From Rhodanobacter sp. Soil772 (lineage in GTDB: Bacteria; Pseudomonadota; Gammaproteobacteria; Xanthomonadales; Rhodanobacteraceae), in assembly GCF_001428385.1 (NCBI RefSeq), contig NZ_LMSK01000004.1:62001-126000 (forward strand): 64,000 nucleotides of DNA. The letters run 5' to 3'. Of the stretch, positions 1 to 64,000 are shown in pieces. Under the pieces are notes generated by a model, which was not told where the DNA came from, did no database searches, and was given only the letters and a program-made list of their open reading frames with translations. Position 1 is the first letter of the stretch. Each line of letters begins with the position of its first letter. The position numbers and the translations under genes are program-made.

Positions 1-3000
1 ATCCATTTCTGAGCTGCCTGCGCGGCAGCGAACTCAGCCTGCAAGGTGCGATCGCGGTGCGACCATTTCTGAGCTGCCTGCGCGGCAGCGAACTCGTGGT
101 CGAACCACTTCGCCTGCCGAAACTCTTTCTGAGCTGCCTGCGCGGCAGCGAACTGTGCCCACGGCGACGGCCGAGGGCGTCAGCATTTCTGAGCTGCCTG
201 CGCGGCAGCGAACGTGATCCGGCGTGCGGTGCGGTAATAGTCGAATTTCTGAGCTGCCTGCGCGGCAGCGAACGACCCCTGGGATCCGCAGCAAGCCGCG
301 CTGGCTTTCTGAGCTGCCTGCGCGGCAGCGAACGGCGCGGCCGTAAGGCTTCCAGGCGTGCGACTTTTCTGAGCTGCCTGCGCGGCAGCGAACGCGACCA
401 GCTTCAGTGCTGCATTGTTGATGTCTTTCTGAGCTGCCTGCGCGGCAGCGAACTCGCGCAACACCTCGCCGGTGACCTGCATGCCTTTCTGAGCTGCCTG
501 CGCGGCAGCGAACTATGCGTCCCATCCTTCGGCGCCGTCTCGATATTTCTGAGCTGCCTGCGCGGCAGCGAACGGGTTTGCGCTTTCCGCACCACTGGCA
601 TTGCCTTTCTGAGCTGCCTGCGCGGCAGCGAACCCGGCCGGGTGGGTGATCTGGCGTTGGTTCATTTTCTGAGCTGCCTGCGCGGCAGCGAACTTGTACG
701 ACGGCACCGGCATGGCCAGCGGCGTTTTCTGAGCTGCCTGCGCGGCAGCGAACCGCACGTCTTGCTGGTAGCTCGCCTCGGGGTTTTTCTGAGCTGCCTG
801 CGCGGCAGCGAACGACTTCAAGGCCACGTTCAAGCGCATCGACAATTTCTGAGCTGCCTGCGCGGCAGCGAACGCGCGCCGGGACTCGCACGGACTTTCT
901 CCATATTTCTGAGCTGCCTGCGCGGCAGCGAACTCGCCGGCGGCGACAGGTGCGATGAACAACATTTTCTGAGCTGCCTGCGCGGCAGCGAACATGGAGA
1001 AATCGTCTGGTGCCATGGCCATGCTTTTCTGAGCTGCCTGCGCGGCAGCGAACGCGGCGAGGTCGACCATTCGGCTGATCTTGGTTTTCTGAGCTGCCTG
1101 CGCGGCAGCGAACGCCGATGTAGGTTTGCCGCAGCGCGCTGGTCATTTCTGAGCTGCCTGCGCGGCAGCGAACGGCGAGCAGGTCAGCGTGTGGAACCAG
1201 GCGCTTTTCTGAGCTGCCTGCGCGGCAGCGAACCTGCCCGGCGCCGCTGCTGCCGTGGCTGGCGTTTTCTGAGCTGCCTGCGCGGCAGCGAACATCGGTT
1301 GTCCACCCGGCCGCATTCCTCGGTCTTTCTGAGCTGCCTGCGCGGCAGCGAACTTCATGCCGCGGTAGCCGTCGATGGTCTCGTCTTTCTGAGCTGCCTG
1401 CGCGGCAGCGAACTCGGCGGCGGCCAGGCGAGCGGCATCCTGCTCTTTCTGAGCTGCCTGCGCGGCAGCGAACTGTAAGGGCAGGCGCAGGCGCCGGGAT
1501 GGCTGTTTCTGAGCTGCCTGCGCGGCAGCGAACAGTTGGTCAATGGCCGATGACCTCACCGCGCTTTTCTGAGCTGCCTGCGCGGCAGCGAACGCCAGCA
1601 GCGCGGCGGCTACGTCGGCGGTGCCTTTCTGAGCTGCCTGCGCGGCAGCGAACCCGCACTTGACCACCCACGGGTGCTCGGCGTTTTTCTGAGCTGCCTG
1701 CGCGGCAGCGAACGTGGCGTGGCCGGAAGCATCGACGCCGACGTTTTTCTGAGCTGCCTGCGCGGCAGCGAACGCCAGGCTGGCGGTGCCGCCGGCGGGC
1801 AGCGATTTCTGAGCTGCCTGCGCGGCAGCGAACACGTCGCGGCTGATGCCGGTGACGCCGTTGATTTTCTGAGCTGCCTGCGCGGCAGCGAACCTTGCCT
1901 CCACCGGAGTTGGCCTGGACCAGTATTTCTGAGCTGCCTGCGCGGCAGCGAACGAGTTGCCGCTCGATGCGCAGGGCAATGTTCCTTTTCTGAGCTGCCT
2001 GCGCGGCAGCGAACATGCGGGCGGCAACGAGATCGGCACGACGTTATTTCTGAGCTGCCTGCGCGGCAGCGAACTGAGCCACAGTTCAAAAGTGCCGGGC
2101 ACGCCGTTTCTGAGCTGCCTGCGCGGCAGCGAACATGCCCTTCGGGGTGGCCGGCGCTTCGGCGCTTTTCTGAGCTGCCTGCGCGGCAGCGAACTCCCCA
2201 CCAGCGGCACGGGCGGCGGTGGTGGTTTTCTGAGCTGCCTGCGCGGCAGCGAACGTGTCTCCGGTGATCGCTATGGCTGGCCCCTTTTTCTGAGCTGCCT
2301 GCGCGGCAGCGAACGATGCTTGGCGTGCTTACCGTCGTCATCGTTCTTTCTGAGCTGCCTGCGCGGCAGCGAACGGTGTGGATCCAGCCGTAAGGCGCTT
2401 CGAGCTTTTCTGAGCTGCCTGCGCGGCAGCGAACAGGGCGGCGCCGGCGTCGTCGCTGAGCCAGGCTTTCTGAGCTGCCTGCGCGGCAGCGAACGCCATC
2501 GGCGACAACAGCCCGCTCAACGAAAATTTCTGAGCTGCCTGCGCGGCAGCGAACGTTACATCGGCCGCACCGATGACTTGCCCGCCTTTCTGAGCTGCCT
2601 GCGCGGCAGCGAACGATCGCGGGCTCAAGACGCACATGAGCAACGCTTTCTGAGCTGCCTGCGCGGCAGCGAACTTGCACCATTCGCAGGTGATGCGTGG
2701 CGCGTACTTTCTGAGCTGCCTGCGCGGCAGCGAACGCGCCGATCCCGGCACTGTTCGGCCGTAACAATTTCTGAGCTGCCTGCGCGGCAGCGAACGATGA
2801 TGTACGCGCGCTTCTGCGCTTCCGTCATTTCTGAGCTGCCTGCGCGGCAGCGAACGATCTGCATGCGCAGCGCCTGCTTCGCATCCGTTTCTGAGCTGCC
2901 TGCGCGGCAGCGAACTCAGCGACGTGCTGATTCTTCTTCGCCTTCTCTTTCTGAGCTGCCTGCGCGGCAGCGAACCTCGTCCATCGCCTTCGAGACGGCA

Positions 3001-3635
3001 GGCATCATTTCTGAGCTGCCTGCGCGGCAGCGAACCATCGCCGCGCAAGGCACCTGCACGATGTCAATTTCTGAGCTGCCTGCGCGGCAGCGAACTGCAG
3101 CCAGCCGGCGCGAACGGCTACCTCGGTTTTCTGAGCTGCCTGCGCGGCAGCGAACAAGGCGATGAACCCGGCGCACATCGTCTATGATTTCTGAGCTGCC
3201 TGCGCGGCAGCGAACTTGCTGCGGTATGTGCACCTGTTACGCGAGCGTTTCTGAGCTGCCTGCGCGGCAGCGAACAATGTCGTCTCGAACGTGACGCAGT
3301 CCGTCAATTTCTGAGCTGCCTGCGCGGCAGCGAACGTGATGGCCTCGATTTCTTCAGGGTCGATCATTTTCTGAGCTGCCTGCGCGGCAGCGAACGTGAA
3401 GCGGATGCTGGACGGCCGCGTGCACATTTTCTGAGCTGCCTGCGCGGCAGCGAACTTCTTTATCGCCTGCAACTGGGCGTAGCGCCCTTTCTGAGCTGCC
3501 TGCGCGGCAGCGAACGAGGCGTCGACCGAATACCTCGCCAACTCGCATTTCTGAGCTGCCTGCGCGGCAGCGAACACGAAGGTGACCATCGAGGCGCCCA
3601 ACATTCATTTCTGAGCTGCCTGCGCGGCAGCGAAC
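1..3635 (-). CRISPR. Type I-F CRISPR array, at least 61 repeats (left end cut by window)
   Basis: Sixty-one copies of one 28-nt repeat, with no variant seen, begin at 6 and recur every 60 nt. On the minus strand each repeat starts GTTCGCTGCC and ends GCAGCTCAGAAA, with a central Cas6f hairpin of stem CTGCC/GGCAG and loop GCGCA, as in type I-F (Csy) systems. Spacers are 32 nt, except two of 33 nt at 1954-1986 and 2675-2707 that shift the register by one. The last complete repeat, 3608-3635, is leader-proximal because the cas genes and the AT-rich leader lie on that side. Positions 1-5 are the end of another spacer, so the array continues past the window and its total length is unknown. Transcription should run on the minus strand, from about 3647 towards 1. 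Perfect repeat identity over 3.6 kb suggests an active or recently expanded array. Confidence 0.99.
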
Positions 3636-3682
3636 TAGGGCTCAACGTGGCCAAGTATTTGATGAATTGGCGATAAAGGCAA
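3636..3682 (-). promoter_or_regulatory. CRISPR leader with candidate promoter and IHF-like site
   Basis: Only about 45 nt separate the csy-operon terminator from the first repeat. On the minus strand there is a -35-like TTGCCT (3682-3677), 17 nt, then a -10-like AATACT (3659-3654). This predicts transcription starting near 3647, just before repeat 1. An IHF-like motif, ATCAA-N4-TTG (3663-3652), matches the IHF consensus except for its first degenerate base. IHF bending of the leader is known to be needed for spacer integration in type I-E and I-F systems. The -35 overlaps the T-tract of the terminator. Promoter elements are 4/6 matches each, so this is a reasoned candidate only. Confidence 0.5.
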
Positions 3683-3720
3683 AAAAAAGGCGGCTGCCCC
3701 TTATTGAGAGACGAGCCGCC
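3681..3720 (-). terminator. Rho-independent terminator of the csy operon
   Basis: On the minus strand a 7-bp stem GGCGGCT/AGCCGCC (3720-3714 with 3695-3689) and an 18-nt loop are followed by eight T (3688-3681). It lies 46 nt after the cas6f stop codon and before the CRISPR leader, so csy mRNA and pre-crRNA are probably made from separate promoters. Confidence 0.8.
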
Positions 3721-3766
3721 AAATCATTGATTTTTCGATTGTTGGATAGCAGGGCAGGAAAAAGGG

Positions 3767-4333
3767 TTAGAACCAGGGGATTGTCGTGGTTCCACCCAGG
3801 CCATAGCTGTTGAAGCTGCCGGGTGTCGCGTCGACAGCGAGCGGGCCGAGCGTGATGAACAGGCAGAACGGCTGTCCGGTGCTGTGGCTGCGCAGGTATA
3901 CGTAGGGAAGATTGGGGCGATGCTCCATGCTGGATGGAATGGCCTTGGCTGCTTGTTCCTCCGTTTCTCCCTTGCGGCGCATGCGTCGCCTGCGCAAACG
4001 CTCGGCGCTGGTCTTGAATTGCTTGCGTTGAACGGTGCGGTGCGATGCACCTGCCGGTACACCGGCAATCTCGGTCATGCGGACGTGATCGCGTACGCCT
4101 TTGAGCCAGTCTGCTTGCGTCAGTTGCTGCAGTGCGTGGTCGCTTCCGTGCAGACGCAACGTGGTACCCAAAGTACGTGGATTCATGGTGTAGCCCGGGA
4201 AACTGATCCCGATGTTGTCCAGTCGATGTTGCACCAGGGTGAGGTGCAACCTGTTGTACAGCGCACCGAGCAACTGCGGTGCGCTGGATTCTGGATCGGG
4301 TCTGACGCTGATGTCGATGTAGTGCGTAGTCAT
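3767..4333 (-). CDS. cas6f: Type I-F CRISPR endoribonuclease Cas6f (Csy4)
   Basis: This 188-aa protein matches the usual length of Csy4. It cuts pre-crRNA at the 3' base of the repeat hairpin and stays bound to the crRNA 3' stem-loop in the Csy complex. Visible features are His30 in YNRLH, which lines up with the catalytic His29 of the Pseudomonas aeruginosa enzyme, and Ser149 in LRSHSTGQ, which lines up with Ser148. An arginine-rich helix (about 108-121, ERLRRRRMRRK) inserts into the RNA stem major groove in the family. The C-terminal end IPWF is also family-like. It lies 5 nt after csy3, is the last gene of the csy1-2-3-4 operon and is followed by a terminator. The same enzyme should process both the main array and the mini-CRISPR at 7880-7960. 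Confidence 0.97.
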   Translation of the reverse strand: MTTHYIDISVRPDPESSAPQLLGALYNRLHLTLVQHRLDNIGISFPGYTMNPRTLGTTLRLHGSDHALQQLTQADWLKGVRDHVRMTEIAGVPAGASHRTVQRKQFKTSAERLRRRRMRRKGETEEQAAKAIPSSMEHRPNLPYVYLRSHSTGQPFCLFITLGPLAVDATPGSFNSYGLGGTTTIPWF

Positions 4334-4338
4334 GGCGG

Positions 4339-5364
4339 TCAGCCTGCTTCGCCGAACACACCGCCGCGAATGAGTGTGGCGATGACGTAATGCTGCTGTT
4401 CCGCTTCCGGTGCCTTGTCCTTGATGATCCAGTTATCGAGGAGGTTGTAGAAGTCGGCCTTTTCCCTAGGCTGACGGTACGCCTTACCCTGGGTGGTGAC
4501 CGAACCGTAGGGCTCGACGGCGATGGGGCCGTTCGCAGCCGCTTCGGGATACCAGGTGTCGATGGTGCGCAGGGCATTGCCGACCTTTTGCGAGTGGATG
4601 GCGGCCACGCCGTCGACGTCGTACAGCGTCTTGCTCTTCTTGCTGGAGCCCTTGTCGAGGATCAGCTCCTGCGAGGGGAACACTTCCTGTCCGGCGCCGA
4701 TGCGTACGAAGGCGGTGACTTGCAGCAGCACGCGAGCCTTGTCGGCAAGGCCGTCGGCGATCAGCGAGGCCAACTCGGACAGTGGCTGGGCTTCGGCGGA
4801 AGGCACTGTGAGATCGAGCAGCGAATGGGTCAGCGCATCAAAGGTCCAACTGGTCTTTGATTGGCCGTTTTCGATGTGGGCCACGGTCACTTCCACCTGC
4901 TCGGCACCGATGCGGTTGCGCCACAGGAAGCGGCCGTTGGCGAGGTTGACAGCGTAGCGGCGGGCCAGCTCAGCAAAGCCGTGCTGCTGCACGTAACCGC
5001 CCACTGTGGCCAGCAGTTTCTGCCGGTAGGCGGCATCGTTGCAGGCGGAGGGTTGGCCGGTACCGGCCAGCACGCGCAGGGTGAACTGCACCTTCAGCGT
5101 GTCGGCATTGGCGGGCAGGGTGGCCACGTCCACGGTTTGCAGGTTGGGATTCTGGATGGCGGCATCCAGTTTGGCTGGGTCCTGCGCACCGCCCTTCAGG
5201 CGGTTGGAGATGGTGCCGCGTACGGATTTTTCGCGCAGCGTGATCGGTGCCCAGTTCTGCGACTCGCTGCGCGCGGCCCAGTTGCCGCCAGACAGCAGGG
5301 CATCGGAAGGATCGAGCTTGCGCTCGAAAGCGAGGACGGAAGCGGTCTTGAGTTCGTTGGCCAT
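4339..5364 (-). CDS. csy3: Type I-F backbone protein Csy3 (Cas7f)
   Basis: This 341-aa protein forms the helical backbone of the Csy surveillance complex (normally six copies) along the crRNA spacer. The start at [19 protein letters not shown] was chosen because it is the conserved Csy3 N-terminus and is preceded by AAGGAA 8 nt upstream. An in-frame ATG 25 codons earlier (5439) overlaps csy2 and encodes a non-family extension. The length is nearly the same as the 342 aa of the P. aeruginosa protein. The gene lies 19 nt downstream of csy2 and 5 nt upstream of cas6f. Each Cas7f subunit covers 6 nt of guide and flips out every sixth base, which matters for the mismatch pattern of the mini-CRISPR guide. 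Confidence 0.96.
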
Positions 5365-5383
5365 GATGGAATTCCTTGTCGTG

Positions 5384-6358
5384 TCAGAGAGTGGTGTCGA
5401 CGAAGCGATAGTCGTTGCGGCAGCGGTACAGCCCCTCATCGGGACGGCTGTCTGCGTACCAGAGCAGGTCTTGCGGTGCGTGCAGGCGGTGCGGGCCTAT
5501 CCATTCGCCCATCGAATACAGGCTTTCGACGAAGCGGAAGGGCGTGGTGGCGTCGCGCGCATTGGCCACGCTGCCGGCGTCGTGCAGTTCGCCCAGTGCG
5601 CCGTAGCCGACCGGGATGGGCACCACCCAGCCCGAGCCTTTCTTGCGGTCGCTTTGCCAGCCATCGTTGCCGGCGTTGGCCTTGGTGTCGTAATGCCAGT
5701 TGATGCGCGAAAGCGAAAGCCACGCATCGAGACGAGAGGCTTGCGGCGACTGCTTGCGCAAGTCCTTCAGGCGCGCATCGGTCAAGTCATCGCGGGCCAC
5801 CAATGCCGAGCCTGGCAGCAGGCGGGCACGAAGCTTGCGGAACTCCCTGGCCTGGTCGTCGCTGTCGCCAGTGAAGTTGGCCAGCCACGGGCGATGGCGC
5901 GAGGTTGGCGCTTGGGTGGCTGGCAACAGCGTGCCGCCGGCAATGCGCATGCCCTGCAGCAGGTCGAGGATGGTTTTCAGGTCACGTTGCTGCGCGTCCT
6001 GATCCCACGGCCCGGCATTCACCGCCAGCACCAGGCTGAGGTCGAGGTGGATGCGGCCTTCCTCGACGATGGCGGTGGTACTGCCGTCCTTGCCCACCGG
6101 GTTGCGGGTGAGACGGAAGCTTTTGACGAAGCCGCCCTCGGAGGTTTGCTCTTGGCGGTCGTGGCAGACCACGCCCACGGCGCCGAACTCCAGATCCAGC
6201 CCGGCCGCGCGGGTCTTGCGTTCCAGCGCCCATATCAGGCCCAGAAAGGCGGTGATGGACGGGAAGCCGTGGGTCAACGGGCTGGAGACGGCGTTGGCGT
6301 TGTGCACCTTGAGGTGCGGCAACACCAGCAGGTGGGTGAAGTGCGGAAGCGAGCTCAT
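5384..6358 (-). CDS. csy2: Type I-F protein Csy2 (Cas5f)
   Basis: This 324-aa protein has the family N-terminus ([29 protein letters not shown], about residues 7-35). In the Csy complex, Csy2 pairs with Csy1 at the 5' handle of the crRNA and helps form the PAM-sensing end. The start codon overlaps the csy1 stop as ATGA (4-nt overlap), which indicates translational coupling and fixes the start. Length is close to the usual 320-330 aa. No sign of truncation or frameshift was seen. Confidence 0.95.
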
Positions 6359-7728
6359 GCGGCACCTGCCTTGGCACGGCGTTGCCGGGGGATGGGCCAG
6401 GCAACGTCGAGGATGGCGTTACTGGCAAAGTGGCGCATCTCCGCTTCGCCCAGCATGGCCAGCTTGTCGCTGCGCTTGCGCAACTGGCCGTTGAGCCAGA
6501 GGCCGAAGCGGGTGGCTACTTCATCGGCCCAGTCGCCGCGTGCATAGGCATCGTTGAAGGCGAGGTCGGCTTCGCGCCAATCCGGGTGCTCGGGGTCGTC
6601 GCGTTCCGGCAATTCAGTACGCTCCGGATCGAGCCAGAGTTGTTCGCACAGAAGCAGATGGCAGTCGGCGTTCCGGGTCCAACCGGCGCCGCCACGCCCG
6701 CGCACGTCCGCGCCGAACAGGGACAGCGCTTCGGTAATGTCTTGCAAGAAAGCCATTACCCGGTCGCGGGTTTCCTTGTTTTGATCCGGGTCAGCCTTGA
6801 GGAAGTCCGCAAGCCCGCGAACGAGTTGGCGAACCTCATCGAAAACGAGGAACGTGCCGCGCTTTTCGTCGAATACCGATTCGAGTTTGAGCAGATTCAC
6901 GCCGTCGCGCGGTTTCCACGCTGGTGGCGGCAGCGAGGCCAGCAGGTAGTTCATGCCGCCACGTTCGCTGTTCAGTTGCGAGATGTTCTGCGGCTTGGTA
7001 CCGCCCAGCTTGCGGGCGACGAGGTCGCGGTAGTCGTGATAGGTGGCATCAGCCGGCTTGTTGTCGCGCTTGGCTTGTCGCGCTTCCTTGTTGGCTTCGC
7101 CAAAGCGCGCATTTTGAATGTCGGCGTGTACGGCGTGGGCTAGCGAGCTGGAAAACATCGGCTGCAGCAGGTGGTAGTGGGCATCATCCTGCGGGTCTTC
7201 ACCGGTGAGCCAGTAGAGCTGCTTGGCCATGGGGTGACTGGACGGCTGTGGTTCCTCGCGCACCAGCGAGGCGAAGGCTTTCATCCAGGCTTCGGCCTGT
7301 TCGGCGTCGTCGGAGAGCGCCTCCTGCAGGTCGGCATCACCAGCTTGCATCCAGTCGAGCAGACGCTTGCCTTCGACGTCGAGCTTGAGCAGCTTGAACA
7401 CATCCAGCGCGGCGGCGTTGCCCACCACATCCTCGGCGTAGTCCATGCCCAGGATGTGGCTGCCGATCTCCGTGTGTTGCGGCAGATGGGATGGAACGAT
7501 ATGCAGGCTGCTGCCGCGCGCGTCCGGGTGGGTGGCCTTGAGCACGTGGGTCACGGCTTGGATCTGGCCCACCCGTCGCGCCGCATCGGCTAACCAGGTG
7601 GCGTAGTCGTACTTCGATGCCGTGTCGGCATCGTCGTCCTTGCCTTTCAGCTTGGCCGAACGCCTGACCTCGATAAAGCCGGTGATAGCCGACTGGAACA
7701 GCAATTTTCGATCCGTAGAAGTGTGCAT
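6355..7728 (-). CDS. csy1: Type I-F large subunit Csy1 (Cas8f)
   Basis: This 457-aa protein is of usual length for Csy1. Cas8f recognises the 5'-CC PAM, binds the crRNA 5' handle with Csy2, and recruits Cas2/3 once the R-loop is complete. The family block PQNISQLNSERGG is present near the middle (about residue 250), the region that contacts the PAM in known structures. The ATG has the ribosome-binding site GAGGGG 5 nt upstream. It is the first gene of the csy operon. Its promoter is predicted at 7842-7870, giving a leader of about 107 nt, and that promoter carries a match to the guide of the adjacent mini-CRISPR. Autoregulation by the Csy complex is therefore likely. Confidence 0.95.
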   Translation of the reverse strand: MHTSTDRKLLFQSAITGFIEVRRSAKLKGKDDDADTASKYDYATWLADAARRVGQIQAVTHVLKATHPDARGSSLHIVPSHLPQHTEIGSHILGMDYAEDVVGNAAALDVFKLLKLDVEGKRLLDWMQAGDADLQEALSDDAEQAEAWMKAFASLVREEPQPSSHPMAKQLYWLTGEDPQDDAHYHLLQPMFSSSLAHAVHADIQNARFGEANKEARQAKRDNKPADATYHDYRDLVARKLGGTKPQNISQLNSERGGMNYLLASLPPPAWKPRDGVNLLKLESVFDEKRGTFLVFDEVRQLVRGLADFLKADPDQNKETRDRVMAFLQDITEALSLFGADVRGRGGAGWTRNADCHLLLCEQLWLDPERTELPERDDPEHPDWREADLAFNDAYARGDWADEVATRFGLWLNGQLRKRSDKLAMLGEAEMRHFASNAILDVAWPIPRQRRAKAGAA

Positions 7729-7841
7729 CCCATCCCCTCATTTTCCACTTGAGCACTAAGAGGTACTGAACTTCAGTCTCATGGCGCGCGACGCGAGCCA
7801 TCGGTTGACACCGAGAGGCATCGATCTCATCCTATAAGTGG

Positions 7842-7870
7842 CTTATAACCGTGATGCTGATTAATGTAAA
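7842..7870 (-). promoter_or_regulatory. Sigma-70 promoter of the csy operon
   Basis: On the minus strand TTTACA (7870-7865) and TATAAG (7847-7842) are separated by exactly 17 nt, each a 5/6 match to consensus. The start of transcription should be near 7835. The -10 lies in the inverted repeat TATAAG-TGG-CTTATA (7833-7847), so a mirror-image TATAAG also faces the plus strand. This is the best promoter in the intergenic region and it is covered by the predicted Csy target site. Confidence 0.75.
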
Positions 7871-7875
7871 ACTCT
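7849..7875 (+). promoter_or_regulatory. Predicted Csy-complex binding site (PAM CC plus protospacer) over the csy promoter
   Basis: CC at 7849-7850 is the type I-F PAM. The following bases GTGATGCTGATTAATGT (7851-7867) match the mini-CRISPR guide GTGACTCTGATGAATGT (7908-7924) at 14 of 17 positions. The mismatches are at guide positions 5, 6 and 12. Positions 6 and 12 are bases that are flipped out of the duplex in Cascade-type complexes and do not contribute to pairing. From position 18 on there is little match (two of eight). The site spans the -10/-35 spacer and the -35 of the csy promoter. Partial pairing of this kind is expected to allow binding without a full R-loop, hence repression without Cas3 cleavage. 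Confidence 0.8.
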
Positions 7876-7879
7876 CTAT

Positions 7880-7960
7880 GGCAACTACCGAGCAGGTAGC
7901 TCAGAAAGTGACTCTGATGAATGTTCGTCTGCGTCTGCTGCCGTATAGGCAGCCCGTGTC
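7880..7960 (+). CRISPR. Degenerate two-repeat mini-CRISPR (CreR-like locus)
   Basis: Two diverged copies of the array repeat lie on the plus strand. Pseudo-repeat 1 (7880-7907) matches 21/28 bases: the last eight, CTCAGAAA (the crRNA 5' handle), are perfect, while the first 20 match at only 13. Its hairpin CTACC-GAGCA-GGTAG keeps pairing through a compensated G-C to A-T change. Pseudo-repeat 2 (7933-7960) matches 17/28. It keeps the hairpin CTGCC-GTATA-GGCAG intact, but only two of the last eight bases match. So just the parts that end up in one mature crRNA are preserved. The spacer (7908-7932) is 25 nt, not 32. Orientation is opposite to the main array and divergent from csy1. A plus-strand promoter is not clear: TTGACA (7805) has a poor 22-nt spacing to TATAAG (7833), and TGTAAA (7865) lacks a good -35. 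Confidence 0.85.
7900..7952 (+). ncRNA. Predicted 53-nt crRNA-like regulatory RNA (CreR-like)
   Basis: Cas6f cleavage at the 3' base of each pseudo-repeat stem would release an RNA of 8-nt handle (7900-7907), 25-nt guide (7908-7932) and 20-nt 3' hairpin section (7933-7952). Ordinary crRNA here would be 60 nt. The guide matches the csy promoter next to a CC PAM (see 7849-7875). The proposed role is to load the Csy complex when crRNA or Csy protein is in balance and to turn the csy operon down. CRISPR-resembling RNAs that repress cas promoters (CreR) or toxins (CreA) are established for some type I systems. The role here is inferred from sequence only. Confidence 0.75.
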
Positions 7961-7962
7961 CT

Positions 7963-8000
7963 CAGAAGTGATTACAATGCAATCGTTGCAATCACTTCTG
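7963..8000 (+). promoter_or_regulatory. Inverted repeat and likely autoregulated promoter of the toxin-antitoxin pair
   Basis: Perfect 11-nt arms CAGAAGTGATT (7963-7973) and AATCACTTCTG (7990-8000) flank an inner GCAA-TCG-TTGC. A -10-like TACAAT (7973-7978) lies inside the repeat; no convincing -35 is present (it would fall in the second pseudo-repeat). The right arm runs into the ribosome-binding site GGAGGG (8000-8005). FitA/VapB-type antitoxins bind such repeats to repress their own operon, so this is probably the operator. Confidence 0.55.
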
Positions 8001-8012
8001 GAGGGCTTGCCC

Positions 8013-8267
8013 ATGGCCACCATGACCATTCGAAATCTGGACGACGATCTGAAGGCGCGCCTGCGCCTGCGGGCGGCGCGACACGGGCAGTCGATGGAGG
8101 AGGAGGCGCGCAGCATTTTGCGGGCCGCCTTGGCGAACCGTGTCGAAGACGATTCGGGTGCGTCGCTGTATGCCGCCATCCGCGCCCACGTGGAACCTTT
8201 CGGGGGTGTCGACCTGGAATTGCCACCGCGTGAGCCCCAACGTGATCCGCCGGACTTCGGCGAGTGA
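8013..8267 (+). CDS. FitA/VapB-like ribbon-helix-helix antitoxin
   Basis: This 84-aa protein starts MATMTIRNLDDDLKARLRLR and continues into a helix with HGQSMEEEAR, typical of Arc/MetJ-type (ribbon-helix-helix) FitA antitoxins. These bind operator DNA and neutralise a PIN-domain toxin through the C-terminal tail (here acidic and proline-rich, ending PPDFGE). The start at 8013 was chosen for the ribosome-binding site GGAGGG 7 nt upstream. The frame is open back to 7851, but that part lies over the mini-CRISPR and does not look like protein. Its stop overlaps the toxin start by 4 nt (GTGA). It is on the opposite strand to every cas gene and lies between cas2-3 and csy1. Confidence 0.88.
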   Translation: MATMTIRNLDDDLKARLRLRAARHGQSMEEEARSILRAALANRVEDDSGASLYAAIRAHVEPFGGVDLELPPREPQRDPPDFGE

Positions 8268-8680
8268 TCGTGCTGGATACCAACGTGCTGTCGGAGTTCA
8301 TGCGCCCGCAGCCGGACGAGCGGGTAGTGGCATGGCTGAAGCAGCAGACACGCTCGAACCTGTTCACGACGGCCGTTACGCGCGGCGAGATGTTGTACGG
8401 GGTGCTGATCCTGCCCGAAGGTCGGCGCAAGACACGCATGCACCAGGAGGTCGAGGCGATCTTTGCCGTTGACATGGCGGGACGCGTGCTGCCTTACGAT
8501 GAGGCGGCTGCCGATGCGCATGCCGCCATCGCTGCGGCGCGGCGCGTTCAGGGGCGTCCGGTTGAGCAGTTCGATGCGATGATCGCGGGTATCGCGCGCT
8601 CGCACGGAGCCACACTGGCCACACGCAATGTGCGTGATTTCGAAGGTTGCGGCATCCCCTTGATCGATCCCTGGCATTGA
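8264..8680 (+). CDS. PIN-domain ribonuclease toxin, FitB/VapC-like
   Basis: This 138-aa protein opens MIVLDTNVLSEFMRP, the PIN-domain strand with the first catalytic Asp. It continues with the conserved Glu in TRGEMLYGV (about residue 42), an Asp in EQFDAMIAG (about 104) and Asp in TRNVRDFEGCGI (about 121-124), the usual metal-binding set. FitB/VapC toxins cleave RNA to halt growth. The start is GTG, overlapping the antitoxin stop, so the pair is translationally coupled. It ends 12 nt before the convergent cas2-3 stop with no visible terminator between them. The location inside the cas locus suggests a role in stabilising the locus, but an ordinary TA insertion is equally possible. Confidence 0.9.
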   Translation: MIVLDTNVLSEFMRPQPDERVVAWLKQQTRSNLFTTAVTRGEMLYGVLILPEGRRKTRMHQEVEAIFAVDMAGRVLPYDEAAADAHAAIAAARRVQGRPVEQFDAMIAGIARSHGATLATRNVRDFEGCGIPLIDPWH

Positions 8681-8692
8681 TCTGCCTCAGCG

Positions 8693-11600
8693 TCATTTGG
8701 TGAAACCCAACCACGGGTGCCAGCGCCAGCCTTGATGGTTCTCTTTGAGAGATGGCACTTCCACGGTGGTGAGCCGGCGGGCGGCGAGATCGAGCGACAG
8801 GTCTTGCGCTTCGGCCTGTTCACTCACCAGTGACGACAGGTCGAACTCGCCCCAGCAGCTGATACCGAGTGCAACATTCAACGTGATCTCGTGAAGCAGC
8901 TCTCTGGCGGGGACATAGAGTTTCTCGCCGCGCCTGCTGCCCGGCGCGTCTTCCACGCGGTGCGGAAGCAGATTGTCTTCGTCCTCATCGGGCAACCATG
9001 CCAGCGTGGTGCCAGGCTGCTCGTCGTGGCGAAACGGTTGCTGTTGCGGCAGCACGCCGATCAACGCGGCTTGCGGGTGTTGCCAGGCCGCGGGCGCGTA
9101 ATCGCGTTCCAGTCGTGGAGCTGGTGCGGCGCTACGGCGTGCCGAGCGGGTGGCGGGTGGCGGTGGTGCCGGCAGCATGGCGGCGCGGATGCGTGCCTGC
9201 TCCAGATCGACCCAGCGTTCGCGTGGCTGAAGTTCGGTGGCGCGCGGCAGAATGCGCGGCTGGGCGTCGAGGTGACGGTATTCATCCTCGGCCAGCAGCA
9301 TGCGCAAGCTGTGACTGGTCAGCAGGAAGCGGCCATGGTCGCGATCGGTCTCGAAGCCGGGGCGGGCGAATACCGGCTGGCGTGCATCACGCTGCTTGAT
9401 GCCTTTGAGGTTGGTATCGAACACCAGCACGTTGGGTGCCTGTGGTGGTTTGCGGCGGTGGCGCTGCACGCGGCCGGCAAGCTGGATCAGCGAGCGCATC
9501 GAAGAAGGTTCGGCCAACGCCCAGTCGGCATCCCAGTCGCGGCCGACTTCGCACACTGGCGAGGCCAGCACCACGAACAGGTGCTCTGGTTCGGGATGCG
9601 CATCGAGCGCGTGCCGAATTTGCGGCAGTTGCCACACCGCATCTTCGTTACGGCGATTGAACGTGGCATCAAGCATGGTCTCGATCGCCGAGCGCTGCGC
9701 CAGCGGAAAGCGGGCGTGGTACACGCACAGGTGGATGCGCGTGCCTTCCGGCGCGGCATGTGTATAAAGCGCGCTGGCCACGTCGAAGATCGGATCGATG
9801 TTGGCCATGCGCACAAGGCCGAAGCTGACGCGTTTGCCGGTGAGGGGATCGGCGTGGGCGTGATCGCGATGCAGGCGCAGGCAGGCGTCGCGCACCTGGC
9901 TGGCGAATTCGGCATGGATGCGCTCGGGCTGTTGGGCAGCGGTGTCGACCGGCAGCAGTTCCGCGAGGCGCAGGGGTTCGGCGGATTGCAGCTTGCGCAC
10001 GCGGCGCTCGACGAAGCATGCATGGGCGGCGGCGAAGCCCCCATCGTCGGCAAGGGTTTCGATCTGGGGCGAACCGAATTCATCCGTCCAAAGGCAGGGT
10101 ACTTCGACGGGCCGCTCGCTGCCGCCGCCATCGCGCCCGCGGTTGCGCTGGTAATGGCGACGGCCGGCGCGATACGCCATGAACATGCCTTCCACCAATG
10201 CCGGTGGCAGGGTCGCGGAGGACAGCACCACGCGGCTGCCGAGCATGCCGGCCCAGTGCATCAGGCGGGTCAGCGCGGGCAGGTCGTCGAGGTCGTAATC
10301 ATCCAGTTCGTCCAGCACCAGGTCGCTGCTCATCAGCCGCAGCATCGGTGCGATCTGGCGGCCGGCGCGCAGCGATTCGGTGGCCGGTGCAAGGTGATCG
10401 ACGGTGCACACCAGCATCGGCGCGGAAATCAGCTTGCGAATCTCGGGGTTGGCCAGTGCCCGCGAGAGCAGCGGGTGGTCAGCCACATTACCCTCGTAGA
10501 GCACGTGGCTGTCTTCCTCGATCAGCGCCTGCACGGACGCCGAGCCGCTGGCCTCGGCTTTCGCTTCGTAATGCTCGAACAGGGCACGGCTGGCCGAGCC
10601 GCCGACCAGCACAGCCAGCTCATCGTCGTTCAAATGCAGGTCGTGGCGATAGCTACGCCCGGTCTGCAGGGTGAGGGTGCGCAGGCCCAGCGCGTAACTC
10701 ACTCGCAGGCCCAACTGCGGGTCGGCCAGGGCGTAGAGGATGCGGGCGTTGGCCAGCGTCTTGCCACAGCCGGTGGAGGCCATGTTGACGACGAAGGCAC
10801 CGTGTTCGCGCGCGGCCTCGCGCAGGCTGGTGGCCGCATCGAAGGCCTTGTCCTGCCAGGCAAAGCGCGCATCGCTGCTGCGCTTGCGCAGGCCGCGATG
10901 GTTGGCCAGTCGAGGCAGGTGGCGTTCGAAATTGGGCAACGCGTGGGCGATCAGGCTGGCGGTATGACCTACGCCGAGGAGATGTTCCAGCAGCGACTGG
11001 TTCATCACGCCGGGGCGCAAAGTATTGGCAAACACGGTTTGATCGCGCTGCACGAAGCGTAGGCGCTCGGCCACCGGCTTGCCGTCCTTGTCTACACCGA
11101 GGCTGGAGTAGTGGTGGTCGGCCAGCATCAGGCACAGGCGCGAAAGGTGCATCACATAGGGATTGCCCAGCCAATCCGCGTCGTGGCGTGACTTGAGATC
11201 TAGCAATGCCTTGGCGACGCGGCGCGCCTGAGCTCGCCATTCGGGCGCAACCGCCGGTAGTTCTCCAGCCAGTTGCCAGTAGGGTTGGGTTTGCGCAGGC
11301 GTGGAGCGTTGGTCGATTTCGTTCCAGTCGTGGGCCACCCTTGCCAAGGGTGTCTCCAGCCAGGCTGGCTCGAAGCGTCCCGCACGTTTTCCCAGCCAGT
11401 CCTGGCCGCTGCCGTCTTTCCTGGCCTCGGGAATGACCGGCAGACGGTGATGGGTGACGATCAGCCAGCCAATCGCGGCGGCCAGCGGTGCATGTGCTGC
11501 GAGATTGCGAAATGGATGGCGCTCGATGTTCTCATCCAGGCCGTCGCGCAGATAACGCCCCGATGCGGTCCAATCTGCTTCGCTGCCTTCATCCGTGCTG

Positions 11601-12118
11601 GCCAGCCGTGCGAGCCAACTTCCGTCGTCGTCGCCACCTACGAAGGCCAGGAACAGGCGCAGCGAAACCCATTCGTGGCGATAACGGTTGCGCTCGTCGA
11701 GCCTGTCTTGCAGGCGTTGCTGGAAGGCCACGCTGGCCTTGCCGAGGTCGTGCAGCAGCGCGGCCAGCTGTGCCAGCAGGCGGATATCCTGTGCGCTGTG
11801 CCAGTCATTCTCATCGCCAGCACGTAACACGTTGCGCACGGTGGTATTGGTTGGCACGGCACCTTCGATATTGAAACGGCTGGCGTTGCCGACGATCCAC
11901 AGCAACTCACTATGATCACGGCCACGAATCCAGTGGCAGGCCACCGCCGTGTTCTTGCGCGCAGTCTTGCGCAGCAGCTTGTGCAAGGTGTCCAGGCCGG
12001 CTTCGGTGATCGGCGTTTGCCAGGTGCGATCGCCGCGACGTTCGGCAAACTGGTCGAGGATGCGGCGGGTTTCGGTCAGCGCGCGCTTGTCGCACTGGCT
12101 GATCAGCAGGATGTTCAT
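8693..12118 (-). CDS. cas3: Type I-F Cas2-Cas3 fusion nuclease-helicase
   Basis: The 1141-aa protein has an N-terminal Cas2-like domain (about 1-95, MNILLISQCDKRALTETRRIL), an HD nuclease domain (His123-Asp124 in LLHDLGKASVAF) and an SF2 helicase with Walker A ASTGCGKT (447-454), DELDD box and SSATLPP motif. The fusion is diagnostic of type I-F. It joins Cas1 for spacer acquisition and is recruited by target-bound Csy complex to degrade DNA. The start overlaps the cas1 stop as ATGA. No damage was seen. It is separated from the csy operon by the mini-CRISPR/TA island, so adaptation (cas1, cas2-3) and interference (csy) genes are in two transcription units. Confidence 0.97.
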   Translation of the reverse strand: MNILLISQCDKRALTETRRILDQFAERRGDRTWQTPITEAGLDTLHKLLRKTARKNTAVACHWIRGRDHSELLWIVGNASRFNIEGAVPTNTTVRNVLRAGDENDWHSAQDIRLLAQLAALLHDLGKASVAFQQRLQDRLDERNRYRHEWVSLRLFLAFVGGDDDGSWLARLASTDEGSEADWTASGRYLRDGLDENIERHPFRNLAAHAPLAAAIGWLIVTHHRLPVIPEARKDGSGQDWLGKRAGRFEPAWLETPLARVAHDWNEIDQRSTPAQTQPYWQLAGELPAVAPEWRAQARRVAKALLDLKSRHDADWLGNPYVMHLSRLCLMLADHHYSSLGVDKDGKPVAERLRFVQRDQTVFANTLRPGVMNQSLLEHLLGVGHTASLIAHALPNFERHLPRLANHRGLRKRSSDARFAWQDKAFDAATSLREAAREHGAFVVNMASTGCGKTLANARILYALADPQLGLRVSYALGLRTLTLQTGRSYRHDLHLNDDELAVLVGGSASRALFEHYEAKAEASGSASVQALIEEDSHVLYEGNVADHPLLSRALANPEIRKLISAPMLVCTVDHLAPATESLRAGRQIAPMLRLMSSDLVLDELDDYDLDDLPALTRLMHWAGMLGSRVVLSSATLPPALVEGMFMAYRAGRRHYQRNRGRDGGGSERPVEVPCLWTDEFGSPQIETLADDGGFAAAHACFVERRVRKLQSAEPLRLAELLPVDTAAQQPERIHAEFASQVRDACLRLHRDHAHADPLTGKRVSFGLVRMANIDPIFDVASALYTHAAPEGTRIHLCVYHARFPLAQRSAIETMLDATFNRRNEDAVWQLPQIRHALDAHPEPEHLFVVLASPVCEVGRDWDADWALAEPSSMRSLIQLAGRVQRHRRKPPQAPNVLVFDTNLKGIKQRDARQPVFARPGFETDRDHGRFLLTSHSLRMLLAEDEYRHLDAQPRILPRATELQPRERWVDLEQARIRAAMLPAPPPPATRSARRSAAPAPRLERDYAPAAWQHPQAALIGVLPQQQPFRHDEQPGTTLAWLPDEDEDNLLPHRVEDAPGSRRGEKLYVPARELLHEITLNVALGISCWGEFDLSSLVSEQAEAQDLSLDLAARRLTTVEVPSLKENHQGWRWHPWLGFTK

Positions 12119-13089
12119 GTGGCCAGCGCTGCCGTGTCGAGTGCCACGGTTTTCACCGTATCGATCATGAAATCCAGCGATTCGCTACGAGTCAGCGCTT
12201 CGATGCATCCCCGGCGGAATTCCTGTTCGTCGTCGCCGCGCATGGCCGAAATGAAGGCCTGCGGAAGGATGCTGGCGTCCTTGACCAGATCGGCGACATC
12301 GAACACCAGGCCGCCGCGACGGGTCTTGCCGTGCAGGATGGCCAGCCCGTGCGGCAGGCCGAGCACCCAAGTGGCGGTGGCACCGAGACCGTAGGCGAGG
12401 TAATTGCCATGATCAAGGAAGCGATTTGCGGGGTCGGTACCACTGCCGCGCTTGGCGCGGGTGAAATCGCCGTAAGCGACGGTGTCGACCGCGAGTTTGA
12501 ATAAGGCCTTGGTGAGGCGTGCTTCCTCGGTCAGTAGGCAGGTATTGTCCTGCGCGAGATCGATCTGACGTCGGGTGCGTTCCAGTAGTCCGTCCAGACG
12601 ACCAGCGTCAACGGAAAAGCCGGCATCCCGTAACGCGCGCTGCTGCCACTGTTCACGGATTCGCGCGGCGCGGGCGTGCTGGAAAGCTTTGGCCGCAGCG
12701 AGACGTAAGTCGTCGTTGAACCAGAACCGTACCCAAGCCTGTAGGTATTCGGTAGGCCGGTATTCGCTCTGCGGCGAGAACCAGGCGACTTCGATATCGA
12801 TCTCATTCGCGCTGAACAAGGGTGTTCCGCCGCCGCCACAAAATCCGACCAATACGCCGGCTCTGGCCAGTTCACGCATCGCCGCTTGGGTCACCGAAGT
12901 CCCGGTGCCTAGTAACACAGTCGTGGTATTGGCGATCGGGATATTCCAGTACAGCGACTGTTTCCCCTGATCGGTTACATACTCGACCCGGCCACCGTTT
13001 ACCAATATGCGGCAGTGCTGCAGGTAGTAAATGTTGGCGCGCTTTGAATGCAGTATCGACTTGAGATCGGTAGGTCCGAACTCGTCCAT
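12115..13089 (-). CDS. cas1: Type I-F CRISPR integrase Cas1
   Basis: This 324-aa Cas1f inserts new spacers into the array with Cas2-3. The C-terminal block GLPHGLAILHGKTRRGGLVFDVADLVKDA holds the conserved His and Asp metal ligands, and the conserved Glu is in LLTEEARLTKALFKLA upstream. The N-terminus MDEFGPTDLKSILHSKRANIYYL is family-like. ATG is preceded by GGGGGA 7 nt upstream. It is the first gene of the cas1-cas2-3 operon. The upstream region holds a strong hairpin (13109-13144) and an AT-rich stretch (13165-13185) that may include the promoter. Confidence 0.97.
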   Translation of the reverse strand: MDEFGPTDLKSILHSKRANIYYLQHCRILVNGGRVEYVTDQGKQSLYWNIPIANTTTVLLGTGTSVTQAAMRELARAGVLVGFCGGGGTPLFSANEIDIEVAWFSPQSEYRPTEYLQAWVRFWFNDDLRLAAAKAFQHARAARIREQWQQRALRDAGFSVDAGRLDGLLERTRRQIDLAQDNTCLLTEEARLTKALFKLAVDTVAYGDFTRAKRGSGTDPANRFLDHGNYLAYGLGATATWVLGLPHGLAILHGKTRRGGLVFDVADLVKDASILPQAFISAMRGDDEQEFRRGCIEALTRSESLDFMIDTVKTVALDTAALAT

Positions 13090-13108
13090 ATCGATTTCCC
13101 CCGAATGT

Positions 13109-13144
13109 CGCGAAGTGAGCGCATTTGGTTGCGCTCACGACGCG
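13109..13144. repeat. Inverted repeat upstream of cas1
   Basis: Perfect 9-bp arms GTGAGCGCA (13115-13123) and TGCGCTCAC (13130-13138) around a 6-nt loop are extended by CGCG/CGCG outside a 2-nt internal mismatch. It sits 20-55 nt upstream of the cas1 start, between the start and an AT-rich stretch with TATATATTCTTGATATATG (minus strand) that could supply a -10. It may be an operator or a 5'-leader hairpin. There is no T-run, so it is not a classical terminator. The rest of 13145-13374 holds no gene I recognise. Confidence 0.6.
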
Positions 13145-13374
13145 AAGACTGCGCGCTTTGCATCTCATATATCAAGAATATATAGCTGCAGGTCAGTTCA
13201 TATGCCCTTCCTGGCGCCTTCAGCTGCCGTGCCGACGACCGGGCCGGCCACGCCATCCACGGCATCGTCGGCGCATACGTGGTCACCCAGCTGAATGCTC
13301 CGGCAACGCAATCACAAGCCGTTAACCGCAAGCTGGTTATCACTGACTCCTCTTCCGAGACGGAGTTGCGTGCG

Positions 13375-13671
13375 ATGAGCAACGGGACCAGCAAACCGGA
13401 TTTTTCCGATGTGCAGGGCGGGGTGAAATCCACCGCGCCGGATGCGCCGCCCAAGGCGGATTTCAGTGACGTGCAGTCGCAGGTCAGTTCGACCGCCGAC
13501 GCGGCCACGACCTACACCGTGGTGGCAGGCGACAACCTGTCGAAGATCGCCAAGCGCTTCTATGGCAGCGCGAATGCGTGGAAGCGGATTTTCGACGCCA
13601 ACCGCGACCAGCTGACCGATCCGGATCGGATCAAGCCCGGCCAGACGTTGAAAATTCCCGCCCAGTCCTGA
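13375..13671 (+). CDS. LysM domain protein
   Basis: This 98-aa protein has a single C-terminal LysM domain (about 48-98: TYTVVAGDNLSKIAKRFYGSANAWKRIF... ending LKIPAQS), a fold that binds peptidoglycan glycans. The N-terminal half is low-complexity with two copies of a PDFSDVQ/ADFSDVQ motif. The closest known type is the small YgaU/BON-LysM-like stress protein, but no BON domain is present here. The start at MSNGTSKP follows GGAG 9 nt upstream. The open frame continues 32 codons further up without protein-like character. No signal peptide is visible. A lipoprotein gene follows after 15 nt and may be in the same operon. Confidence 0.8.
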   Translation: MSNGTSKPDFSDVQGGVKSTAPDAPPKADFSDVQSQVSSTADAATTYTVVAGDNLSKIAKRFYGSANAWKRIFDANRDQLTDPDRIKPGQTLKIPAQS

Positions 13672-13686
13672 AGCAGGAGGTACCCC

Positions 13687-14202
13687 ATGAAGATGACTCG
13701 CCAACCCTTGATCCTCGCCGCATCGCTGGCCGCGATGCTGGCTTTGAGTGCCTGCGGCAAGAAAGATGAATCGGCCGCGCCGGCTCCGTCCGCCACGCCG
13801 CCTGCCGCGACAGCACCGGCGCCCGCACCTGCCGCCACGGCGGCGACGGGGATGCCGGCGAGCGACATGCCTGCCGCCGCGGTCACGTTCGGCTCGGTCG
13901 AGCTGGGCTCGACCGTCGACGCCGGCAACAAGATCCTCGCCAGCGGCACCAGCTTCGCGCCGACCGACACCGTCTACGCCTCGGTCGACACCAGCGGCAG
14001 CGGCAACGCCACGCTGGCGGCGAAGTGGGTCTACCAGGACGGCCAGACCGTGCATGAGGACAGCAAGACCCTGAATGCCATGGGCCCGGAGACCACTGCG
14101 TTCATGATCAGCAAGCCCAGCGGTTTCCCGGCCGGCAACTACAAGGTCGAAATCTCGCTGAATGGCAGCCAGGTCGCCAGCAAGGATTTCTCGGTGAAGT
14201 AA
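13687..14202 (+). CDS. Predicted lipoprotein of unknown function
   Basis: This 171-aa protein has a lipoprotein signal peptide with lipobox LSAC (Cys22), then an Ala/Pro-rich linker (about 28-60), then a globular beta-rich domain (about 65-171) ending ISLNGSQVASKDFSVK that resembles a small immunoglobulin-like fold by pattern only. AGGAGG precedes the start. It follows the LysM gene by 15 nt, so both may act at the cell envelope. A terminator lies downstream at 14231. I do not recognise the family. Confidence 0.8.
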   Translation: MKMTRQPLILAASLAAMLALSACGKKDESAAPAPSATPPAATAPAPAPAATAATGMPASDMPAAAVTFGSVELGSTVDAGNKILASGTSFAPTDTVYASVDTSGSGNATLAAKWVYQDGQTVHEDSKTLNAMGPETTAFMISKPSGFPAGNYKVEISLNGSQVASKDFSVK

Positions 14203-14230
14203 GTCGCTGCGGCGATGACGGATGAAACGC

Positions 14231-14263
14231 GAGGGCGCGGCCATGCCGCGCCCTCGTCGTTTT
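14231..14263 (+). terminator. Rho-independent terminator after the lipoprotein gene
   Basis: An 11-bp stem GAGGGCGCGGC/GCCGCGCCCTC with loop CAT is followed by GTCGTTTT. It ends the LysM-lipoprotein unit. The rest of 14264-14435 shows no further feature. Confidence 0.75.
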
Positions 14264-14414
14264 GCCTCGCGTGGCGTGCCGTACGTCGCCGCATGTTGCC
14301 GCATGGCCGCAGCCGCGCTTTCCCCTCCCCGACGAAAACGCGACAATGGGAGGCTTGTATCAAAGGGCCGCGGGTATCAAGCCGCCCGCCGTCCCCTTCC
14401 GGCCAATGCAGTAG

Positions 14415-16661
<2,247 letters not shown>

Positions 16662-16678
16662 TGTGACGTTGCGTTGCG

Positions 16679-16710
16679 GAACGGGGCGCCGCGGGGCGCC
16701 CCGTTCTTTT
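16679..16710 (+). terminator. Rho-independent terminator of icd
   Basis: A 12-bp perfect stem GAACGGGGCGCC (16679-16690) with GGCGCCCCGTTC (16695-16706) and a 4-nt loop is followed by TTTT (16707-16710). It lies 17 nt after the icd stop. Confidence 0.85.
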
Positions 16711-16782
16711 GTCCGCGCCGGCCATCTGCGACTCAGCATCGCCCTGCCACAATGGCGACTGTCGAAGCCGGAGCCGTCCGTC

Positions 16783-17787
16783 ATGCGTCTGCTGCACCTC
16801 GCTTTCCTGTTCGCGCTGGGCGCACCGCTGCCGGCGTTCGCGCAATCGGCGGCCATGCCGCCGGCACCGGATGTGGCCGACCTGCCTGCCGTGGTGGTCA
16901 GCGGCGTGCAGCCCGGCCCCGGCCTGTGGAAGGTGAGCAAGGGCGATCACGTGATGTGGGTGCTCGGCACGCTGTCGCCGCTGCCGCGCGCCATGCAATG
17001 GCAGTCGCGCGAAGTGGATGAGGTGATCGGCGCCTCGCAGCAGGTGCTGCTGGCGCCTTCGGTGCAGTTGAAGGCCGACGTCGGCTTTCTCGGCAAGATG
17101 TTCCTGCTGCCTTCGGCTTACAGCGCGCGCAAGAACGCCGATGGCGAAACCCTGCAGCAGGTGCTGCCGCCGCCGGTGTATGCGCGCTGGCAAACGCTGA
17201 AGCAGAAGTACATCGGCGACGATCGCGGCATCGAGCGCTGGCGGCCGCTGTTCGCGTCGCAGGAGCTGTACCGCAAGGCGCTGAAGGCGAATGGCTTGAG
17301 CCGTTCCGGCGGGATCAAGGCGAACATCGACGCACTGGCCAAGCGCCACGGCGTGCCTGAGCTGCCGACCGACTACCACGTGCTGATCGAGCACCCGCGT
17401 GCGGCGATCAAGGCGTTCAAGCAGGCCGCGCCGCGCGACACCACCTGCTTCATCCGCACCCTGGACAGCGTCGAGCACGACATGCCGGCGATGACCGCGC
17501 GCGCGAATGCCTGGGCCACCGGCGACCTGCAGGCGCTGCGCGAACTGCCCGACAGCGACCGCCACGATGCCTGCGTGGCGGCGGTCGCCGGCGCCGGCTT
17601 TGCGCAGGCGCTCGGCCTCGATGACGTCCCGGCGAAGCAGCGCGCCGTGTGGCTGGCCGCCGCGCGCAAGGCGCTGACCGGCAACGCGCAGACCTTCGCG
17701 CTGCTGCCGATGGACGAGCTGCTGAAGCCGGATGGCTACCTGGCTGCGCTGCGGGCCGATGGTTATCAGGTCGACGTGCCGGAGTAA
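16783..17787 (+). CDS. TraB/GumN family protein
   Basis: This 334-aa protein has a signal peptide (MRLLHLAFLFALGAPLPAFAQ). The following block GLWKVSKGDHVMWVLGTLSPLP is the conserved TraB/GumN N-terminal motif. Members in proteobacteria are secreted or periplasmic; some are thought to be metal-dependent proteases (Tiki-like), but the role in bacteria is unclear. The start was chosen at the ATG that begins the signal peptide; earlier in-frame codons overlap the icd terminator. It is convergent with the aldo/keto reductase gene downstream. Confidence 0.85.
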   Translation: MRLLHLAFLFALGAPLPAFAQSAAMPPAPDVADLPAVVVSGVQPGPGLWKVSKGDHVMWVLGTLSPLPRAMQWQSREVDEVIGASQQVLLAPSVQLKADVGFLGKMFLLPSAYSARKNADGETLQQVLPPPVYARWQTLKQKYIGDDRGIERWRPLFASQELYRKALKANGLSRSGGIKANIDALAKRHGVPELPTDYHVLIEHPRAAIKAFKQAAPRDTTCFIRTLDSVEHDMPAMTARANAWATGDLQALRELPDSDRHDACVAAVAGAGFAQALGLDDVPAKQRAVWLAAARKALTGNAQTFALLPMDELLKPDGYLAALRADGYQVDVPE

Positions 17788-17837
17788 ACGGCCTTTCGCA
17801 GGGTGGGCACTCTCCAGCCCTACTGAAGCCGGATTGG

Positions 17838-18782
17838 TCAGGCGCTGGCCAGATCGAGTTGCGCGATCTCGTTGTCGCTCAATGGCAGTGAGGTGGCGCC
17901 GAGCAATTCCCGCAACTGTTCCACGCTGGTGGCGCTGACGATCGGTGCGGTGATGCCCGGGCGGGCGATCAGCCAGGCCAGCGCGACCTGGGCCGGTGTG
18001 GCGTGGTGCGCGGCAGCCACCGCATCGAGTGCGGCGAGCACCTGCAGGCCGTGCGGGTTCAGGAATTTTTTCACCGCGCCGCCGCGTGCGCTGCTCTTGG
18101 CCAGGTCGGCCTCACTGCGGTACTTGCCGCTGAGGAATCCGCTGGCCAGCGCGTAATAGCCGATCACGCCGATGTTCTCGCGCCGGATCAGCGGCTCCAG
18201 TTCCTTCTCGTAGCCGGCGCGGCTGACCAGGTTGTATTCCGGCTGCAGGCTTTCGTAGCGCGGCAGGCCGTGCCGTTTCGATACTGCGAGCGCATCGGCA
18301 AAGCGGGCGGCGCTGAAGTTCGACGCGCCGATCACGCGTACCTTGCCGGCCTCGATCAACCGGGCGAATTCGCCCAGGGTGTCTTCCATCGGCACGCTGG
18401 CGTCGTCCTGGTGCGCCTGGTACAGGTCGATGCAGTCGACCTGCAGGCGCTGCAGCGAACCATCCACCGCCTGGCGGATGTTCACCGGCGACAGGCCGGG
18501 ATGCTCGGCCCACTTGGCGACCTTGGTCGATATCAACACCTGGTCGCGCTTGCCGCTCTTCTTCAGCCACTTGCCGATGATGGTTTCCGACTCGCCGCCG
18601 GCGTTGCCCGGCACCCAGGCCGAATAGACGTCGGCGGTGTCGATCAGGTTGCCGCCGGCGTCGACGAAGGCATCGAGCAGTTCGAACGCGCGCTTCTCGT
18701 CCACGCTCCAGCCGAACACGTTGCCGCCGAGGGCGAGTGGGGCGATGGAAAGCGGCGAATGGCCGAGCGGACGCTGCTGCAT
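17838..18782 (-). CDS. Aldo/keto reductase
   Basis: This 314-aa protein is an NADPH-dependent aldo/keto reductase of the YghZ/Tas-like class. It shows GGNVFGWSVD, the catalytic region NLIDTADVYSAWVPG (Asp and Tyr of the tetrad), LISTKVAKW (Lys) and LYQAHQDD (His). The C-terminal half has the cofactor-binding end with SATSVEQLRELL. Substrate is not evident. It is convergent with the TraB/GumN gene. Confidence 0.93.
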   Translation of the reverse strand: MQQRPLGHSPLSIAPLALGGNVFGWSVDEKRAFELLDAFVDAGGNLIDTADVYSAWVPGNAGGESETIIGKWLKKSGKRDQVLISTKVAKWAEHPGLSPVNIRQAVDGSLQRLQVDCIDLYQAHQDDASVPMEDTLGEFARLIEAGKVRVIGASNFSAARFADALAVSKRHGLPRYESLQPEYNLVSRAGYEKELEPLIRRENIGVIGYYALASGFLSGKYRSEADLAKSSARGGAVKKFLNPHGLQVLAALDAVAAAHHATPAQVALAWLIARPGITAPIVSATSVEQLRELLGATSLPLSDNEIAQLDLASA

Positions 18783-18869
18783 GGAGAAACCTCGGATGGG
18801 GCGGGGGACACTCCATCCGAGGTGGTTGCGGCCGGCGCCGGAATCAAGCGCCGGCCGCCGTGGTGCGGG

Positions 18870-19064
18870 TCAACGGGGCCGGACGAGTCGCGGCCAGGTC
18901 GATGCACAGCACATCACCGCGATCGACTTGGCCTTCTTGGCGGCAGCCTTGTCGGCGATGGCTTTGCGTTCGCCCGCATCGTCGGGTGGGTCGGGCCGCC
19001 AGGACGGATCGATGTTGGTGAGGTGACCGTGCAGGAACAGCAAATCTTTCCAGATCGAGCTCAT
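18870..19064 (-). CDS. Small hypothetical protein, divergent from a LysR gene
   Basis: This 64-aa protein begins MSSIWKDLLFLHGHLTN and is preceded by a strong ribosome-binding site AAGGAGG about 9 nt upstream, which supports translation. The middle is charged (GERKAIADKAAAKKAKS). There is no signal peptide or transmembrane segment. It is divergent from the LysR gene at 19174 with about 110 nt between, a typical arrangement for a LysR target. I do not recognise the family. Confidence 0.6.
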   Translation of the reverse strand: MSSIWKDLLFLHGHLTNIDPSWRPDPPDDAGERKAIADKAAAKKAKSIAVMCCASTWPRLVRPR

Positions 19065-19173
19065 GGGGGAAGCCTCCTTGGGAAGCCTTGGACTTGGGGT
19101 GCGCTCAAGGTACGCGTGTCGGAGGTCGCCAAAAAGCGATATATTCGCAAGCCAGCCTTGAGGGATATTCAAG

Positions 19174-20094
19174 ATGGGAAAGCTGCCGCTGGGGCTGCTG
19201 CAACAGTTCGTGCTGGTCGCCCGGCTGGGCAATCTGTCGCGCGCCGCGGCGCAGGCCAACCTCACCGTCAGCGCGCTCAGCCATCAGATGCGTCAGCTGG
19301 AGGAACGCCTGGAGCGGCGTCTGTTCGAACGTGGCCCACGCGGGGTGACGCTGACGGTTGAAGGTTGCAGTCTGCTGGAGGCGGTCGGCGAACATTTCGA
19401 CGGCATCGAACACGCGCTGTCGCATTACCGCACGCGCCACCACGATGCGCTCACGCTCAGCGCGAGCCCCGGCATCATGTCGAGCTGGCTGGTGCCGCGG
19501 TTGCCGAAACTGGTTGCCGCGCATCCGGAGCTGGAGCTCAGCTTGCAGTCCGGTTCGACGCTGGTGAACTTCGCGCGCGAACCGGTCGACGTGGCCCTGC
19601 GTTACGGTCGCGGCGAATGGGCCGGCCTGCATTGCGAACGGCTGTTCGGCGAATGGATCGCACCGGTGGCCGCGCCCGAGTTGATCGCGCGGATGGCCGG
19701 CGCCGATCCGCACGACCTGTCGCGCTGGCCGTTGCTCGGCGAACCGAATCCTTCCACGCGCTGGAACGACTGGTTCAACCGCACCGGCGGCACGGCACCG
19801 ACGCGCTACGTGGCGCAGTTCGACAGCCTCGATGCGCTGCGTCACGCGGCGCTGGAAGGCCTCGGCGTGGCCTTGGGGCGGATGGTGACGTCGAAGTCGC
19901 TGATTGACGCCGGGCGCTTGCAGGTGCTGGGTGAAAACTACCTGGCGGTGAAGGAGGCGTACTGGCTGGTGTATCCGCCACGCTCGCAAGAGCATCGCGG
20001 CCTGCAGCTGTTCCGCGAATGGCTGCTGGCCGAGGCGGACGACTACCGCCGGCAGATGTCGGCGTTTCGGCCCGATGACACGGCGGTGAGTTGA
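19174..20094 (+). CDS. LysR-family transcriptional regulator (GcvA-like)
   Basis: This 306-aa protein has an N-terminal winged helix-turn-helix (about 1-62, FVLVARLGNLSRAAAQANLTVSALSHQMRQLEERL) and a C-terminal LysR substrate-binding domain. The pattern is closest to the GcvA/AmpR group. The 64-aa gene on the other strand is the nearest candidate target. The downstream formaldehyde dehydrogenase gene is separated by a 46-bp palindrome, so it is probably a separate unit. Confidence 0.93.
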   Translation: MGKLPLGLLQQFVLVARLGNLSRAAAQANLTVSALSHQMRQLEERLERRLFERGPRGVTLTVEGCSLLEAVGEHFDGIEHALSHYRTRHHDALTLSASPGIMSSWLVPRLPKLVAAHPELELSLQSGSTLVNFAREPVDVALRYGRGEWAGLHCERLFGEWIAPVAAPELIARMAGADPHDLSRWPLLGEPNPSTRWNDWFNRTGGTAPTRYVAQFDSLDALRHAALEGLGVALGRMVTSKSLIDAGRLQVLGENYLAVKEAYWLVYPPRSQEHRGLQLFREWLLAEADDYRRQMSAFRPDDTAVS

Positions 20095-20107
20095 TGCGGT
20101 TTACCAT

Positions 20108-20153
20108 GGGGGACGGAGGGCATTAAGTTGCAACTTAATGCCCTCCGTCCCCC
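20108..20153. repeat. Perfect 46-bp palindrome between LysR gene and frmA
   Basis: The 23 bases from 20108 to 20130, which begin GGGGGACGGAGGGC, are followed directly by their exact reverse complement (20131-20153) with no loop. The palindrome ends 2 nt before the frmA ribosome-binding site AAGGAG (20156-20161). It has no T-run. It could be a terminator of the LysR gene working without U-tract, a large operator, or an RNA switch limiting frmA translation. Confidence 0.9.
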
Positions 20154-20165
20154 CCAAGGAGTTGA

Positions 20166-21281
<1,116 letters not shown>

Positions 21282-21297
21282 CGTAGAATGCGCACAC

Positions 21298-21336
21298 GCC
21301 GCCGGCCCCATCCTGCCGGCGGCGGCCATCGTTTTT
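21298..21336 (+). terminator. Probable terminator of frmA
   Basis: A 9-bp stem GCCGCCGGC/GCCGGCGGC (21298-21306, 21315-21323) with an 8-nt loop is followed after 8 nt by TTTTT. The gap before the T-run makes it less certain. Confidence 0.55.
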
Positions 21337-21368
21337 ATATCCGTACACGCCATGCATAAGGTTGTTCC

Positions 21369-22031
21369 ATGAACCGCACCGCCATCCTCGTCGACGGCGC
21401 TTTTTTTCTTGCCCGCTACCGCAAGGTCTACGGCGAGCGCGACGCCGGCGACGCGCGCGCGGTGGCGAAGACCGTGTTCAGCATGGCGCTGGAGCATCTG
21501 AAGGCGGTCGACCGGCCGCGCGAGCAGCTGTACCGCATCTTCTTCTACGACTGCCCGCCGCTGGAAAAGAGCTTCATCAAGCCGATCAGTGGCGACAGCA
21601 TCGACTTCGGTCGTACCGGCGCCGCCGCGTTCCGCCGCGAGCTGCACGACCAGCTGCGCCGCCAGCGCAAGATGGCGCTGCGGCTGGGCCGGCTGGCCGA
21701 GCGTGGCGAGTGGCAGTTGAAGCGCAACGCCTACCAGCAGTTGCGCGACGGCAGCCTGCACTGGGACGATCTGGGCGACGAACATTTCGAGCCGGACATG
21801 CGGCAGACCCAGGTCGACATGAAGATCGGCATCGACATCGCCGCGCTGACCTACAAGAAGCTGGTCGACCAGATCATCCTGATCGCCGGCGACGCGGATT
21901 TCATCCCGGCCGCGAAGCTGGCCCGCTACGAAGGCGTCGACTTCATCCTCGACCCGATGTGGCAGGGCATCGCGCCGGATCTGCACGAACACATCGACGG
22001 TCTGCAATCGGTGTGCCCGCGGCCGTTTTGA
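21369..22031 (+). CDS. NYN-domain (LabA-like) protein
   Basis: This 220-aa protein has a PIN-like NYN fold. The first acidic strand is TAILVDGAFFLARY (Asp9). Later acidic residues are in DMKIGIDIAALTY (about 150-160) and ILIAGDADFIPAAKLARYEG (about 170-190). NYN proteins are predicted RNases; the LabA/DUF88 branch has no settled function in bacteria. It appears to be a single gene between frmA and a methyltransferase-like gene. Confidence 0.85.
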   Translation: MNRTAILVDGAFFLARYRKVYGERDAGDARAVAKTVFSMALEHLKAVDRPREQLYRIFFYDCPPLEKSFIKPISGDSIDFGRTGAAAFRRELHDQLRRQRKMALRLGRLAERGEWQLKRNAYQQLRDGSLHWDDLGDEHFEPDMRQTQVDMKIGIDIAALTYKKLVDQIILIAGDADFIPAAKLARYEGVDFILDPMWQGIAPDLHEHIDGLQSVCPRPF

Positions 22032-22107
22032 GTTATCTACCCAGTCTGCACATGATTTTCGTGATATTGCGTCAAATCCGGACGGCCAACGCGCCAAGGA
22101 GTCAACG

Positions 22108-23061
22108 ATGAACCGCGGGACACAAGTGGCAAGGATGGGTACGGCGCGCCTGGTCGCGGCACTGCTGCTGGCGGCCTGCCTGGGTCTGCCCGCCGTGGCC
22201 GGCGCGCAAGTGGCGCACACCGCCTCGGCCGAGCCGGACCAGCCGGCCGACATGCTGGTGCCCCCCACCAGCGCCAGTGATTTCACCGCCTCGCAGCTGG
22301 ACAGCGTGCTGGCCGGCAGCTGGCGTTCGCCGGCGAACCGCGCCCGCGACGTGTATCGCCACCCCAAGGCCACCTTGCAGTTCTTCGGCGTGCGCCCGGA
22401 CCGCACGGTGATCGAGATCACCCCCGGCGGCGGCTGGTATGCCGAGATCCTGGCGCCGCTGCTGCACGACAACGGCCACTATGTCGCGGCGGAGAAGGCG
22501 CCCGGCGCCGACAGCGAGGCACGCAGCGACGACAGCGCCCTGCGCAAGAAATTCGCCGCCGACGCAGCGCACTACGGCAACGCCCGCATCGTGCAGTTCG
22601 ATCCGAAGGCGCCGGTGTTCGGCGCGCCGGCTTCGGCCGACCTGGTGCTGACCTTCCGCAACGTGCACAACTGGATCGCCACCAGTAAAGATGGGTCCGA
22701 CACCGCGCCGGCGATGTTCAAGGCGTTCTTCGCCGTGCTCAAGCCCGGCGGCGTACTCGGCGTGGTCGATCACCGCGCCGACGACGGCGCCTCGCTGGAA
22801 GCGGTGAAGCGCAGCGGCTACCTGCCCACCAGCTACGTGGTGAAGCTGGCCACCGACGCGGGCTTCACGCTGGACGAAAGCAGCGAGATCAACGCGAACC
22901 CGAAGGACACCAAGGATTACCCGAAGGGCGTGTGGACGCTGCCGCCCACGCTTACCCTGGGCGAGCAGGATCGGGCCAAGTACCTGGCCATCGGCGAGTC
23001 CGACCGGATGACCCTGCGCTTCGTCAAGCCTGTGGTGCCGGCAGCGGCTTCGACGCCCTGA
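22108..23061 (+). CDS. Secreted class I methyltransferase-like protein
   Basis: This 317-aa protein has a signal peptide (about 1-32, ending VAGAQVAHT) and then a class I SAM-methyltransferase-like fold: [19 protein letters not shown] (motif I), the acidic strand around [10 protein letters not shown], and [11 protein letters not shown]. It resembles the predicted methyltransferases of COG4798. A periplasmic location is odd for a SAM-dependent enzyme, so activity is doubtful. ATG is preceded by AAGGAG. It lies 13 nt upstream of rluE. Confidence 0.8.
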
Positions 23062-23074
23062 CCCGACGCACGCC

Positions 23075-23611
23075 GTGCTGATTGCGCTGAACAAGCCGTA
23101 CGGCGTGCTGTGCCAGTTCACCGACGATCGCGGCCGCGCCACGCTGGCGGATTTCGTCGGGCAAAAAGACGTCTATGCGGCTGGACGGCTGGACCACGAC
23201 AGCGAAGGATTGCTGTTGCTCACCGACGACGGCCGGCTGGCGCACCGGCTCACCGACCCTCGCCACAAGCAGGCCAAGACCTACCTGGCGCAGGTCGACG
23301 GCACGATTGACGAAGCGGCCTTGATGGTGCTGCGCCGCGGCGTGGTGTTGAACGACGGCCCGACCCTGCCGGCCGAAGCCACGTCCCTCACCGAGCCGGG
23401 TTGGCTGTGGCCACGCGATCCGCCGGTGCGTTTCCGCAAGGCGATTCCCACCAGTTGGCTCAGCCTCACCTTGCGCGAAGGCCGCAACCGCCAGGTGCGC
23501 CGGATGACCGCGGCGGTCGGTTTCCCGACCCTGCGGCTGATCCGCGTACGCATCGGCGAATACGCGCTGGACGGGCTGGCGCCGGGCGAAACGCGGGTAC
23601 TGGCGGACTGA
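23075..23611 (+). CDS. rluE: 23S rRNA pseudouridine synthase RluE-like (RsuA family)
   Basis: This 178-aa protein is a short RsuA/RluE-type pseudouridine synthase without an S4 domain. It starts [14 protein letters not shown] and has the catalytic motif [17 protein letters not shown] (catalytic Asp about residue 38). The C-terminal [12 protein letters not shown] block is typical. RluE modifies U2457 of 23S rRNA in E. coli. The start codon is GTG. It is convergent with tatD, with a hairpin between them. Confidence 0.9.
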
Positions 23612-23626
23612 GAGCCCCTACCCGGT

Positions 23627-23654
23627 CCGCCCCTGCATGTACACGCAGGGGCGG
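23627..23654. terminator. Hairpin between convergent rluE and tatD
   Basis: Arms CCGCCCCTGC (23627-23636) and GCAGGGGCGG (23645-23654) form a 10-bp stem with an 8-nt loop. No T-run is present on either side. It probably serves as a bidirectional terminator. Confidence 0.5.
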
Positions 23655-23666
23655 GAGTACGGCAGC

Positions 23667-24455
23667 TCACGCCAATCCGAAGAACGCCTCGGCTGTCGCC
23701 GTGCTGTTCGCCGCGGTGATTTCCACGCGCTCGCCGCGGTCGCGCGCGATCTCTTCGCAGATGTGTTTCAGGTACATCGACTCGTTGCGCCGGTGCGCCG
23801 GCGGCGGGCGCACCGTGCGTGGCAGCAGGTAGGGCGCGTCGGTCTCGATCATCAGCCGGTTCGCCGGAATCGTGCGCACCAGTTCGCGCAGATGGGTGCC
23901 GCGGCGTTCGTCGCAGATCCAGCCGGTGATGCCGATGTGGCAGTCCAGCGCCAGGTAGTCGCGCAGCGCCTCGCCGGTATCGGTGAAGCAGTGCACCACC
24001 GCGCCCGGCACCTTGTCGCGGTAGCGCCCGAGCAGCGCGACGAAATCCGCATGCGCGTCGCGCTGGTGCAGGAACAGCGGCATCTGCAGGTCGGCCGCGA
24101 TCTGCAGCTGGCGTTCGAACACCTGCAACTGCACGTCGCGCGGCGAATAGTTGCGGTTGTAGTCCAGTCCGGTTTCGCCGACCGCGCGTACCGCAGGATC
24201 CCGCGCCAGTTCGCGCAGCGTTGCATCGGTGGCGTCGTCGTAGTCGATCGCGTGGTGCGGGTGCACGCCGGCGGTGGCGAACAGCGTGCCGGGGTGCGCC
24301 TTCGCCAGCGCCAACGCATGCTCGCTGCCGTCGCGCGACGCACCGGTCACCACCATCCGCGTCACACCCTGCGCGCGTGCGCGCTGCAGCACGGCATCGA
24401 GATCGTGATGGAACGACTCGTGGGTGAGGTTGGCGCCGATGTCGAGCAGTTGCAT
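23667..24455 (-). CDS. tatD: TatD family metal-dependent DNase
   Basis: This 262-aa protein opens LLDIGANLTHESF like E. coli TatD, whose N-terminus also departs from the HxH pattern of the family. It keeps GVHPHHAIDYDD, the Glu in GETGLDYNRNYS, His in LPLFLHQRDAH-type block and ending with LMIETDAPYLLPR. TatD enzymes are cytoplasmic 3'-5' nucleases linked to DNA repair. It is divergent from the type II secretion operon with about 300 nt between. That gap holds no recognisable gene. Confidence 0.93.
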   Translation of the reverse strand: MQLLDIGANLTHESFHHDLDAVLQRARAQGVTRMVVTGASRDGSEHALALAKAHPGTLFATAGVHPHHAIDYDDATDATLRELARDPAVRAVGETGLDYNRNYSPRDVQLQVFERQLQIAADLQMPLFLHQRDAHADFVALLGRYRDKVPGAVVHCFTDTGEALRDYLALDCHIGITGWICDERRGTHLRELVRTIPANRLMIETDAPYLLPRTVRPPPAHRRNESMYLKHICEEIARDRGERVEITAANSTATAEAFFGLA

Positions 24456-24757
24456 GGTGGGTGACCGGTCATCGAAGACCGGTATTGTCCCAGACCCCGG
24501 CGAGCGCAGGCCACCGCCTCGATCCCGGGGGCATCCCGGACCCGGCGCGGATCGGGAAATTTTCCTAGGCCGCGGACGCCCATGAGACCGGGTGCAGCCA
24601 TCACAATAGGTGCTCGCGGCAAGCAGGCAGCATGAACGGGCAGGATATGGCGGCGAGTGATGCTCGCTTGCCGGCTGGCGTATGTGATAACAATGACGAC
24701 CGCCGTTTCGCTGCAGGGGGCGTCGGCGACTTTTGCAGGTATCGAGCGGGGTGGAAG

Positions 24758-26491
24758 ATGTCGGCAGCCATTGAGCCGGCGGTCAGCGGGACAGGCATGG
24801 TTGGGGGCGACCGTGAGGCGGAAGTCTGCGCGTGGCTGGTCGCGCGCGGCCGCCTGAAGGACAGCGACCTGGGCCGCGCCCGCCGCTTGCACGAGGAATC
24901 GGCCGAGGGCACGCTGACCACCTTGATGGCGCGGCTCGGGCTGGTGTCCGAGCGCGACCTGGCCGAGGCCTGGGCCGACCTGCTGCAGGTGCCGCTGCTG
25001 GCGGCGCGCGACGCGCCGGAACTGCCGCCGACCGACCTCGATGTATCGCTGCGCTTCCTGAAGCAGCAACACGTGGTGCCGGTGCAGGATGACGCGCATG
25101 GCCTGGCTTTGCTGGTGGCCGATCCGGCCGATCCGTATCCGCTGCAGGCGGTGGAACTCGCCGCCGGTCGACCGGTGGCGTTGCGGGTCGGTCTGCGTTC
25201 GGAAATCGACGGCCTGATCGAACGCTATTACGGCAGCGGCCGTTCGGCGATGGGCACCATCGTGGAGAACCTCGACGGCAGCGCGGCGGAAGAGGACGAC
25301 GTCGAACACCTGCGCGATCTCGCCTCCGAGGCGCCGGTGATTCGGCTGGTGAATCTCATCCTGCAGCGCGCGGTCGAGCAGCGTGCGTCGGACGTGCACA
25401 TCGAGCCGTTCGAGAACCGCCTGAAGGTGCGCTACCGCATCGATGGCGTGCTGCATGAAGTGGAAGCGCCGCCGTCGTCATCGACCGCCGCGGTGATCTC
25501 GCGCGTGAAGATCATGGCGCGGCTGAACATCGCCGAGCGCCGGTTGCCGCAGGACGGCCGCATCCAGCTGCGCGTGCAGGGCAAGGAGCTCGACCTGCGC
25601 GTGTCGACCGTGCCGACCAGCTTCGGCGAGTCGGTGGTGATGCGCATCCTCGACCGCGAATCGGTGGTGTTTGATTTCGCCTCGCTCGGCTTCACCGACA
25701 GCTTCCAGCAGCGCTTCGTCGACGTGCTGGAAAAGCCGCACGGCATCCTGCTGGTCACCGGCCCCACCGGTTCCGGCAAGACCACCACGCTGTACACCGC
25801 GCTGTCGCGGATCAATACCAACGACGTGAAGATCATCACCGTCGAGGATCCGGTCGAGTACCAGCTCGAAGGCATCAACCAGATCCAGGTGAAGCCGCAG
25901 ATCGGGCTGGATTTCTCCGGCGCGCTGCGTTCGATCATGCGCCAGGACCCGGACGTGATCATGATCGGCGAAATGCGCGATCTGGAAACCTGCCGCATCG
26001 CGATCCAGTCCGCGCTCACCGGCCACCTGGTGCTGTCCACGCTGCACACCAACTCGGCGGCCGGCGGCATCACGCGCCTGCTCGACATGGGCGTGGAGGA
26101 TTATCTGCTCGGCTCCACCATCAACGGCATCCTGGCGCAGCGACTGGTACGCAGGCTCGATCCGGAAACGGCGATTCCCTATGAAGCGCTGCCCGAGGTG
26201 ATCGAGCAGTTCGAGTTGCACAAGTACACCGACGAGCGTCCGATCCGCCTGTGGAAGCCGGGCAGCAGCGCGGCCAATCCCACCGGCTACCGTGGCCGCC
26301 GCGCGATCATGGAGTTCCTCACCATGAGCGATCCGCTGCGCCGCCTGGTGATGCAGCGCGCCAACGAAGGCGAGATCGAGCGGCAGGCGCGCGCCGAAGG
26401 CATGCGCACGATGTACGAGGACGGCATCGCCAAGGCCGTGGCCGGCATCACCACGCTGGAGGAGGTTCTGCGTGTCACGCAGGAAGGCTGA
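24758..26491 (+). CDS. gspE: Type II secretion ATPase GspE (XpsE-like)
   Basis: This 577-aa hexameric ATPase drives pseudopilus assembly at the inner membrane. An N-terminal N1E/MshEN-type domain (about 15-110) binds GspL. The C-terminal ATPase has Walker A GPTGSGKTT (about 335-343), Asp boxes, Walker B IMIGEMRD (about 400) and the LSTLHTN motif. The start at MSAAIEP was preferred; an ATG 42 codons upstream (24632) is possible because neither has a strong ribosome-binding site. The four-cysteine zinc motif that many GspE carry after LAQRLVRRL is absent; the sequence there is DPETAIPYEAL. It is the first gene of the Xps-type operon. Confidence 0.95.
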   Translation: MSAAIEPAVSGTGMVGGDREAEVCAWLVARGRLKDSDLGRARRLHEESAEGTLTTLMARLGLVSERDLAEAWADLLQVPLLAARDAPELPPTDLDVSLRFLKQQHVVPVQDDAHGLALLVADPADPYPLQAVELAAGRPVALRVGLRSEIDGLIERYYGSGRSAMGTIVENLDGSAAEEDDVEHLRDLASEAPVIRLVNLILQRAVEQRASDVHIEPFENRLKVRYRIDGVLHEVEAPPSSSTAAVISRVKIMARLNIAERRLPQDGRIQLRVQGKELDLRVSTVPTSFGESVVMRILDRESVVFDFASLGFTDSFQQRFVDVLEKPHGILLVTGPTGSGKTTTLYTALSRINTNDVKIITVEDPVEYQLEGINQIQVKPQIGLDFSGALRSIMRQDPDVIMIGEMRDLETCRIAIQSALTGHLVLSTLHTNSAAGGITRLLDMGVEDYLLGSTINGILAQRLVRRLDPETAIPYEALPEVIEQFELHKYTDERPIRLWKPGSSAANPTGYRGRRAIMEFLTMSDPLRRLVMQRANEGEIERQARAEGMRTMYEDGIAKAVAGITTLEEVLRVTQEG

Positions 26492-26499
26492 GAATCGAG

Positions 26500-26625
26500 A
26501 ATGGGGAATCGGGAATCGCAGAGCGTCGCCTGCGATGCTTCCTTGCACTTTGGCCGTAGCGAATCATGGCGTTGACGCTACCGGGGCGAGTCGATCGTGC
26601 TTTTTACGATTCCCGATTCCCCATT
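26500..26625. repeat. Inverted GGGAATCG-type repeat between gspE and gspF
   Basis: A 19-nt arm AATGGGGAATCGGGAATCG (26500-26518) has a perfect reverse-complement copy at 26607-26625, with about 88 nt between. The same family of GGGATTCG units forms the repeats inside gspH and gspI. It makes the only sizeable gap (153 nt) in an otherwise tightly packed operon. Confidence 0.85.
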
Positions 26626-26644
26626 TCCGATTCCCGGCCTCCCC

Positions 26645-27862
26645 GTGACCCAGTTCCGCTACAAGGCGGTCAACGACGCCGGCGAGACGCTGCAGGGGCA
26701 GATGGAAGCCTCCAGCGTCGAGGAAGTGATCGGCCGCCTGCAGGACCAGGGCCACACGCCGCTGGAAGCCCTGCCGGCCGACGGTGCCGGCGGTGGCAGC
26801 GGCTTCGCCGCGCTGTTCAAGCGCGGTCCGTTCAGCGGCGATCAGCTGGCCCAGTTCACCCATCAGCTGGCGACCCTGCTCGGCGCCGGCCAGCCGCTGG
26901 ACCGTGCGCTCGGCATCCTGCTCGAACTGCCCGAGGGCGAGCACGCGAAGAAGCTGGTCGAGCGCGTGCGCGATCGCGTGCGCGGCGGCAACAGCCTGTC
27001 GTCGGCGCTGGACGAGGAACATGGCGTGTTCCCCAAGCTGTACGTCAGCCTGGTGCGCGCCGGCGAGGCGGGCGGTTCGCTGGAAGAGACGCTGCGCCGG
27101 CTGGCCGATTACCTGGAGCGCGCGCAGCAGCTGCGCGGCAGCATCGTCAATGCGCTGATCTATCCAGCGTTCCTGCTGGTCGGCGTGCTCGGCTCGCTGG
27201 TGCTGCTGCTGGCCTACGTGGTGCCGCAGTTCGTGCCGATCTTCGAGGACATGCAGGTACCGATTCCATGGATCACCGCCGCGGTGCTGGCGCTCGGCAA
27301 CGCGCTGCAATCGTGGTGGTGGCTGATCCTGCTGCTGCTCGGCGGCGGCGTGTTCGCCTGGCGTGCGCGGCTGCGCGATCCGGCGGCGCGGCTGGCCTGG
27401 CACGCCCGCCTGCTGCGGCTGCGGCTGGTCGGCCCGCTGCTGCTGAAGGTGGAAACCGCGCGCATCGCACGCACGCTGGGCACCTTGCTGAAGAACGGCG
27501 TACCGTTGCTGAGCGCGTTGACCATTGCGCGCCAGGTCACCGGCAACCGCGCGCTGGACGCGGCGCTGGACGCGGCGCACGAGCAGGTCAAGAGCGGCGC
27601 AGGCCTGAGCCTGGCGCTGAGCCAGTCGAAGCTGTTCCCGCGGCTGGCGATGCAGATGGTGCAGGTCGGCGAAGAAGCCGGCCAGCTCGACACCATGCTG
27701 CTGAAAGTCGCCGACACCTTCGAGCTCGAGTCCAAGCGCGCGATCGACCGCCTGCTGGCGGCGCTGGTGCCGGCGCTGACCATCGTGATGACCGTGCTGG
27801 TGGCGATCATCATGGCCGCGATCCTGCTGCCGCTGCTCAGCCTGACCAGCAATATCCAGTAG
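26645..27862 (+). CDS. gspF: Type II secretion inner-membrane protein GspF
   Basis: This 405-aa platform protein of the T2SS has two T2SSF domains (about 75-195 and 278-400) and three transmembrane segments (for example LLVGVLGSLVLLLAYVVPQF and LVAIIMAAILLPLL). A GTG start was chosen at TQFRYKAVNDAGETLQG because this is the conserved GspF N-terminus and gives the standard 405-aa length. The ATG 16 codons earlier lies in the intergenic repeat. Confidence 0.96.
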   Translation: MTQFRYKAVNDAGETLQGQMEASSVEEVIGRLQDQGHTPLEALPADGAGGGSGFAALFKRGPFSGDQLAQFTHQLATLLGAGQPLDRALGILLELPEGEHAKKLVERVRDRVRGGNSLSSALDEEHGVFPKLYVSLVRAGEAGGSLEETLRRLADYLERAQQLRGSIVNALIYPAFLLVGVLGSLVLLLAYVVPQFVPIFEDMQVPIPWITAAVLALGNALQSWWWLILLLLGGGVFAWRARLRDPAARLAWHARLLRLRLVGPLLLKVETARIARTLGTLLKNGVPLLSALTIARQVTGNRALDAALDAAHEQVKSGAGLSLALSQSKLFPRLAMQMVQVGEEAGQLDTMLLKVADTFELESKRAIDRLLAALVPALTIVMTVLVAIIMAAILLPLLSLTSNIQ

Positions 27863-27893
27863 ACATTCCATTCGCATATCCGAGGTGATCCAC

Positions 27894-28319
27894 ATGCAGC
27901 AAAGGCAACCACGACGCCCCGGTTCGAACGCCGGCTTCACCCTGCTGGAGATGCTCGCGGTGATCGTGCTGATCGGCATCATCGGCGCGGTGGTGGTGAC
28001 CCAGGTCGGCAAGAACGTCGACAAGGGCAAGTACGGCGCCGGCAAGGCGCAGCTGATGACCTTGAGCCAGAAGATCGAGAACTACGCGCTCGACAACGGC
28101 GCGCCGCCGCCACAGTTGGAAGGGCTGGCGGTGAAGCCGGCGAACGCGCCGAACTGGCAGGGCCCGTACGCGAAGGCGTCCGACCTGAAGGACCCGTGGG
28201 GCCACGCGTTCGGCTACCAGTATCCGGGCCAGAACGGCAGCTTCGACCTGATCTTCTACGGCCAGGACGGCAAGCCGGGCGGCGACGGCTACAGCAAGGA
28301 CGTGGGTAACTGGCAATGA
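27894..28319 (+). CDS. gspG: Major pseudopilin GspG
   Basis: This 141-aa protein is the main pseudopilus subunit. A short leader ends at Gly before FTLLEMLAVIVLIG, with Glu at position 5 of the mature chain, the site cut and methylated by prepilin peptidase. The C-terminal part with GPYAKASDLKDPWGHAFGYQYPG is the conserved calcium-binding pseudopilin region. The ATG at 27894 follows GAGG 8 nt upstream. Its stop overlaps the gspH start (ATGA). Confidence 0.97.
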   Translation: MQQRQPRRPGSNAGFTLLEMLAVIVLIGIIGAVVVTQVGKNVDKGKYGAGKAQLMTLSQKIENYALDNGAPPPQLEGLAVKPANAPNWQGPYAKASDLKDPWGHAFGYQYPGQNGSFDLIFYGQDGKPGGDGYSKDVGNWQ

Positions 28320-28873
28320 AGCCGGGATTCGGGATTCGGGATTCGGGATTCGGCAAGGCGCGCCAGCGCCGGCCGCCCGCTTTTGCGAATCCCGAATCCC
28401 GAATCCCGAATCCCGGGCGCGTATCGCGCGCCCACGGCTTCACCCTGCTGGAAATGCTGGCGGTGATCCTGTTGATCGGGATCGCGGTGGCAGCGGTGTC
28501 GGTCTCGGTGACCCAGGGCCTGGCCAGTGCCCGCGTGCGCGCGGCCAGCAGCGAGCTGGCCGGCGCGCTGCGCGCCACCCGCGCGCAGGCGATCGTGCGC
28601 GGCGAGGAACAGCATTTCGACGTGGATACCCGCGCGAACAGCTACGACGGCGCGAAGCGGCAGGACGTGCGCCTGCCGAAGGGCCTGCGCGTGAGCATCA
28701 CCAGCGCGAAGGATGATCAGCCGAACGACCACACCGGGCGCATCCGCTTCTTCCCCGACGGCAGTTCCACCGGCGGGCGCATCACGCTGCAGAGCGGCCG
28801 GCGCGAGTGGCACGTCAACGTGTCGTGGCTGACCGGCGAAGTGCGCGTGGTCGATGCGGTGGCGAAGCGATGA
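28316..28873 (+). CDS. gspH: Minor pseudopilin GspH with repeat-derived leader
   Basis: This 185-aa minor pseudopilin has the methylation/cleavage motif G-FTLLEMLAVILLIG. The leader before the Gly is about 40 residues, whereas 6-10 is usual. Most of it (from codon 3, residues GFGIRDSGFGKARQRRPP onward to PESRIPNPG) is the translation of the hairpin repeat at 28322-28416. The start is fixed by ATGA overlap with gspG. The repeat length keeps the frame open, so the gene is probably functional if prepilin peptidase tolerates the long leader. An internal start after the repeat is not seen before the motif. Confidence 0.9.
   Translation: MKPGFGIRDSGFGKARQRRPPAFANPESRIPNPGRVSRAHGFTLLEMLAVILLIGIAVAAVSVSVTQGLASARVRAASSELAGALRATRAQAIVRGEEQHFDVDTRANSYDGAKRQDVRLPKGLRVSITSAKDDQPNDHTGRIRFFPDGSSTGGRITLQSGRREWHVNVSWLTGEVRVVDAVAKR
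28322..28416. repeat. Hairpin repeat element inserted in the start of gspH
   Basis: Two perfect 31-bp arms made of four GGGATTC units (28322-28352 and 28386-28416) flank a 33-nt core (28353-28385). The identical core, inverted, occurs in the element inside gspI (28908-28940). This shows a real dispersed element and not chance GC-rich symmetry. It begins 6 nt after the A of the gspH start codon. Confidence 0.95.
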
Positions 28874-29379
28874 GAGCCGGGATTGGGGATTCGGGATTCG
28901 AGATTCGCAAAAGCGGGCGGCCGGCGCTGGCGCGCCTTGCCGAATCCCCAATCCCGAATCCCCAATCCCGTCACCAAAACGGCTTCAGCCTGCTCGAAGT
29001 GATCGCCGCGATCATGCTGCTGGCGATCGCGTTCACCGCGCTGATGAAGGTGGCCGGCGCCTCGATCAGCCTGACCCACAACGCGGCCGAGCACAGCGAA
29101 GCGGCGATGTGGGCGCGCAGCCTGCTCGACAGCGCGTTCGTGGGCGAGCCGGTCAAGCCGGGCAGCCGCTCCGGCCGCTTCAATCCGCAGTACCGCTGGC
29201 AACTCGACGTGACCCCGTGGAACCAGGCCGGGCCGGCGCTGCCGGGTGCGCCGCTGCAGCTGTATCAGCTGGACCTGGCCGTATCGTGGGGGCCGCCGGC
29301 GCATCCGCGTTCGGCGCATTTCCGTACGCTGCGGCTGGGCGGGCCGGTGCTTGCCAACGATGCGCAGGTGTCCCCGTGA
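28870..29379 (+). CDS. gspI: Minor pseudopilin GspI with repeat-derived leader
   Basis: This 169-aa minor pseudopilin has the motif G-FSLLEVIAAIMLLAIAF. As in gspH, the leader is unusually long (about 38 residues) and is mostly a translated hairpin repeat, here in the opposite orientation (GIGDSGFEIRKSGRPALA then LAESPIPNPQSR). The start overlaps the gspH stop (ATGA). GspI nucleates the pseudopilus tip with GspJ and GspK. Confidence 0.9.
   Translation: MRAGIGDSGFEIRKSGRPALARLAESPIPNPQSRHQNGFSLLEVIAAIMLLAIAFTALMKVAGASISLTHNAAEHSEAAMWARSLLDSAFVGEPVKPGSRSGRFNPQYRWQLDVTPWNQAGPALPGAPLQLYQLDLAVSWGPPAHPRSAHFRTLRLGGPVLANDAQVSP
28877..28970. repeat. Second, inverted copy of the hairpin repeat, in the start of gspI
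   Basis: Arms of GGGATTG/GGGATTC units (28877-28907 and 28941-28970) flank a 33-nt core (28908-28940) that is the exact reverse complement of the core in the gspH element. The arms are less perfect than in the first copy. It begins 7 nt after the A of the gspI start codon. Confidence 0.95.
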
Positions 29380-30032
29380 AACGCGCCGCCGGCTTCACCC
29401 TGCTGGAAGTGCTGGCCGCGCTGGTGCTGCTGGCGTTGCTGCTGGTCGGGGTGTATTCGGGCATCCGTACCGCCACCCACAGCGTGCGCTCAGGCACCGC
29501 GGCGATCGAGCGGATCGACCAGGTGCGTTCGGCCCAGCAGTTCCTGCGCCGCGAGCTGGCGCAAAGCCTGACCCAGCCGATCGGCCACACCGAGCAGGGC
29601 GAGCCGATCTATTTCGAGGGCAGCGCGCGCGAGATGCGTTACGTGGCGCCGCTGCCCGGTTATCTCGGCAAGCTGGGCCCGCAGTTGCAGCGGCTGCAGC
29701 TGGTCGACGACGGCCACGGCGGCCTGCGGCTGGAGCTGAGCCTGGCCCTGCTACCGCCGGACGGCCAGCCGCCGCAGCCGCTGGGCGAGCCGCAGGTGCT
29801 GCTCGATCACATCAAGACCGGCGGCTTTAGCTATCGCGGCGTCGATCAGCAAGGCGCCGCGCTGCCGTGGTCGCCGACCTGGACCGATGGCCGCCTGCTG
29901 CCGCAGCTGGTGCGCGTCGAGCTGCAGGCACTGGGCACGGTGGGCTGGCCGCAACTGGACGTGCCGCTGCGGGTGAATCCGGCGCAGACTGGCTTGCCGC
30001 AGCTGCGCATGCGCGGCGGGAGCATACGATGA
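29376..30032 (+). CDS. gspJ: Minor pseudopilin GspJ
   Basis: This 218-aa protein begins (GTG start) KRAAG-FTLLEVLAALVLLALLLVG, with a normal 6-residue leader in contrast to gspH and gspI. GspJ forms the tip complex with GspI and GspK. The start overlaps the gspI stop (GTGA) and the stop overlaps the gspK start. Confidence 0.93.
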   Translation: MKRAAGFTLLEVLAALVLLALLLVGVYSGIRTATHSVRSGTAAIERIDQVRSAQQFLRRELAQSLTQPIGHTEQGEPIYFEGSAREMRYVAPLPGYLGKLGPQLQRLQLVDDGHGGLRLELSLALLPPDGQPPQPLGEPQVLLDHIKTGGFSYRGVDQQGAALPWSPTWTDGRLLPQLVRVELQALGTVGWPQLDVPLRVNPAQTGLPQLRMRGGSIR

Positions 30033-30895
30033 AGCGTGGATGGCGGTCACCGGCCAGCCAGCGCGGGGTCGCCCTGCTGCTGGTGCTGTGGGCGTGCACG
30101 CTGCTGGCGATCCTGCTCGGCGGCTACGCCGCGCTGGCGCGCACCGAAGGCCTGCAGGCGCGCTACCAGTTCGCCCAGACCCAGGCGCATTACGCTGCCG
30201 AGGCTGGCCTGATGCGTGCCGTCTACGGTTTGCAGAGCCCGCAGCAGCAACAGCGCTGGGTCGCCGATGGGCGGCCCTATACATTCCGCTACGACGGCGC
30301 CACGGTCAGCGTGCGTGCGATCGACGAAGGCGGCAAGGTCGATCTCAACGCCGCCTCGCCCGAGGTGCTGCAGGGCCTGTTCCAGGCTGCCGGGCTGAAG
30401 TCGGACCAGGCGCAAGCGCTGGCCGGCCGCGTGGTCGACTGGCGCAACCCGGTCGGCCTCGAAGGGGAGGCCGCCAGCCAGCGTGCCGCCTATGTGGCGG
30501 ACGGGCGCGATTACGGCCCGCGCCACGGCCCGTTCGCCAGCGTCGAGGAATTGCAGATGGTGTTGGGCATGACGCCGGCGTTGTACCGGCAGGTGGCGCC
30601 GGTGGTGACGATCTGGGCCGGCGGCGCCAGCCCGGACCCGAACACCGCGCCGCCGCTGGCGCTGGCGGCGATCCCGGGAATGACGCCGGAGCAGCGCAAG
30701 ATGGTCGAGGCGGCGCGGCAGCGGAACGCGAATGATCCGCAGCTGGTCCTGAACAACGGAACGACGCATAGTATCCGGTCCGAGGCCACGCTGGCCGACG
30801 GCACGCGCGCAGTCCTGCGCGCCACGATTCGCCTGCAGGCGGGGCAGGCGCAACCGTATGGCGTGCTGCGCTGGCAGGAGGGGGAGGCAGAATGA
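30029..30895 (+). CDS. gspK: Minor pseudopilin GspK
   Basis: This 288-aa protein starts MKRGWRSPASQRG-VALLLVLWACTLLAILLGG. As is typical for GspK, it lacks the Glu at position 5 of the mature chain and has a large helical domain with the DLNAASPEVLQ helix-hairpin block and VEELQMVLGMTPALY. It caps the pseudopilus tip. Coupled by ATGA overlaps to gspJ and gspL. Confidence 0.93.
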   Translation: MKRGWRSPASQRGVALLLVLWACTLLAILLGGYAALARTEGLQARYQFAQTQAHYAAEAGLMRAVYGLQSPQQQQRWVADGRPYTFRYDGATVSVRAIDEGGKVDLNAASPEVLQGLFQAAGLKSDQAQALAGRVVDWRNPVGLEGEAASQRAAYVADGRDYGPRHGPFASVEELQMVLGMTPALYRQVAPVVTIWAGGASPDPNTAPPLALAAIPGMTPEQRKMVEAARQRNANDPQLVLNNGTTHSIRSEATLADGTRAVLRATIRLQAGQAQPYGVLRWQEGEAE

Positions 30896-32064
30896 ATACG
30901 GCAACGCAGTCGCTGCGGCCGTGGGTGGATCGTGTACGCCGCAGTTGGCGTGCCTCGCCGTTGCCGGGGTTCCTCGGCTGGTGGGGTGGCGAGCTGCGCG
31001 GCATGTTGCCGCCACGCTGGCGCGGCTGGTTCGGCAGCGGCGCGGACTGGCATCTGCTGCAGCACGCCGGTACGCAGTGGAGCCTGCGCCGCAGCGGCCA
31101 CGGCGACGTGCTGGCGAGCTGGGGTGACGCCGCCGATGCGGTGGCCGATGAAGGGCGCGTCACCCCGCTCGCGCTGAACGCCGCCTTGCAGCGCGTCGAT
31201 CGCGAGGATCTGCGACTGGCGCTGCTGCTGCCGCCGGCGGTGGTGCTGCGGCGCTCGCTGGCGCTGCCGCTGGCCGCACGCGACAACCTGCTGCAGGTGG
31301 CCGGTTTCGAGATGGACCGGCAGACCCCGTTCGGCGTGGCGCAGGTGTACTACGCCGCGCGCGAACTGGGCACGCCGGCCGCGCCCGGGCGCTTCAACGC
31401 GGAGCTGGTCGTAGTCACCCGCGACACGCTGGATCCCTTGCTGGCGCGCCTGCGTGCGCAGGGCATCGCGGTCGATGCGGCGGACCTGGCGGTGGGCGAC
31501 GGCCGTCTCGGCGTCAACCTGCTGCCGCCGGAGCAGGTGCCGCATCGCGCGCGTCCGCGCCGCCGGCTGAACCTGATCCTGGCGGCCGCGTGCGTGCTGT
31601 TGCTGACCCTGGTGCTGGGCGAGTGGCTGCACAACCGGCAGGTGGCGCTGGCGCAGATGCAGGCCGAGGTCGAGGCGATGCGCGGCGAGGCGCAGCAGGT
31701 GGCCGCGCTGCGCCAGCAGTTGCAGGACAACGCCGGTGCGGCCGGCTTTCTGGCCCAGCGCAAGAAGAACACGGTGGCCATGCTCAGCCTGCTGCAGGAC
31801 GTCACCGCACGTCTGCCGGACAGCGCGTGGCTGGAACGTTTCAGCGTCGACAACACCGGCCAGGTCGGCTTCCAGGGGCAGAGCCAGCAGGCCGCGAAAC
31901 TGCTCGACGCGCTGAAGGATTCGAAGCTGATCACCGACGCCAGTTTCCAGGGCAGCATCCAGCCCGATCCGACCACCGGCAAGGAGCGCTTCTACCTGAC
32001 CGCCCGCGTGAACCAGCCGAAGCCACCAGCGACGACTCCGGCTCCCGGCGGGAGTACGCCATGA
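30892..32064 (+). CDS. gspL: Type II secretion protein GspL (XpsL, PilM/PilN-like)
   Basis: This 390-aa bitopic protein has a cytoplasmic part (about 1-225) that should bind GspE, a transmembrane segment (about 226-243, LILAAACVLLLTLVLG) and a periplasmic PilN-like part. The region with LALPLAARDNLLQVAGFEMDRQTPF is conserved in XpsL-type proteins. Overlaps gspK and gspM by 4 nt. Confidence 0.85.
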   Translation: MNTATQSLRPWVDRVRRSWRASPLPGFLGWWGGELRGMLPPRWRGWFGSGADWHLLQHAGTQWSLRRSGHGDVLASWGDAADAVADEGRVTPLALNAALQRVDREDLRLALLLPPAVVLRRSLALPLAARDNLLQVAGFEMDRQTPFGVAQVYYAARELGTPAAPGRFNAELVVVTRDTLDPLLARLRAQGIAVDAADLAVGDGRLGVNLLPPEQVPHRARPRRRLNLILAAACVLLLTLVLGEWLHNRQVALAQMQAEVEAMRGEAQQVAALRQQLQDNAGAAGFLAQRKKNTVAMLSLLQDVTARLPDSAWLERFSVDNTGQVGFQGQSQQAAKLLDALKDSKLITDASFQGSIQPDPTTGKERFYLTARVNQPKPPATTPAPGGSTP

Positions 32065-32708
32065 AGATGATCGCCCTGAGCCCGCGCGACAGCCGCATCG
32101 CGGCGATCCTCCTGTTGCTGCTGGCGCTGCTGCTGGCCTACTTCGTGCTGTTGCACTGGTGGTTCGTGGCGCCGCTGCAGCAGGTGCGCAGCGAGATGGT
32201 CGATCTGCGCGACACGCACAGCCGCTACGCCGCCGCGATCGCGGAGAAGCCGGCACTGCAGCAGCGCATCGCCGCGCTCGGCGCCGGCCAGGCCGCCAGC
32301 AGCGCGTTCCTCGCCGCCGCCGATCCGAACACTGCCGCGGCGGACCTGATGCAACGCGTGGTTGACGTGGTCGCCGGCAACACCACGGGCGGGCGTTGCG
32401 TGGTGAGCCAGAAGATGCCGCTGCCGAATCCGCCGGCCACCGCCGGCGAGCCGTACCGCAAGGCGGCGGTGAGCATCAGCCTGAGCTGCGACGTCGAGCC
32501 GCTGGCGGCGGTGCTGCAGGCGCTGGAGCAGGGCACGCCATACCTGTTCGTCGACGACCTCAGCGTCTACCGCAACCCGGTCGCCGCGCAGCAGGACAGT
32601 GCCGTGCCGCTGGAAGTGCAGTTCACCCTGTCCGGCTACGTGCGCCCGGCACGCACTGCGCCGGCGCCGTCCAGCCGTTCGCCCGATGCCGCGGGAGCCG
32701 CGCCATGA
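32061..32708 (+). CDS. gspM: Type II secretion protein GspM (XpsM)
   Basis: This 215-aa protein has a short cytoplasmic N-terminus, one transmembrane segment (about 13-33, IAAILLLLLALLLAYFVLLHW) and a periplasmic domain that pairs with GspL. Position between L and N and size fit XpsM. Start overlaps the gspL stop. Confidence 0.87.
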   Translation: MKMIALSPRDSRIAAILLLLLALLLAYFVLLHWWFVAPLQQVRSEMVDLRDTHSRYAAAIAEKPALQQRIAALGAGQAASSAFLAAADPNTAAADLMQRVVDVVAGNTTGGRCVVSQKMPLPNPPATAGEPYRKAAVSISLSCDVEPLAAVLQALEQGTPYLFVDDLSVYRNPVAAQQDSAVPLEVQFTLSGYVRPARTAPAPSSRSPDAAGAAP

Positions 32709-33436
32709 ACGCCGCCAACCAGCATCAGCTGACCCCGTGGCTGGTGGTGTTCGTGCTGCTGCTGGGCGCCGTGCTGCTGTTGCTGCTGGCCGGCATCGGC
32801 CGCGGTGCGCAGTGGGACGAGCCGCGATCGCTGGCGCCGCTGCCGCCGGCCGGCAATCCGGCCAACCTGCCGCAGCCGGTGCCGTTGCAGCAGTTCGCGC
32901 TGGTCTGGCAGAAGCCGTTGTTCAGCCCCGACCGCAAGCCGGTCGCGCACGCCGCCGACGGCGGCAGCAACCTCGGCGATCTCGAACTGACCGGCATCAT
33001 CCTCACCCCCGATCTGCGCATGGCCTTGCTGCACGATCGCAACGGCGACAAGCAGGTGCGCCTGCGCGAAGGCGAGGCGCTGCCCGACGGCAGCGTGAAG
33101 CTGGTCGAGCTGCGCCCGCGCTCGGCGCTGTTCGATTCGGCGGCGGGACGCACCGAACTGAAGTTGCCGGCCGGCGCGCCGATCGATCAACCGCGGGCCG
33201 GGCCGGACGCACGCGGCCAGGCTGCCGGCGATGCGGCGATGCAGGTCGCGCCGGGCGCAGCCGGGGCGCCAGCGGCCGGCCGCAGCGGCTCCGGTCGCGC
33301 CACGATCGTGCCGGTGCCTCCCGCCTCGGCGGCCGCACCGGAATCTGCCAGGGAATCGGCCGCCGAGCGGCTGCGCAAAAACATCCAGAAACGTCGGGCC
33401 GCCCGTGCCGCCGCGGCCCACGAAGGAGTACGTTGA
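32705..33436 (+). CDS. gspN: Type II secretion protein XpsN (GspN/GspC-like)
   Basis: This 243-aa protein has one N-terminal transmembrane segment (about 12-33) and a periplasmic domain with LEGD-like LGDLELTGIILTPDLRMALLHD, the homology-region type motif of GspC/XpsN. It is rich in Ala/Pro/Arg at the C-terminus. In Xanthomonas-type systems XpsN replaces GspC in linking XpsL-XpsM to the secretin XpsD. Its place just before gspD supports this. Confidence 0.82.
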   Translation: MNAANQHQLTPWLVVFVLLLGAVLLLLLAGIGRGAQWDEPRSLAPLPPAGNPANLPQPVPLQQFALVWQKPLFSPDRKPVAHAADGGSNLGDLELTGIILTPDLRMALLHDRNGDKQVRLREGEALPDGSVKLVELRPRSALFDSAAGRTELKLPAGAPIDQPRAGPDARGQAAGDAAMQVAPGAAGAPAAGRSGSGRATIVPVPPASAAAPESARESAAERLRKNIQKRRAARAAAAHEGVR

Positions 33437-33439
33437 CCC

Positions 33440-35773
33440 ATGTCCCGCACGCTCACCCAGCAAATCCTGCGCACCGCCGCGCTTGCCCTCGCGGTGGGCC
33501 TGGCCGGTTGCGCCAGCCTGCCGCAGCCGCATGACGACGGCGCATTGCAGCGCGAGGCGATGGCCGGCACGCAGAACCCGGCACCGGCACCGCTGCCGTT
33601 GAACAACGACGGCGGCAGCCGCAGTGCAACCACGGCCACCGCCGAGGTCAGCCACGGCAGCGGCCAGTTCATCCGCCCCGGCGCGCTGGCCACGCCGCGA
33701 CCGGCGGCCAGCGGCAACGGCGCGGTGACGTTCAACTTCGAGAACCAGCCGGTGCAGGCGGTGGTCAAGGCGATCCTCGGCGATCTGCTCAAGCAGAACT
33801 ACACGATCGTGCCGGGCGTGCAGGGCAACATCTCGTTCTCCACCTCCGAGCCGGTCGATTCGAGTCAGGCGCTGCCGATCCTGGAGACCCTGCTGTCGTG
33901 GACCGGCAACGCGCTGGTGCGTCGCGACGGCGGCTACGTGGTGATGCCGCAGAAGGATGCGGTGGCCGGCAACCTGGTGCCCAGCCTCGGCGCCGCCGCG
34001 CCGCAGGGCGGCATGCAGGCGCGGCTGTTCCCGCTGCGCTACATCTCCGCCAGCGAGATGCAGAAACTGATCAAGCCGTTCGCGCGGCCGGACGCCATCT
34101 TGCTGGTGGACCCGGCGCGCAACCTGCTGGTGATGTCCGGCACGCCGCAGGAGCTGGCGAACTACCAGAGCATGGTGCGCACGTTCGACGTCGACTGGTT
34201 GCGCGGCATGTCGGTGGGCGTGTTCAACCTGCAGTACGCGAACGTGGGCGAGCTGATGCCGAAGCTGGACGGCATGTTCGGCGTGCACGGCGACACTCCG
34301 CTGGCCGGCATGCTGCGCTTCATCCCGATCGAGCGCACCAACGCGCTGGTGGTGATCAGCACCCAGCCCGAGTACCTGCAGGAAGTCGGCGACTGGATCG
34401 CCCGCATCGACCGCGGCGGCGGCAACGAGCCGCAGCTGTTCGTCTACGACGTGCGCAACATCAAGGCGTCGGACCTGGCGAAATATCTAGCGCAGATCTA
34501 CACCAACGGCGCCGGCAGCGGCGGCGACAACGGCGGCCAGGTCGGGCCGGGCCTGGTCGGTGCCACGTTGGGCAGCGCCGAAAACGCCGGCGCGACCAGC
34601 ATGGGCAGTACCGCCGGCAGCTTCGGCAGCCCGGCCGACGCGTCGCGCAACGGCGGCCAGAACAACGCCAGCGCGGGCAGCGGCTTCGGCGGCACCAGCG
34701 GCAGCGGCCGCGAGGGCGGCGCCGCGGCCGGCGGCGGTTTCGGCAGCAGCTCGACCGGCTTCGGCAGCAACCCGGCGGGCGGCAACAACGGCGCGGCCAG
34801 CGACCAGCAGTACAGCTCCAGCGACGGCAGCGTGCGGATCAGCTCGGTCGACGGCAGCAACCAGTTGCTGGTGCGCGCGCGTCCGTCGCAGTGGGAGGAG
34901 ATCAAGGGCGCGATCAACAAGCTCGACAACGTGCCGCTGCAGGTGCAGATCGAGACGCGCATCCTCGAGGTCAACCTCACCGGTGAATTCCAGTTCGGCG
35001 TGCAGTGGTACCTGGAAGGACTGACCGGCAGCACCGGCAGCACGTCGGACGGCACGTTCCAGCCGGGCCAGCCGTACCGGCATCGCCAGCTCGGGCTGGG
35101 CCAGGGCGGCAACGCGTTCGGCGGCGAGCCGTTCTTCTATTCCTTCCTCAACAGCAACCTGCAGGTTGCCGTGCGCGCGATGGAGACCAGCGGCAACACC
35201 AAGACGCTGTCGGCGCCGTCGATGGTGGTGATGAACAACCAGGTGGCCAGCATCGCGGTCGGCAACCAGATTCCGATCAACCAGACCAGCGTGAACACCG
35301 GCATCGGCACGACCACCAGCTACAGCCAGGTCAACTACCTGAGCACCGGCGTGATCCTCAACGTGCAGCCGCGGATCAATCCCGGCGGCCTGGTCTACAT
35401 GAACATCAGCCAGGAAGTCAGCCAGGCCGACAAGTCGGTGCCGCTGGTCAACGGCAACCCGGCCATCTCGCAGCGCAAGCTGGCCACCCAGGTTGCGGTG
35501 CAGAGCGGCCAGACCGTGCTGCTGGGCGGCCTGATCCAGCAGGCCGAGGGCAACACCGACACCGGCATCCCGGGGCTCAACCGCATCCCGGTGCTGGGCC
35601 GGCTGTTCGGCAGCACCAACCGCAGCCGCAACCGCACCGAGCTGATCGTGCTGATCACGCCGCGGGTGATTCGCGGCGGTGCGGATGCGAAGCAGATCAC
35701 CGACGACTACCAGAGCAAGTTCGAATCGCTGGAGCCGCTGCGCGCACCGGCCGGCACCGGCACGAAACCGTAG
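33440..35773 (+). CDS. gspD: Type II secretion secretin GspD (XpsD lipoprotein)
   Basis: This 777-aa protein forms the outer-membrane channel. Lipobox LAGC is at the end of the signal peptide (Cys24). N0 domain is at about 95-165 (VTFNFENQPVQAVVKAILGDLL), then N1-N3 domains, a long Gly/Ser/Asn-rich insert (about 355-455) inside N3, and the secretin core ending with the LIVLITPRVI block. Being a lipoprotein matches XpsD. Last gene of the operon. Confidence 0.97.
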   Translation: MSRTLTQQILRTAALALAVGLAGCASLPQPHDDGALQREAMAGTQNPAPAPLPLNNDGGSRSATTATAEVSHGSGQFIRPGALATPRPAASGNGAVTFNFENQPVQAVVKAILGDLLKQNYTIVPGVQGNISFSTSEPVDSSQALPILETLLSWTGNALVRRDGGYVVMPQKDAVAGNLVPSLGAAAPQGGMQARLFPLRYISASEMQKLIKPFARPDAILLVDPARNLLVMSGTPQELANYQSMVRTFDVDWLRGMSVGVFNLQYANVGELMPKLDGMFGVHGDTPLAGMLRFIPIERTNALVVISTQPEYLQEVGDWIARIDRGGGNEPQLFVYDVRNIKASDLAKYLAQIYTNGAGSGGDNGGQVGPGLVGATLGSAENAGATSMGSTAGSFGSPADASRNGGQNNASAGSGFGGTSGSGREGGAAAGGGFGSSSTGFGSNPAGGNNGAASDQQYSSSDGSVRISSVDGSNQLLVRARPSQWEEIKGAINKLDNVPLQVQIETRILEVNLTGEFQFGVQWYLEGLTGSTGSTSDGTFQPGQPYRHRQLGLGQGGNAFGGEPFFYSFLNSNLQVAVRAMETSGNTKTLSAPSMVVMNNQVASIAVGNQIPINQTSVNTGIGTTTSYSQVNYLSTGVILNVQPRINPGGLVYMNISQEVSQADKSVPLVNGNPAISQRKLATQVAVQSGQTVLLGGLIQQAEGNTDTGIPGLNRIPVLGRLFGSTNRSRNRTELIVLITPRVIRGGADAKQITDDYQSKFESLEPLRAPAGTGTKP

Positions 35774-35828
35774 GGATGTTCTGATCTATCGGAGCAGGCG
35801 CACGACGGCGCCCGCTATCATGCGGGCG

Positions 35829-38354
35829 ATGAGCAGTGCGCCGCCTTCGTTCCCGATCACCCCGCTGCTGCCGCAGATCCGTGCGTCGCTGGCGGCGCAG
35901 CCGCGGCTGGTGCTGGAGGCGCCGCCGGGCGCGGGCAAGACCACCCAGGTGCCGCTGGCCCTGCTCGACGCGGCGTGGCTGGCCGGGCAGAAGATCGTGA
36001 TGCTGGAGCCGCGCCGGATCGCCGCGCGCGCCGCCGCGCAGTTCATGGCGCAGCAGCTCGGCGAAGCGGTCGGGCAGACCGTCGGCTACCGCATCCGCTT
36101 CGAGTCGAAGGTGAGCGCGGCGACCCGCATCGAGGTGGTCACCGAAGGCATCCTCACCCGCCTGATCCAGCACGATCCGGAGTTGGCCGGCATCGGTGCG
36201 ATCGTGTTCGACGAGTTCCACGAACGGCATCTCGCCGGCGATCTCGGCGCCGCGCTGGCGCTGGACGTGCAGGCCACGCTGCGACCGGAGCTGCGCCTGC
36301 TGCTGATGTCGGCCACGCTGGATGGCGAGCGCATCGCGGCGTGGCTGGATGCGCCGCGCCTGTCCAGCCCCGGCCGCAGTTTTCCGGTACGCATCGAGCA
36401 TCCGCCGGCGCGCACCCAGGAAACCGTCGAGCATCAGCTGGCCCGGGTTGCGCGACAGGCGCTGGAAGAAAACGACGGCGACGTGCTGGCGTTCTTGCCC
36501 GGCCGCCGCGAGATCGCGCGCACGCAAAGTGTGTTGCGGCAAACCCTGAGCCGCGACGATGTCGACGTGCTTGCGCTGCATGGCGAGCTTTCGCTGGCCG
36601 AACAGCAGGCCGCGCTGGCACCTGTCGAGCCGGGCTTGCGCCGCATCGTGCTCGCCACCAACGTGGCCGAGTCCAGCGTCACCCTGCCGGGCATCCGTGC
36701 GGTGGTCGACGCCGGGCTGGCGCGCGAGCCGCGCTTCGATCCGAACTCCGGTTTCACCCGCCTGCAGACCGTCAACATTTCGCAGGCCTCGGCCGACCAG
36801 CGCGCCGGCCGCGCCGGCCGCGTGGCGGCGGGTACGGCGTACCGGCTGTGGCCGCAAAGCCGGCGGCTGGAGCCGGCGCGCGGCGCGGAAATCAACCAGG
36901 CCGAATTGTCCGGCCTGGCGCTGGAGCTGGCCGGCTGGGGCGTCAGCGCAGAAGGCGGCGACACTCTGCGCTGGCTCGACCCGCCACCGTCCGGCGCGCT
37001 CGCGCAGGCGCGTGAACTGCTGGTCGCGCTGGCCGCACTGGATGACGACGGCCGCATCACCGCGCTGGGCCGGCGCATGCTGGAACTGGGCACCAGCCCG
37101 CGGCTGGCCGCGGCGGCACTGCGTGCACCTGTCGAACTGCGCGCGCTGGTTGCCGACCTGCTCGCGCTGATGGACGCACGCTCGCCGCTGCGCGGCAGTG
37201 ACGCGTACAACGACGACTTCCGTGCGCGCGTGACCGCGCTGCATGCGTGGCGCGACCGGCGCGGTCCGTCCTTGCGCGGTGACGTCGACGGCGGCGCACT
37301 GGCCGCGATCGAGCAGGCCAGCAAGGGCTGGCGCCGACGTCTGGACGTCCGTACTGCGGCCAGCGGCGCGCCGGACAGCCACGCGGTTGGCGAGCTGCTG
37401 CTGCACGCGTTCCCCGACCGCGTCGCACATCGCGACGACGGCAACCCGCTGCGCTACACGCTGGCCAATGGCCGCGGCGCGCGCCTGCACGAAAACACCG
37501 CGCTGCTGGGCGAGCCGTGGCTGGTCGCGCTGGACCTGCGTTTCGAGGCGCGCGACAGCCTGATCCTGGCCGCTGCACCGTTTGATCCGCGCGTGCTCGA
37601 ACGCGACTATCCCGCGCAGTTCTCCCGCGAACGCACGCTGCACTGGAACGACGAGCGCGGCGCCGCCGAGGCGTTCGACGAGCGGCGCTTCGGCGCGATC
37701 GTACTGGAGCGCCGCAGCGTGCCGGTGAAACCCGCCGACGCGCTGCCGGCCCTGCTTGCCGCCGTGCGCGCCCGCGGCCTCGACGCGCTGCCGTGGAGCG
37801 ACCATGCGCGACAGTTGCGCGCACGCATGCAGGCGCTGCGCGCGTGGATGCCCGAACTGGGGTTGCCGGATGTTTCCGAGGCGGCGCTGCTCGCTACGCT
37901 GGAAGACTGGCTGGCGCCGCATCTCGACGGCAGGCATCGGCTCGATGCGCTGGGCGCGGAAGAACTGTCGCAGGCGCTGGCGTCGCGCTTCGACTACGAA
38001 CAGCGCCGCACGCTCGACGCGCAAGCGCCGGAAAGCCTGGTGGTGCCGAGCGGGCAGAGCCGCCGGCTCGAGTACGCCGAAGGCGAGCCGCCGGTGCTGG
38101 CGGTGAAACTGCAGGAACTGTTCGGCCTGGCCGACACGCCGCGCATCGGCGGCGGGCGCATCCCGGTCACCTTGCACTTGCTCTCGCCGGCCGGCCGGCC
38201 GATCCAGGTGACCCAGGATTTGAAGGGGTTCTGGGAACGCACGTATCCGGAAGTGAAGAAGGAACTGAAGGGTCGCTACCCGCGCCACCCGTGGCCGGAC
38301 GATCCATGGACCGCCACGCCGACCCATCGGGCGAAGCCGCGCGAGCGGCGTTGA
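35829..38354 (+). CDS. hrpB: ATP-dependent helicase HrpB
   Basis: This 841-aa protein is a DEAH-like RNA helicase with Walker A APPGAGKTTQVP, FDEFHERHL (DEFH box), LLMSATLDGERI, and the HrpB C-terminal domain (about 490-841). HrpB is common in proteobacteria but its substrate is not well defined. Two possible ATGs (35820 and 35829) have no clear ribosome-binding site. It follows gspD by about 50 nt and is probably read through from it or from a weak own promoter. Confidence 0.95.
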   Translation: MSSAPPSFPITPLLPQIRASLAAQPRLVLEAPPGAGKTTQVPLALLDAAWLAGQKIVMLEPRRIAARAAAQFMAQQLGEAVGQTVGYRIRFESKVSAATRIEVVTEGILTRLIQHDPELAGIGAIVFDEFHERHLAGDLGAALALDVQATLRPELRLLLMSATLDGERIAAWLDAPRLSSPGRSFPVRIEHPPARTQETVEHQLARVARQALEENDGDVLAFLPGRREIARTQSVLRQTLSRDDVDVLALHGELSLAEQQAALAPVEPGLRRIVLATNVAESSVTLPGIRAVVDAGLAREPRFDPNSGFTRLQTVNISQASADQRAGRAGRVAAGTAYRLWPQSRRLEPARGAEINQAELSGLALELAGWGVSAEGGDTLRWLDPPPSGALAQARELLVALAALDDDGRITALGRRMLELGTSPRLAAAALRAPVELRALVADLLALMDARSPLRGSDAYNDDFRARVTALHAWRDRRGPSLRGDVDGGALAAIEQASKGWRRRLDVRTAASGAPDSHAVGELLLHAFPDRVAHRDDGNPLRYTLANGRGARLHENTALLGEPWLVALDLRFEARDSLILAAAPFDPRVLERDYPAQFSRERTLHWNDERGAAEAFDERRFGAIVLERRSVPVKPADALPALLAAVRARGLDALPWSDHARQLRARMQALRAWMPELGLPDVSEAALLATLEDWLAPHLDGRHRLDALGAEELSQALASRFDYEQRRTLDAQAPESLVVPSGQSRRLEYAEGEPPVLAVKLQELFGLADTPRIGGGRIPVTLHLLSPAGRPIQVTQDLKGFWERTYPEVKKELKGRYPRHPWPDDPWTATPTHRAKPRERR

Positions 38355-38404
38355 GTCGTCGGCGGGCGTCGCGACCCGGGTGACGGGGCAACCACGTCGC
38401 AGTT

Positions 38405-41134
38405 GTGTACCATCGGCAGTCACGGCACCGCGTGGTGGATCCCTTGTCCGGAAAAGAGGATTTCGACGAATTCCATTCGGCGGCGGCGGACGGTCGCGAC
38501 GAGCCCGATCCCGTGATTCCGATGCCCTCGCCATGGCGGCTGACGGCTTGGCTGTGGGGTCTGCTCGCCCTGCTGTCGGGGGTGGCGCTGGCGCTGGCCG
38601 TGCACCATCAGCAGAAGCAGCGGCGGGAGGTGGAACAGACCTTCGTCCACGACGAGCTGGCCAACAAGACCTATGCGGCGCTGCAGACCAAGCTGCATTT
38701 GGCGGAGTCGATGCTGCGCGCGGTGCAGACCCTGTTCCTCGCCTCGGAAGAGGTGACCGCACCGGAGTTCAGCAGCTTCTACACCAACCTGCGCCCCCGC
38801 GAACAGTTCCCCAGCCTGCTTGCACTGGCCTATGCGCAGCGTGAAGCGGGTCCCGGTGGCTGGCACTACATGACCCGCTGGGTCGAGCCGATAGAGGGGA
38901 ACGGGGCGGTGGTCGGGCTCGACGTGGGCGCACAGCCGAACAATCTCGCCGGCCTGCTGGCTTCGCGCGACAGCGACCAGGCGACCTTGTCGGCGCCGTT
39001 CCACCCGGTGCAGCAGCCCGCCGCCGCGGCAGCGGATGACGGCATCACACTACGGTTGCCGGTGTTCAGTCCGGGGAATCCGCCGCAAACAGTCGACGAG
39101 CGGCGGCAGCGCATGCGCGGCTCGATTGCGGTGTCGTTCCGGGTGAGCAGCCTGATCGGCAATGCGTTGCCGGACCGGGCGACCCGCGAACTGCGCCTGC
39201 GCCTCAGCGACGTCACCGATGCCCGGCACGTGCTGCCGCTGTTCGATTCGGAGCCGGGTGCGGCGAGGGTGCCGGACGGCTACCGGTTCGAGCGCCGGCT
39301 GGCCTATGGCGGGCGGGTGTGGAACGTGTCGATGCGGTCGCGCGATGCCGGCCCGGCCGCGATCGACTGGCGCCAGTCCGCCTTGCCCGCCGGCCTGCTG
39401 GCGAGCCTGCTGCTGGCGCTGCTGGTGTATTCCGTTGTGAGCACCCGCCAGCGTGCGCTCGCGCTGGGCTGGCGGATGAGCCGCCGCTACCGCGAGAGCG
39501 AGGAGCGCTTCCGTGCGTTGAACGAACTGCTGCCGGCGCTGGTGCTGCTGGCCGAGGTCGATGGCGGACAGGTCACCTACGCGAACCAGGCCTCGCGCGA
39601 CCGCCTCGGCGAACGCGTGACCGAACGGCAGCTGCCCGACCTGTTCGAAGACCCGGACCTGCGCGCGCAACTGCAGGATGCCGATACCCGTGGCTGCAGC
39701 CGGATCGAGGCGGCCCTGCGCAACGGCGAGGGCGTCCGCTTCTGGGCCAGCGTGGCGATCTCGCGGGTGCTGCTGAGCGGGCACGACAAACTGCTGATGG
39801 TGGCCACCGACATCAGCGAGCAGCGCCAGCTGACCGAGCTGCTGAGCCACCAGGCCAGCCACGACGCGCTGACCGAGCTGTACAACCGGCGCGAGTTCGA
39901 ACGCCGCCTGCACGGCGCGCTGGCGGCGACCGCGATCGGTACCCCGCCGGCCGTGCTGTTGTACATCGACCTCGACCAGTTCAAGTTGATCAACGACACT
40001 TCCGGCCACCTTGCCGGCGATCAGTTGCTGGCCCAGCTGGCGATCGTGATGCGCAAGCAGCTGGGCGGCACCGACGTGCTGGCGCGACTCGGCGGCGACG
40101 AGTTCGGCGTGCTGGTGGCCGGCGTGGCCGACCGCGAGGAGGCCGAGCGGATCGCCGAGCGCGTGCGTCGCTGCATCGACGGCTACGTGTTCATCTGGGA
40201 ACAGCGCAGCTACATGATCAGCGCCAGCATCGGCGGCGTGATGATCGACCGCCCGGGAATCCTGGTGAAGGACCTGCTGGCGCAGGCCGACACGGCCTGC
40301 TACATGGCCAAGGAACTCGGCCGCAACCGCGTGCATTTCTATTCCGAGCGCGACGACGAGACGGTACGCCGGCACAGCGAGATGGAATGGGCGAACCGCT
40401 TGCGTTGGGCGGTCGACGAGCATCGCCTGATGCTCACCTATCAGGAAATCTGGCCGCTGCCACTGACTGCCGGCGGCGAACCCGGCATCGAGGTGCTGCT
40501 GCGCTTTCGCGAGGAATCCGGCCAACTGGTGATGCCCGGCGTGTTCATGCCGGCGGCCGAGCGCTACGGCCTGATGCCGGTGGTCGACCGCTGGGTGATC
40601 GAGACCACGCTGGCCAACTTCGACCGGCTGCACCCGACCGGCAGCGCGCTGCGCATGGTGGCGATCAACCTGTCCGGCGCCAGCGTCGAGGACGAGGCGC
40701 TGGCCGACCTGATCATCGAGCTGCTGCGCCGTTACCGGGTGGAGCCGTCGCGGGTGTGCTTCGAGATCACCGAGACCGTGGCGGTGCGCAACCTGTCGCA
40801 AGTGGTGCGCTTCATGGAGCGCCTGCGCGCGGCCGGCTGCCGCATCGCGCTGGACGATTTCGGCGCCGGCATGTCCTCGTTCACCTATTTGAAGAACCTG
40901 CCGCTGGACATCATCAAGATCGACGGCGGCTTCGTGCGCGACATGCTCACCGACCCGGTCAGCCACCTGATGGTCAGGGCGGTCACCGACATCGGCCACC
41001 GGCTTGGCCTGGAAGTGGTCGCCGAATGGGTGGCCGACGCGGAAACCGTGCAGGCGCTGGCGGCGCTGGGCGTGAACCGGGTGCAGGGCTTCAGCCTGCA
41101 CCGGCCCGAACTGGCGCTGTTCCAGCGCGACTGA
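38405..41134 (+). CDS. CHASE-PAS-GGDEF-EAL cyclic-di-GMP protein
   Basis: This protein of about 909 aa (GTG start uncertain) has two transmembrane segments (about 48-66 and 324-345) flanking a periplasmic CHASE sensor domain (about 90-310), a PAS domain (about 365-480), GGDEF (about 487-645, with intact RLGGDEFGVLV near 563) and EAL (about 660-900). The usual EAL triplet reads EVL in GIEVLLRF near 695, but the catalytic Glu and the other metal ligands (AINLSG, EITET, LDDFGAG, IKIDGGF, EVVAEWV) are present. It probably can make c-di-GMP; the phosphodiesterase may be altered but not clearly dead. It stands alone. Confidence 0.93.
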   Translation: MYHRQSRHRVVDPLSGKEDFDEFHSAAADGRDEPDPVIPMPSPWRLTAWLWGLLALLSGVALALAVHHQQKQRREVEQTFVHDELANKTYAALQTKLHLAESMLRAVQTLFLASEEVTAPEFSSFYTNLRPREQFPSLLALAYAQREAGPGGWHYMTRWVEPIEGNGAVVGLDVGAQPNNLAGLLASRDSDQATLSAPFHPVQQPAAAAADDGITLRLPVFSPGNPPQTVDERRQRMRGSIAVSFRVSSLIGNALPDRATRELRLRLSDVTDARHVLPLFDSEPGAARVPDGYRFERRLAYGGRVWNVSMRSRDAGPAAIDWRQSALPAGLLASLLLALLVYSVVSTRQRALALGWRMSRRYRESEERFRALNELLPALVLLAEVDGGQVTYANQASRDRLGERVTERQLPDLFEDPDLRAQLQDADTRGCSRIEAALRNGEGVRFWASVAISRVLLSGHDKLLMVATDISEQRQLTELLSHQASHDALTELYNRREFERRLHGALAATAIGTPPAVLLYIDLDQFKLINDTSGHLAGDQLLAQLAIVMRKQLGGTDVLARLGGDEFGVLVAGVADREEAERIAERVRRCIDGYVFIWEQRSYMISASIGGVMIDRPGILVKDLLAQADTACYMAKELGRNRVHFYSERDDETVRRHSEMEWANRLRWAVDEHRLMLTYQEIWPLPLTAGGEPGIEVLLRFREESGQLVMPGVFMPAAERYGLMPVVDRWVIETTLANFDRLHPTGSALRMVAINLSGASVEDEALADLIIELLRRYRVEPSRVCFEITETVAVRNLSQVVRFMERLRAAGCRIALDDFGAGMSSFTYLKNLPLDIIKIDGGFVRDMLTDPVSHLMVRAVTDIGHRLGLEVVAEWVADAETVQALAALGVNRVQGFSLHRPELALFQRD

Positions 41135-41194
41135 GGCGTCGACGTTTCGCCGCGCGGCGAAGCGTCCGGGCAACGCGCTGGCTAGACTGCGTGC

Positions 41195-41881
41195 ATGGAC
41201 GAAGCCGCACCGCTCAATCGCTACCAGCTGGCCGAACTCGGCAGTTTGCTGGCCGAGCCGGCGCGTGCCGCCATGCTGCTGGTCCTGGTCGACGGCACCG
41301 CGCGGCCCGCGGGCGAACTGGCGCAGGCGGCCGGGATCAGCCCGGCCACCGCCAGCGCGCATCTGCGTCGGCTGTTCGACGGCGGCCTGCTGGCGTTGCA
41401 GGCGCAGGGCCGGCATCGCTACTACCGGCTCGCCGACGAGCGCGTCGCGGCGATGCTGGAATCGTTGTCGCTGGCCCGCGCCCCGGCGCTGCACGCGCTG
41501 CCGGCCAAGGGCGATGCGCAACTACGCCGCGCGCGTTGCTGCTACCGCCACCTGGCCGGCGCGCTGGGCGTGGCGTTCTGCGCCACGTTGCTGCAGCGCG
41601 ACTGGCTGCACACCGGGTCGCGCGGCCTGCAACTGTTGCCGGCCGGCGTCGACGCATTGGCCGGCAGCGGACTGCCGTTGCCGAACGTGGCGAAGCTGTA
41701 CGGCCGCAGCTGCCTGGACTGGACCGAGCGGCGCATGCATCTGGGCGGACCGCTCGGCGTGACGCTGACCGCAGCGATGCTCGAGGCCGGCTGGTTGCGG
41801 CCGCTGCCGCGCGGTCGCGCGCTGCAACCCAGCGCCGATGGCCTGCGCCGGCTTGGCCTGCTGGGCGTGTCGCTGGATTGA
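41195..41881 (+). CDS. ArsR-family transcriptional regulator
   Basis: This 228-aa protein has an N-terminal ArsR-type winged helix-turn-helix (about 10-90, LGSLLAEPARAAMLLVLVDG ... ISPATASAHLRRLFDGGLL). The C-terminal half (about 105-228) contains Cys residues in RRARCCYRHLAGALG, possibly sensing metal or redox, and a repeated winged-helix-like pattern. It is longer than the simple 100-aa ArsR. Target is unknown; the gene stands alone. Confidence 0.85.
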   Translation: MDEAAPLNRYQLAELGSLLAEPARAAMLLVLVDGTARPAGELAQAAGISPATASAHLRRLFDGGLLALQAQGRHRYYRLADERVAAMLESLSLARAPALHALPAKGDAQLRRARCCYRHLAGALGVAFCATLLQRDWLHTGSRGLQLLPAGVDALAGSGLPLPNVAKLYGRSCLDWTERRMHLGGPLGVTLTAAMLEAGWLRPLPRGRALQPSADGLRRLGLLGVSLD

Positions 41882-41901
41882 GCGGGCGCCGCCGCGCCGC
41901 T

Positions 41902-43305
41902 TCAGCGACCGGCGCTGCTCGATGCCGCTGCCGGCGAACGCTCGAAGCTGCCGGCATAGCCGGGGAACACCACCGGGCTCTCGTAGCCGTCGGCCGAGAC
42001 CGACGACACGCCGAAGAACCAGTCGTCGATCACCACGTCCTGCAGTACCGCCTGGTCGACGTCGCCGACCGCGCGCTGATGCTGCCATTGCGCCGCGGTG
42101 GTATCGCGCCAGTGCACGCGATAGCCGGCGGCGCCGGGCACCTTGTGCCAGCTGAGCGTGGTGTCGGTGGCCAGCGCACCCTTGCTGTCGACGCCGGTGG
42201 GCGGCGCCGGCGCGCGGCTCAGCGCGGCCATGGTGATGGCGTTCAACGCGGTGACGCGGGCGAGGTAGCGGAAGTCGATGCCGTCGATGGTGTCGCCGTA
42301 GCGCACACCGCCCTCGTTGCGCAGGTCCTGGTGCTGGCGGGTGTAGTTCTCGTGCGCCTCGGTGACGCGCACGGCGGGGTAGCCCGCTTCCAGGAACGGC
42401 ACCTGGTCGCCGCCGCGGCCGTAACGGTCGGTGCGGTAGACCATGCGCACCTGGAAGTCGGGCAGGTAGCTGTCGGCGAGGCGGTCGATGTAACGGGCGA
42501 GGTTGCGCGAGGGCGAATCCACCTCGCCGCCGTGGTAGCGGCGGTAGTCCGCCTGGGCCGCCGTCTCGTTGCTCTTGGTGCCCTCGGAGAACACGCGCAC
42601 GTGGGTGTTGTCGATCACCCCGTTCTGGCCCTGGCTGTTGCCCACGATGTCGTTGTTGAGCTGGGCCTCGACCTGCCAGCCGTGCGCGACGGCGTAGTCG
42701 GCCAGCACCTTGCCGCCGTACAGGCCCTGCTCTTCGCCGGACAAGGCGGCGAATACCAGGGTGGCGTCGTTGTCCTGCTTCGACAGCAGCCGCGCCGCCT
42801 CGATCAGGGCGGCGACGCCGGAAGCGTCGTCGTTTGCGCCGGGCGCGTCGCTGGTGGCGTTCATCACGTCGGTGACGCGCGAGTCGAGGTGGCCGGTCAT
42901 CACGATCACCCGGTTCGGATCGTGCTTGCCGCGCTTGATCGCGACCACGTCCATCACTTCGGTCGGTTTGGGTGCGCGCTTGCCGGTGAACATCTGCGAC
43001 GGGGTGATCACCTCGATGCAGCCGCCGCACTCGCGCGAGATCGCCTCGAAGCGCGACTTCACCCAGCGTCGTGCGGCGCCGATGCCGCGCGTATCGGACT
43101 TCGTATCCGACAAGGTGTGGCGGGTGCCGAAACCGACCAGCTTCGTGATCGTGGCGCGCAGTTCCGTCTCGCTGGGGGCGTGGGCCAGTGCGTGCAGCGC
43201 CGGCTGTTCGTGCGGCATCGCCGGCGCCGGTTCCGCGGGCGCGGCAGTCGCCGTGGCCAGCAGGGCGAACAAAAGCAGGGAGGTGATCCGGGGCATCGCG
43301 TGCAT
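41902..43305 (-). CDS. Secreted M28 zinc aminopeptidase with C-terminal fibronectin-like domain
   Basis: This 467-aa protein has a signal peptide (about 1-22), an M28 peptidase domain (about 50-345) and a C-terminal fibronectin type III-like domain (about 355-460). Dizinc ligands are His139 (MTGHLDSR), Asp159 (GANDDASG), Glu191-Glu192 (LSGEEQGL), Asp in LNNDIVGN and His in EAHENYT. It likely removes N-terminal amino acids outside the cell; export through the type II system in this window is plausible. The start could also be the ATG three codons later. Confidence 0.92.
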   Translation of the reverse strand: MHAMPRITSLLLFALLATATAAPAEPAPAMPHEQPALHALAHAPSETELRATITKLVGFGTRHTLSDTKSDTRGIGAARRWVKSRFEAISRECGGCIEVITPSQMFTGKRAPKPTEVMDVVAIKRGKHDPNRVIVMTGHLDSRVTDVMNATSDAPGANDDASGVAALIEAARLLSKQDNDATLVFAALSGEEQGLYGGKVLADYAVAHGWQVEAQLNNDIVGNSQGQNGVIDNTHVRVFSEGTKSNETAAQADYRRYHGGEVDSPSRNLARYIDRLADSYLPDFQVRMVYRTDRYGRGGDQVPFLEAGYPAVRVTEAHENYTRQHQDLRNEGGVRYGDTIDGIDFRYLARVTALNAITMAALSRAPAPPTGVDSKGALATDTTLSWHKVPGAAGYRVHWRDTTAAQWQHQRAVGDVDQAVLQDVVIDDWFFGVSSVSADGYESPVVFPGYAGSFERSPAAASSSAGR

Positions 43306-43370
43306 TCTCTGGCGACAAAGCCGGCACGATACAACGTTGGCGCAACCTGCCGATGTGCGTTCGCACCATC

Positions 43371-43407
43371 GAAAACCACGAGGCCCGGTCGTTGCCGGCC
43401 GGGCCTC
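43371..43407 (-). terminator. Probable terminator of the S53 peptidase gene
   Basis: On the minus strand a 9-bp stem GAGGCCCGG/CCGGGCCTC (43407-43399, 43388-43380) is followed by GTGG and TTTT (43374-43371). It lies about 50 nt after the S53 stop. Confidence 0.6.
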
Positions 43408-43456
43408 GGGTTGCCGTCGGCACGCTTCCTTGCGTGCCGGTGCGGCAGTCAGCCGC

Positions 43457-45973
43457 TTACGGCGTGTAGCTGCCGGTCAGCGTGACGCCGGTGTAGCTGC
43501 TGTAGGCACGCACCATGACGTAGTAGGTGCCGGCCGTGGGCGCCGTCGCGGTGCAGCTTTCGGTGTTGCCCGTCACGTACGGGCGGCAGTCGTAGCTGCT
43601 GGTGGTGGGCGTCGAACCGAGCTTGACGTACAGGTCGGCGTCGCCGGTGCCGCCGGCGATCTTGATGTTGAGATTGCTGGCACCGGCCGGCACGACCATC
43701 GTGTAGTACAGGGCGTTGCCCGTGGTCGCACTCAGGCCGCTCACCGGCACGCCGTTCTGCAGCACGTTGCCGCCGCCGCTGCCGGTGCTCCAGGTGGCCT
43801 TGACGCTGACCCCGGAGAACGCGGCGTAGCCGTTCAGCATGACGTAGTAGGTGCCCGCCTGCGGCGAGGCCACGGTGCAGCTCTCGTTGTTGCCGGTGAG
43901 GTACGGGCGGCAGTCGTAGCTGGACAGGGTCGGGGCGGAGCCGAACTTGGTGTACAGGTCGGCGTCGCCGGTGCCGCCGGACTCGGAGATCACCAGGTTG
44001 CTGGCGCCGGCCGGGATCACCACGGTGTAGGACAGCTGCGCGCCGGTGGCACCGGCCTGGCCGGTCAGCGCCACGCCGTTCTGCAGCACGTTGCCGCCAC
44101 CGCCACCGCCGGAGACCGTCACCGACTGCGTCTTGGTGTTGGTCGCGCCGTCGTTGTCGGTCACCTGCAGCGACACGGTGTAAGTGCCGGCGGCGCTGTA
44201 GGTGTGGCTGGGGTTGGTCGCGGTCGAGGTGCTGCCGTCGCCGAAGTTCCACGAGCGCGAGGCGATCGAGCCGTCGCTGTCGGTGGAACTGTCGGTGAAG
44301 TTCACGCTCAGGCCGCTGATCGAATCGCTGAAGTTGGCGACCGGCGGCACGTTGGCGGGCGGCGAACCACCGCCGATGTCGTTGGCGGCGCCACTGATGA
44401 TCAGCTCGCCGCGGCCGGTGGCCAGGTCATAGCCGGCGCTGGCGGTCTCGCCCCCGTTGTTGCCCGAGGTGATGTCGTGGAAGTCCGACGCCGGCAGCTG
44501 GTACAGCAGCGGTGCGGCAAAGCCGACGCTGGAGCCCTTGATCGCGATGACGCGTGCCCAGGCACCGGCAAACAGCGGGGCGGACAGGCTGGTGCCGCCG
44601 TATTGCTGGGTGGCGCCGTTGACGATGATCTTCGAGCCCGAGTTGGGGTCGGCGTCGTAGGCGATGTCCGGCAGACCGCGCTTGCTGCCCGGAGCCACGC
44701 CGTTCTGCCAGCTGGGCTGCGGCTCGAACGTGCTGGAGCTGCCGCCGCCGCTGGTCCACACGGTGGCGCTGCTCCAGGTGGTGGTGGAGGCATTCAGGGT
44801 GGTGCCGCCCACCGCCACCACGTACTGCGACGCGGCCGGCCAGCTCGGCGTGACACCGCCGTCGCCGCACTCGTCGGCGCCGGAGTCGCCGGTGGAGATC
44901 GAGAAGGTCTGCCCCTGCGCCACTGCCTGCTGGAAGATCTGATCCTGCGCCGCCGCCGAGCCGTCGCCCTGCGCACTGGTCTCGCACTCGCCCAGCGACA
45001 CGTTGATGATCTTGGTGGCGTTGGCGTTGACGATGGTGTTGAAGTCGGCCGTGAGGTTGGCGTTGGACAGGGTCGGGATGTTGTAGAAGATCAGGCTGCC
45101 GACGTGGCCGCCGGCCATGCCGACGACGTCCTGGCTGTCCAGACTCCACTCGCCCAGGCCGCTGGTGTCGGTGCTGGTGCCGTTGGTGTTGACGGTCTGG
45201 GTGGTGACCGTGGCCAGGCCGTTCTGCGAGGTGAACGTGTTCAGGTCGGTGATGGTCTGGGTGATCTTGCCCTGGGTGACGATGCCCACCGGGACGCCGG
45301 CCGCCGTGGTCACGCCGTTGCCGCCGTAGATCGAGGAGAACTCGGTCGGGTTGTGGCCGGTCACCGCCTGGGTGGTGTAGCCAGCCTGCACCGGCTTGGC
45401 GAAGGTGTGCGCCTGGTGCACGCTCTGCAGGCCGATCACCGAGAGCACGCTGTCCTGCAGCGCGGCCGGAATCTGCACGCCGCTGTTGTTCATGAAGGCG
45501 TTGCGGCCTTCCTTGGTCCTGACCTTGACGAACGAGGTCTTGAATGCGGCCTGTGCGGTATCCGCGCGGCCATCGGCCGAGATCATCATGCGGTTCGGCG
45601 CGATCGTGACGTTGGTGAAACCGGCGGCCTTCAGCCAGGCGGCAACCTTGTTCGCCTGATCCGATGTGGGCGAATAAGCGGCCACGAACTGCTGCGTCGA
45701 CATCCTGTGCTGGGCCATCGACAGCGTCGAGGTCCTGGCCGTGGCCAGGAACGCGTGCAACTGGTCCGGATTGCGCAGTTTCAGCGCCACCTCGATGTGG
45801 ATCGGCTGCGAGGTCGCCAGTGCGCCGCTGACCACGTCGCCCTGGCGCAGTTGGGTGGCGTGCTGGTTCAGTGCAACGAAGGCCTGGCTGTTCGCCGACG
45901 TGGCGCTGGCCGACCCGATGGCGGCCATGCCGATGGCGGCAGTCAGCAAGGTGAGACGAAAATGGCTTGGCAT
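43457..45973 (-). CDS. Secreted kumamolisin-like S53 peptidase with PKD and two PPC domains
   Basis: This 838-aa preproprotein has a signal peptide (about 1-24), a pro-kumamolisin activation domain (about 25-180), an S53 catalytic domain (about 200-520) with Ser in YGGTSLSAPLFAG and the oxyanion Asp region GDSGADECGDGG, a PKD domain (about 525-610, SRSWNFGDGSTS) and two tandem pre-peptidase C-terminal domains (about 615-730 and 733-838), each with GGTGDADLY and YDCRPY. S53 enzymes are acid-active serine-carboxyl peptidases. The start at MPSHFRLTLL follows GGAG 8 nt upstream; an upstream in-frame ATG is not protein-like. PKD/PPC tails suit secretion by the type II system. Confidence 0.93.
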   Translation of the reverse strand: MPSHFRLTLLTAAIGMAAIGSASATSANSQAFVALNQHATQLRQGDVVSGALATSQPIHIEVALKLRNPDQLHAFLATARTSTLSMAQHRMSTQQFVAAYSPTSDQANKVAAWLKAAGFTNVTIAPNRMMISADGRADTAQAAFKTSFVKVRTKEGRNAFMNNSGVQIPAALQDSVLSVIGLQSVHQAHTFAKPVQAGYTTQAVTGHNPTEFSSIYGGNGVTTAAGVPVGIVTQGKITQTITDLNTFTSQNGLATVTTQTVNTNGTSTDTSGLGEWSLDSQDVVGMAGGHVGSLIFYNIPTLSNANLTADFNTIVNANATKIINVSLGECETSAQGDGSAAAQDQIFQQAVAQGQTFSISTGDSGADECGDGGVTPSWPAASQYVVAVGGTTLNASTTTWSSATVWTSGGGSSSTFEPQPSWQNGVAPGSKRGLPDIAYDADPNSGSKIIVNGATQQYGGTSLSAPLFAGAWARVIAIKGSSVGFAAPLLYQLPASDFHDITSGNNGGETASAGYDLATGRGELIISGAANDIGGGSPPANVPPVANFSDSISGLSVNFTDSSTDSDGSIASRSWNFGDGSTSTATNPSHTYSAAGTYTVSLQVTDNDGATNTKTQSVTVSGGGGGGNVLQNGVALTGQAGATGAQLSYTVVIPAGASNLVISESGGTGDADLYTKFGSAPTLSSYDCRPYLTGNNESCTVASPQAGTYYVMLNGYAAFSGVSVKATWSTGSGGGNVLQNGVPVSGLSATTGNALYYTMVVPAGASNLNIKIAGGTGDADLYVKLGSTPTTSSYDCRPYVTGNTESCTATAPTAGTYYVMVRAYSSYTGVTLTGSYTP

Positions 45974-46780
45974 TTGTGAAGCTCCCAAAAGGTTTTTTCG
46001 AGGCGAACGAAGCCGCTGGGGCCACGTGGACCTCATGAAGTGAGCGCCGCGGACACGGCGCCATGGTTTTTTTGGATTGCCCAGCGATCCCGCGCGTACT
46101 GCGATCGACCCTCCCCCCGCCAATCCCTCCGGGTTGTCGCGCAGTTTTGTTTTGCCGCCGGATAAACAAACGCCGGCGGCGTAACCTCATTACGGGATCA
46201 TTCGTCAAACTCCCCATTGGCGAACCGGTTGACGGTAGGGTTGGCGACCGAAAACCTCAATAGGATTTTTTCAGGGATCCGGTGATTGCCGTCACACAAT
46301 CCGCGGATTATGAAAAGGCCCGGATGGCGTAAATAAATACGATTTTCAAGTGGGCGAATGAATCGCGAGGAATCTGCCTGCAGATGGCTTCGTACCGCGG
46401 CCTGTGCGACGAAGATTGCACGGTGAGTCCGGCTTCCAAGGGAAAAACCGTATCGAAGCGGCATTATCCTGATCTGCGCCCGTTGGTGTCCTTGCGTCGC
46501 ATTTATTTCGCAGGCGTGGCTATTTATTGACGTAATTAGTTACGTTTGGAACTATATTATTAGAGGCGCTCCGAAAGATATTGCTCGACACGCCACCTTC
46601 CGTTCCCAAGCTTTCAACTCGTGGCGGCCGTGTCCGGTCATGTCCGATTCATCCTGAAATGCTCGGTGGCGTGGTGTTGCCCGAGTGGGTATGCATGCTG
46701 GTGCGATCGGTGGCTCGCTCGCCACCGTGGCGATGCAGCCGCCGGTTCATTCCGCCCAAGCGGCATGCGACCATGCGCGG
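45974..46780. other. Gene-free region between divergent S53 peptidase and flavoprotein genes
   Basis: About 800 nt of lower GC hold no gene I can support. Visible items are a hairpin GCCGCCGG/CCGGCGGC (46153-46160, 46172-46179) in the leader of the S53 gene, and an AT-rich patch at 46521-46560 with TTGACG and a small inverted repeat ACGTAA-TTAG-TTACGT (46530-46545). A -10-like TATATT (46553) is spaced too far from TTGACG for a normal promoter. Confidence 0.5.
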
Positions 46781-48013
46781 ATGACCCGGACAGCTTCTCT
46801 CCGACTGGCGATCATCGGCGGCGGTCCGGCGGGGCTGATGGCGGCCGAGGCCGCGTGCGCGGCCGGCGTGGCGGTCGATCTGTATGACGCGAAGGGTTCG
46901 GTCGGGCGGAAATTCCTGCTGGCCGGCAAGGGCGGCCTCAACCTCACTCACGGCGAACCGCGCGCGCGTTTCGTCGAACGCTACGGCGCGCGCCGTGACG
47001 AGGTGGGGCGCTGGCTCGACGCGTTCGATGCGGATGCGCTGCGCGCCTGGGCGCGTGGGCTCGGCGTGGAAACCTTCACCGGCAGTTCCGGCCGGGTGTT
47101 TCCCGCCGACCTGAAGGCGGCGCCCCTGCTGCGCGGCTGGCTGCGCCGGCTGCGCGAATCCGGCGTGACGTTCCACATGCACCATCGCTGGCTGGGCTGG
47201 AGTGGCGACGCATTGCATTTCGCGACGCCGCAGGGCGAGCGCACGGTATCGGCCGAGGCGGTGATGCTCGCGCTTGGCGGCGCCAGCTGGCCGCAGCTCG
47301 GCTCCGACGGCGGCTGGGTGGCGCCGTTGCAGCAGGCCGGGATCGACGTGGCACCGCTGCAACCGGCGAACTGCGGCTTCGAGCTGGCGTGGAGCGAACA
47401 TCTTTCCAGCCGCTTCGCCGGTGCCCCGCTGAAGCCGGTGGTAGCGCACTGGGTGGATCGTCACGGCGTGGCGCACTCGCGCCAGGGTGAATTCGTGCTC
47501 AGCGAATACGGCATCGAGGGCAGCCTGATCTACGCGATCGGCGCCGAGCTGCGCGAGCAGATCCGCGAGCGCGGCGAAGCGCTGTTGCAGCTGGACCTGG
47601 TACCCGGCTACACCGAAGCGGCACTCGCCGAACGCCTGGCCGCGCCGCGCGGCAAGCACAGCATCGGCGACTGGCTGCGCCGCCGCGCCGGGCTGGACGC
47701 GGCGAAGTGCGCGCTGGTGTTCGAACTCGCCGACAAGCCCACCCTGGCCGATCCGTTCGCGCTGGCGGCGCGGCTCAAGGCCTTGCCGCTGCGCCTGCGC
47801 GCGCCGCGGCCGGTCGCCGAGGCGATCAGCACGGCCGGCGGCGTGCGGCTGGAGGCGCTGGATGAAAACCTGATGCTGCGCGCCCGTCCCGGCGTGTTCT
47901 GCGCCGGCGAGATGCTGGACTGGGAGGCGCCGACCGGCGGCTACCTGCTGACCGCCTGTTTCGCCAGCGGCCTGATTGCCGGGCGCGGTGCGGCGCGCTG
48001 GCTGGGCGCGTAG
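46781..48013 (+). CDS. HI0933-like FAD-dependent oxidoreductase
   Basis: This 410-aa flavoprotein belongs to the BaiN/HI0933 family (TIGR03862-type). The FAD-binding dinucleotide fold is LRLAIIGGGPAGLMAAEAA (about 7-25), followed by GRKFLLAGKGGLNLTH, the conserved G-K-GG-N-T block, and the C-terminal GVFCAGEMLDWEAPTGGYLLTACFASG. Substrate of this branch is unknown. The start at MTRTASL was chosen because the fold begins right after it; the frame is open 32 codons upstream without sense. Confidence 0.9.
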   Translation: MTRTASLRLAIIGGGPAGLMAAEAACAAGVAVDLYDAKGSVGRKFLLAGKGGLNLTHGEPRARFVERYGARRDEVGRWLDAFDADALRAWARGLGVETFTGSSGRVFPADLKAAPLLRGWLRRLRESGVTFHMHHRWLGWSGDALHFATPQGERTVSAEAVMLALGGASWPQLGSDGGWVAPLQQAGIDVAPLQPANCGFELAWSEHLSSRFAGAPLKPVVAHWVDRHGVAHSRQGEFVLSEYGIEGSLIYAIGAELREQIRERGEALLQLDLVPGYTEAALAERLAAPRGKHSIGDWLRRRAGLDAAKCALVFELADKPTLADPFALAARLKALPLRLRAPRPVAEAISTAGGVRLEALDENLMLRARPGVFCAGEMLDWEAPTGGYLLTACFASGLIAGRGAARWLGA

Positions 48014-48023
48014 CCGGCCGGTT

Positions 48024-48986
48024 TCAGCCGGCGATCAGGCCTGCCGGCGCGGGTTTCACGTTCTCGGCCAGCACGCCCTGCTGCGTGCGGCGCAGCACCA
48101 GCGGCATGTGCTGCGCCACGAACTCGATGAAGCTGCGCAGCGCCGGGGTGTGGCCGTGGCGCGAGGGGTATACCGCGTGCACGTTGCCTGGCGGCAGCGA
48201 CCACGCCGGCAGCAGCGGCACCAGCCGGCCTTCGGCAATCGGTTCGCGGCAGACGAACTGCGGCAGCTGCGCCGCGCCGACGCCGCCGATCACCGCCTGG
48301 TACAGCACCTGCAGGTCGTCGCTGGTCAGGCTGGGGTGGTGCTCCACCTGCTGGGTGCGGCCGTCGGCAGCCTGCAGGTGCCAGAAGTGCCGCCCTTCCG
48401 CGCTGATCAGGCCCACGCTGGAAAGACGCTTGAGCTCCAGCGGCTGGGTCGGCTGGCCCTGGCGTCGCAGCAACTCGGGACTGGCCACCAGCACCTGCGG
48501 GTCCATGCCGTAGCTGCGCATCACCAGGCTGGAATCCTTGAGCGAATCGTGCACGCGGAACGCGATGTCGTAGCCGCCGGCGATCACGTCGACCTGGTGG
48601 TGGCAGATGTCGAGGTCGACCTGCACCTCGGGGTGGCGCCGCAGGAAGTCGACCAGGATCGGCGCCAGCAGCAATTGCGCGAACAGCACCGGGCAGGCCA
48701 CGTGGATGCGTCCGCGCGGCGCGGCCTGGGCTTCGTCGATGACGCGCTGGGTTTGCTCGGCGGCGGCCAGCAGCTGCCGGCATTGTTCGTAGTAGCGCTG
48801 GCCGATCTCGCTGACGTGCGAGCGCCGCGTGGTGCGCTGGATCAGCCGCACGCCGAGGCTGGCCTCCAGCCGCGCCACCCGGAAGCTCAGCTGCGACTTG
48901 GCCACGCCCAGCGCCTTGCTGGCGGCGGTGAACGAACCCAGCTCCACCACCTGCACGAAGTAGTAAATGTCGTTGAGGTCCTGCAC
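48024..48986 (-). CDS. LysR-family transcriptional regulator
   Basis: This 320-aa protein has an N-terminal winged helix (MQDLNDIYYFVQVVELGSFTAASKALGVAKSQLSFRVARLE) and a LysR effector domain, close to the DNA-binding style of the AaeR/YhaJ-type group. It is divergent from the decaheme cytochrome operon, with 243 nt between, so that operon is a natural candidate target. It is convergent with the flavoprotein gene. Confidence 0.92.
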   Translation of the reverse strand: MQDLNDIYYFVQVVELGSFTAASKALGVAKSQLSFRVARLEASLGVRLIQRTTRRSHVSEIGQRYYEQCRQLLAAAEQTQRVIDEAQAAPRGRIHVACPVLFAQLLLAPILVDFLRRHPEVQVDLDICHHQVDVIAGGYDIAFRVHDSLKDSSLVMRSYGMDPQVLVASPELLRRQGQPTQPLELKRLSSVGLISAEGRHFWHLQAADGRTQQVEHHPSLTSDDLQVLYQAVIGGVGAAQLPQFVCREPIAEGRLVPLLPAWSLPPGNVHAVYPSRHGHTPALRSFIEFVAQHMPLVLRRTQQGVLAENVKPAPAGLIAG

Positions 48987-49229
48987 GGCGTGTCCTTGCG
49001 GCTGGGGTCAGGCTAGCGCGCTGTGGCGCAATGTCTTGTTGCGACGCACAATCATCAGAAATTGTTCTGTGATCATGGACATTTAACGCAACCAAAAGGG
49101 CTTAACAACCTTTCACTTCCGGGTGAATACTCGGGCTTGGGACAAGGCCGGCCGCCAGGGAGTTTGCACCGGGCAGGGGCGTCGCCGGCCGATTGCGGTT
49201 TGTTCACGCTAGCCAAGGGGCGTCAAGCC

Positions 49230-50357
49230 ATGCGTGTGATTTCGTTGTTTCCTGCCGCCTTGCTGTGCGTGGTGCTGGGTGCCGCTGGCATCCTGGCGGG
49301 TTCTTGGGGTGCGCAGGCCCAGCAGGCGCCTGCACCGGCGGATTCCGTGCACAGCCCGTCCAGCGCGCTCAGCCAGAACGACATCGCGAAGATGTTGCCG
49401 GCCACCGACATGGGCGCGAGCGCGGCGCGGGCGAACAATCCGCACCTGCCGCCGGCAAGCGACAGCCCGGCCACGCCGTTCGATGCCGCGTCCATTCCGG
49501 CCAATCCGCTGGCGCCGCAGGCCGACGCGATCGGCGCGAAGAGTTGCGTGGCCTGCCACGCGCAGGAAAACATGCAGGCCTCGCATACGCTGCACGTGGC
49601 CTCGTTCCGCGCCGGTGCCGCGAACACCGGCCCGCAGGCGGCCTGCGAAAGTTGCCACGGCCCGGGTTCCGAACATGCCAAGGACCCCACCGCACCGGGC
49701 CTGATCATCGCCTTCACCCACGATGCGAAAACCTCGCCGCAAGTCCAGGCCGGGGTCTGTCTCGCCTGCCATGCCGGTGGCGCACGCCAGCACTGGATCG
49801 GCTCGATCCACCAGAACCGCGGGCTGTCCTGCACCGACTGCCACAACCCGATGGCGCGGCTGTCGCCCGAAGGCGTGCTGGCGAAGTCGTCGATCAACGA
49901 AGTCTGCGCAACCTGCCACCAGGACATCCGCGCCAAGTTCAACCGCCGCTCGCACATGCCGCTGCCGGAAGGGCAGATGGCCTGCACCGACTGCCACAAC
50001 CCGCACGGCTCGATCACCAAGCCGCTGCTGAAGACCGACACGGTCAACGAGACCTGCTACACCTGCCACGCCGAGAAGCGCGGGCCGTTCCTGTTCGAGC
50101 ACGCGCCGGTGCGCGCGAACTGCCTCAACTGCCACGACGTGCACGGCTCCAACCAGCAGACCCTGCTGGTCGCACCGATTCCCATGCTGTGCCAGCAGTG
50201 CCACACCATGACGCGCCACCCGAACGATCTGCAGAGTGCGGCCGGACTCGGCACCGGCCCGTATCCGGACGAGCGGCTGATCGGGCGCGGCTGCCTGAGC
50301 TGCCACAGCAATATCCACGGCTCGAACAATCCTTCCGGACCGAAGTTCCACAAGTGA
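49230..50357 (+). CDS. Periplasmic decaheme c-type cytochrome (DmsE/MtrA family)
   Basis: This 375-aa protein has a signal peptide (about 1-32) and ten CXXCH haem sites: CVACH, CESCH, CLACH, CTDCH, CATCH, CTDCH, CYTCH, CLNCH, CQQCH and CLSCH. That number and the paired spacing are those of the DmsE/MtrA/PioA family, which carries electrons through an outer-membrane barrel. The barrel gene follows 12 nt downstream. No surface MtrC/OmcA gene or DMSO reductase gene is present, so direction of electron flow (Fe(II) oxidation or reduction of an outside acceptor) is open. Confidence 0.95.
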   Translation: MRVISLFPAALLCVVLGAAGILAGSWGAQAQQAPAPADSVHSPSSALSQNDIAKMLPATDMGASAARANNPHLPPASDSPATPFDAASIPANPLAPQADAIGAKSCVACHAQENMQASHTLHVASFRAGAANTGPQAACESCHGPGSEHAKDPTAPGLIIAFTHDAKTSPQVQAGVCLACHAGGARQHWIGSIHQNRGLSCTDCHNPMARLSPEGVLAKSSINEVCATCHQDIRAKFNRRSHMPLPEGQMACTDCHNPHGSITKPLLKTDTVNETCYTCHAEKRGPFLFEHAPVRANCLNCHDVHGSNQQTLLVAPIPMLCQQCHTMTRHPNDLQSAAGLGTGPYPDERLIGRGCLSCHSNIHGSNNPSGPKFHK

Positions 50358-50369
50358 CGGAGGCGGACG

Positions 50370-52985
50370 ATGCTTGCGCTGAAAGGAAATCGCACGACGC
50401 CGACAGCCTTGGCCCTGGCCCTGCTGTGCGGGCTGTTCGGCACGCAGGGCGCGCTGGCGGGTGACACCAGCGGCACCATGCGCGTGGGCGACATGCAGTT
50501 CGGCAACGGCCTGGACCCGCGTGGCTGGACGCCGATGCTGTATCCGGCCGATCCCGACGGCACTTCCTACCTGCACGCCGGCATGCTGCGCACGCCGACC
50601 GGCGCGCTGTATCCGTATCCGCCGATGGTCGATCCGGGCAAGCCGCTGGGCCAGGGGGACTGGACCTACGCCGGGCTGATCGAGTTCGGTTACCTGCACG
50701 TCGGCGGCGACCGCAACGCGGAATATTTCCGCCAGTACGACGACTGGAAAAGCGGCGCGGTGCTGGGCTTGCTTGCACTGAATTTCGATAACCGCAAAAC
50801 CGGCAGCTACGTCGAGGTCCGCGGCAGCCACCTCAGCGGCGACGACCAGTACTACCGCCTGCGCGGCGGTCGCTACGGCAGCTACCGCATCGAGGGCTTC
50901 TATCGCGACATGCCGCATACGGTGTCGACCAGCGCCTACCCGATCTGGAATGGCGTCGGCAGCACCGACCTGACCCTGCCCGCCCCGCTGGTGGCCGGCG
51001 CCAGCACCCCGGCGCAGGTGGCCGCGGTGTCGGCGGCCACGCCACGGCGCAGCATCGGGCTCACCCGCACGCGCGAAGGGCTCAGCTACGAAGGCGTGCT
51101 GTACCGCAACTGGATCGGCTCCGCCGCGATCACCAACGAGAAGCGCAGCGGCACCCGCCTGTGGGGCGGCTCGATGTTCTTCAACTTCCCGTTCCCGGAC
51201 AACGGCGGCATCCTGGAAACGGTGCGGCCGATCGACTTCCGTACCACCGACATCAACCTCAGCGTGCGCAACGTCGGCAAGCTGTGGCACTTCCTCGCCA
51301 CCTACAACGGCTCGTTCTTCCGCAACCACAAGGACCATCTGAACTTCGAAAGCCCGTTCGGCCTGTGGAACGTGGTCGGCACGCCGCAGGTGGCCGACAT
51401 CAAGGACGGCCAGTTCTCGCTGGAGCCGGACAACGACTACCACAACCTCCGCCTGGACCTGTCGCGCGAGCTGAAGGGCAACGGCCAGTTCACCGTGGCC
51501 GGCGCGTGGGGCACGATGCGCCAGAACGATGCGCTGCTGCCGCCCACCACCTGCACCGGCACCGGCGGCATCTTCATCGCACCGCCGGTCGACTACACCT
51601 TCAACTGCGCGAACTGGAACACCACCACGGCGCTGTCGCAGAAGAGCGCCAATGCACGCATCGACACCGGCTTGTTCGATGCGCGGGTCACCTTCCATCC
51701 CACGCCCGCGTTCGGCTGGCATGCCGGCTTGCGCTGGTATCGCGAGGACAACAAGACTCGCTACCTTGCCTACAACCCGCTCACCGGGCAGTACGGCTAC
51801 ATCTCCGAGAACGGCTCGCAGGGCAGCGTGGTGCCGGGCGAAACCGGCATCTTCGATCCGACCAATCCGCTGTACCGGTCGTACATGGTCAGCGTGCGCA
51901 ACGTGCCGTTCGGCTACACCGACACGATCTTCGAGCTGGGCGGCGATTGGCAACTCGGCCGCAAGACCTCGCTCGGCGTCACCTACACCTACGACCACAA
52001 CCAGCCGAAATACCGCGAACGCAAGCGCGTCGACGACCAGCGCATCAAGTTCGACTGGGTCAGCCGCGACGTCATCGGCGCCACCGTGCGGCTGAGCTGG
52101 GAATACGCCAAGCGCGACGGCGACAAGTACAACTACGATCCGTACGCGCAGTTCTTCTCCGAGTCGCTGCCCGGCTTCGTCGAGCCGGTCAACGGCATCG
52201 CCGCGCATACCGTGGCCGACATGCGCAAGTACGACCTGTCCGACCGCACCGAGAGCAAGGCGCGCGCGATCGTCATCTATCCGTGGGGCGACTCGGCCAC
52301 GCTGTCGGCCACGTTCTACGGCAACCGCGATCAGTACGATGCGCTGATCGGCCGGCAGAACACCCGCACCACCGGCGCCACCTTGCAGTGGGACTGGCAG
52401 CCGACTCCGGCGACCACGATGAACGCCTACCTCGGCGCGGAAACCTCGCGCATGGGCATCTCCAACGTCAACGACGCGGACGGGCCGGACAACGGCGCCG
52501 TCTTCGGCACGCCCGGCCAGGTCGACCCCGACCTCGGTGGGCCGCTGTATCCGTACGCGAACCAGTGGTGGGAGTTCGACCGCGAGAGCAACCGCAATGC
52601 GGGGCTGAGCTTCAGTCACGACTTCGGCCGCGCGCGTGCCGATGTCAGTTACAACTACACCGGCTCGTTCGGTCACGTCGGCTACAACTACGCCACCATC
52701 GGCGCGCTGGCCTATCGCGATCCCGCCGGCGTGGCCGCGGCCAACGCCGGTTTTCCCGACAACAAGTACCGCACCAATACGCTCGACCTGGGCCTGAGCT
52801 TCCGCGTCAACCGCAGCGTCGGCGTGCGCCTGTACGGCCGTTACGAGACCGGCGCCTTCAGCGACTGGCATTACGCCGGGCTCGACAACACGCTCAGCTA
52901 CGACCATCGCCTCTACACCGACAAGGGTGGCCAGCTGCACTACAACGTGAGCCTGGTCGGCGTCATGTTGAACCTGAAGTTGTGA
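50370..52985 (+). CDS. MtrB/PioB family outer-membrane beta-barrel
   Basis: This 871-aa protein has a signal peptide (about 1-31) and a long run of alternating beta-strand motifs ending with YNVSLVGVMLNLKL, as expected for the 26-28-strand MtrB/PioB barrel that sheathes the decaheme cytochrome. No N-terminal CXXC motif is present, which is more like PioB than like Shewanella MtrB. The last two stop-codon bases are the first bases of a MITE-like element. Confidence 0.92.
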   Translation: MLALKGNRTTPTALALALLCGLFGTQGALAGDTSGTMRVGDMQFGNGLDPRGWTPMLYPADPDGTSYLHAGMLRTPTGALYPYPPMVDPGKPLGQGDWTYAGLIEFGYLHVGGDRNAEYFRQYDDWKSGAVLGLLALNFDNRKTGSYVEVRGSHLSGDDQYYRLRGGRYGSYRIEGFYRDMPHTVSTSAYPIWNGVGSTDLTLPAPLVAGASTPAQVAAVSAATPRRSIGLTRTREGLSYEGVLYRNWIGSAAITNEKRSGTRLWGGSMFFNFPFPDNGGILETVRPIDFRTTDINLSVRNVGKLWHFLATYNGSFFRNHKDHLNFESPFGLWNVVGTPQVADIKDGQFSLEPDNDYHNLRLDLSRELKGNGQFTVAGAWGTMRQNDALLPPTTCTGTGGIFIAPPVDYTFNCANWNTTTALSQKSANARIDTGLFDARVTFHPTPAFGWHAGLRWYREDNKTRYLAYNPLTGQYGYISENGSQGSVVPGETGIFDPTNPLYRSYMVSVRNVPFGYTDTIFELGGDWQLGRKTSLGVTYTYDHNQPKYRERKRVDDQRIKFDWVSRDVIGATVRLSWEYAKRDGDKYNYDPYAQFFSESLPGFVEPVNGIAAHTVADMRKYDLSDRTESKARAIVIYPWGDSATLSATFYGNRDQYDALIGRQNTRTTGATLQWDWQPTPATTMNAYLGAETSRMGISNVNDADGPDNGAVFGTPGQVDPDLGGPLYPYANQWWEFDRESNRNAGLSFSHDFGRARADVSYNYTGSFGHVGYNYATIGALAYRDPAGVAAANAGFPDNKYRTNTLDLGLSFRVNRSVGVRLYGRYETGAFSDWHYAGLDNTLSYDHRLYTDKGGQLHYNVSLVGVMLNLKL

Positions 52986-53273
52986 GCCTGTTCATGATCT
53001 CCAAGTACCCCGCGTTGTCATCGAGTGGCCGTCAGGTGGTAGTGCGCGGCGCAGCGTCTGACTGGCCGTCAGAGCCTGCCCCTGCGAAAGCAGGGGTCAA
53101 AGCCGTGCGCTGCCGCATGGCGGCCACTCGATGGCAACCCTTTGGGCCGGGTCTGTTTGCGCGCATGCCGGCGTCATCACTCAGTCGTGGACCGACGTCC
53201 ACTCCTTCGTTCTTCCTTGGCCTGCGCGCAAACAGCTCCCGGCGCGGGGCACTTGGAGATCATGAACAGGCTC
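52984..53273. mobile_element. MITE-like element, 290 bp with 23-bp terminal inverted repeats
   Basis: The first 23 bases (52984-53006, starting GAGCCTGTTCATGATCTCC) are perfectly reverse-complementary to the last 23 (53251-53273). Inside there are more nested near-perfect inverted segments, for example CATCGAGTGGCCG (53023-53035) against CGGCCACTCGATG, and a GTCTGTTTGCGCGC segment against GCGCGCAAACAG. It codes for nothing I recognise. It sits exactly between the barrel gene and the ribosome-binding site of the cytochrome c4 gene. No target-site duplication is obvious. Confidence 0.8.
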
Positions 53274-53286
53274 AAGGAGCGCCGTG

Positions 53287-53982
53287 ATGACGTATCGCAC
53301 CAGTCTCCTGTTGGCTTGCCTGCTGCTGTCGACCGCCACGCTCGACGCCGCCGCACAGCAACCCGCCACCACGCCGTCCGCCGCGCTCGACCTGCGTCGC
53401 GTGCAGCCGGTCAGCGGCGATGCCCAGGCCGGTGCTGGCAAGGCCGCGGTATGCGCGGCCTGCCATGGCGCGCAGGGCGTGGCGATCGCGCCGAACTTTC
53501 CGAACCTGGCCGGGCAATCGGCCACCTATCTGTACGTGCAGTTGAAGGAGTTCCATGACGGCCAGCGCAGCGATCCGGTGATGACCGGCCAGGCCGCCAC
53601 GCTGAGCGACGCCGACATGCGCGACCTGGCCAGCTACTACGCCTCGTTGGCGCCGAAGCCGGCGGGCCAGGCCGATGCCGCCTCGCGCGGCGCGCAGCTG
53701 TATCTGGCCGGCGACCCGGCGCAGGGCATTCCGCCCTGCCAGGGTTGCCACGGCCCGGCCGGGCTGGGCCCGCAGCCGCATCCCAGCAGCGCACCGCAGC
53801 CGCCATGGGCGACCTACCCGCGTCTGCGTGGCCAGTCCAGCTTGTACGTGGCCAAGCAGCTGGGCGACTTCAAGAGCGGCGCGCGCGCCGGCAGCAGCAA
53901 TGCGAAGGTGATGCATGGCGTGGCGGCCACGCTCGGCGACGCCGACGTGCAGGCGCTGTCGACCTGGCTGAATACCTTGTGA
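53287..53982 (+). CDS. Dihaem cytochrome c4-type protein
   Basis: This 231-aa periplasmic protein has a signal peptide (about 1-24) and two cytochrome c domains with CAACH (about 56-60) and CQGCH (about 151-155) and distal Met ligands in the expected places. c4 cytochromes carry electrons to or from terminal oxidases. The ATG follows AAGGAG by 7 nt; a GTG one codon upstream is less well spaced. Position after the MtrB/DmsE pair suggests it links the outer-membrane conduit with the respiratory chain. Confidence 0.93.
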   Translation: MTYRTSLLLACLLLSTATLDAAAQQPATTPSAALDLRRVQPVSGDAQAGAGKAAVCAACHGAQGVAIAPNFPNLAGQSATYLYVQLKEFHDGQRSDPVMTGQAATLSDADMRDLASYYASLAPKPAGQADAASRGAQLYLAGDPAQGIPPCQGCHGPAGLGPQPHPSSAPQPPWATYPRLRGQSSLYVAKQLGDFKSGARAGSSNAKVMHGVAATLGDADVQALSTWLNTL

Positions 53983-54004
53983 CGCTACCGGCCGCGGCGC
54001 GGAT

Positions 54005-54781
54005 TCACTGCGCGGGCCGCTTCACCAGCTTGATCTCGAACAGCTGCGGCCAGCACTTGCCGGTGACGAACAGGCGCTTGTGCCGCGCGTCCCAGGCGAT
54101 CCCGTTGAGCACGTCGTCGCCGGGGTTCGGCAGCTGGTTGATGTCGAACAGGCCGGTGAGGTCGATCCAGCCCACCACGTGGCCGCTGGCCGGGTCGATC
54201 CGCGCGATGCGGTCGGTCAACCACACGTTCGCGTAGATCTCGCCGTCGACCCACTCCAGTTCGTTGAGGTGGGTGACCCGCGCGCCATCCGCGGTCACCG
54301 TGATGCGGCGGATCACTTGCAGCGTTTCCGGATCGAGCACGCGCAGCACCGGCGTGCCATCGCTCATGTACAGGTGCGTGTCGTCGCGGGTCAGCGCCCA
54401 GCCTTCGCCGGGGTAGCTGAAATTGCGCTGCGGCGTGAAACTGGCCAGGTCGTAGACGAAGCCGGTCTGGCTCTGCCAGGTGAGCTGCACCAGCCGGTCC
54501 TTCCAGTCGACGATGCCCTCGCCGAAGTACTGCTTCGGCAGGCGATGGCGCTGCACCACTTCGCCGGTTTCCAGCGCCACCTTGCGCACGGTCGACTGGC
54601 CGACCTGGCCGGTGCTCTCGTAGAGGTAACCGGCCTTGTAGAACAGCCCCTCGGTATAGGCGCCGGTGTCGTGCGGGTAGGTGCGCACGACCTGGTAGCC
54701 GTAGACCGGGATGGCCGCCGAGGCCGGCGCGGCACAGGCGAGCAGGGCGAAGGCGAGGGTGCAGGTGGACCAGCGCGGCAT
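54005..54781 (-). CDS. Glutaminyl-peptide cyclotransferase (bacterial beta-propeller type)
   Basis: This 258-aa protein has a signal peptide (about 1-23) and the five-bladed propeller of bacterial glutaminyl cyclase: YTEGLFYKAGYLYESTGQVGQS, FGEGIVDWKDRLVQLTW, GEGWALTRDDTHLYMSDG, HLNELEWVDGEIYANVW and LNGIAWDARHKRLFVTGK. It turns N-terminal Gln of secreted proteins into pyroglutamate. It ends near, and is convergent with, the cytochrome c4 gene. Confidence 0.92.
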   Translation of the reverse strand: MPRWSTCTLAFALLACAAPASAAIPVYGYQVVRTYPHDTGAYTEGLFYKAGYLYESTGQVGQSTVRKVALETGEVVQRHRLPKQYFGEGIVDWKDRLVQLTWQSQTGFVYDLASFTPQRNFSYPGEGWALTRDDTHLYMSDGTPVLRVLDPETLQVIRRITVTADGARVTHLNELEWVDGEIYANVWLTDRIARIDPASGHVVGWIDLTGLFDINQLPNPGDDVLNGIAWDARHKRLFVTGKCWPQLFEIKLVKRPAQ

Positions 54782-54810
54782 CGGGTCGGCTTCCGGACGG
54801 GTTGGGGCGA

Positions 54811-56190
54811 TCAGCCTAGCGGACGCACGCGGAAATTGCGGCCCTTGATCTTGCCCGCGCGCAGGCGCTCCAGCGCCTTGTTCGCCAGTGCGCGGCTGAT
54901 CGCCACGTAGGCGCGGGTGGCGAACACGTCGATCTTGCCGATGTCCTTCGCCTCCAGCCCGGCGTCGCCGGTGAGCGCGCCGAGGATGTCGCCGGGGCGC
55001 AGCTTGTCCTGCCGGCCGGCGTCGATCACCAGCGTCTTCATCGGCGCCAGGTGCAACGTCTTGCCGCGCGGCGACGCCACTTTCAGCGTGCGCCACGGCA
55101 GCGGCGCGCCGCTGAGTTCCTCGATGTTCGCCGCCTTCGGCCGCTCGCGCGGCGTGCACAAGGTGATCGCCAGGCCTGTTTCGCCGGCGCGGCCGGTGCG
55201 GCCGATGCGGTGGGTGTGGGTGTCCGGGTCGTGCGCGACGTCGTAGCTCAGCACCAGCGGCAGCGCGACGATGTCCAGCCCGCGCGCGGCCACGTCGGTG
55301 GCGACCAGCACCGCGCAGCTGTGGTTGGCGAAGCGCACCAGCACCTCGTCGCGGTCGCGCTGTTCCATGTCGCCGTGCAGAGCCAGCGCGGAGAAGCCGC
55401 GGCGGTCGAGTTCCTGCGCTACTGCGTCCACATCGCGGCGCATGTTGCAGAACACCAGCGCGTGCTCCCCGCGCTCGCCGGCCAGCAACTGCGCCAGTGC
55501 ATCAAGTTTCTGCGCCGGATCCACTTCGATGAACTGCTGTTCGATCGCCGGTTTCTGTTCGGCCGGCGCGTCCACCGTCACCACGACCGGATCCTTCTGC
55601 ACGCGCTGGCTCACCGCGCGGATCTCGTCCGGATAGGTGGCCGAGAACAGCAGGGTCTGATGGTGTTTCGCGATGCGCCCGATGATGTCGTCGATCGCCT
55701 CGCTGAAGCCCATGTCGAGCATGCGATCGGCCTCGTCCAGCACCAGCACCTTGATGCCGCCGCCGTGCAGGCTGCCGCGCTTGAGGTGTTCCTGCACGCG
55801 GCCGGGCGTGCCCACCACGATGTGCGGGTCATGCGTCAGCGAGGCCAGTTGCGGACCCAGCGGCATGCCGCCGCACAGGGTCAGCAGCTTCACGTTCGGA
55901 ATGTTCGCGGCCAGCTTGCGGATCGCCTTGCTGACCTGGTCGGCCAGTTCGCGGGTGGGGCACAGCACCAGCGCCTGCAGCCGGATCGTGTCCGCGTCCA
56001 GCGTCTGCAGCAGGCTCAGCCCGAACGCCGCGGTCTTGCCGCTGCCGGTCTGCGCCTGCGCGATCACGTCGCGCCCTTCCAGCATCGGCGGCAGGCTTTG
56101 CGCCTGCACCGGGGTCATGGCGGCGTAGCCGAGCGTGTCGACGCTGGCGAGCAGGGCGGGTTTGAGCGGGAGCGTGCTGAACGTGGTCAT
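54811..56190 (-). CDS. dbpA: ATP-dependent RNA helicase DbpA
   Basis: This 459-aa DEAD-box helicase has Walker A AQTGSGKT, LDEADRMLD, SATYPDE, and the HRIGRTGRAG motif, plus the C-terminal RNA-binding domain (about 385-459, DILGALTGDAGLEAKDIGKIDVF) that targets helix 92 of 23S rRNA in 50S assembly. The length matches E. coli DbpA (457 aa). The start at MTTFSTLPLKPALLASV was chosen; an ATG 11 codons up is possible. Confidence 0.95.
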   Translation of the reverse strand: MTTFSTLPLKPALLASVDTLGYAAMTPVQAQSLPPMLEGRDVIAQAQTGSGKTAAFGLSLLQTLDADTIRLQALVLCPTRELADQVSKAIRKLAANIPNVKLLTLCGGMPLGPQLASLTHDPHIVVGTPGRVQEHLKRGSLHGGGIKVLVLDEADRMLDMGFSEAIDDIIGRIAKHHQTLLFSATYPDEIRAVSQRVQKDPVVVTVDAPAEQKPAIEQQFIEVDPAQKLDALAQLLAGERGEHALVFCNMRRDVDAVAQELDRRGFSALALHGDMEQRDRDEVLVRFANHSCAVLVATDVAARGLDIVALPLVLSYDVAHDPDTHTHRIGRTGRAGETGLAITLCTPRERPKAANIEELSGAPLPWRTLKVASPRGKTLHLAPMKTLVIDAGRQDKLRPGDILGALTGDAGLEAKDIGKIDVFATRAYVAISRALANKALERLRAGKIKGRNFRVRPLG

Positions 56191-56285
56191 CCGCACATGA
56201 TCGCATGGCGGCCACCGCGCCACAGGCTTGCATCCGCGCGCCGGCTCGCGGACCCTGTACGGCTCCGCCTCTCGTGATCACCGCC

Positions 56286-56645
56286 ATGGATACCGTTTTC
56301 ATCGAAGATCTGCGCATCGACGCCGTCATCGGCATCTACGACTGGGAGCGCCGGGTGCGGCAGACGCTGTCGTTCGACATCGAGATGGCGTTCGACAACA
56401 CCGTGCCGGCGGCCGGCGACGACATCGCGCTGACGCTGAACTACAAGGACGTGTCCAAGCGCTTGATCGGCTACGTGGAAGCGTCCAGCTTCGGCCTGGT
56501 CGAGACGCTGGCCGAGCGCTGCGCGGCGATCATCCGCGAGGAGTTCGGGGTCGGCTGGGTGCGCCTGAAGCTGTCCAAGCCGGGTGCGGTGCGCGGCGCG
56601 AAGGCCGTCGGCGTGTGCATCGAGCGCGGCATGCGAACGCGCTGA
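56286..56645 (+). CDS. folB: Dihydroneopterin aldolase FolB
   Basis: This 119-aa protein has the typical MDTVFIEDLRIDAVIGIYDWER start and the conserved Tyr, Glu (LVETLAE) and Lys (LKLSKPGAV) of the aldolase active site. It converts dihydroneopterin to 6-hydroxymethyl-dihydropterin in folate synthesis. The stop overlaps the folK start by 1 nt (TGATG). Confidence 0.95.
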   Translation: MDTVFIEDLRIDAVIGIYDWERRVRQTLSFDIEMAFDNTVPAAGDDIALTLNYKDVSKRLIGYVEASSFGLVETLAERCAAIIREEFGVGWVRLKLSKPGAVRGAKAVGVCIERGMRTR

Positions 56646-57133
56646 TGGCACGGGTCTACCTGAGCCTGGGTTCCAACCTCGAACCGCAGCGTCACCTGTC
56701 CGCGGCGATCGGCGAATTGCGCGAGCGTTTCGGTGCGATCGCCGTGTCGCCGGCGTATCGCAGCCGGTCGGTGGGTTTCGACAGCGCGGACTTCGTCAAC
56801 CTGGCGGTGGGGTTGGATACCGAGCTGTCGCCCGAAGCGCTGAACGACTGGCTGCACGCGCTGGAGGATCGCCACGGCCGCCGCCGCGACGTGCCGCGCT
56901 ATTCGGACCGCACGCTGGACGTCGACATCGTGTTCTACGACGCGCTGGTGCTCGACGGCCCGGGTCACCTGCAGATCCCGCGCAAGGAACTGCAGCACGC
57001 GTTCGTGCTGCGGCCGATTGCCGACATCGCGCCGGCGTTCCGGCATCCCGTCAGCGGGCTGAGCATGGCCGAGTTGTGGGCGGCGTTTCCGGCGGGGCAC
57101 GAACCGCTGCAGGTCGAATCGCTGCCGGACTGA
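56645..57133 (+). CDS. folK: 6-hydroxymethyl-dihydropterin pyrophosphokinase FolK
   Basis: This 162-aa protein begins MARVYLSLGSNLEPQRHL, the HPPK signature, and has YSDRTLDVDIVFYDALV with the two catalytic Asp and RKELQHAFVLRPIADIAP. It uses the FolB product, and the two genes are translationally coupled. Confidence 0.95.
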   Translation: MARVYLSLGSNLEPQRHLSAAIGELRERFGAIAVSPAYRSRSVGFDSADFVNLAVGLDTELSPEALNDWLHALEDRHGRRRDVPRYSDRTLDVDIVFYDALVLDGPGHLQIPRKELQHAFVLRPIADIAPAFRHPVSGLSMAELWAAFPAGHEPLQVESLPD

Positions 57134-57205
57134 GCACTGTCGCATGCGTGCGACGGGTGCTAGAAAGGGCACACTCACGATCCACGGATGAAGGGGGAGA
57201 CACGT

Positions 57206-58066
57206 ATGGCCGGGAAATTTGCGCGCAGTTGGGCGTTGCTGAAAGCGAGCGCGGCGGTGTTGCGTTCGGACAAGTCGTTGCTGGTGTTTCCCTTGCTATC
57301 GGGGCTGTGCACGCTGCTGGTGGCGGCGAGTTTCCTGATCCCGGTCGGGGTGATGGTGATCGGCAACGAGCACGCCGGCGAGCAGTTCAGGCAGGGCATG
57401 TCCGCGGGCGCGTATCTGCTGATGTTCGGCTTCTACCTGGTGCAGTACTTCGTGATCATCTTTTTCCAGACCGCGCTGACCGGCGTGGCGCTGATGCACC
57501 TGCGCGGCGAGCCGACCAGCGTGGGCGCCGGCTTCGCGCTGGCCCGCGCGAAGTTGCCGCAGATCCTCGGCTACGCGCTGATCGCCGCCACCGTCGGCCT
57601 GCTGCTGCGGATGATCCAGGAGCGCCTTGGCCTGATCGGCCGGTTGGTGGTCGGCTTCATCGGCCTGGCCTGGACCGTGGCCACCTTCCTGGTGGTGCCG
57701 ATCCTGGCCAGCCAGGACGTGGGCCCGGTCGACGCGGTCAAGCGCAGCGTGGAACTGCTCAAGCGCAGCTGGGGCGAGAACCTGATCGGCAACGGCGGCA
57801 TCGGCGTGGTGTTCGGCCTGCTGATGGTGCTGGCGGTGCTGCTCGGCGCGATCCTGATCGGCGGCGCGGTCGCGTTGCAGTCGGCCGTGGCGATCGTGCT
57901 GGCGGTGGCCATGGTGGTGCTGGGGCTGACCCTGCTCGGCCTGGTCCAGGCGTCACTGCAAGGCATCTACTCGGCCGCGCTGTACCGCTACGCGGAAGCG
58001 GGCGAGGCCAGCGTCGGCTTCGACCAGGCGCTGCTGCAGCAGGCGTTCGCGCCGAAGAAGAAGTAG
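57206..58066 (+). CDS. DUF6159-like multi-pass membrane protein
   Basis: This 286-aa protein has about six transmembrane segments (around 29-55, 75-98, 128-148, 152-180, 208-230 and 232-258). The N-terminus FARSWALLKASAAVLRSDKSLLVFPLLSG is the recognisable conserved part of this uncharacterised family. The ATG at 57206 follows GGGGGAG and is preferred to one six codons earlier. No function is known. Confidence 0.8.
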   Translation: MAGKFARSWALLKASAAVLRSDKSLLVFPLLSGLCTLLVAASFLIPVGVMVIGNEHAGEQFRQGMSAGAYLLMFGFYLVQYFVIIFFQTALTGVALMHLRGEPTSVGAGFALARAKLPQILGYALIAATVGLLLRMIQERLGLIGRLVVGFIGLAWTVATFLVVPILASQDVGPVDAVKRSVELLKRSWGENLIGNGGIGVVFGLLMVLAVLLGAILIGGAVALQSAVAIVLAVAMVVLGLTLLGLVQASLQGIYSAALYRYAEAGEASVGFDQALLQQAFAPKKK

Positions 58067-58082
58067 CCGCGAGCCGCAGAAC

Positions 58083-58829
58083 TCACACCGACAACGTGCG
58101 CCCGCCGTCCACGCGGATGATCTGCCCGGTGACATACGGCGCATCGCGCAGCAGCCACAGCACGGCGCCGGCGACATCCTCGGGCGTGCCGGCGTGCTGC
58201 AGCGGCGTGCGCGCCAGCATCGTCTGCTGATCGGCGTACGGTTTGCCGTCGCTGGGCCACAGCACCGCGCCGGGCGCCACGCCGTTGACACGGATTTCCG
58301 GGCCCAGCTCCAGCGCCAGCGAGCGGGTCATCGCGGCGAGTGCGGCCTTCGCCATGCAGTACAGCGGGTGCTCCGCCAGCGGCCGTTCGGCGTAGATGTC
58401 GACCATGTTGACGATGCCGCCGCGCGCTTCGCGCAGCGCCGGGATCGCCGCCTGGCTGAGGAAGAACGGCGCCTGCGCGTTGGAGGCGAACAACGCGTCC
58501 CACTGCTGCGGCGTCGCCGTGCCCAGCGGCGTGGGGAAGAACGCCGAGGCGTTGTTGACCAGCGCGTCGAGCCGGCCGTAGTGCGCCAGCAATTGTTCGA
58601 TCATTGCCGGCAAGGCGGGCAGGTCGGCCAGTTCGGCCTGCAGCAGCAAGGTGCTGCCGCGGCGTTGCCGTTCCAGTTCGTCGGCCAGCGCGCGGGCGTC
58701 GTCGGCGGAGCGGCGGTAGTGCAGCGCCAGGTCGTAGCCGGCTGCGTGCAGGGTGCGCGCGGTCACCGCGCCGACGCGACGGCCGGCGCCGGTGATCAGC
58801 GCGACGGGGCGGTCGTGGCGTGGCGGCAT
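58083..58829 (-). CDS. folM: Pteridine reductase-like short-chain dehydrogenase (FolM-type)
   Basis: This 248-aa SDR has the TGAGRRVGAVTARTLHAAG cofactor motif, in which the Arg after TGxG is typical of pteridine reductases, NNASAFFPTPL, and the catalytic Tyr-Lys in LYCMAKAALAAMTR. It likely reduces dihydromonapterin or dihydrofolate with NADPH. Its closeness to folB and folK (opposite strand) supports a pterin role. Confidence 0.85.
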   Translation of the reverse strand: MPPRHDRPVALITGAGRRVGAVTARTLHAAGYDLALHYRRSADDARALADELERQRRGSTLLLQAELADLPALPAMIEQLLAHYGRLDALVNNASAFFPTPLGTATPQQWDALFASNAQAPFFLSQAAIPALREARGGIVNMVDIYAERPLAEHPLYCMAKAALAAMTRSLALELGPEIRVNGVAPGAVLWPSDGKPYADQQTMLARTPLQHAGTPEDVAGAVLWLLRDAPYVTGQIIRVDGGRTLSV

Positions 58830-58899
58830 GGGGCGACTCCGGCGGATATCCAGATTCCAGCTTGCCGCAAAGCCCGCTTCACGTCATCCGGCGCGGCGC

Positions 58900-59646
58900 T
58901 CAATCAGGTTTGCGCGACTTCCGGCTGGCGGCCTTGCGTGCGGCACTCGCCACTTTGCGTGCGGCGCCGGCCACGGCCTTGTCGACCAGGCTGTTCACCG
59001 CGCGGCGGCGGGGCTTGGCTTTCGGCGTATCGGCGGCGTCGCCCTCGAGCGTGACTTCGCCTTCGAACAGTTCGATCGCGGTGCCGGCAACTTGCCCGGT
59101 GTCGTAGTACGCGTAGGCGCCCACGCCGAGTGCGCCGATTACCGGCAGCCAGCGCGAAACGCCCTTGCTGAGCGTGCGCTGGGTCAGCTTGACGCCGACC
59201 TGTTTCGCCACGCGTTGGGCCACGCCGTAGGACATCCGCCGGAACACCAGCCGGTCGCCCATGCGCACCACCAGATCGCGAAACGCCTGCGCCGCGGTGT
59301 GGCGGAACAGGCACCACATCATCTGCTCGCGGCCCAGCGTGGCGTGACGACCGTAGGCGGCGGCGATGTCGCTGACCATCTGCGCCTGGATTTTCCAGAT
59401 CGCGATCAGCTCCGGCAGCAAGGTCAGCCAGCCCAGCGGCCCCGGCGGCAACGCGAGCGAGCCGGCGGTGAGTGCGGCACGCTGGGCGGCGCGATTGGCC
59501 AGCCGGCGCGCCTCGCTGGCGGGGTCCTGGCTGTTGCCGATCTTGCTGTCGGGTACCTGGCTGACGAAATCCAGGATCGCCTCGGTGATCCGGCCGTGCT
59601 CGACCGGTGCGATGACGGTGGCTACCTGCTGGCTGGGCTGGGTCAT
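58900..59646 (-). CDS. EcsC-family protein
   Basis: This 248-aa protein has the EcsC-like pattern with RLANRAAQRAALTAGSLALPPGPLGWLTLLPELIAIWKIQAQMVSDIAAAYG (about 48-98) and a hydrophobic segment near 163-178. The C-terminal tail (about 210-248) is rich in Lys/Arg/Ala. The biochemical role of EcsC proteins is not known. Confidence 0.82.
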   Translation of the reverse strand: MTQPSQQVATVIAPVEHGRITEAILDFVSQVPDSKIGNSQDPASEARRLANRAAQRAALTAGSLALPPGPLGWLTLLPELIAIWKIQAQMVSDIAAAYGRHATLGREQMMWCLFRHTAAQAFRDLVVRMGDRLVFRRMSYGVAQRVAKQVGVKLTQRTLSKGVSRWLPVIGALGVGAYAYYDTGQVAGTAIELFEGEVTLEGDAADTPKAKPRRRAVNSLVDKAVAGAARKVASAARKAASRKSRKPD

Positions 59647-59782
59647 GCGTGGCTCCGTGGGACGTATCGGGCGCTGGACGCGGCATGTGTCGTTGGCAGT
59701 CTAGGGACGTCGCATGAAGCGGGGATCAACGGTTTCGCCGTCGGGCATGACTTCCGGCGCAGGCGTGGCGGAAAACTTTTCA

Positions 59783-59800
59783 GTAATGTTATAACATTAC
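59783..59800. promoter_or_regulatory. Perfect 18-bp palindrome upstream of the TonB receptor, Zur/Fur-like operator
   Basis: GTAATGTTATAACATTAC (59783-59800) is fully self-complementary and lies 38 nt before the receptor start in a local AT-rich patch. The TGTTATAACA core resembles the half-sites of Fur-family operators, especially Zur boxes (ATGTTATA/TATAACAT). The gene downstream is an uptake receptor, so metal control is likely, but the metal is inferred. Confidence 0.6.
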
Positions 59801-59838
59801 AAAATAAGAACCTCTTTCCACCCCTGTTGGAACTGTCG

Positions 59839-62025
59839 ATGAAACCTTCCCTGCTCGCCTTGAGCCTTGCCGTTGCCCTGGGGACGACCGCCGTCCACGC
59901 CACCGACACGACGCCGGCGACGAATGCCGCCGCCCCCGCCGTTACCGCGAACGGGGACGATCCGGTCGACGGTGGCGGCCGCAACAGGCAGCCGGCCAAG
60001 GTGCAGGACCTGGGCGCGGTCTCGGTCTCGGCCGCGCTGGACCAGGCGCGCAATGCGCTGTCGCCGGATACCGGCAGCAGCCAGTACGTGATCGACCACA
60101 AGGCGATCGCGCAGCTGCCGCTGGGCGCCTCCACGCCGATGAACCAGGTGCTGCTGCAGGCGCCTGGCGTGGTGCAGGATTCCTACGGCGGCCTGCACGT
60201 GCGCGGCGACCACGCGAACCTGCAGTACCGCATCAATGGCGTGATCATCCCCGAGTCGATCGGCGGCTTCGGCCAGAGCCTCGATGCGCGCACGATCGAC
60301 ACCGTGAAGCTGCTCGACGGCGCGCTGCCGGCGCAGTACGGCCTGCGCACGGCGGCGGTGGTCGACATCACCACGAAGAGCGGCCATGACCTCGGCAACG
60401 GCGGCAGCGTCGGCATCACCGGCGGCAGCAACGGCACGCTCAATCCGAACGCGTCGGTCTGGGGCAGCAACGACCGCTGGAGCTGGTTCTTCACCGGCAA
60501 CTACCTGGAGAACGATGCCGGCATCGAGAATCCCACGTCGAGCAGGAAGCCGATCCACGACCACACCAACCAGGTGAAGGGCTTCGGCGACGTCAGCTAC
60601 CTGATCGACAACGACACCCGGCTGAGCTTCCTGTTCGGCGTCGCCAACAACCGCTTCCAGATCCCGAACCGGCCGGGCTATATGCCGCAATTCGGCTATC
60701 TGGATACGGTCGACTTCAACTCCGCCAACCTCGACGAACACCAGCGCGAGAACACCCGCTTCGGCGTGCTGGCGCTGCAGGGCAAGCTGGGCGCGACCGA
60801 CTACCAGGTGTCGGTGGGCCAGCGCTACAGCCGCCTCGCCTATGCGCCGGACCGGATCGGCGAGCTGATGTTCAACGGCGTCGCTTCCGCGGTCACCCGC
60901 AGCAATCGCGCCAGCACCTTGCAGGCCGACTTCGCCATGCCGATGGGCGGCCGCCACACGCTGCGCTACGGCATCTACGGCAGCTTCGAGCGCGCGGTCA
61001 GCGGCAACGACGCATGGGTGTTCCCGGCCGACGCCGACGGCAACCAGGCCAGCACCACGCCGATCAACATCCTCGACAACAGCCGCCTCACCGCGAAGAC
61101 CTGGTCGGCCTACGTGCAGGACGAGTGGAGCATCGGCGACACCTGGACGCTGAACTACGGCCTGCGCGGCGACCGTTACCAACTGGCACGCAGCGAGAGC
61201 CAGCTGAGCCCGCGGCTGGGCCTGGTCTGGCAGGCCACCGGCAGCACCACCGTGCACGCCGGCTACTCGCGCTACTTCACCCCGCCGGCCACCGAGATGA
61301 TCGCGAGCAGCAACATCGCCAAGTTCGACGGCACCACCAACGCGGTGTCGGACATGGGCAACAACACGCCGCTGGCCGAGCGCTCGGACTATTTCGACGT
61401 CGGCGTCTCGCAGAACCTCGGCTCGGCCTGGACCGTCGGCGTGGACGCCTACTACCGCAAGGTGCAGCGTCTGCAGGACGAAGGCCAGTTCGGCTCCGCC
61501 CTGGTCTACTCCACCTTCAACTACGCCGCGGGCCGGGTGAAGGGCCTGGAATTCACCGTCAACTACGAGCAGGGGCCGCTGTCCGCCTACTTCAACGCGT
61601 CGCTCGGCAAGGCGATCGGCAAGCGCATCATCACCAGCCAGTACAACTTCGCGTCGGACGACCTGGCCTACGTCAACGACCACTGGATCTTCCTCGACCA
61701 CGACCAGAAACTCACCTCGTCCGGCGGCGTCAACTATGCGTTGAACGACAGCACCCGGGTCGGCGCCGACTACCTGTTCGGCAGCGGCCTGCGCAAGGAC
61801 GGCAACGTGCCGAACGGCGCCTCGCTGCCGGTGTACTTCCAGTTGAACCTCAACCTGTCGCACGACTTCACGTTCGAGCGCTTCGGCCAGCTGCACACCC
61901 AGCTCGCCGTGCTCAACGCGCTGGACCGCACCTACGAGTTGCGCGACGGCAGCGGCATCGGCGTCGGTGCGCCGCAGTTCGGCCCGCGCCGCGGTGTGTA
62001 CCTTAGCGTGCAGAAGGATTTCTGA
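59839..62025 (+). CDS. TonB-dependent outer-membrane receptor
   Basis: This 728-aa receptor has a signal peptide (about 1-21), a plug domain (about 65-180, with QLPLGASTPMNQVLLQAPGVVQDSYGGLHVRGDHANLQYRINGV) and a barrel ending LDRTYELRDGSGIGVGAPQFGPRRGVYLSVQKDF with terminal Phe. The ligand is not clear; the upstream palindrome suggests a metal, possibly zinc. The start was placed at MKPSLLALSLAVALG, which begins the signal peptide; upstream frame is antisense to the EcsC gene. Confidence 0.92.
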   Translation: MKPSLLALSLAVALGTTAVHATDTTPATNAAAPAVTANGDDPVDGGGRNRQPAKVQDLGAVSVSAALDQARNALSPDTGSSQYVIDHKAIAQLPLGASTPMNQVLLQAPGVVQDSYGGLHVRGDHANLQYRINGVIIPESIGGFGQSLDARTIDTVKLLDGALPAQYGLRTAAVVDITTKSGHDLGNGGSVGITGGSNGTLNPNASVWGSNDRWSWFFTGNYLENDAGIENPTSSRKPIHDHTNQVKGFGDVSYLIDNDTRLSFLFGVANNRFQIPNRPGYMPQFGYLDTVDFNSANLDEHQRENTRFGVLALQGKLGATDYQVSVGQRYSRLAYAPDRIGELMFNGVASAVTRSNRASTLQADFAMPMGGRHTLRYGIYGSFERAVSGNDAWVFPADADGNQASTTPINILDNSRLTAKTWSAYVQDEWSIGDTWTLNYGLRGDRYQLARSESQLSPRLGLVWQATGSTTVHAGYSRYFTPPATEMIASSNIAKFDGTTNAVSDMGNNTPLAERSDYFDVGVSQNLGSAWTVGVDAYYRKVQRLQDEGQFGSALVYSTFNYAAGRVKGLEFTVNYEQGPLSAYFNASLGKAIGKRIITSQYNFASDDLAYVNDHWIFLDHDQKLTSSGGVNYALNDSTRVGADYLFGSGLRKDGNVPNGASLPVYFQLNLNLSHDFTFERFGQLHTQLAVLNALDRTYELRDGSGIGVGAPQFGPRRGVYLSVQKDF

Positions 62026-62136
62026 GCGCAGGAACGTGCTGCGGTTTTGCAGGGCGGGTCGATCTGCGGGCGCCCGATGAAGGGCGTGCGGCGCCATCCG
62101 CTATGCTTGCCGCGTTTTTCATGACCGGCAACAAAC

Positions 62137-63330
62137 ATGTCTTCTCGCCTCCCCGAACCGACGGCCGACGAGCGCGCCCATTCCGATCGCCTGCTGCAGT
62201 TATTGCGCGAACAGATTGCCTCGCACGGACCGATGCCGTTCTCGCAATACATGGAGCGTTGCCTGTACGCGCCGGGGCTGGGCTACTACAGCGCCGGCCG
62301 TACCAAGTTCGGCGCAGCCGGCGACTTCGTCACCGCGCCGGAACTGGGCGGCCTGTTCGCCGACTGCGTGGTGAATGCGCTGCAACCGGTGCTGGCGATG
62401 CTCGGCGACGAGGCGGATTTCCTCGAACTGGGCGGCGGCAGCGGTGCATTCGCCGAGGCGGCGTTGAAGGCGCTGGCCGCCAGCGGCACGCTGCCGCGGC
62501 GGTATCTGATCCTGGAGCCCAGCGCCGACTTGCGCGAACGCCAGCGCGAACGCCTGCTGGCGCACTTGCCGGCCGCGCTCAACGCCCGCGTGCAGTGGCT
62601 GGATCGCCCGCCCGAGCAGGACTGGCGCGGCGTGCTGTTCGCCAACGAGGTGATCGACGCGCTGCCGGCCACGCGCTTCGCGATGCGCCAGGGCGAAGTT
62701 TATGAAGAGTACGTGGCGCTCGATGGCGAAGGCCGCCTGGTCCGCGTCGACCGCCCGGCCGATGCGCTGGTATCCGCCGCCGTGCGCCACGTCGAGCGCG
62801 ACCTCGGCGTCGATTTCGTCGATGGCTACCGCTCGGAAATCCTGCCGCAGCTGCCGTACTGGATCCAGGCGGTCGCCGGCTCGCTGACGACGGGCTTGCT
62901 GCTGTTCATCGACTACGGTTACGTGCGCCGCGAGTTCTACCTGCCCGAGCGCGACGACGGCACCTTGATGGCGCATTACCGTCACCACGCACACAACGAC
63001 CCGCTGTACCTGCCGGGCATGAACGACCTTACCGCCTCGGTCGACTTCACCGCGCTGGCCGAGGCCGGCAACAGCGCCGGCTTCGGCGTGGCGGGGTATT
63101 TGCCGCAGGCGCAGTTCCTGATTGGCGCCGGGTTGCAGGACGCGTTCGAGCGCGAGCACGCGGCGATCGCCGACGAGCACGGCCGCTACCGGCTCGCCCA
63201 GCAGGCGAAGCGGCTGATGTTGCCCGAGCAGATGGGCGAACGCTTCCAGGCGATGCTGTTGGCGCGCGGCCTCGACGCGCTGCCGCTGCCGGCCGAGTTG
63301 CTCGCCGCCGACCAGGGCGAGCGGCTTTGA
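62137..63330 (+). CDS. MidA/NDUFAF7-family SAM-dependent methyltransferase
   Basis: This 397-aa protein starts with the family block ITSHG-like IASHGPMPFSQYMERCLYAPGLGYYS and has FVTAPELGGLFADC, the SAM-binding FLELGGGSGAFAEAAL and LFANEVIDALPA. The mitochondrial homologue NDUFAF7 methylates an arginine of complex I; the bacterial role is not established. Its stop overlaps the next start by 4 nt (TGA inside the GTG/TTG region), so it is coupled to the VanZ-like gene. Confidence 0.88.
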   Translation: MSSRLPEPTADERAHSDRLLQLLREQIASHGPMPFSQYMERCLYAPGLGYYSAGRTKFGAAGDFVTAPELGGLFADCVVNALQPVLAMLGDEADFLELGGGSGAFAEAALKALAASGTLPRRYLILEPSADLRERQRERLLAHLPAALNARVQWLDRPPEQDWRGVLFANEVIDALPATRFAMRQGEVYEEYVALDGEGRLVRVDRPADALVSAAVRHVERDLGVDFVDGYRSEILPQLPYWIQAVAGSLTTGLLLFIDYGYVRREFYLPERDDGTLMAHYRHHAHNDPLYLPGMNDLTASVDFTALAEAGNSAGFGVAGYLPQAQFLIGAGLQDAFEREHAAIADEHGRYRLAQQAKRLMLPEQMGERFQAMLLARGLDALPLPAELLAADQGERL

Positions 63331-63749
63331 CGGAACGCGAAACGATTCAGCCGTCCGGACGGCTGCGCTGGCATCGCGCCTGGGTCGCGCTGGGTGGCGC
63401 GATCATGCTGTGGGTGCTGTGGATGGCGCTGCGCCCGGACCCCGGCATCGCGCTGGATTTCCCGTACGGCGACAAGCTGCTGCACGCCACCACTTTCACC
63501 TGCCTGATGGGCTGGTGGGGCAACGTCTACCGCGAACGCCGCCCGCGCGGCTGGGCTGCGCTGGGCTGCCTGGCGTTCGGCGTGTTCATCGAATTCGCGC
63601 AGTGGCTGGACCCGCCGCGCGACGCCGATGCGCTGGACGTGCTCGCCGATGGCGTCGGCATCGTCATCGCGCTGATGCTGCTGCGCACATCGCTCGCCAG
63701 CGTGCTGGCGAGCGTGGAAGCGCGCTCAATGCGCCGGCGCGGGGACTGA
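63327..63749 (+). CDS. VanZ-family membrane protein
   Basis: This 140-aa protein has three to four predicted transmembrane segments and the VanZ-like core DKLLHATTFTCLMGWWGNVYRERRPRGWAALGCLAFGVFIEFAQWLDPPRDADALDVLADGVG (split over about 47-112), including the conserved FxxEFxQ-like IEFAQ and DxxANxxG-like DVLADGVG. Function is unknown. TTG start is inferred from the overlap with the MidA gene. Confidence 0.8.
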   Translation: MTERETIQPSGRLRWHRAWVALGGAIMLWVLWMALRPDPGIALDFPYGDKLLHATTFTCLMGWWGNVYRERRPRGWAALGCLAFGVFIEFAQWLDPPRDADALDVLADGVGIVIALMLLRTSLASVLASVEARSMRRRGD

Positions 63750-64000
63750 ACCGACCGAACCGGCTGCTGCCGGCACCACCGTCGAGCTGGCCGGCGCTGG
63801 TGCGGAGGCGGGTTCCGCCGGCAACGGTTCCACCGGCGTCGAATCCTCCGGGCGGCGCACCAGCTGGCCGCGCTTGAACAGCTCGCTGGCGACCTGGTAA
63901 TAGGCCACCGCCTGGTCGATCTGCTCTTCGTTCTGCGGCACGATCGGGGTGGCGTCGCCGCTGGCGTAGTCCGGCTTCATCTGCTCCAGCTTGCGCTGCG
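63726..64000 (-). CDS. Partial protein of unknown function (cut by right edge)
   Basis: The last about 91 codons of a minus-strand gene are visible. The frame reads in from the edge as QRKLEQMKPDYASGD, so the internal Met is probably not the start. The tail contains QNEEQIDQAVAYYQVASELF and ends with a Pro/Ala/Ser/Val-rich stretch. Its 3' end overlaps the VanZ-like gene tail-to-tail by 24 nt. I do not recognise the family. Confidence 0.6.
   Translation of the reverse strand, partial: QRKLEQMKPDYASGDATPIVPQNEEQIDQAVAYYQVASELFKRGQLVRRPEDSTPVEPLPAEPASAPAPASSTVVPAAAGSVGSVPAPAH

What the first reader, a model, noticed from the sequence alone, without database searches (positions are those of the whole stretch)
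7849..7932. The mini-CRISPR guide matches its own csy promoter next to a perfect CC PAM
Guide bases 1-17 (7908-7924) and the promoter segment 7851-7867 share 14 of 17 bases: GTGACTCTGATGAATGT against GTGATGCTGATTAATGT. The two bases before the site are CC, the type I-F PAM. Two of the three mismatches fall at positions 6 and 12, which are flipped out in Cascade-type complexes. Pairing stops at about position 18, as expected if binding without Cas2-3 cleavage is selected. The site covers the 17-bp spacer and the -35 of the csy1 promoter. The simplest reading is negative feedback: spare Csy complex loaded with this RNA shuts off csy1-csy4. When crRNAs or an anti-CRISPR occupy or block Csy proteins, the operon would be released.
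Basis: partly seen in the sequence, partly recalled or inferred. Interest (0 to 1): 0.97.

Follow-up and report, generated by a model that had tools for sequence, protein, structure and literature searches.

The report
Self-targeting CRISPR guide repressing csy operon
A bacterium's CRISPR immune system carries a tiny separate guide RNA gene whose guide matches the switch (promoter) of the system's own csy genes, so the immune complex most likely turns its own production down; this kind of RNA-guided self-control is already known in other CRISPR types, and here it is seen in type I-F.

Summary
In detail: CC 7849-7850, target 7851-7867, guide 7908-7932; 14 of 17 bases match, mismatches 5, 6, 12. 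Relatives make it far more than chance. Of 105 distinct csy1-upstream gaps of type I-F loci, 41 carry such a mini-CRISPR divergent from csy1, and 40 of these 41 guides have a significant CC-flanked partner site nearby; controls gave none. Pairing runs 5+1+5+1+5 bases with 6 and 12 free, fading after 17. Most relatives have a long leader after the site, 24 of them one structured RNA, often with a toxin-like mini-ORF (CreTA type). The window lacks this; its site overlaps the only good csy1 promoter. Best reading: a type I-F CreR, an RNA-guided autorepressor of csy1-csy4. The principle is known (CreR in I-B, I-E, V-A; CreTA in I-F); my searches listed no I-F CreR, but the original CreR paper could not be read. 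Short-leader forms lie scattered among CreTA forms on the Csy1 tree, suggesting repeated switching. There are no expression data; the position-5 mismatch is the main weakness.

The parts
7851..7867 (+). target of the mini-CRISPR guide (non-target-strand sequence)
   Evidence: 14 of 17 match; only such CC site in the window, and the only zero-mismatch pattern match in the genome
7849..7850 (+). CC PAM (type I-F)
   Evidence: family-wide the two bases before the best site are CC in 40 of 41 with no PAM required
7842..7847 (-). -10 TATAAG of the predicted csy1 promoter
   Evidence: best sigma-70-like pair on the csy strand, 17-bp spacing, score 7.2, next best 3.5 (hexamer weights recalled); the built-in scan, which demands T at the last place, reports no promoter
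7865..7870 (-). -35 TTTACA of the predicted csy1 promoter
7880..7907 (+). mini-CRISPR repeat 1 (degenerate; hairpin stem changed on both sides, 5' handle CTCAGAAA kept)
7908..7932 (+). guide (spacer), 25 nt
7933..7960 (+). mini-CRISPR repeat 2 (hairpin kept, handle lost)
7805..7833 (+). possible promoter of the mini-CRISPR (TTGACA-17-CATCCT)
   Evidence: best pair on the + strand, score 6.2; weak, unproven
7729..7836 (-). csy1 leader: no structured creT RNA, no Shine-Dalgarno mini-ORF with paired rare codons
6355..7728 (-). csy1 (cas8f)
   Evidence: PF09611
5384..6358 (-). csy2 (cas5f)
   Evidence: PF09614
4339..5439 (-). csy3 (cas7f)
   Evidence: PF09615
3767..4333 (-). csy4 (cas6f)
   Evidence: PF09618
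6..3635 (-). main CRISPR array, 61 repeats in the window, 158 exact repeats in the genome stretch read
8693..12118 (-). cas2-3
   Evidence: PF21384 and others
12115..13089 (-). cas1
   Evidence: PF01867
8013..8267 (+). FitA/VapB-like antitoxin (bystander, separates cas2-3 from csy1)
   Evidence: PF22513
8264..8680 (+). PIN-domain VapC/FitB-like toxin (bystander)
   Evidence: PF01850

Best explanation
A type I-F CreR-like module. A two-repeat mini-CRISPR divergent from csy1 gives a crRNA-like RNA (5' handle CTCAGAAA, 25-nt guide, 3' hairpin). Loaded in the Csy complex it forms a partial R-loop of about 17 bp at 7851-7867 beside a CC PAM, covering the csy1 promoter between its -35 and -10. Binding blocks RNA polymerase; pairing stops too early for Cas2-3 to cut. 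Csy1-Csy4 thus limit their own synthesis, and repression should lift when Csy proteins are taken up by array crRNAs or blocked by an inhibitor of DNA binding. Shown from sequence: the mini-CRISPR, the match, the PAM, the overlap with a predicted promoter, the recurrence in relatives, and the absence of the toxin leader. Inferred: transcription, processing, binding, repression, absence of cutting, release.
For: Match and uniqueness. Family recurrence: 40 of 41 mini-CRISPRs in 105 distinct gaps have a significant CC-flanked site; reverse-strand control 2 mini-CRISPRs and 0 targets, shuffled gaps 0. Guides score a median of 14 of 15 in their own gap and 8 in the other loci's gaps, among 36 strict cases (4 of the 1260 cross scores reach 13 or 14). 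Pairing profile over 40 pairs: positions 1-5 matched in 37-40, 7-11 in 35-38, 13-17 in 28-36, but 6 in 8, 12 in 5, 18 in 6 of 39. Two near relatives, L090 and L094, differ in guide position 3 (A or G) and their targets differ the same way. In 24 of 35 loci scanned (33 plus L048 and L072) the best promoter on the csy strand has its -35 starting 0-2 bases after the PAM, so the site is placed for promoter blocking; in the window and in L064 it lies inside the promoter. No creT leader in the window, no mini-ORF of that kind. vapBC lies antisense between cas2-3 and csy1, so csy1 should need its own promoter. csy1-4, cas2-3 and cas1 are open frames with Pfam matches.
Against: No RNA or expression data. 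The window's mismatch at position 5 is rare in the family (3 of 40: window, L121, L088), and in the Acinetobacter I-F CreA a change at position 5 abolished repression (PMC10097628, passages). The predicted -10 TATAAG lacks the usual final T, and the stricter scan found no promoter. The window's geometry (site inside the promoter) differs from the commonest one (site just upstream of -35). All five other same-genus genomes in which csy1 was found (L003, L004, L007, L009, L011) lack the mini-CRISPR, so it is dispensable. The short guide (25 nt) may load less well.
Confidence: 0.8

Rival explanations
1. CreTA: the guide is an antitoxin RNA that represses a small toxic RNA made from the region between the site and csy1, so that loss of the Csy complex poisons the cell.
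For: Same slot, orientation and PAM as the I-F CreTA of Acinetobacter (PMC10097628). Of 32 long-leader relatives, 17 have a Shine-Dalgarno mini-ORF with adjacent rare codons, against a mean of 0.79 (maximum 4) in shuffles and 0 in reverse complements. 24 loci match one structured leader RNA model, 17 of them its training set.
Against: The window's site is 122 nt from csy1 instead of 196-289 (544 in L020). Its leader does not match the leader model: the best unfiltered match is 4.8 bits at 7865-7955, outside the leader, against 27-156 bits in the 24 loci. It has no Shine-Dalgarno mini-ORF with paired rare codons and folds no better than shuffles (z -0.59).
Confidence: 0.08
2. A decayed relic: a former CreA or CreR whose pairing and promoter are no longer functional.
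For: Position-5 mismatch, short guide, no mini-CRISPR in the five same-genus genomes with csy1.
Against: The handle of repeat 1 is letter-identical to the array's; the hairpin stem of repeat 1 changed on both sides and still pairs; 14 of 15 scored positions pair; loss of the handle in repeat 2 is the rule (35 of 36 strict cases, all but L097).
Confidence: 0.08
3. The guide mainly controls the neighbouring vapBC (a CrePA-like protein-toxin module).
For: vapBC lies just downstream on the same strand; 7 of 12 gaps with the FitA-like antitoxin, the window included, also carry the mini-CRISPR.
Against: No other CC-flanked site for the guide in the window scores above 10 of 15; the site is 146 bp from the vapB start and beside the csy1 promoter; vapBC occurs without a detected mini-CRISPR in the other 5.
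Confidence: 0.02
4. An ordinary small CRISPR array with an anti-phage spacer that resembles the promoter by accident.
For: Two related viral contigs (L130, L131) hold a CC-flanked 16-of-17 match, better than the promoter over 1-17.
Against: Beyond 17 those contigs match only 1 of 8 bases, and the match lies inside a coding stretch shared by the two; they were selected for the first 17 bases from 2.9 million contigs. No viral contig matched the guide pattern run to base 19. Phage records gave best E 1 and plasmid records E 4. The family pattern excludes accident.
Confidence: 0.02

Closest known systems
CreR, cas-regulating RNAs of types I-B, I-E and V-A (Liu et al. 2023, Cell Host Microbe; paper not held; known here from passages of the reviews PMC13131331, PMC12737573, PMC12948488)
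   Same: mini-CRISPR; partial complementarity to the promoter of the cas operon; reported release by crRNAs and anti-CRISPRs
   Different: type I-F Csy complex; target inside the csy1 promoter next to CC; placed in the slot that holds CreTA in relatives; no experiment here. PMC12737573 calls CreR widespread in type I in general, so an I-F case may already have been predicted in the paper I could not read
CreTA of type I-F in Acinetobacter (PMC10097628; sections 6 and 15 and passages read)
   Same: cas3-csy1 gap, divergent two-repeat element, CC PAM, mismatch at position 6, partial pairing
   Different: there a toxic RNA gene lies downstream of the site; the window has none found; unpaired positions there are 6, 11, 18 of 20, here 5, 6, 12 of 17
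CreTA of haloarchaea (PMC8501985 abstract; PMC9458426 passages)
   Same: degenerate two-repeat guide, repeat 1 diverged more than repeat 2
   Different: the toxin is a tRNA-sequestering RNA; that these are type I-B is recalled
Cas9 autorepression by a natural guide (recalled; SpyCas9 autorepression is mentioned in PMC13131331)
   Same: a natural guide directs the effector to its own promoter
   Different: type II single protein and tracrRNA, unrelated parts

Membership tests
CreR (RNA-guided cas autorepressor) | two-repeat mini-CRISPR outside the array, next to cas genes | tested here: met
CreR (RNA-guided cas autorepressor) | guide partly complementary to the cas promoter, beside the right PAM | tested here: met
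   the promoter itself is a prediction
CreR (RNA-guided cas autorepressor) | no toxin gene between site and cas genes | tested here: met
   no leader RNA, no mini-ORF of the creT kind; an unrelated toxin RNA cannot be excluded
CreR (RNA-guided cas autorepressor) | RNA made, processed by Cas6 and loaded | not testable with these tools
   hairpins and handle present; no RNA data
CreR (RNA-guided cas autorepressor) | cas expression rises on loss of the guide, with excess crRNA or with an anti-CRISPR | not testable with these tools
   needs experiment
CreTA (type I-F) | mini-CRISPR in the cas3-csy1 gap with CC-flanked site | tested here: met
CreTA (type I-F) | creT: Shine-Dalgarno mini-ORF RNA downstream of the site | tested here: not met
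CrePA | protein toxin gene under the targeted promoter | tested here: not met
   the gene under the site is csy1; vapBC is on the other strand and has no site
ordinary CRISPR array | identical repeats, full-length spacers from foreign DNA | tested here: not met
   repeats degenerate, 25-nt spacer, no full-length foreign match found

The most novel reading that the evidence does not exclude
Type I-F systems carry one self-targeting guide slot between cas2-3 and csy1 that has switched repeatedly between two jobs: antitoxin of a toxic leader RNA (CreTA) and, after loss of that RNA, plain autorepressor of csy (CreR). The window is one such conversion, with the site now inside the csy1 promoter.
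Probability: 0.5. Interest if true: 0.75.

Novelty: new member of a known kind. Interest (0 to 1): 0.6.

Why it matters
It extends RNA-guided self-control of CRISPR to type I-F and gives 40 natural guide-target pairs that outline the pairing rule (5+1+5+1+5, fading after 17) for binding that is presumably meant not to cut. Because CreTA and short-leader forms are mixed on one Csy1 tree, it makes the question of how an addiction module turns into a regulator directly testable. The rule also helps to find such elements elsewhere.

Tried and rejected
Considered and rejected: chance match; creT toxin in the window; vapBC as the target; phage or plasmid origin of the guide. The built-in promoter scan found nothing, so a weight scan of my own with hexamer frequencies recalled from general knowledge was used. 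A strict mini-CRISPR search found 36 of 105 gaps, a relaxed one 41. Even the relaxed one missed L099, where I see a mini-CRISPR and a site by eye; L105 has the leader but no clear repeat 1. L097 looks like a small regular array and has no target. My first target search left out sites overlapping repeat 1 and gave 28 of 36; later ones include them and gave 33 (another threshold) and 35. Sites were ranked on positions other than 6 and 12 (also 18 and 24), so the counts at 6 and 12 are free of that choice, while the high counts at the other positions are partly selected for. The mini-ORF search preferred ORFs with paired rare codons; shuffles and reverse complements treated the same way are the control. 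The 105 gaps were made distinct by 200 bases of sequence; near-empty gaps (L029, L041) fell together, and related species are not independent. Two class genomes with a csy1 match (G331, G468) gave no locus and were not examined. The leader model's covariation term is small (-0.24 of -10.1 kcal/mol), and E-values from it are rough.

Full report
What is there. The window comes from a 3.57-Mb genome in the same genus group as Rhodanobacter sp. 67-28: locus L004 of a same-genus genome has the same gap as named locus L113. Genes on the minus strand are cas1 12115-13089, cas2-3 8693-12118, csy1 6355-7728, csy2 5384-6358, csy3 4339-5439 and csy4 3767-4333, all open frames with Pfam matches. The main array follows, with 61 repeats in the window and 158 exact repeats when the stretch to the left is added. 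Between cas2-3 and csy1, on the plus strand, lie a FitA/VapB-like antitoxin (8013-8267) and a PIN toxin (8264-8680). In front of them is the mini-CRISPR: repeat 1 7880-7907, guide 7908-7932, repeat 2 7933-7960.

The match. CC 7849-7850, then GTGATGCTGATTAATGT against guide GTGACTCTGATGAATGT: 14 of 17, mismatches 5, 6, 12; pairing ends at 17. Guide shuffles: 0 of 2000 as good. In the window no other CC site scores above 10 of 15; this one has 14. In the genome the pattern (positions 5, 6, 12 free, up to 2 mismatches) finds only this site, with 0 mismatches, and the guide itself, with 2; the backwards control pattern found 1 match.

Promoter. On the csy strand the best sigma-70-like pair is TTTACA (7870-7865), 17 bp, TATAAG (7847-7842), score 7.2 against 3.5 for the next (weights recalled). 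The stricter built-in scan reports none. The site covers 14 of the 17 spacer bases and half of the -35; one base parts the PAM from the -10. vapBC lies antisense between cas2-3 and csy1, so csy1 should need its own promoter (inference).

Family. I searched 149 relatives, 369 class and 398 order genomes (15, 32 and 22 with a csy1 match, the sets overlap) and one named collection (64 loci). This gave 122 csy1 entries, three of them the window's own and others shared by two collections; two class genomes with a match gave no locus. The stretches upstream of csy1 form 105 distinct gaps; 8 of them lack a cas2-3 hit and were read for up to 1500 bases. A strict search found mini-CRISPRs in 36, all divergent from csy1. 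A relaxed search found 41, with 40 CC-flanked targets at p<0.01. Controls: reverse strand 2 found and no target; shuffled gaps none. The one without a target, L097, looks like a small regular array. With no PAM required, the best site on either strand is plus-strand and CC-flanked in 40 of 41. Guides score a median of 14 of 15 in their own gap and 8 in others' gaps (36 strict cases; 4 of 1260 cross scores reach 13 or 14). The handle of repeat 1 equals that of the locus's own array in 10 of 16 loci where both could be read, the window among them.

Pairing rule. Over 40 pairs: positions 1-5 matched in 40, 39, 40, 40, 37; 6 in 8; 7-11 in 38, 36, 37, 35, 38; 12 in 5; 13-17 in 36, 33, 34, 32, 28; 18 in 6 of 39; then 19-47% of the pairs long enough at each position. 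Position 6 is as random; 12 is a little below 25% (P 0.30 and 0.04). That bases at every sixth position are flipped out in Cascade is recalled knowledge. L090 and L094 are near relatives whose guides differ only at position 3 (A or G) within 1-17, and the targets differ likewise; target changes at 6 and 17 are not matched. This is direct covariation, though a single case. The window's mismatch at 5 is shared only by L121 and L088.

Two classes. In 32 gaps the leader is long: in 30 of the 40 the site lies 196-289 nt from csy1 (544 in L020), and L099 and L105 were added after the leader model found them, with leader ends set by hand. A covariance model built from 17 of these leaders (14 of its 19 pairs show a change on both sides in at least one sequence) hits 24 of 104 sources at E of 1.4e-4 or better: the 17 training loci and 7 others, L005, L020, L021, L047, L099, L103, L105. 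Rfam reported only CRISPR repeats in 7 loci searched, 4 of which hold the leader. Seventeen of the 32 leaders have a Shine-Dalgarno mini-ORF with adjacent rare codons (AGA AGA, TTA TTA, TCA TCA, AGG AGA and others); shuffles give a mean of 0.79 and a maximum of 4, reverse complements 0. This resembles CreT toxins: two consecutive rare codons in a haloarchaeal CreT (PMC8501985 abstract) and a Shine-Dalgarno mini-ORF in this same gap in Acinetobacter (PMC10097628). By eye, many also have a start codon that could pair with codon 5, as in the Acinetobacter CreT hairpin; I did not test this. The other class, ten loci including the window, has the site 38-158 nt from csy1. None of the ten has such a mini-ORF with a Shine-Dalgarno; without that demand L118 shows one, starting inside its promoter. 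The window gives no model hit in the leader (best unfiltered match 4.8 bits, 7865-7955, E 0.033 for 501 bases, over the mini-CRISPR). In L090, L094 and L118 the site abuts TTGACA or TTGACT and csy1 starts 69-78 nt on, which leaves little room for anything but csy regulation.

Evolution. On a quick maximum-likelihood tree of 70 Csy1 proteins (at least 46% identical to the window's), the six short-leader rows need 4 changes, and starred branches force 4. The window sits in a starred group of 13 with 7 CreTA-like, 5 without a guide and itself; L090 and L094 sit with CreTA-like L115. Stars of a quick tree are less reliable, and the direction of change is not shown by these counts. All five other same-genus genomes with csy1 (L003, L004, L007, L009, L011) lack the mini-CRISPR; the first four have vapBC.

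Foreign targets. A guide pattern to base 19 has no hit in viral contigs. The 17-base pattern with CC and free positions 5, 6 and 12 has 3. Two related ones (L130, L131) match 16 of 17, more than the promoter, but then 1 of 8, inside a shared coding stretch. I take them as chance in a very large collection. Phage records: 9 matches, best E 1; plasmid records: 1 match, E 4.

What is known. CreR autorepression is reported for I-B, I-E and V-A (PMC13131331 passage; PMC12737573 and PMC12948488 passages; the original paper is not held). Type I-F CreTA is known from Acinetobacter (PMC10097628). Searches listed no paper on a type I-F CreR; but PMC12737573 calls CreR widespread in type I, and the original paper and most subscription papers could not be read, so this is not proof of absence. 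I therefore call it a new member of a known kind, with interest above routine for the I-F class, the large set of pairs and the CreTA-CreR mixture.

Noticed in passing
L006:2898-3083, L010:2877-3063, L063:4744-4923, L102:4732-4934 and 20 other loci: A structured leader RNA between promoter and csy1 (24 loci). Of 32 long leaders, 17 have a Shine-Dalgarno mini-ORF with adjacent rare codons; probably creT toxins of type I-F. Rfam reported only CRISPR repeats in the 4 leader loci searched.
   Followed up: partly
window 8013-8680: FitA/VapC-like toxin-antitoxin pair antisense in the cas2-3/csy1 gap; the antitoxin is found in 12 of 105 gaps, 7 with and 5 without a detected mini-CRISPR. A palindrome at about 7965-7998 looks like its operator (by eye).
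   Followed up: partly
window 6-3635 and L128: Very long CRISPR array: 158 exact repeats, so CreR RNA would have to compete with many crRNAs.
   Followed up: no
L013 and L061: Two tandem CC-flanked sites for one guide upstream of csy1, as if for stronger repression.
   Followed up: no
L090 and L094: Natural covariation of guide and target at position 3 in two near relatives.
   Followed up: yes
L048 (gap positions 166-188): The target overlaps repeat 1 of the mini-CRISPR itself.
   Followed up: no
window 7805-7833 (+): Possible promoter of the mini-CRISPR lies just upstream of the site, so the bound complex could also block its own guide gene.
   Followed up: no
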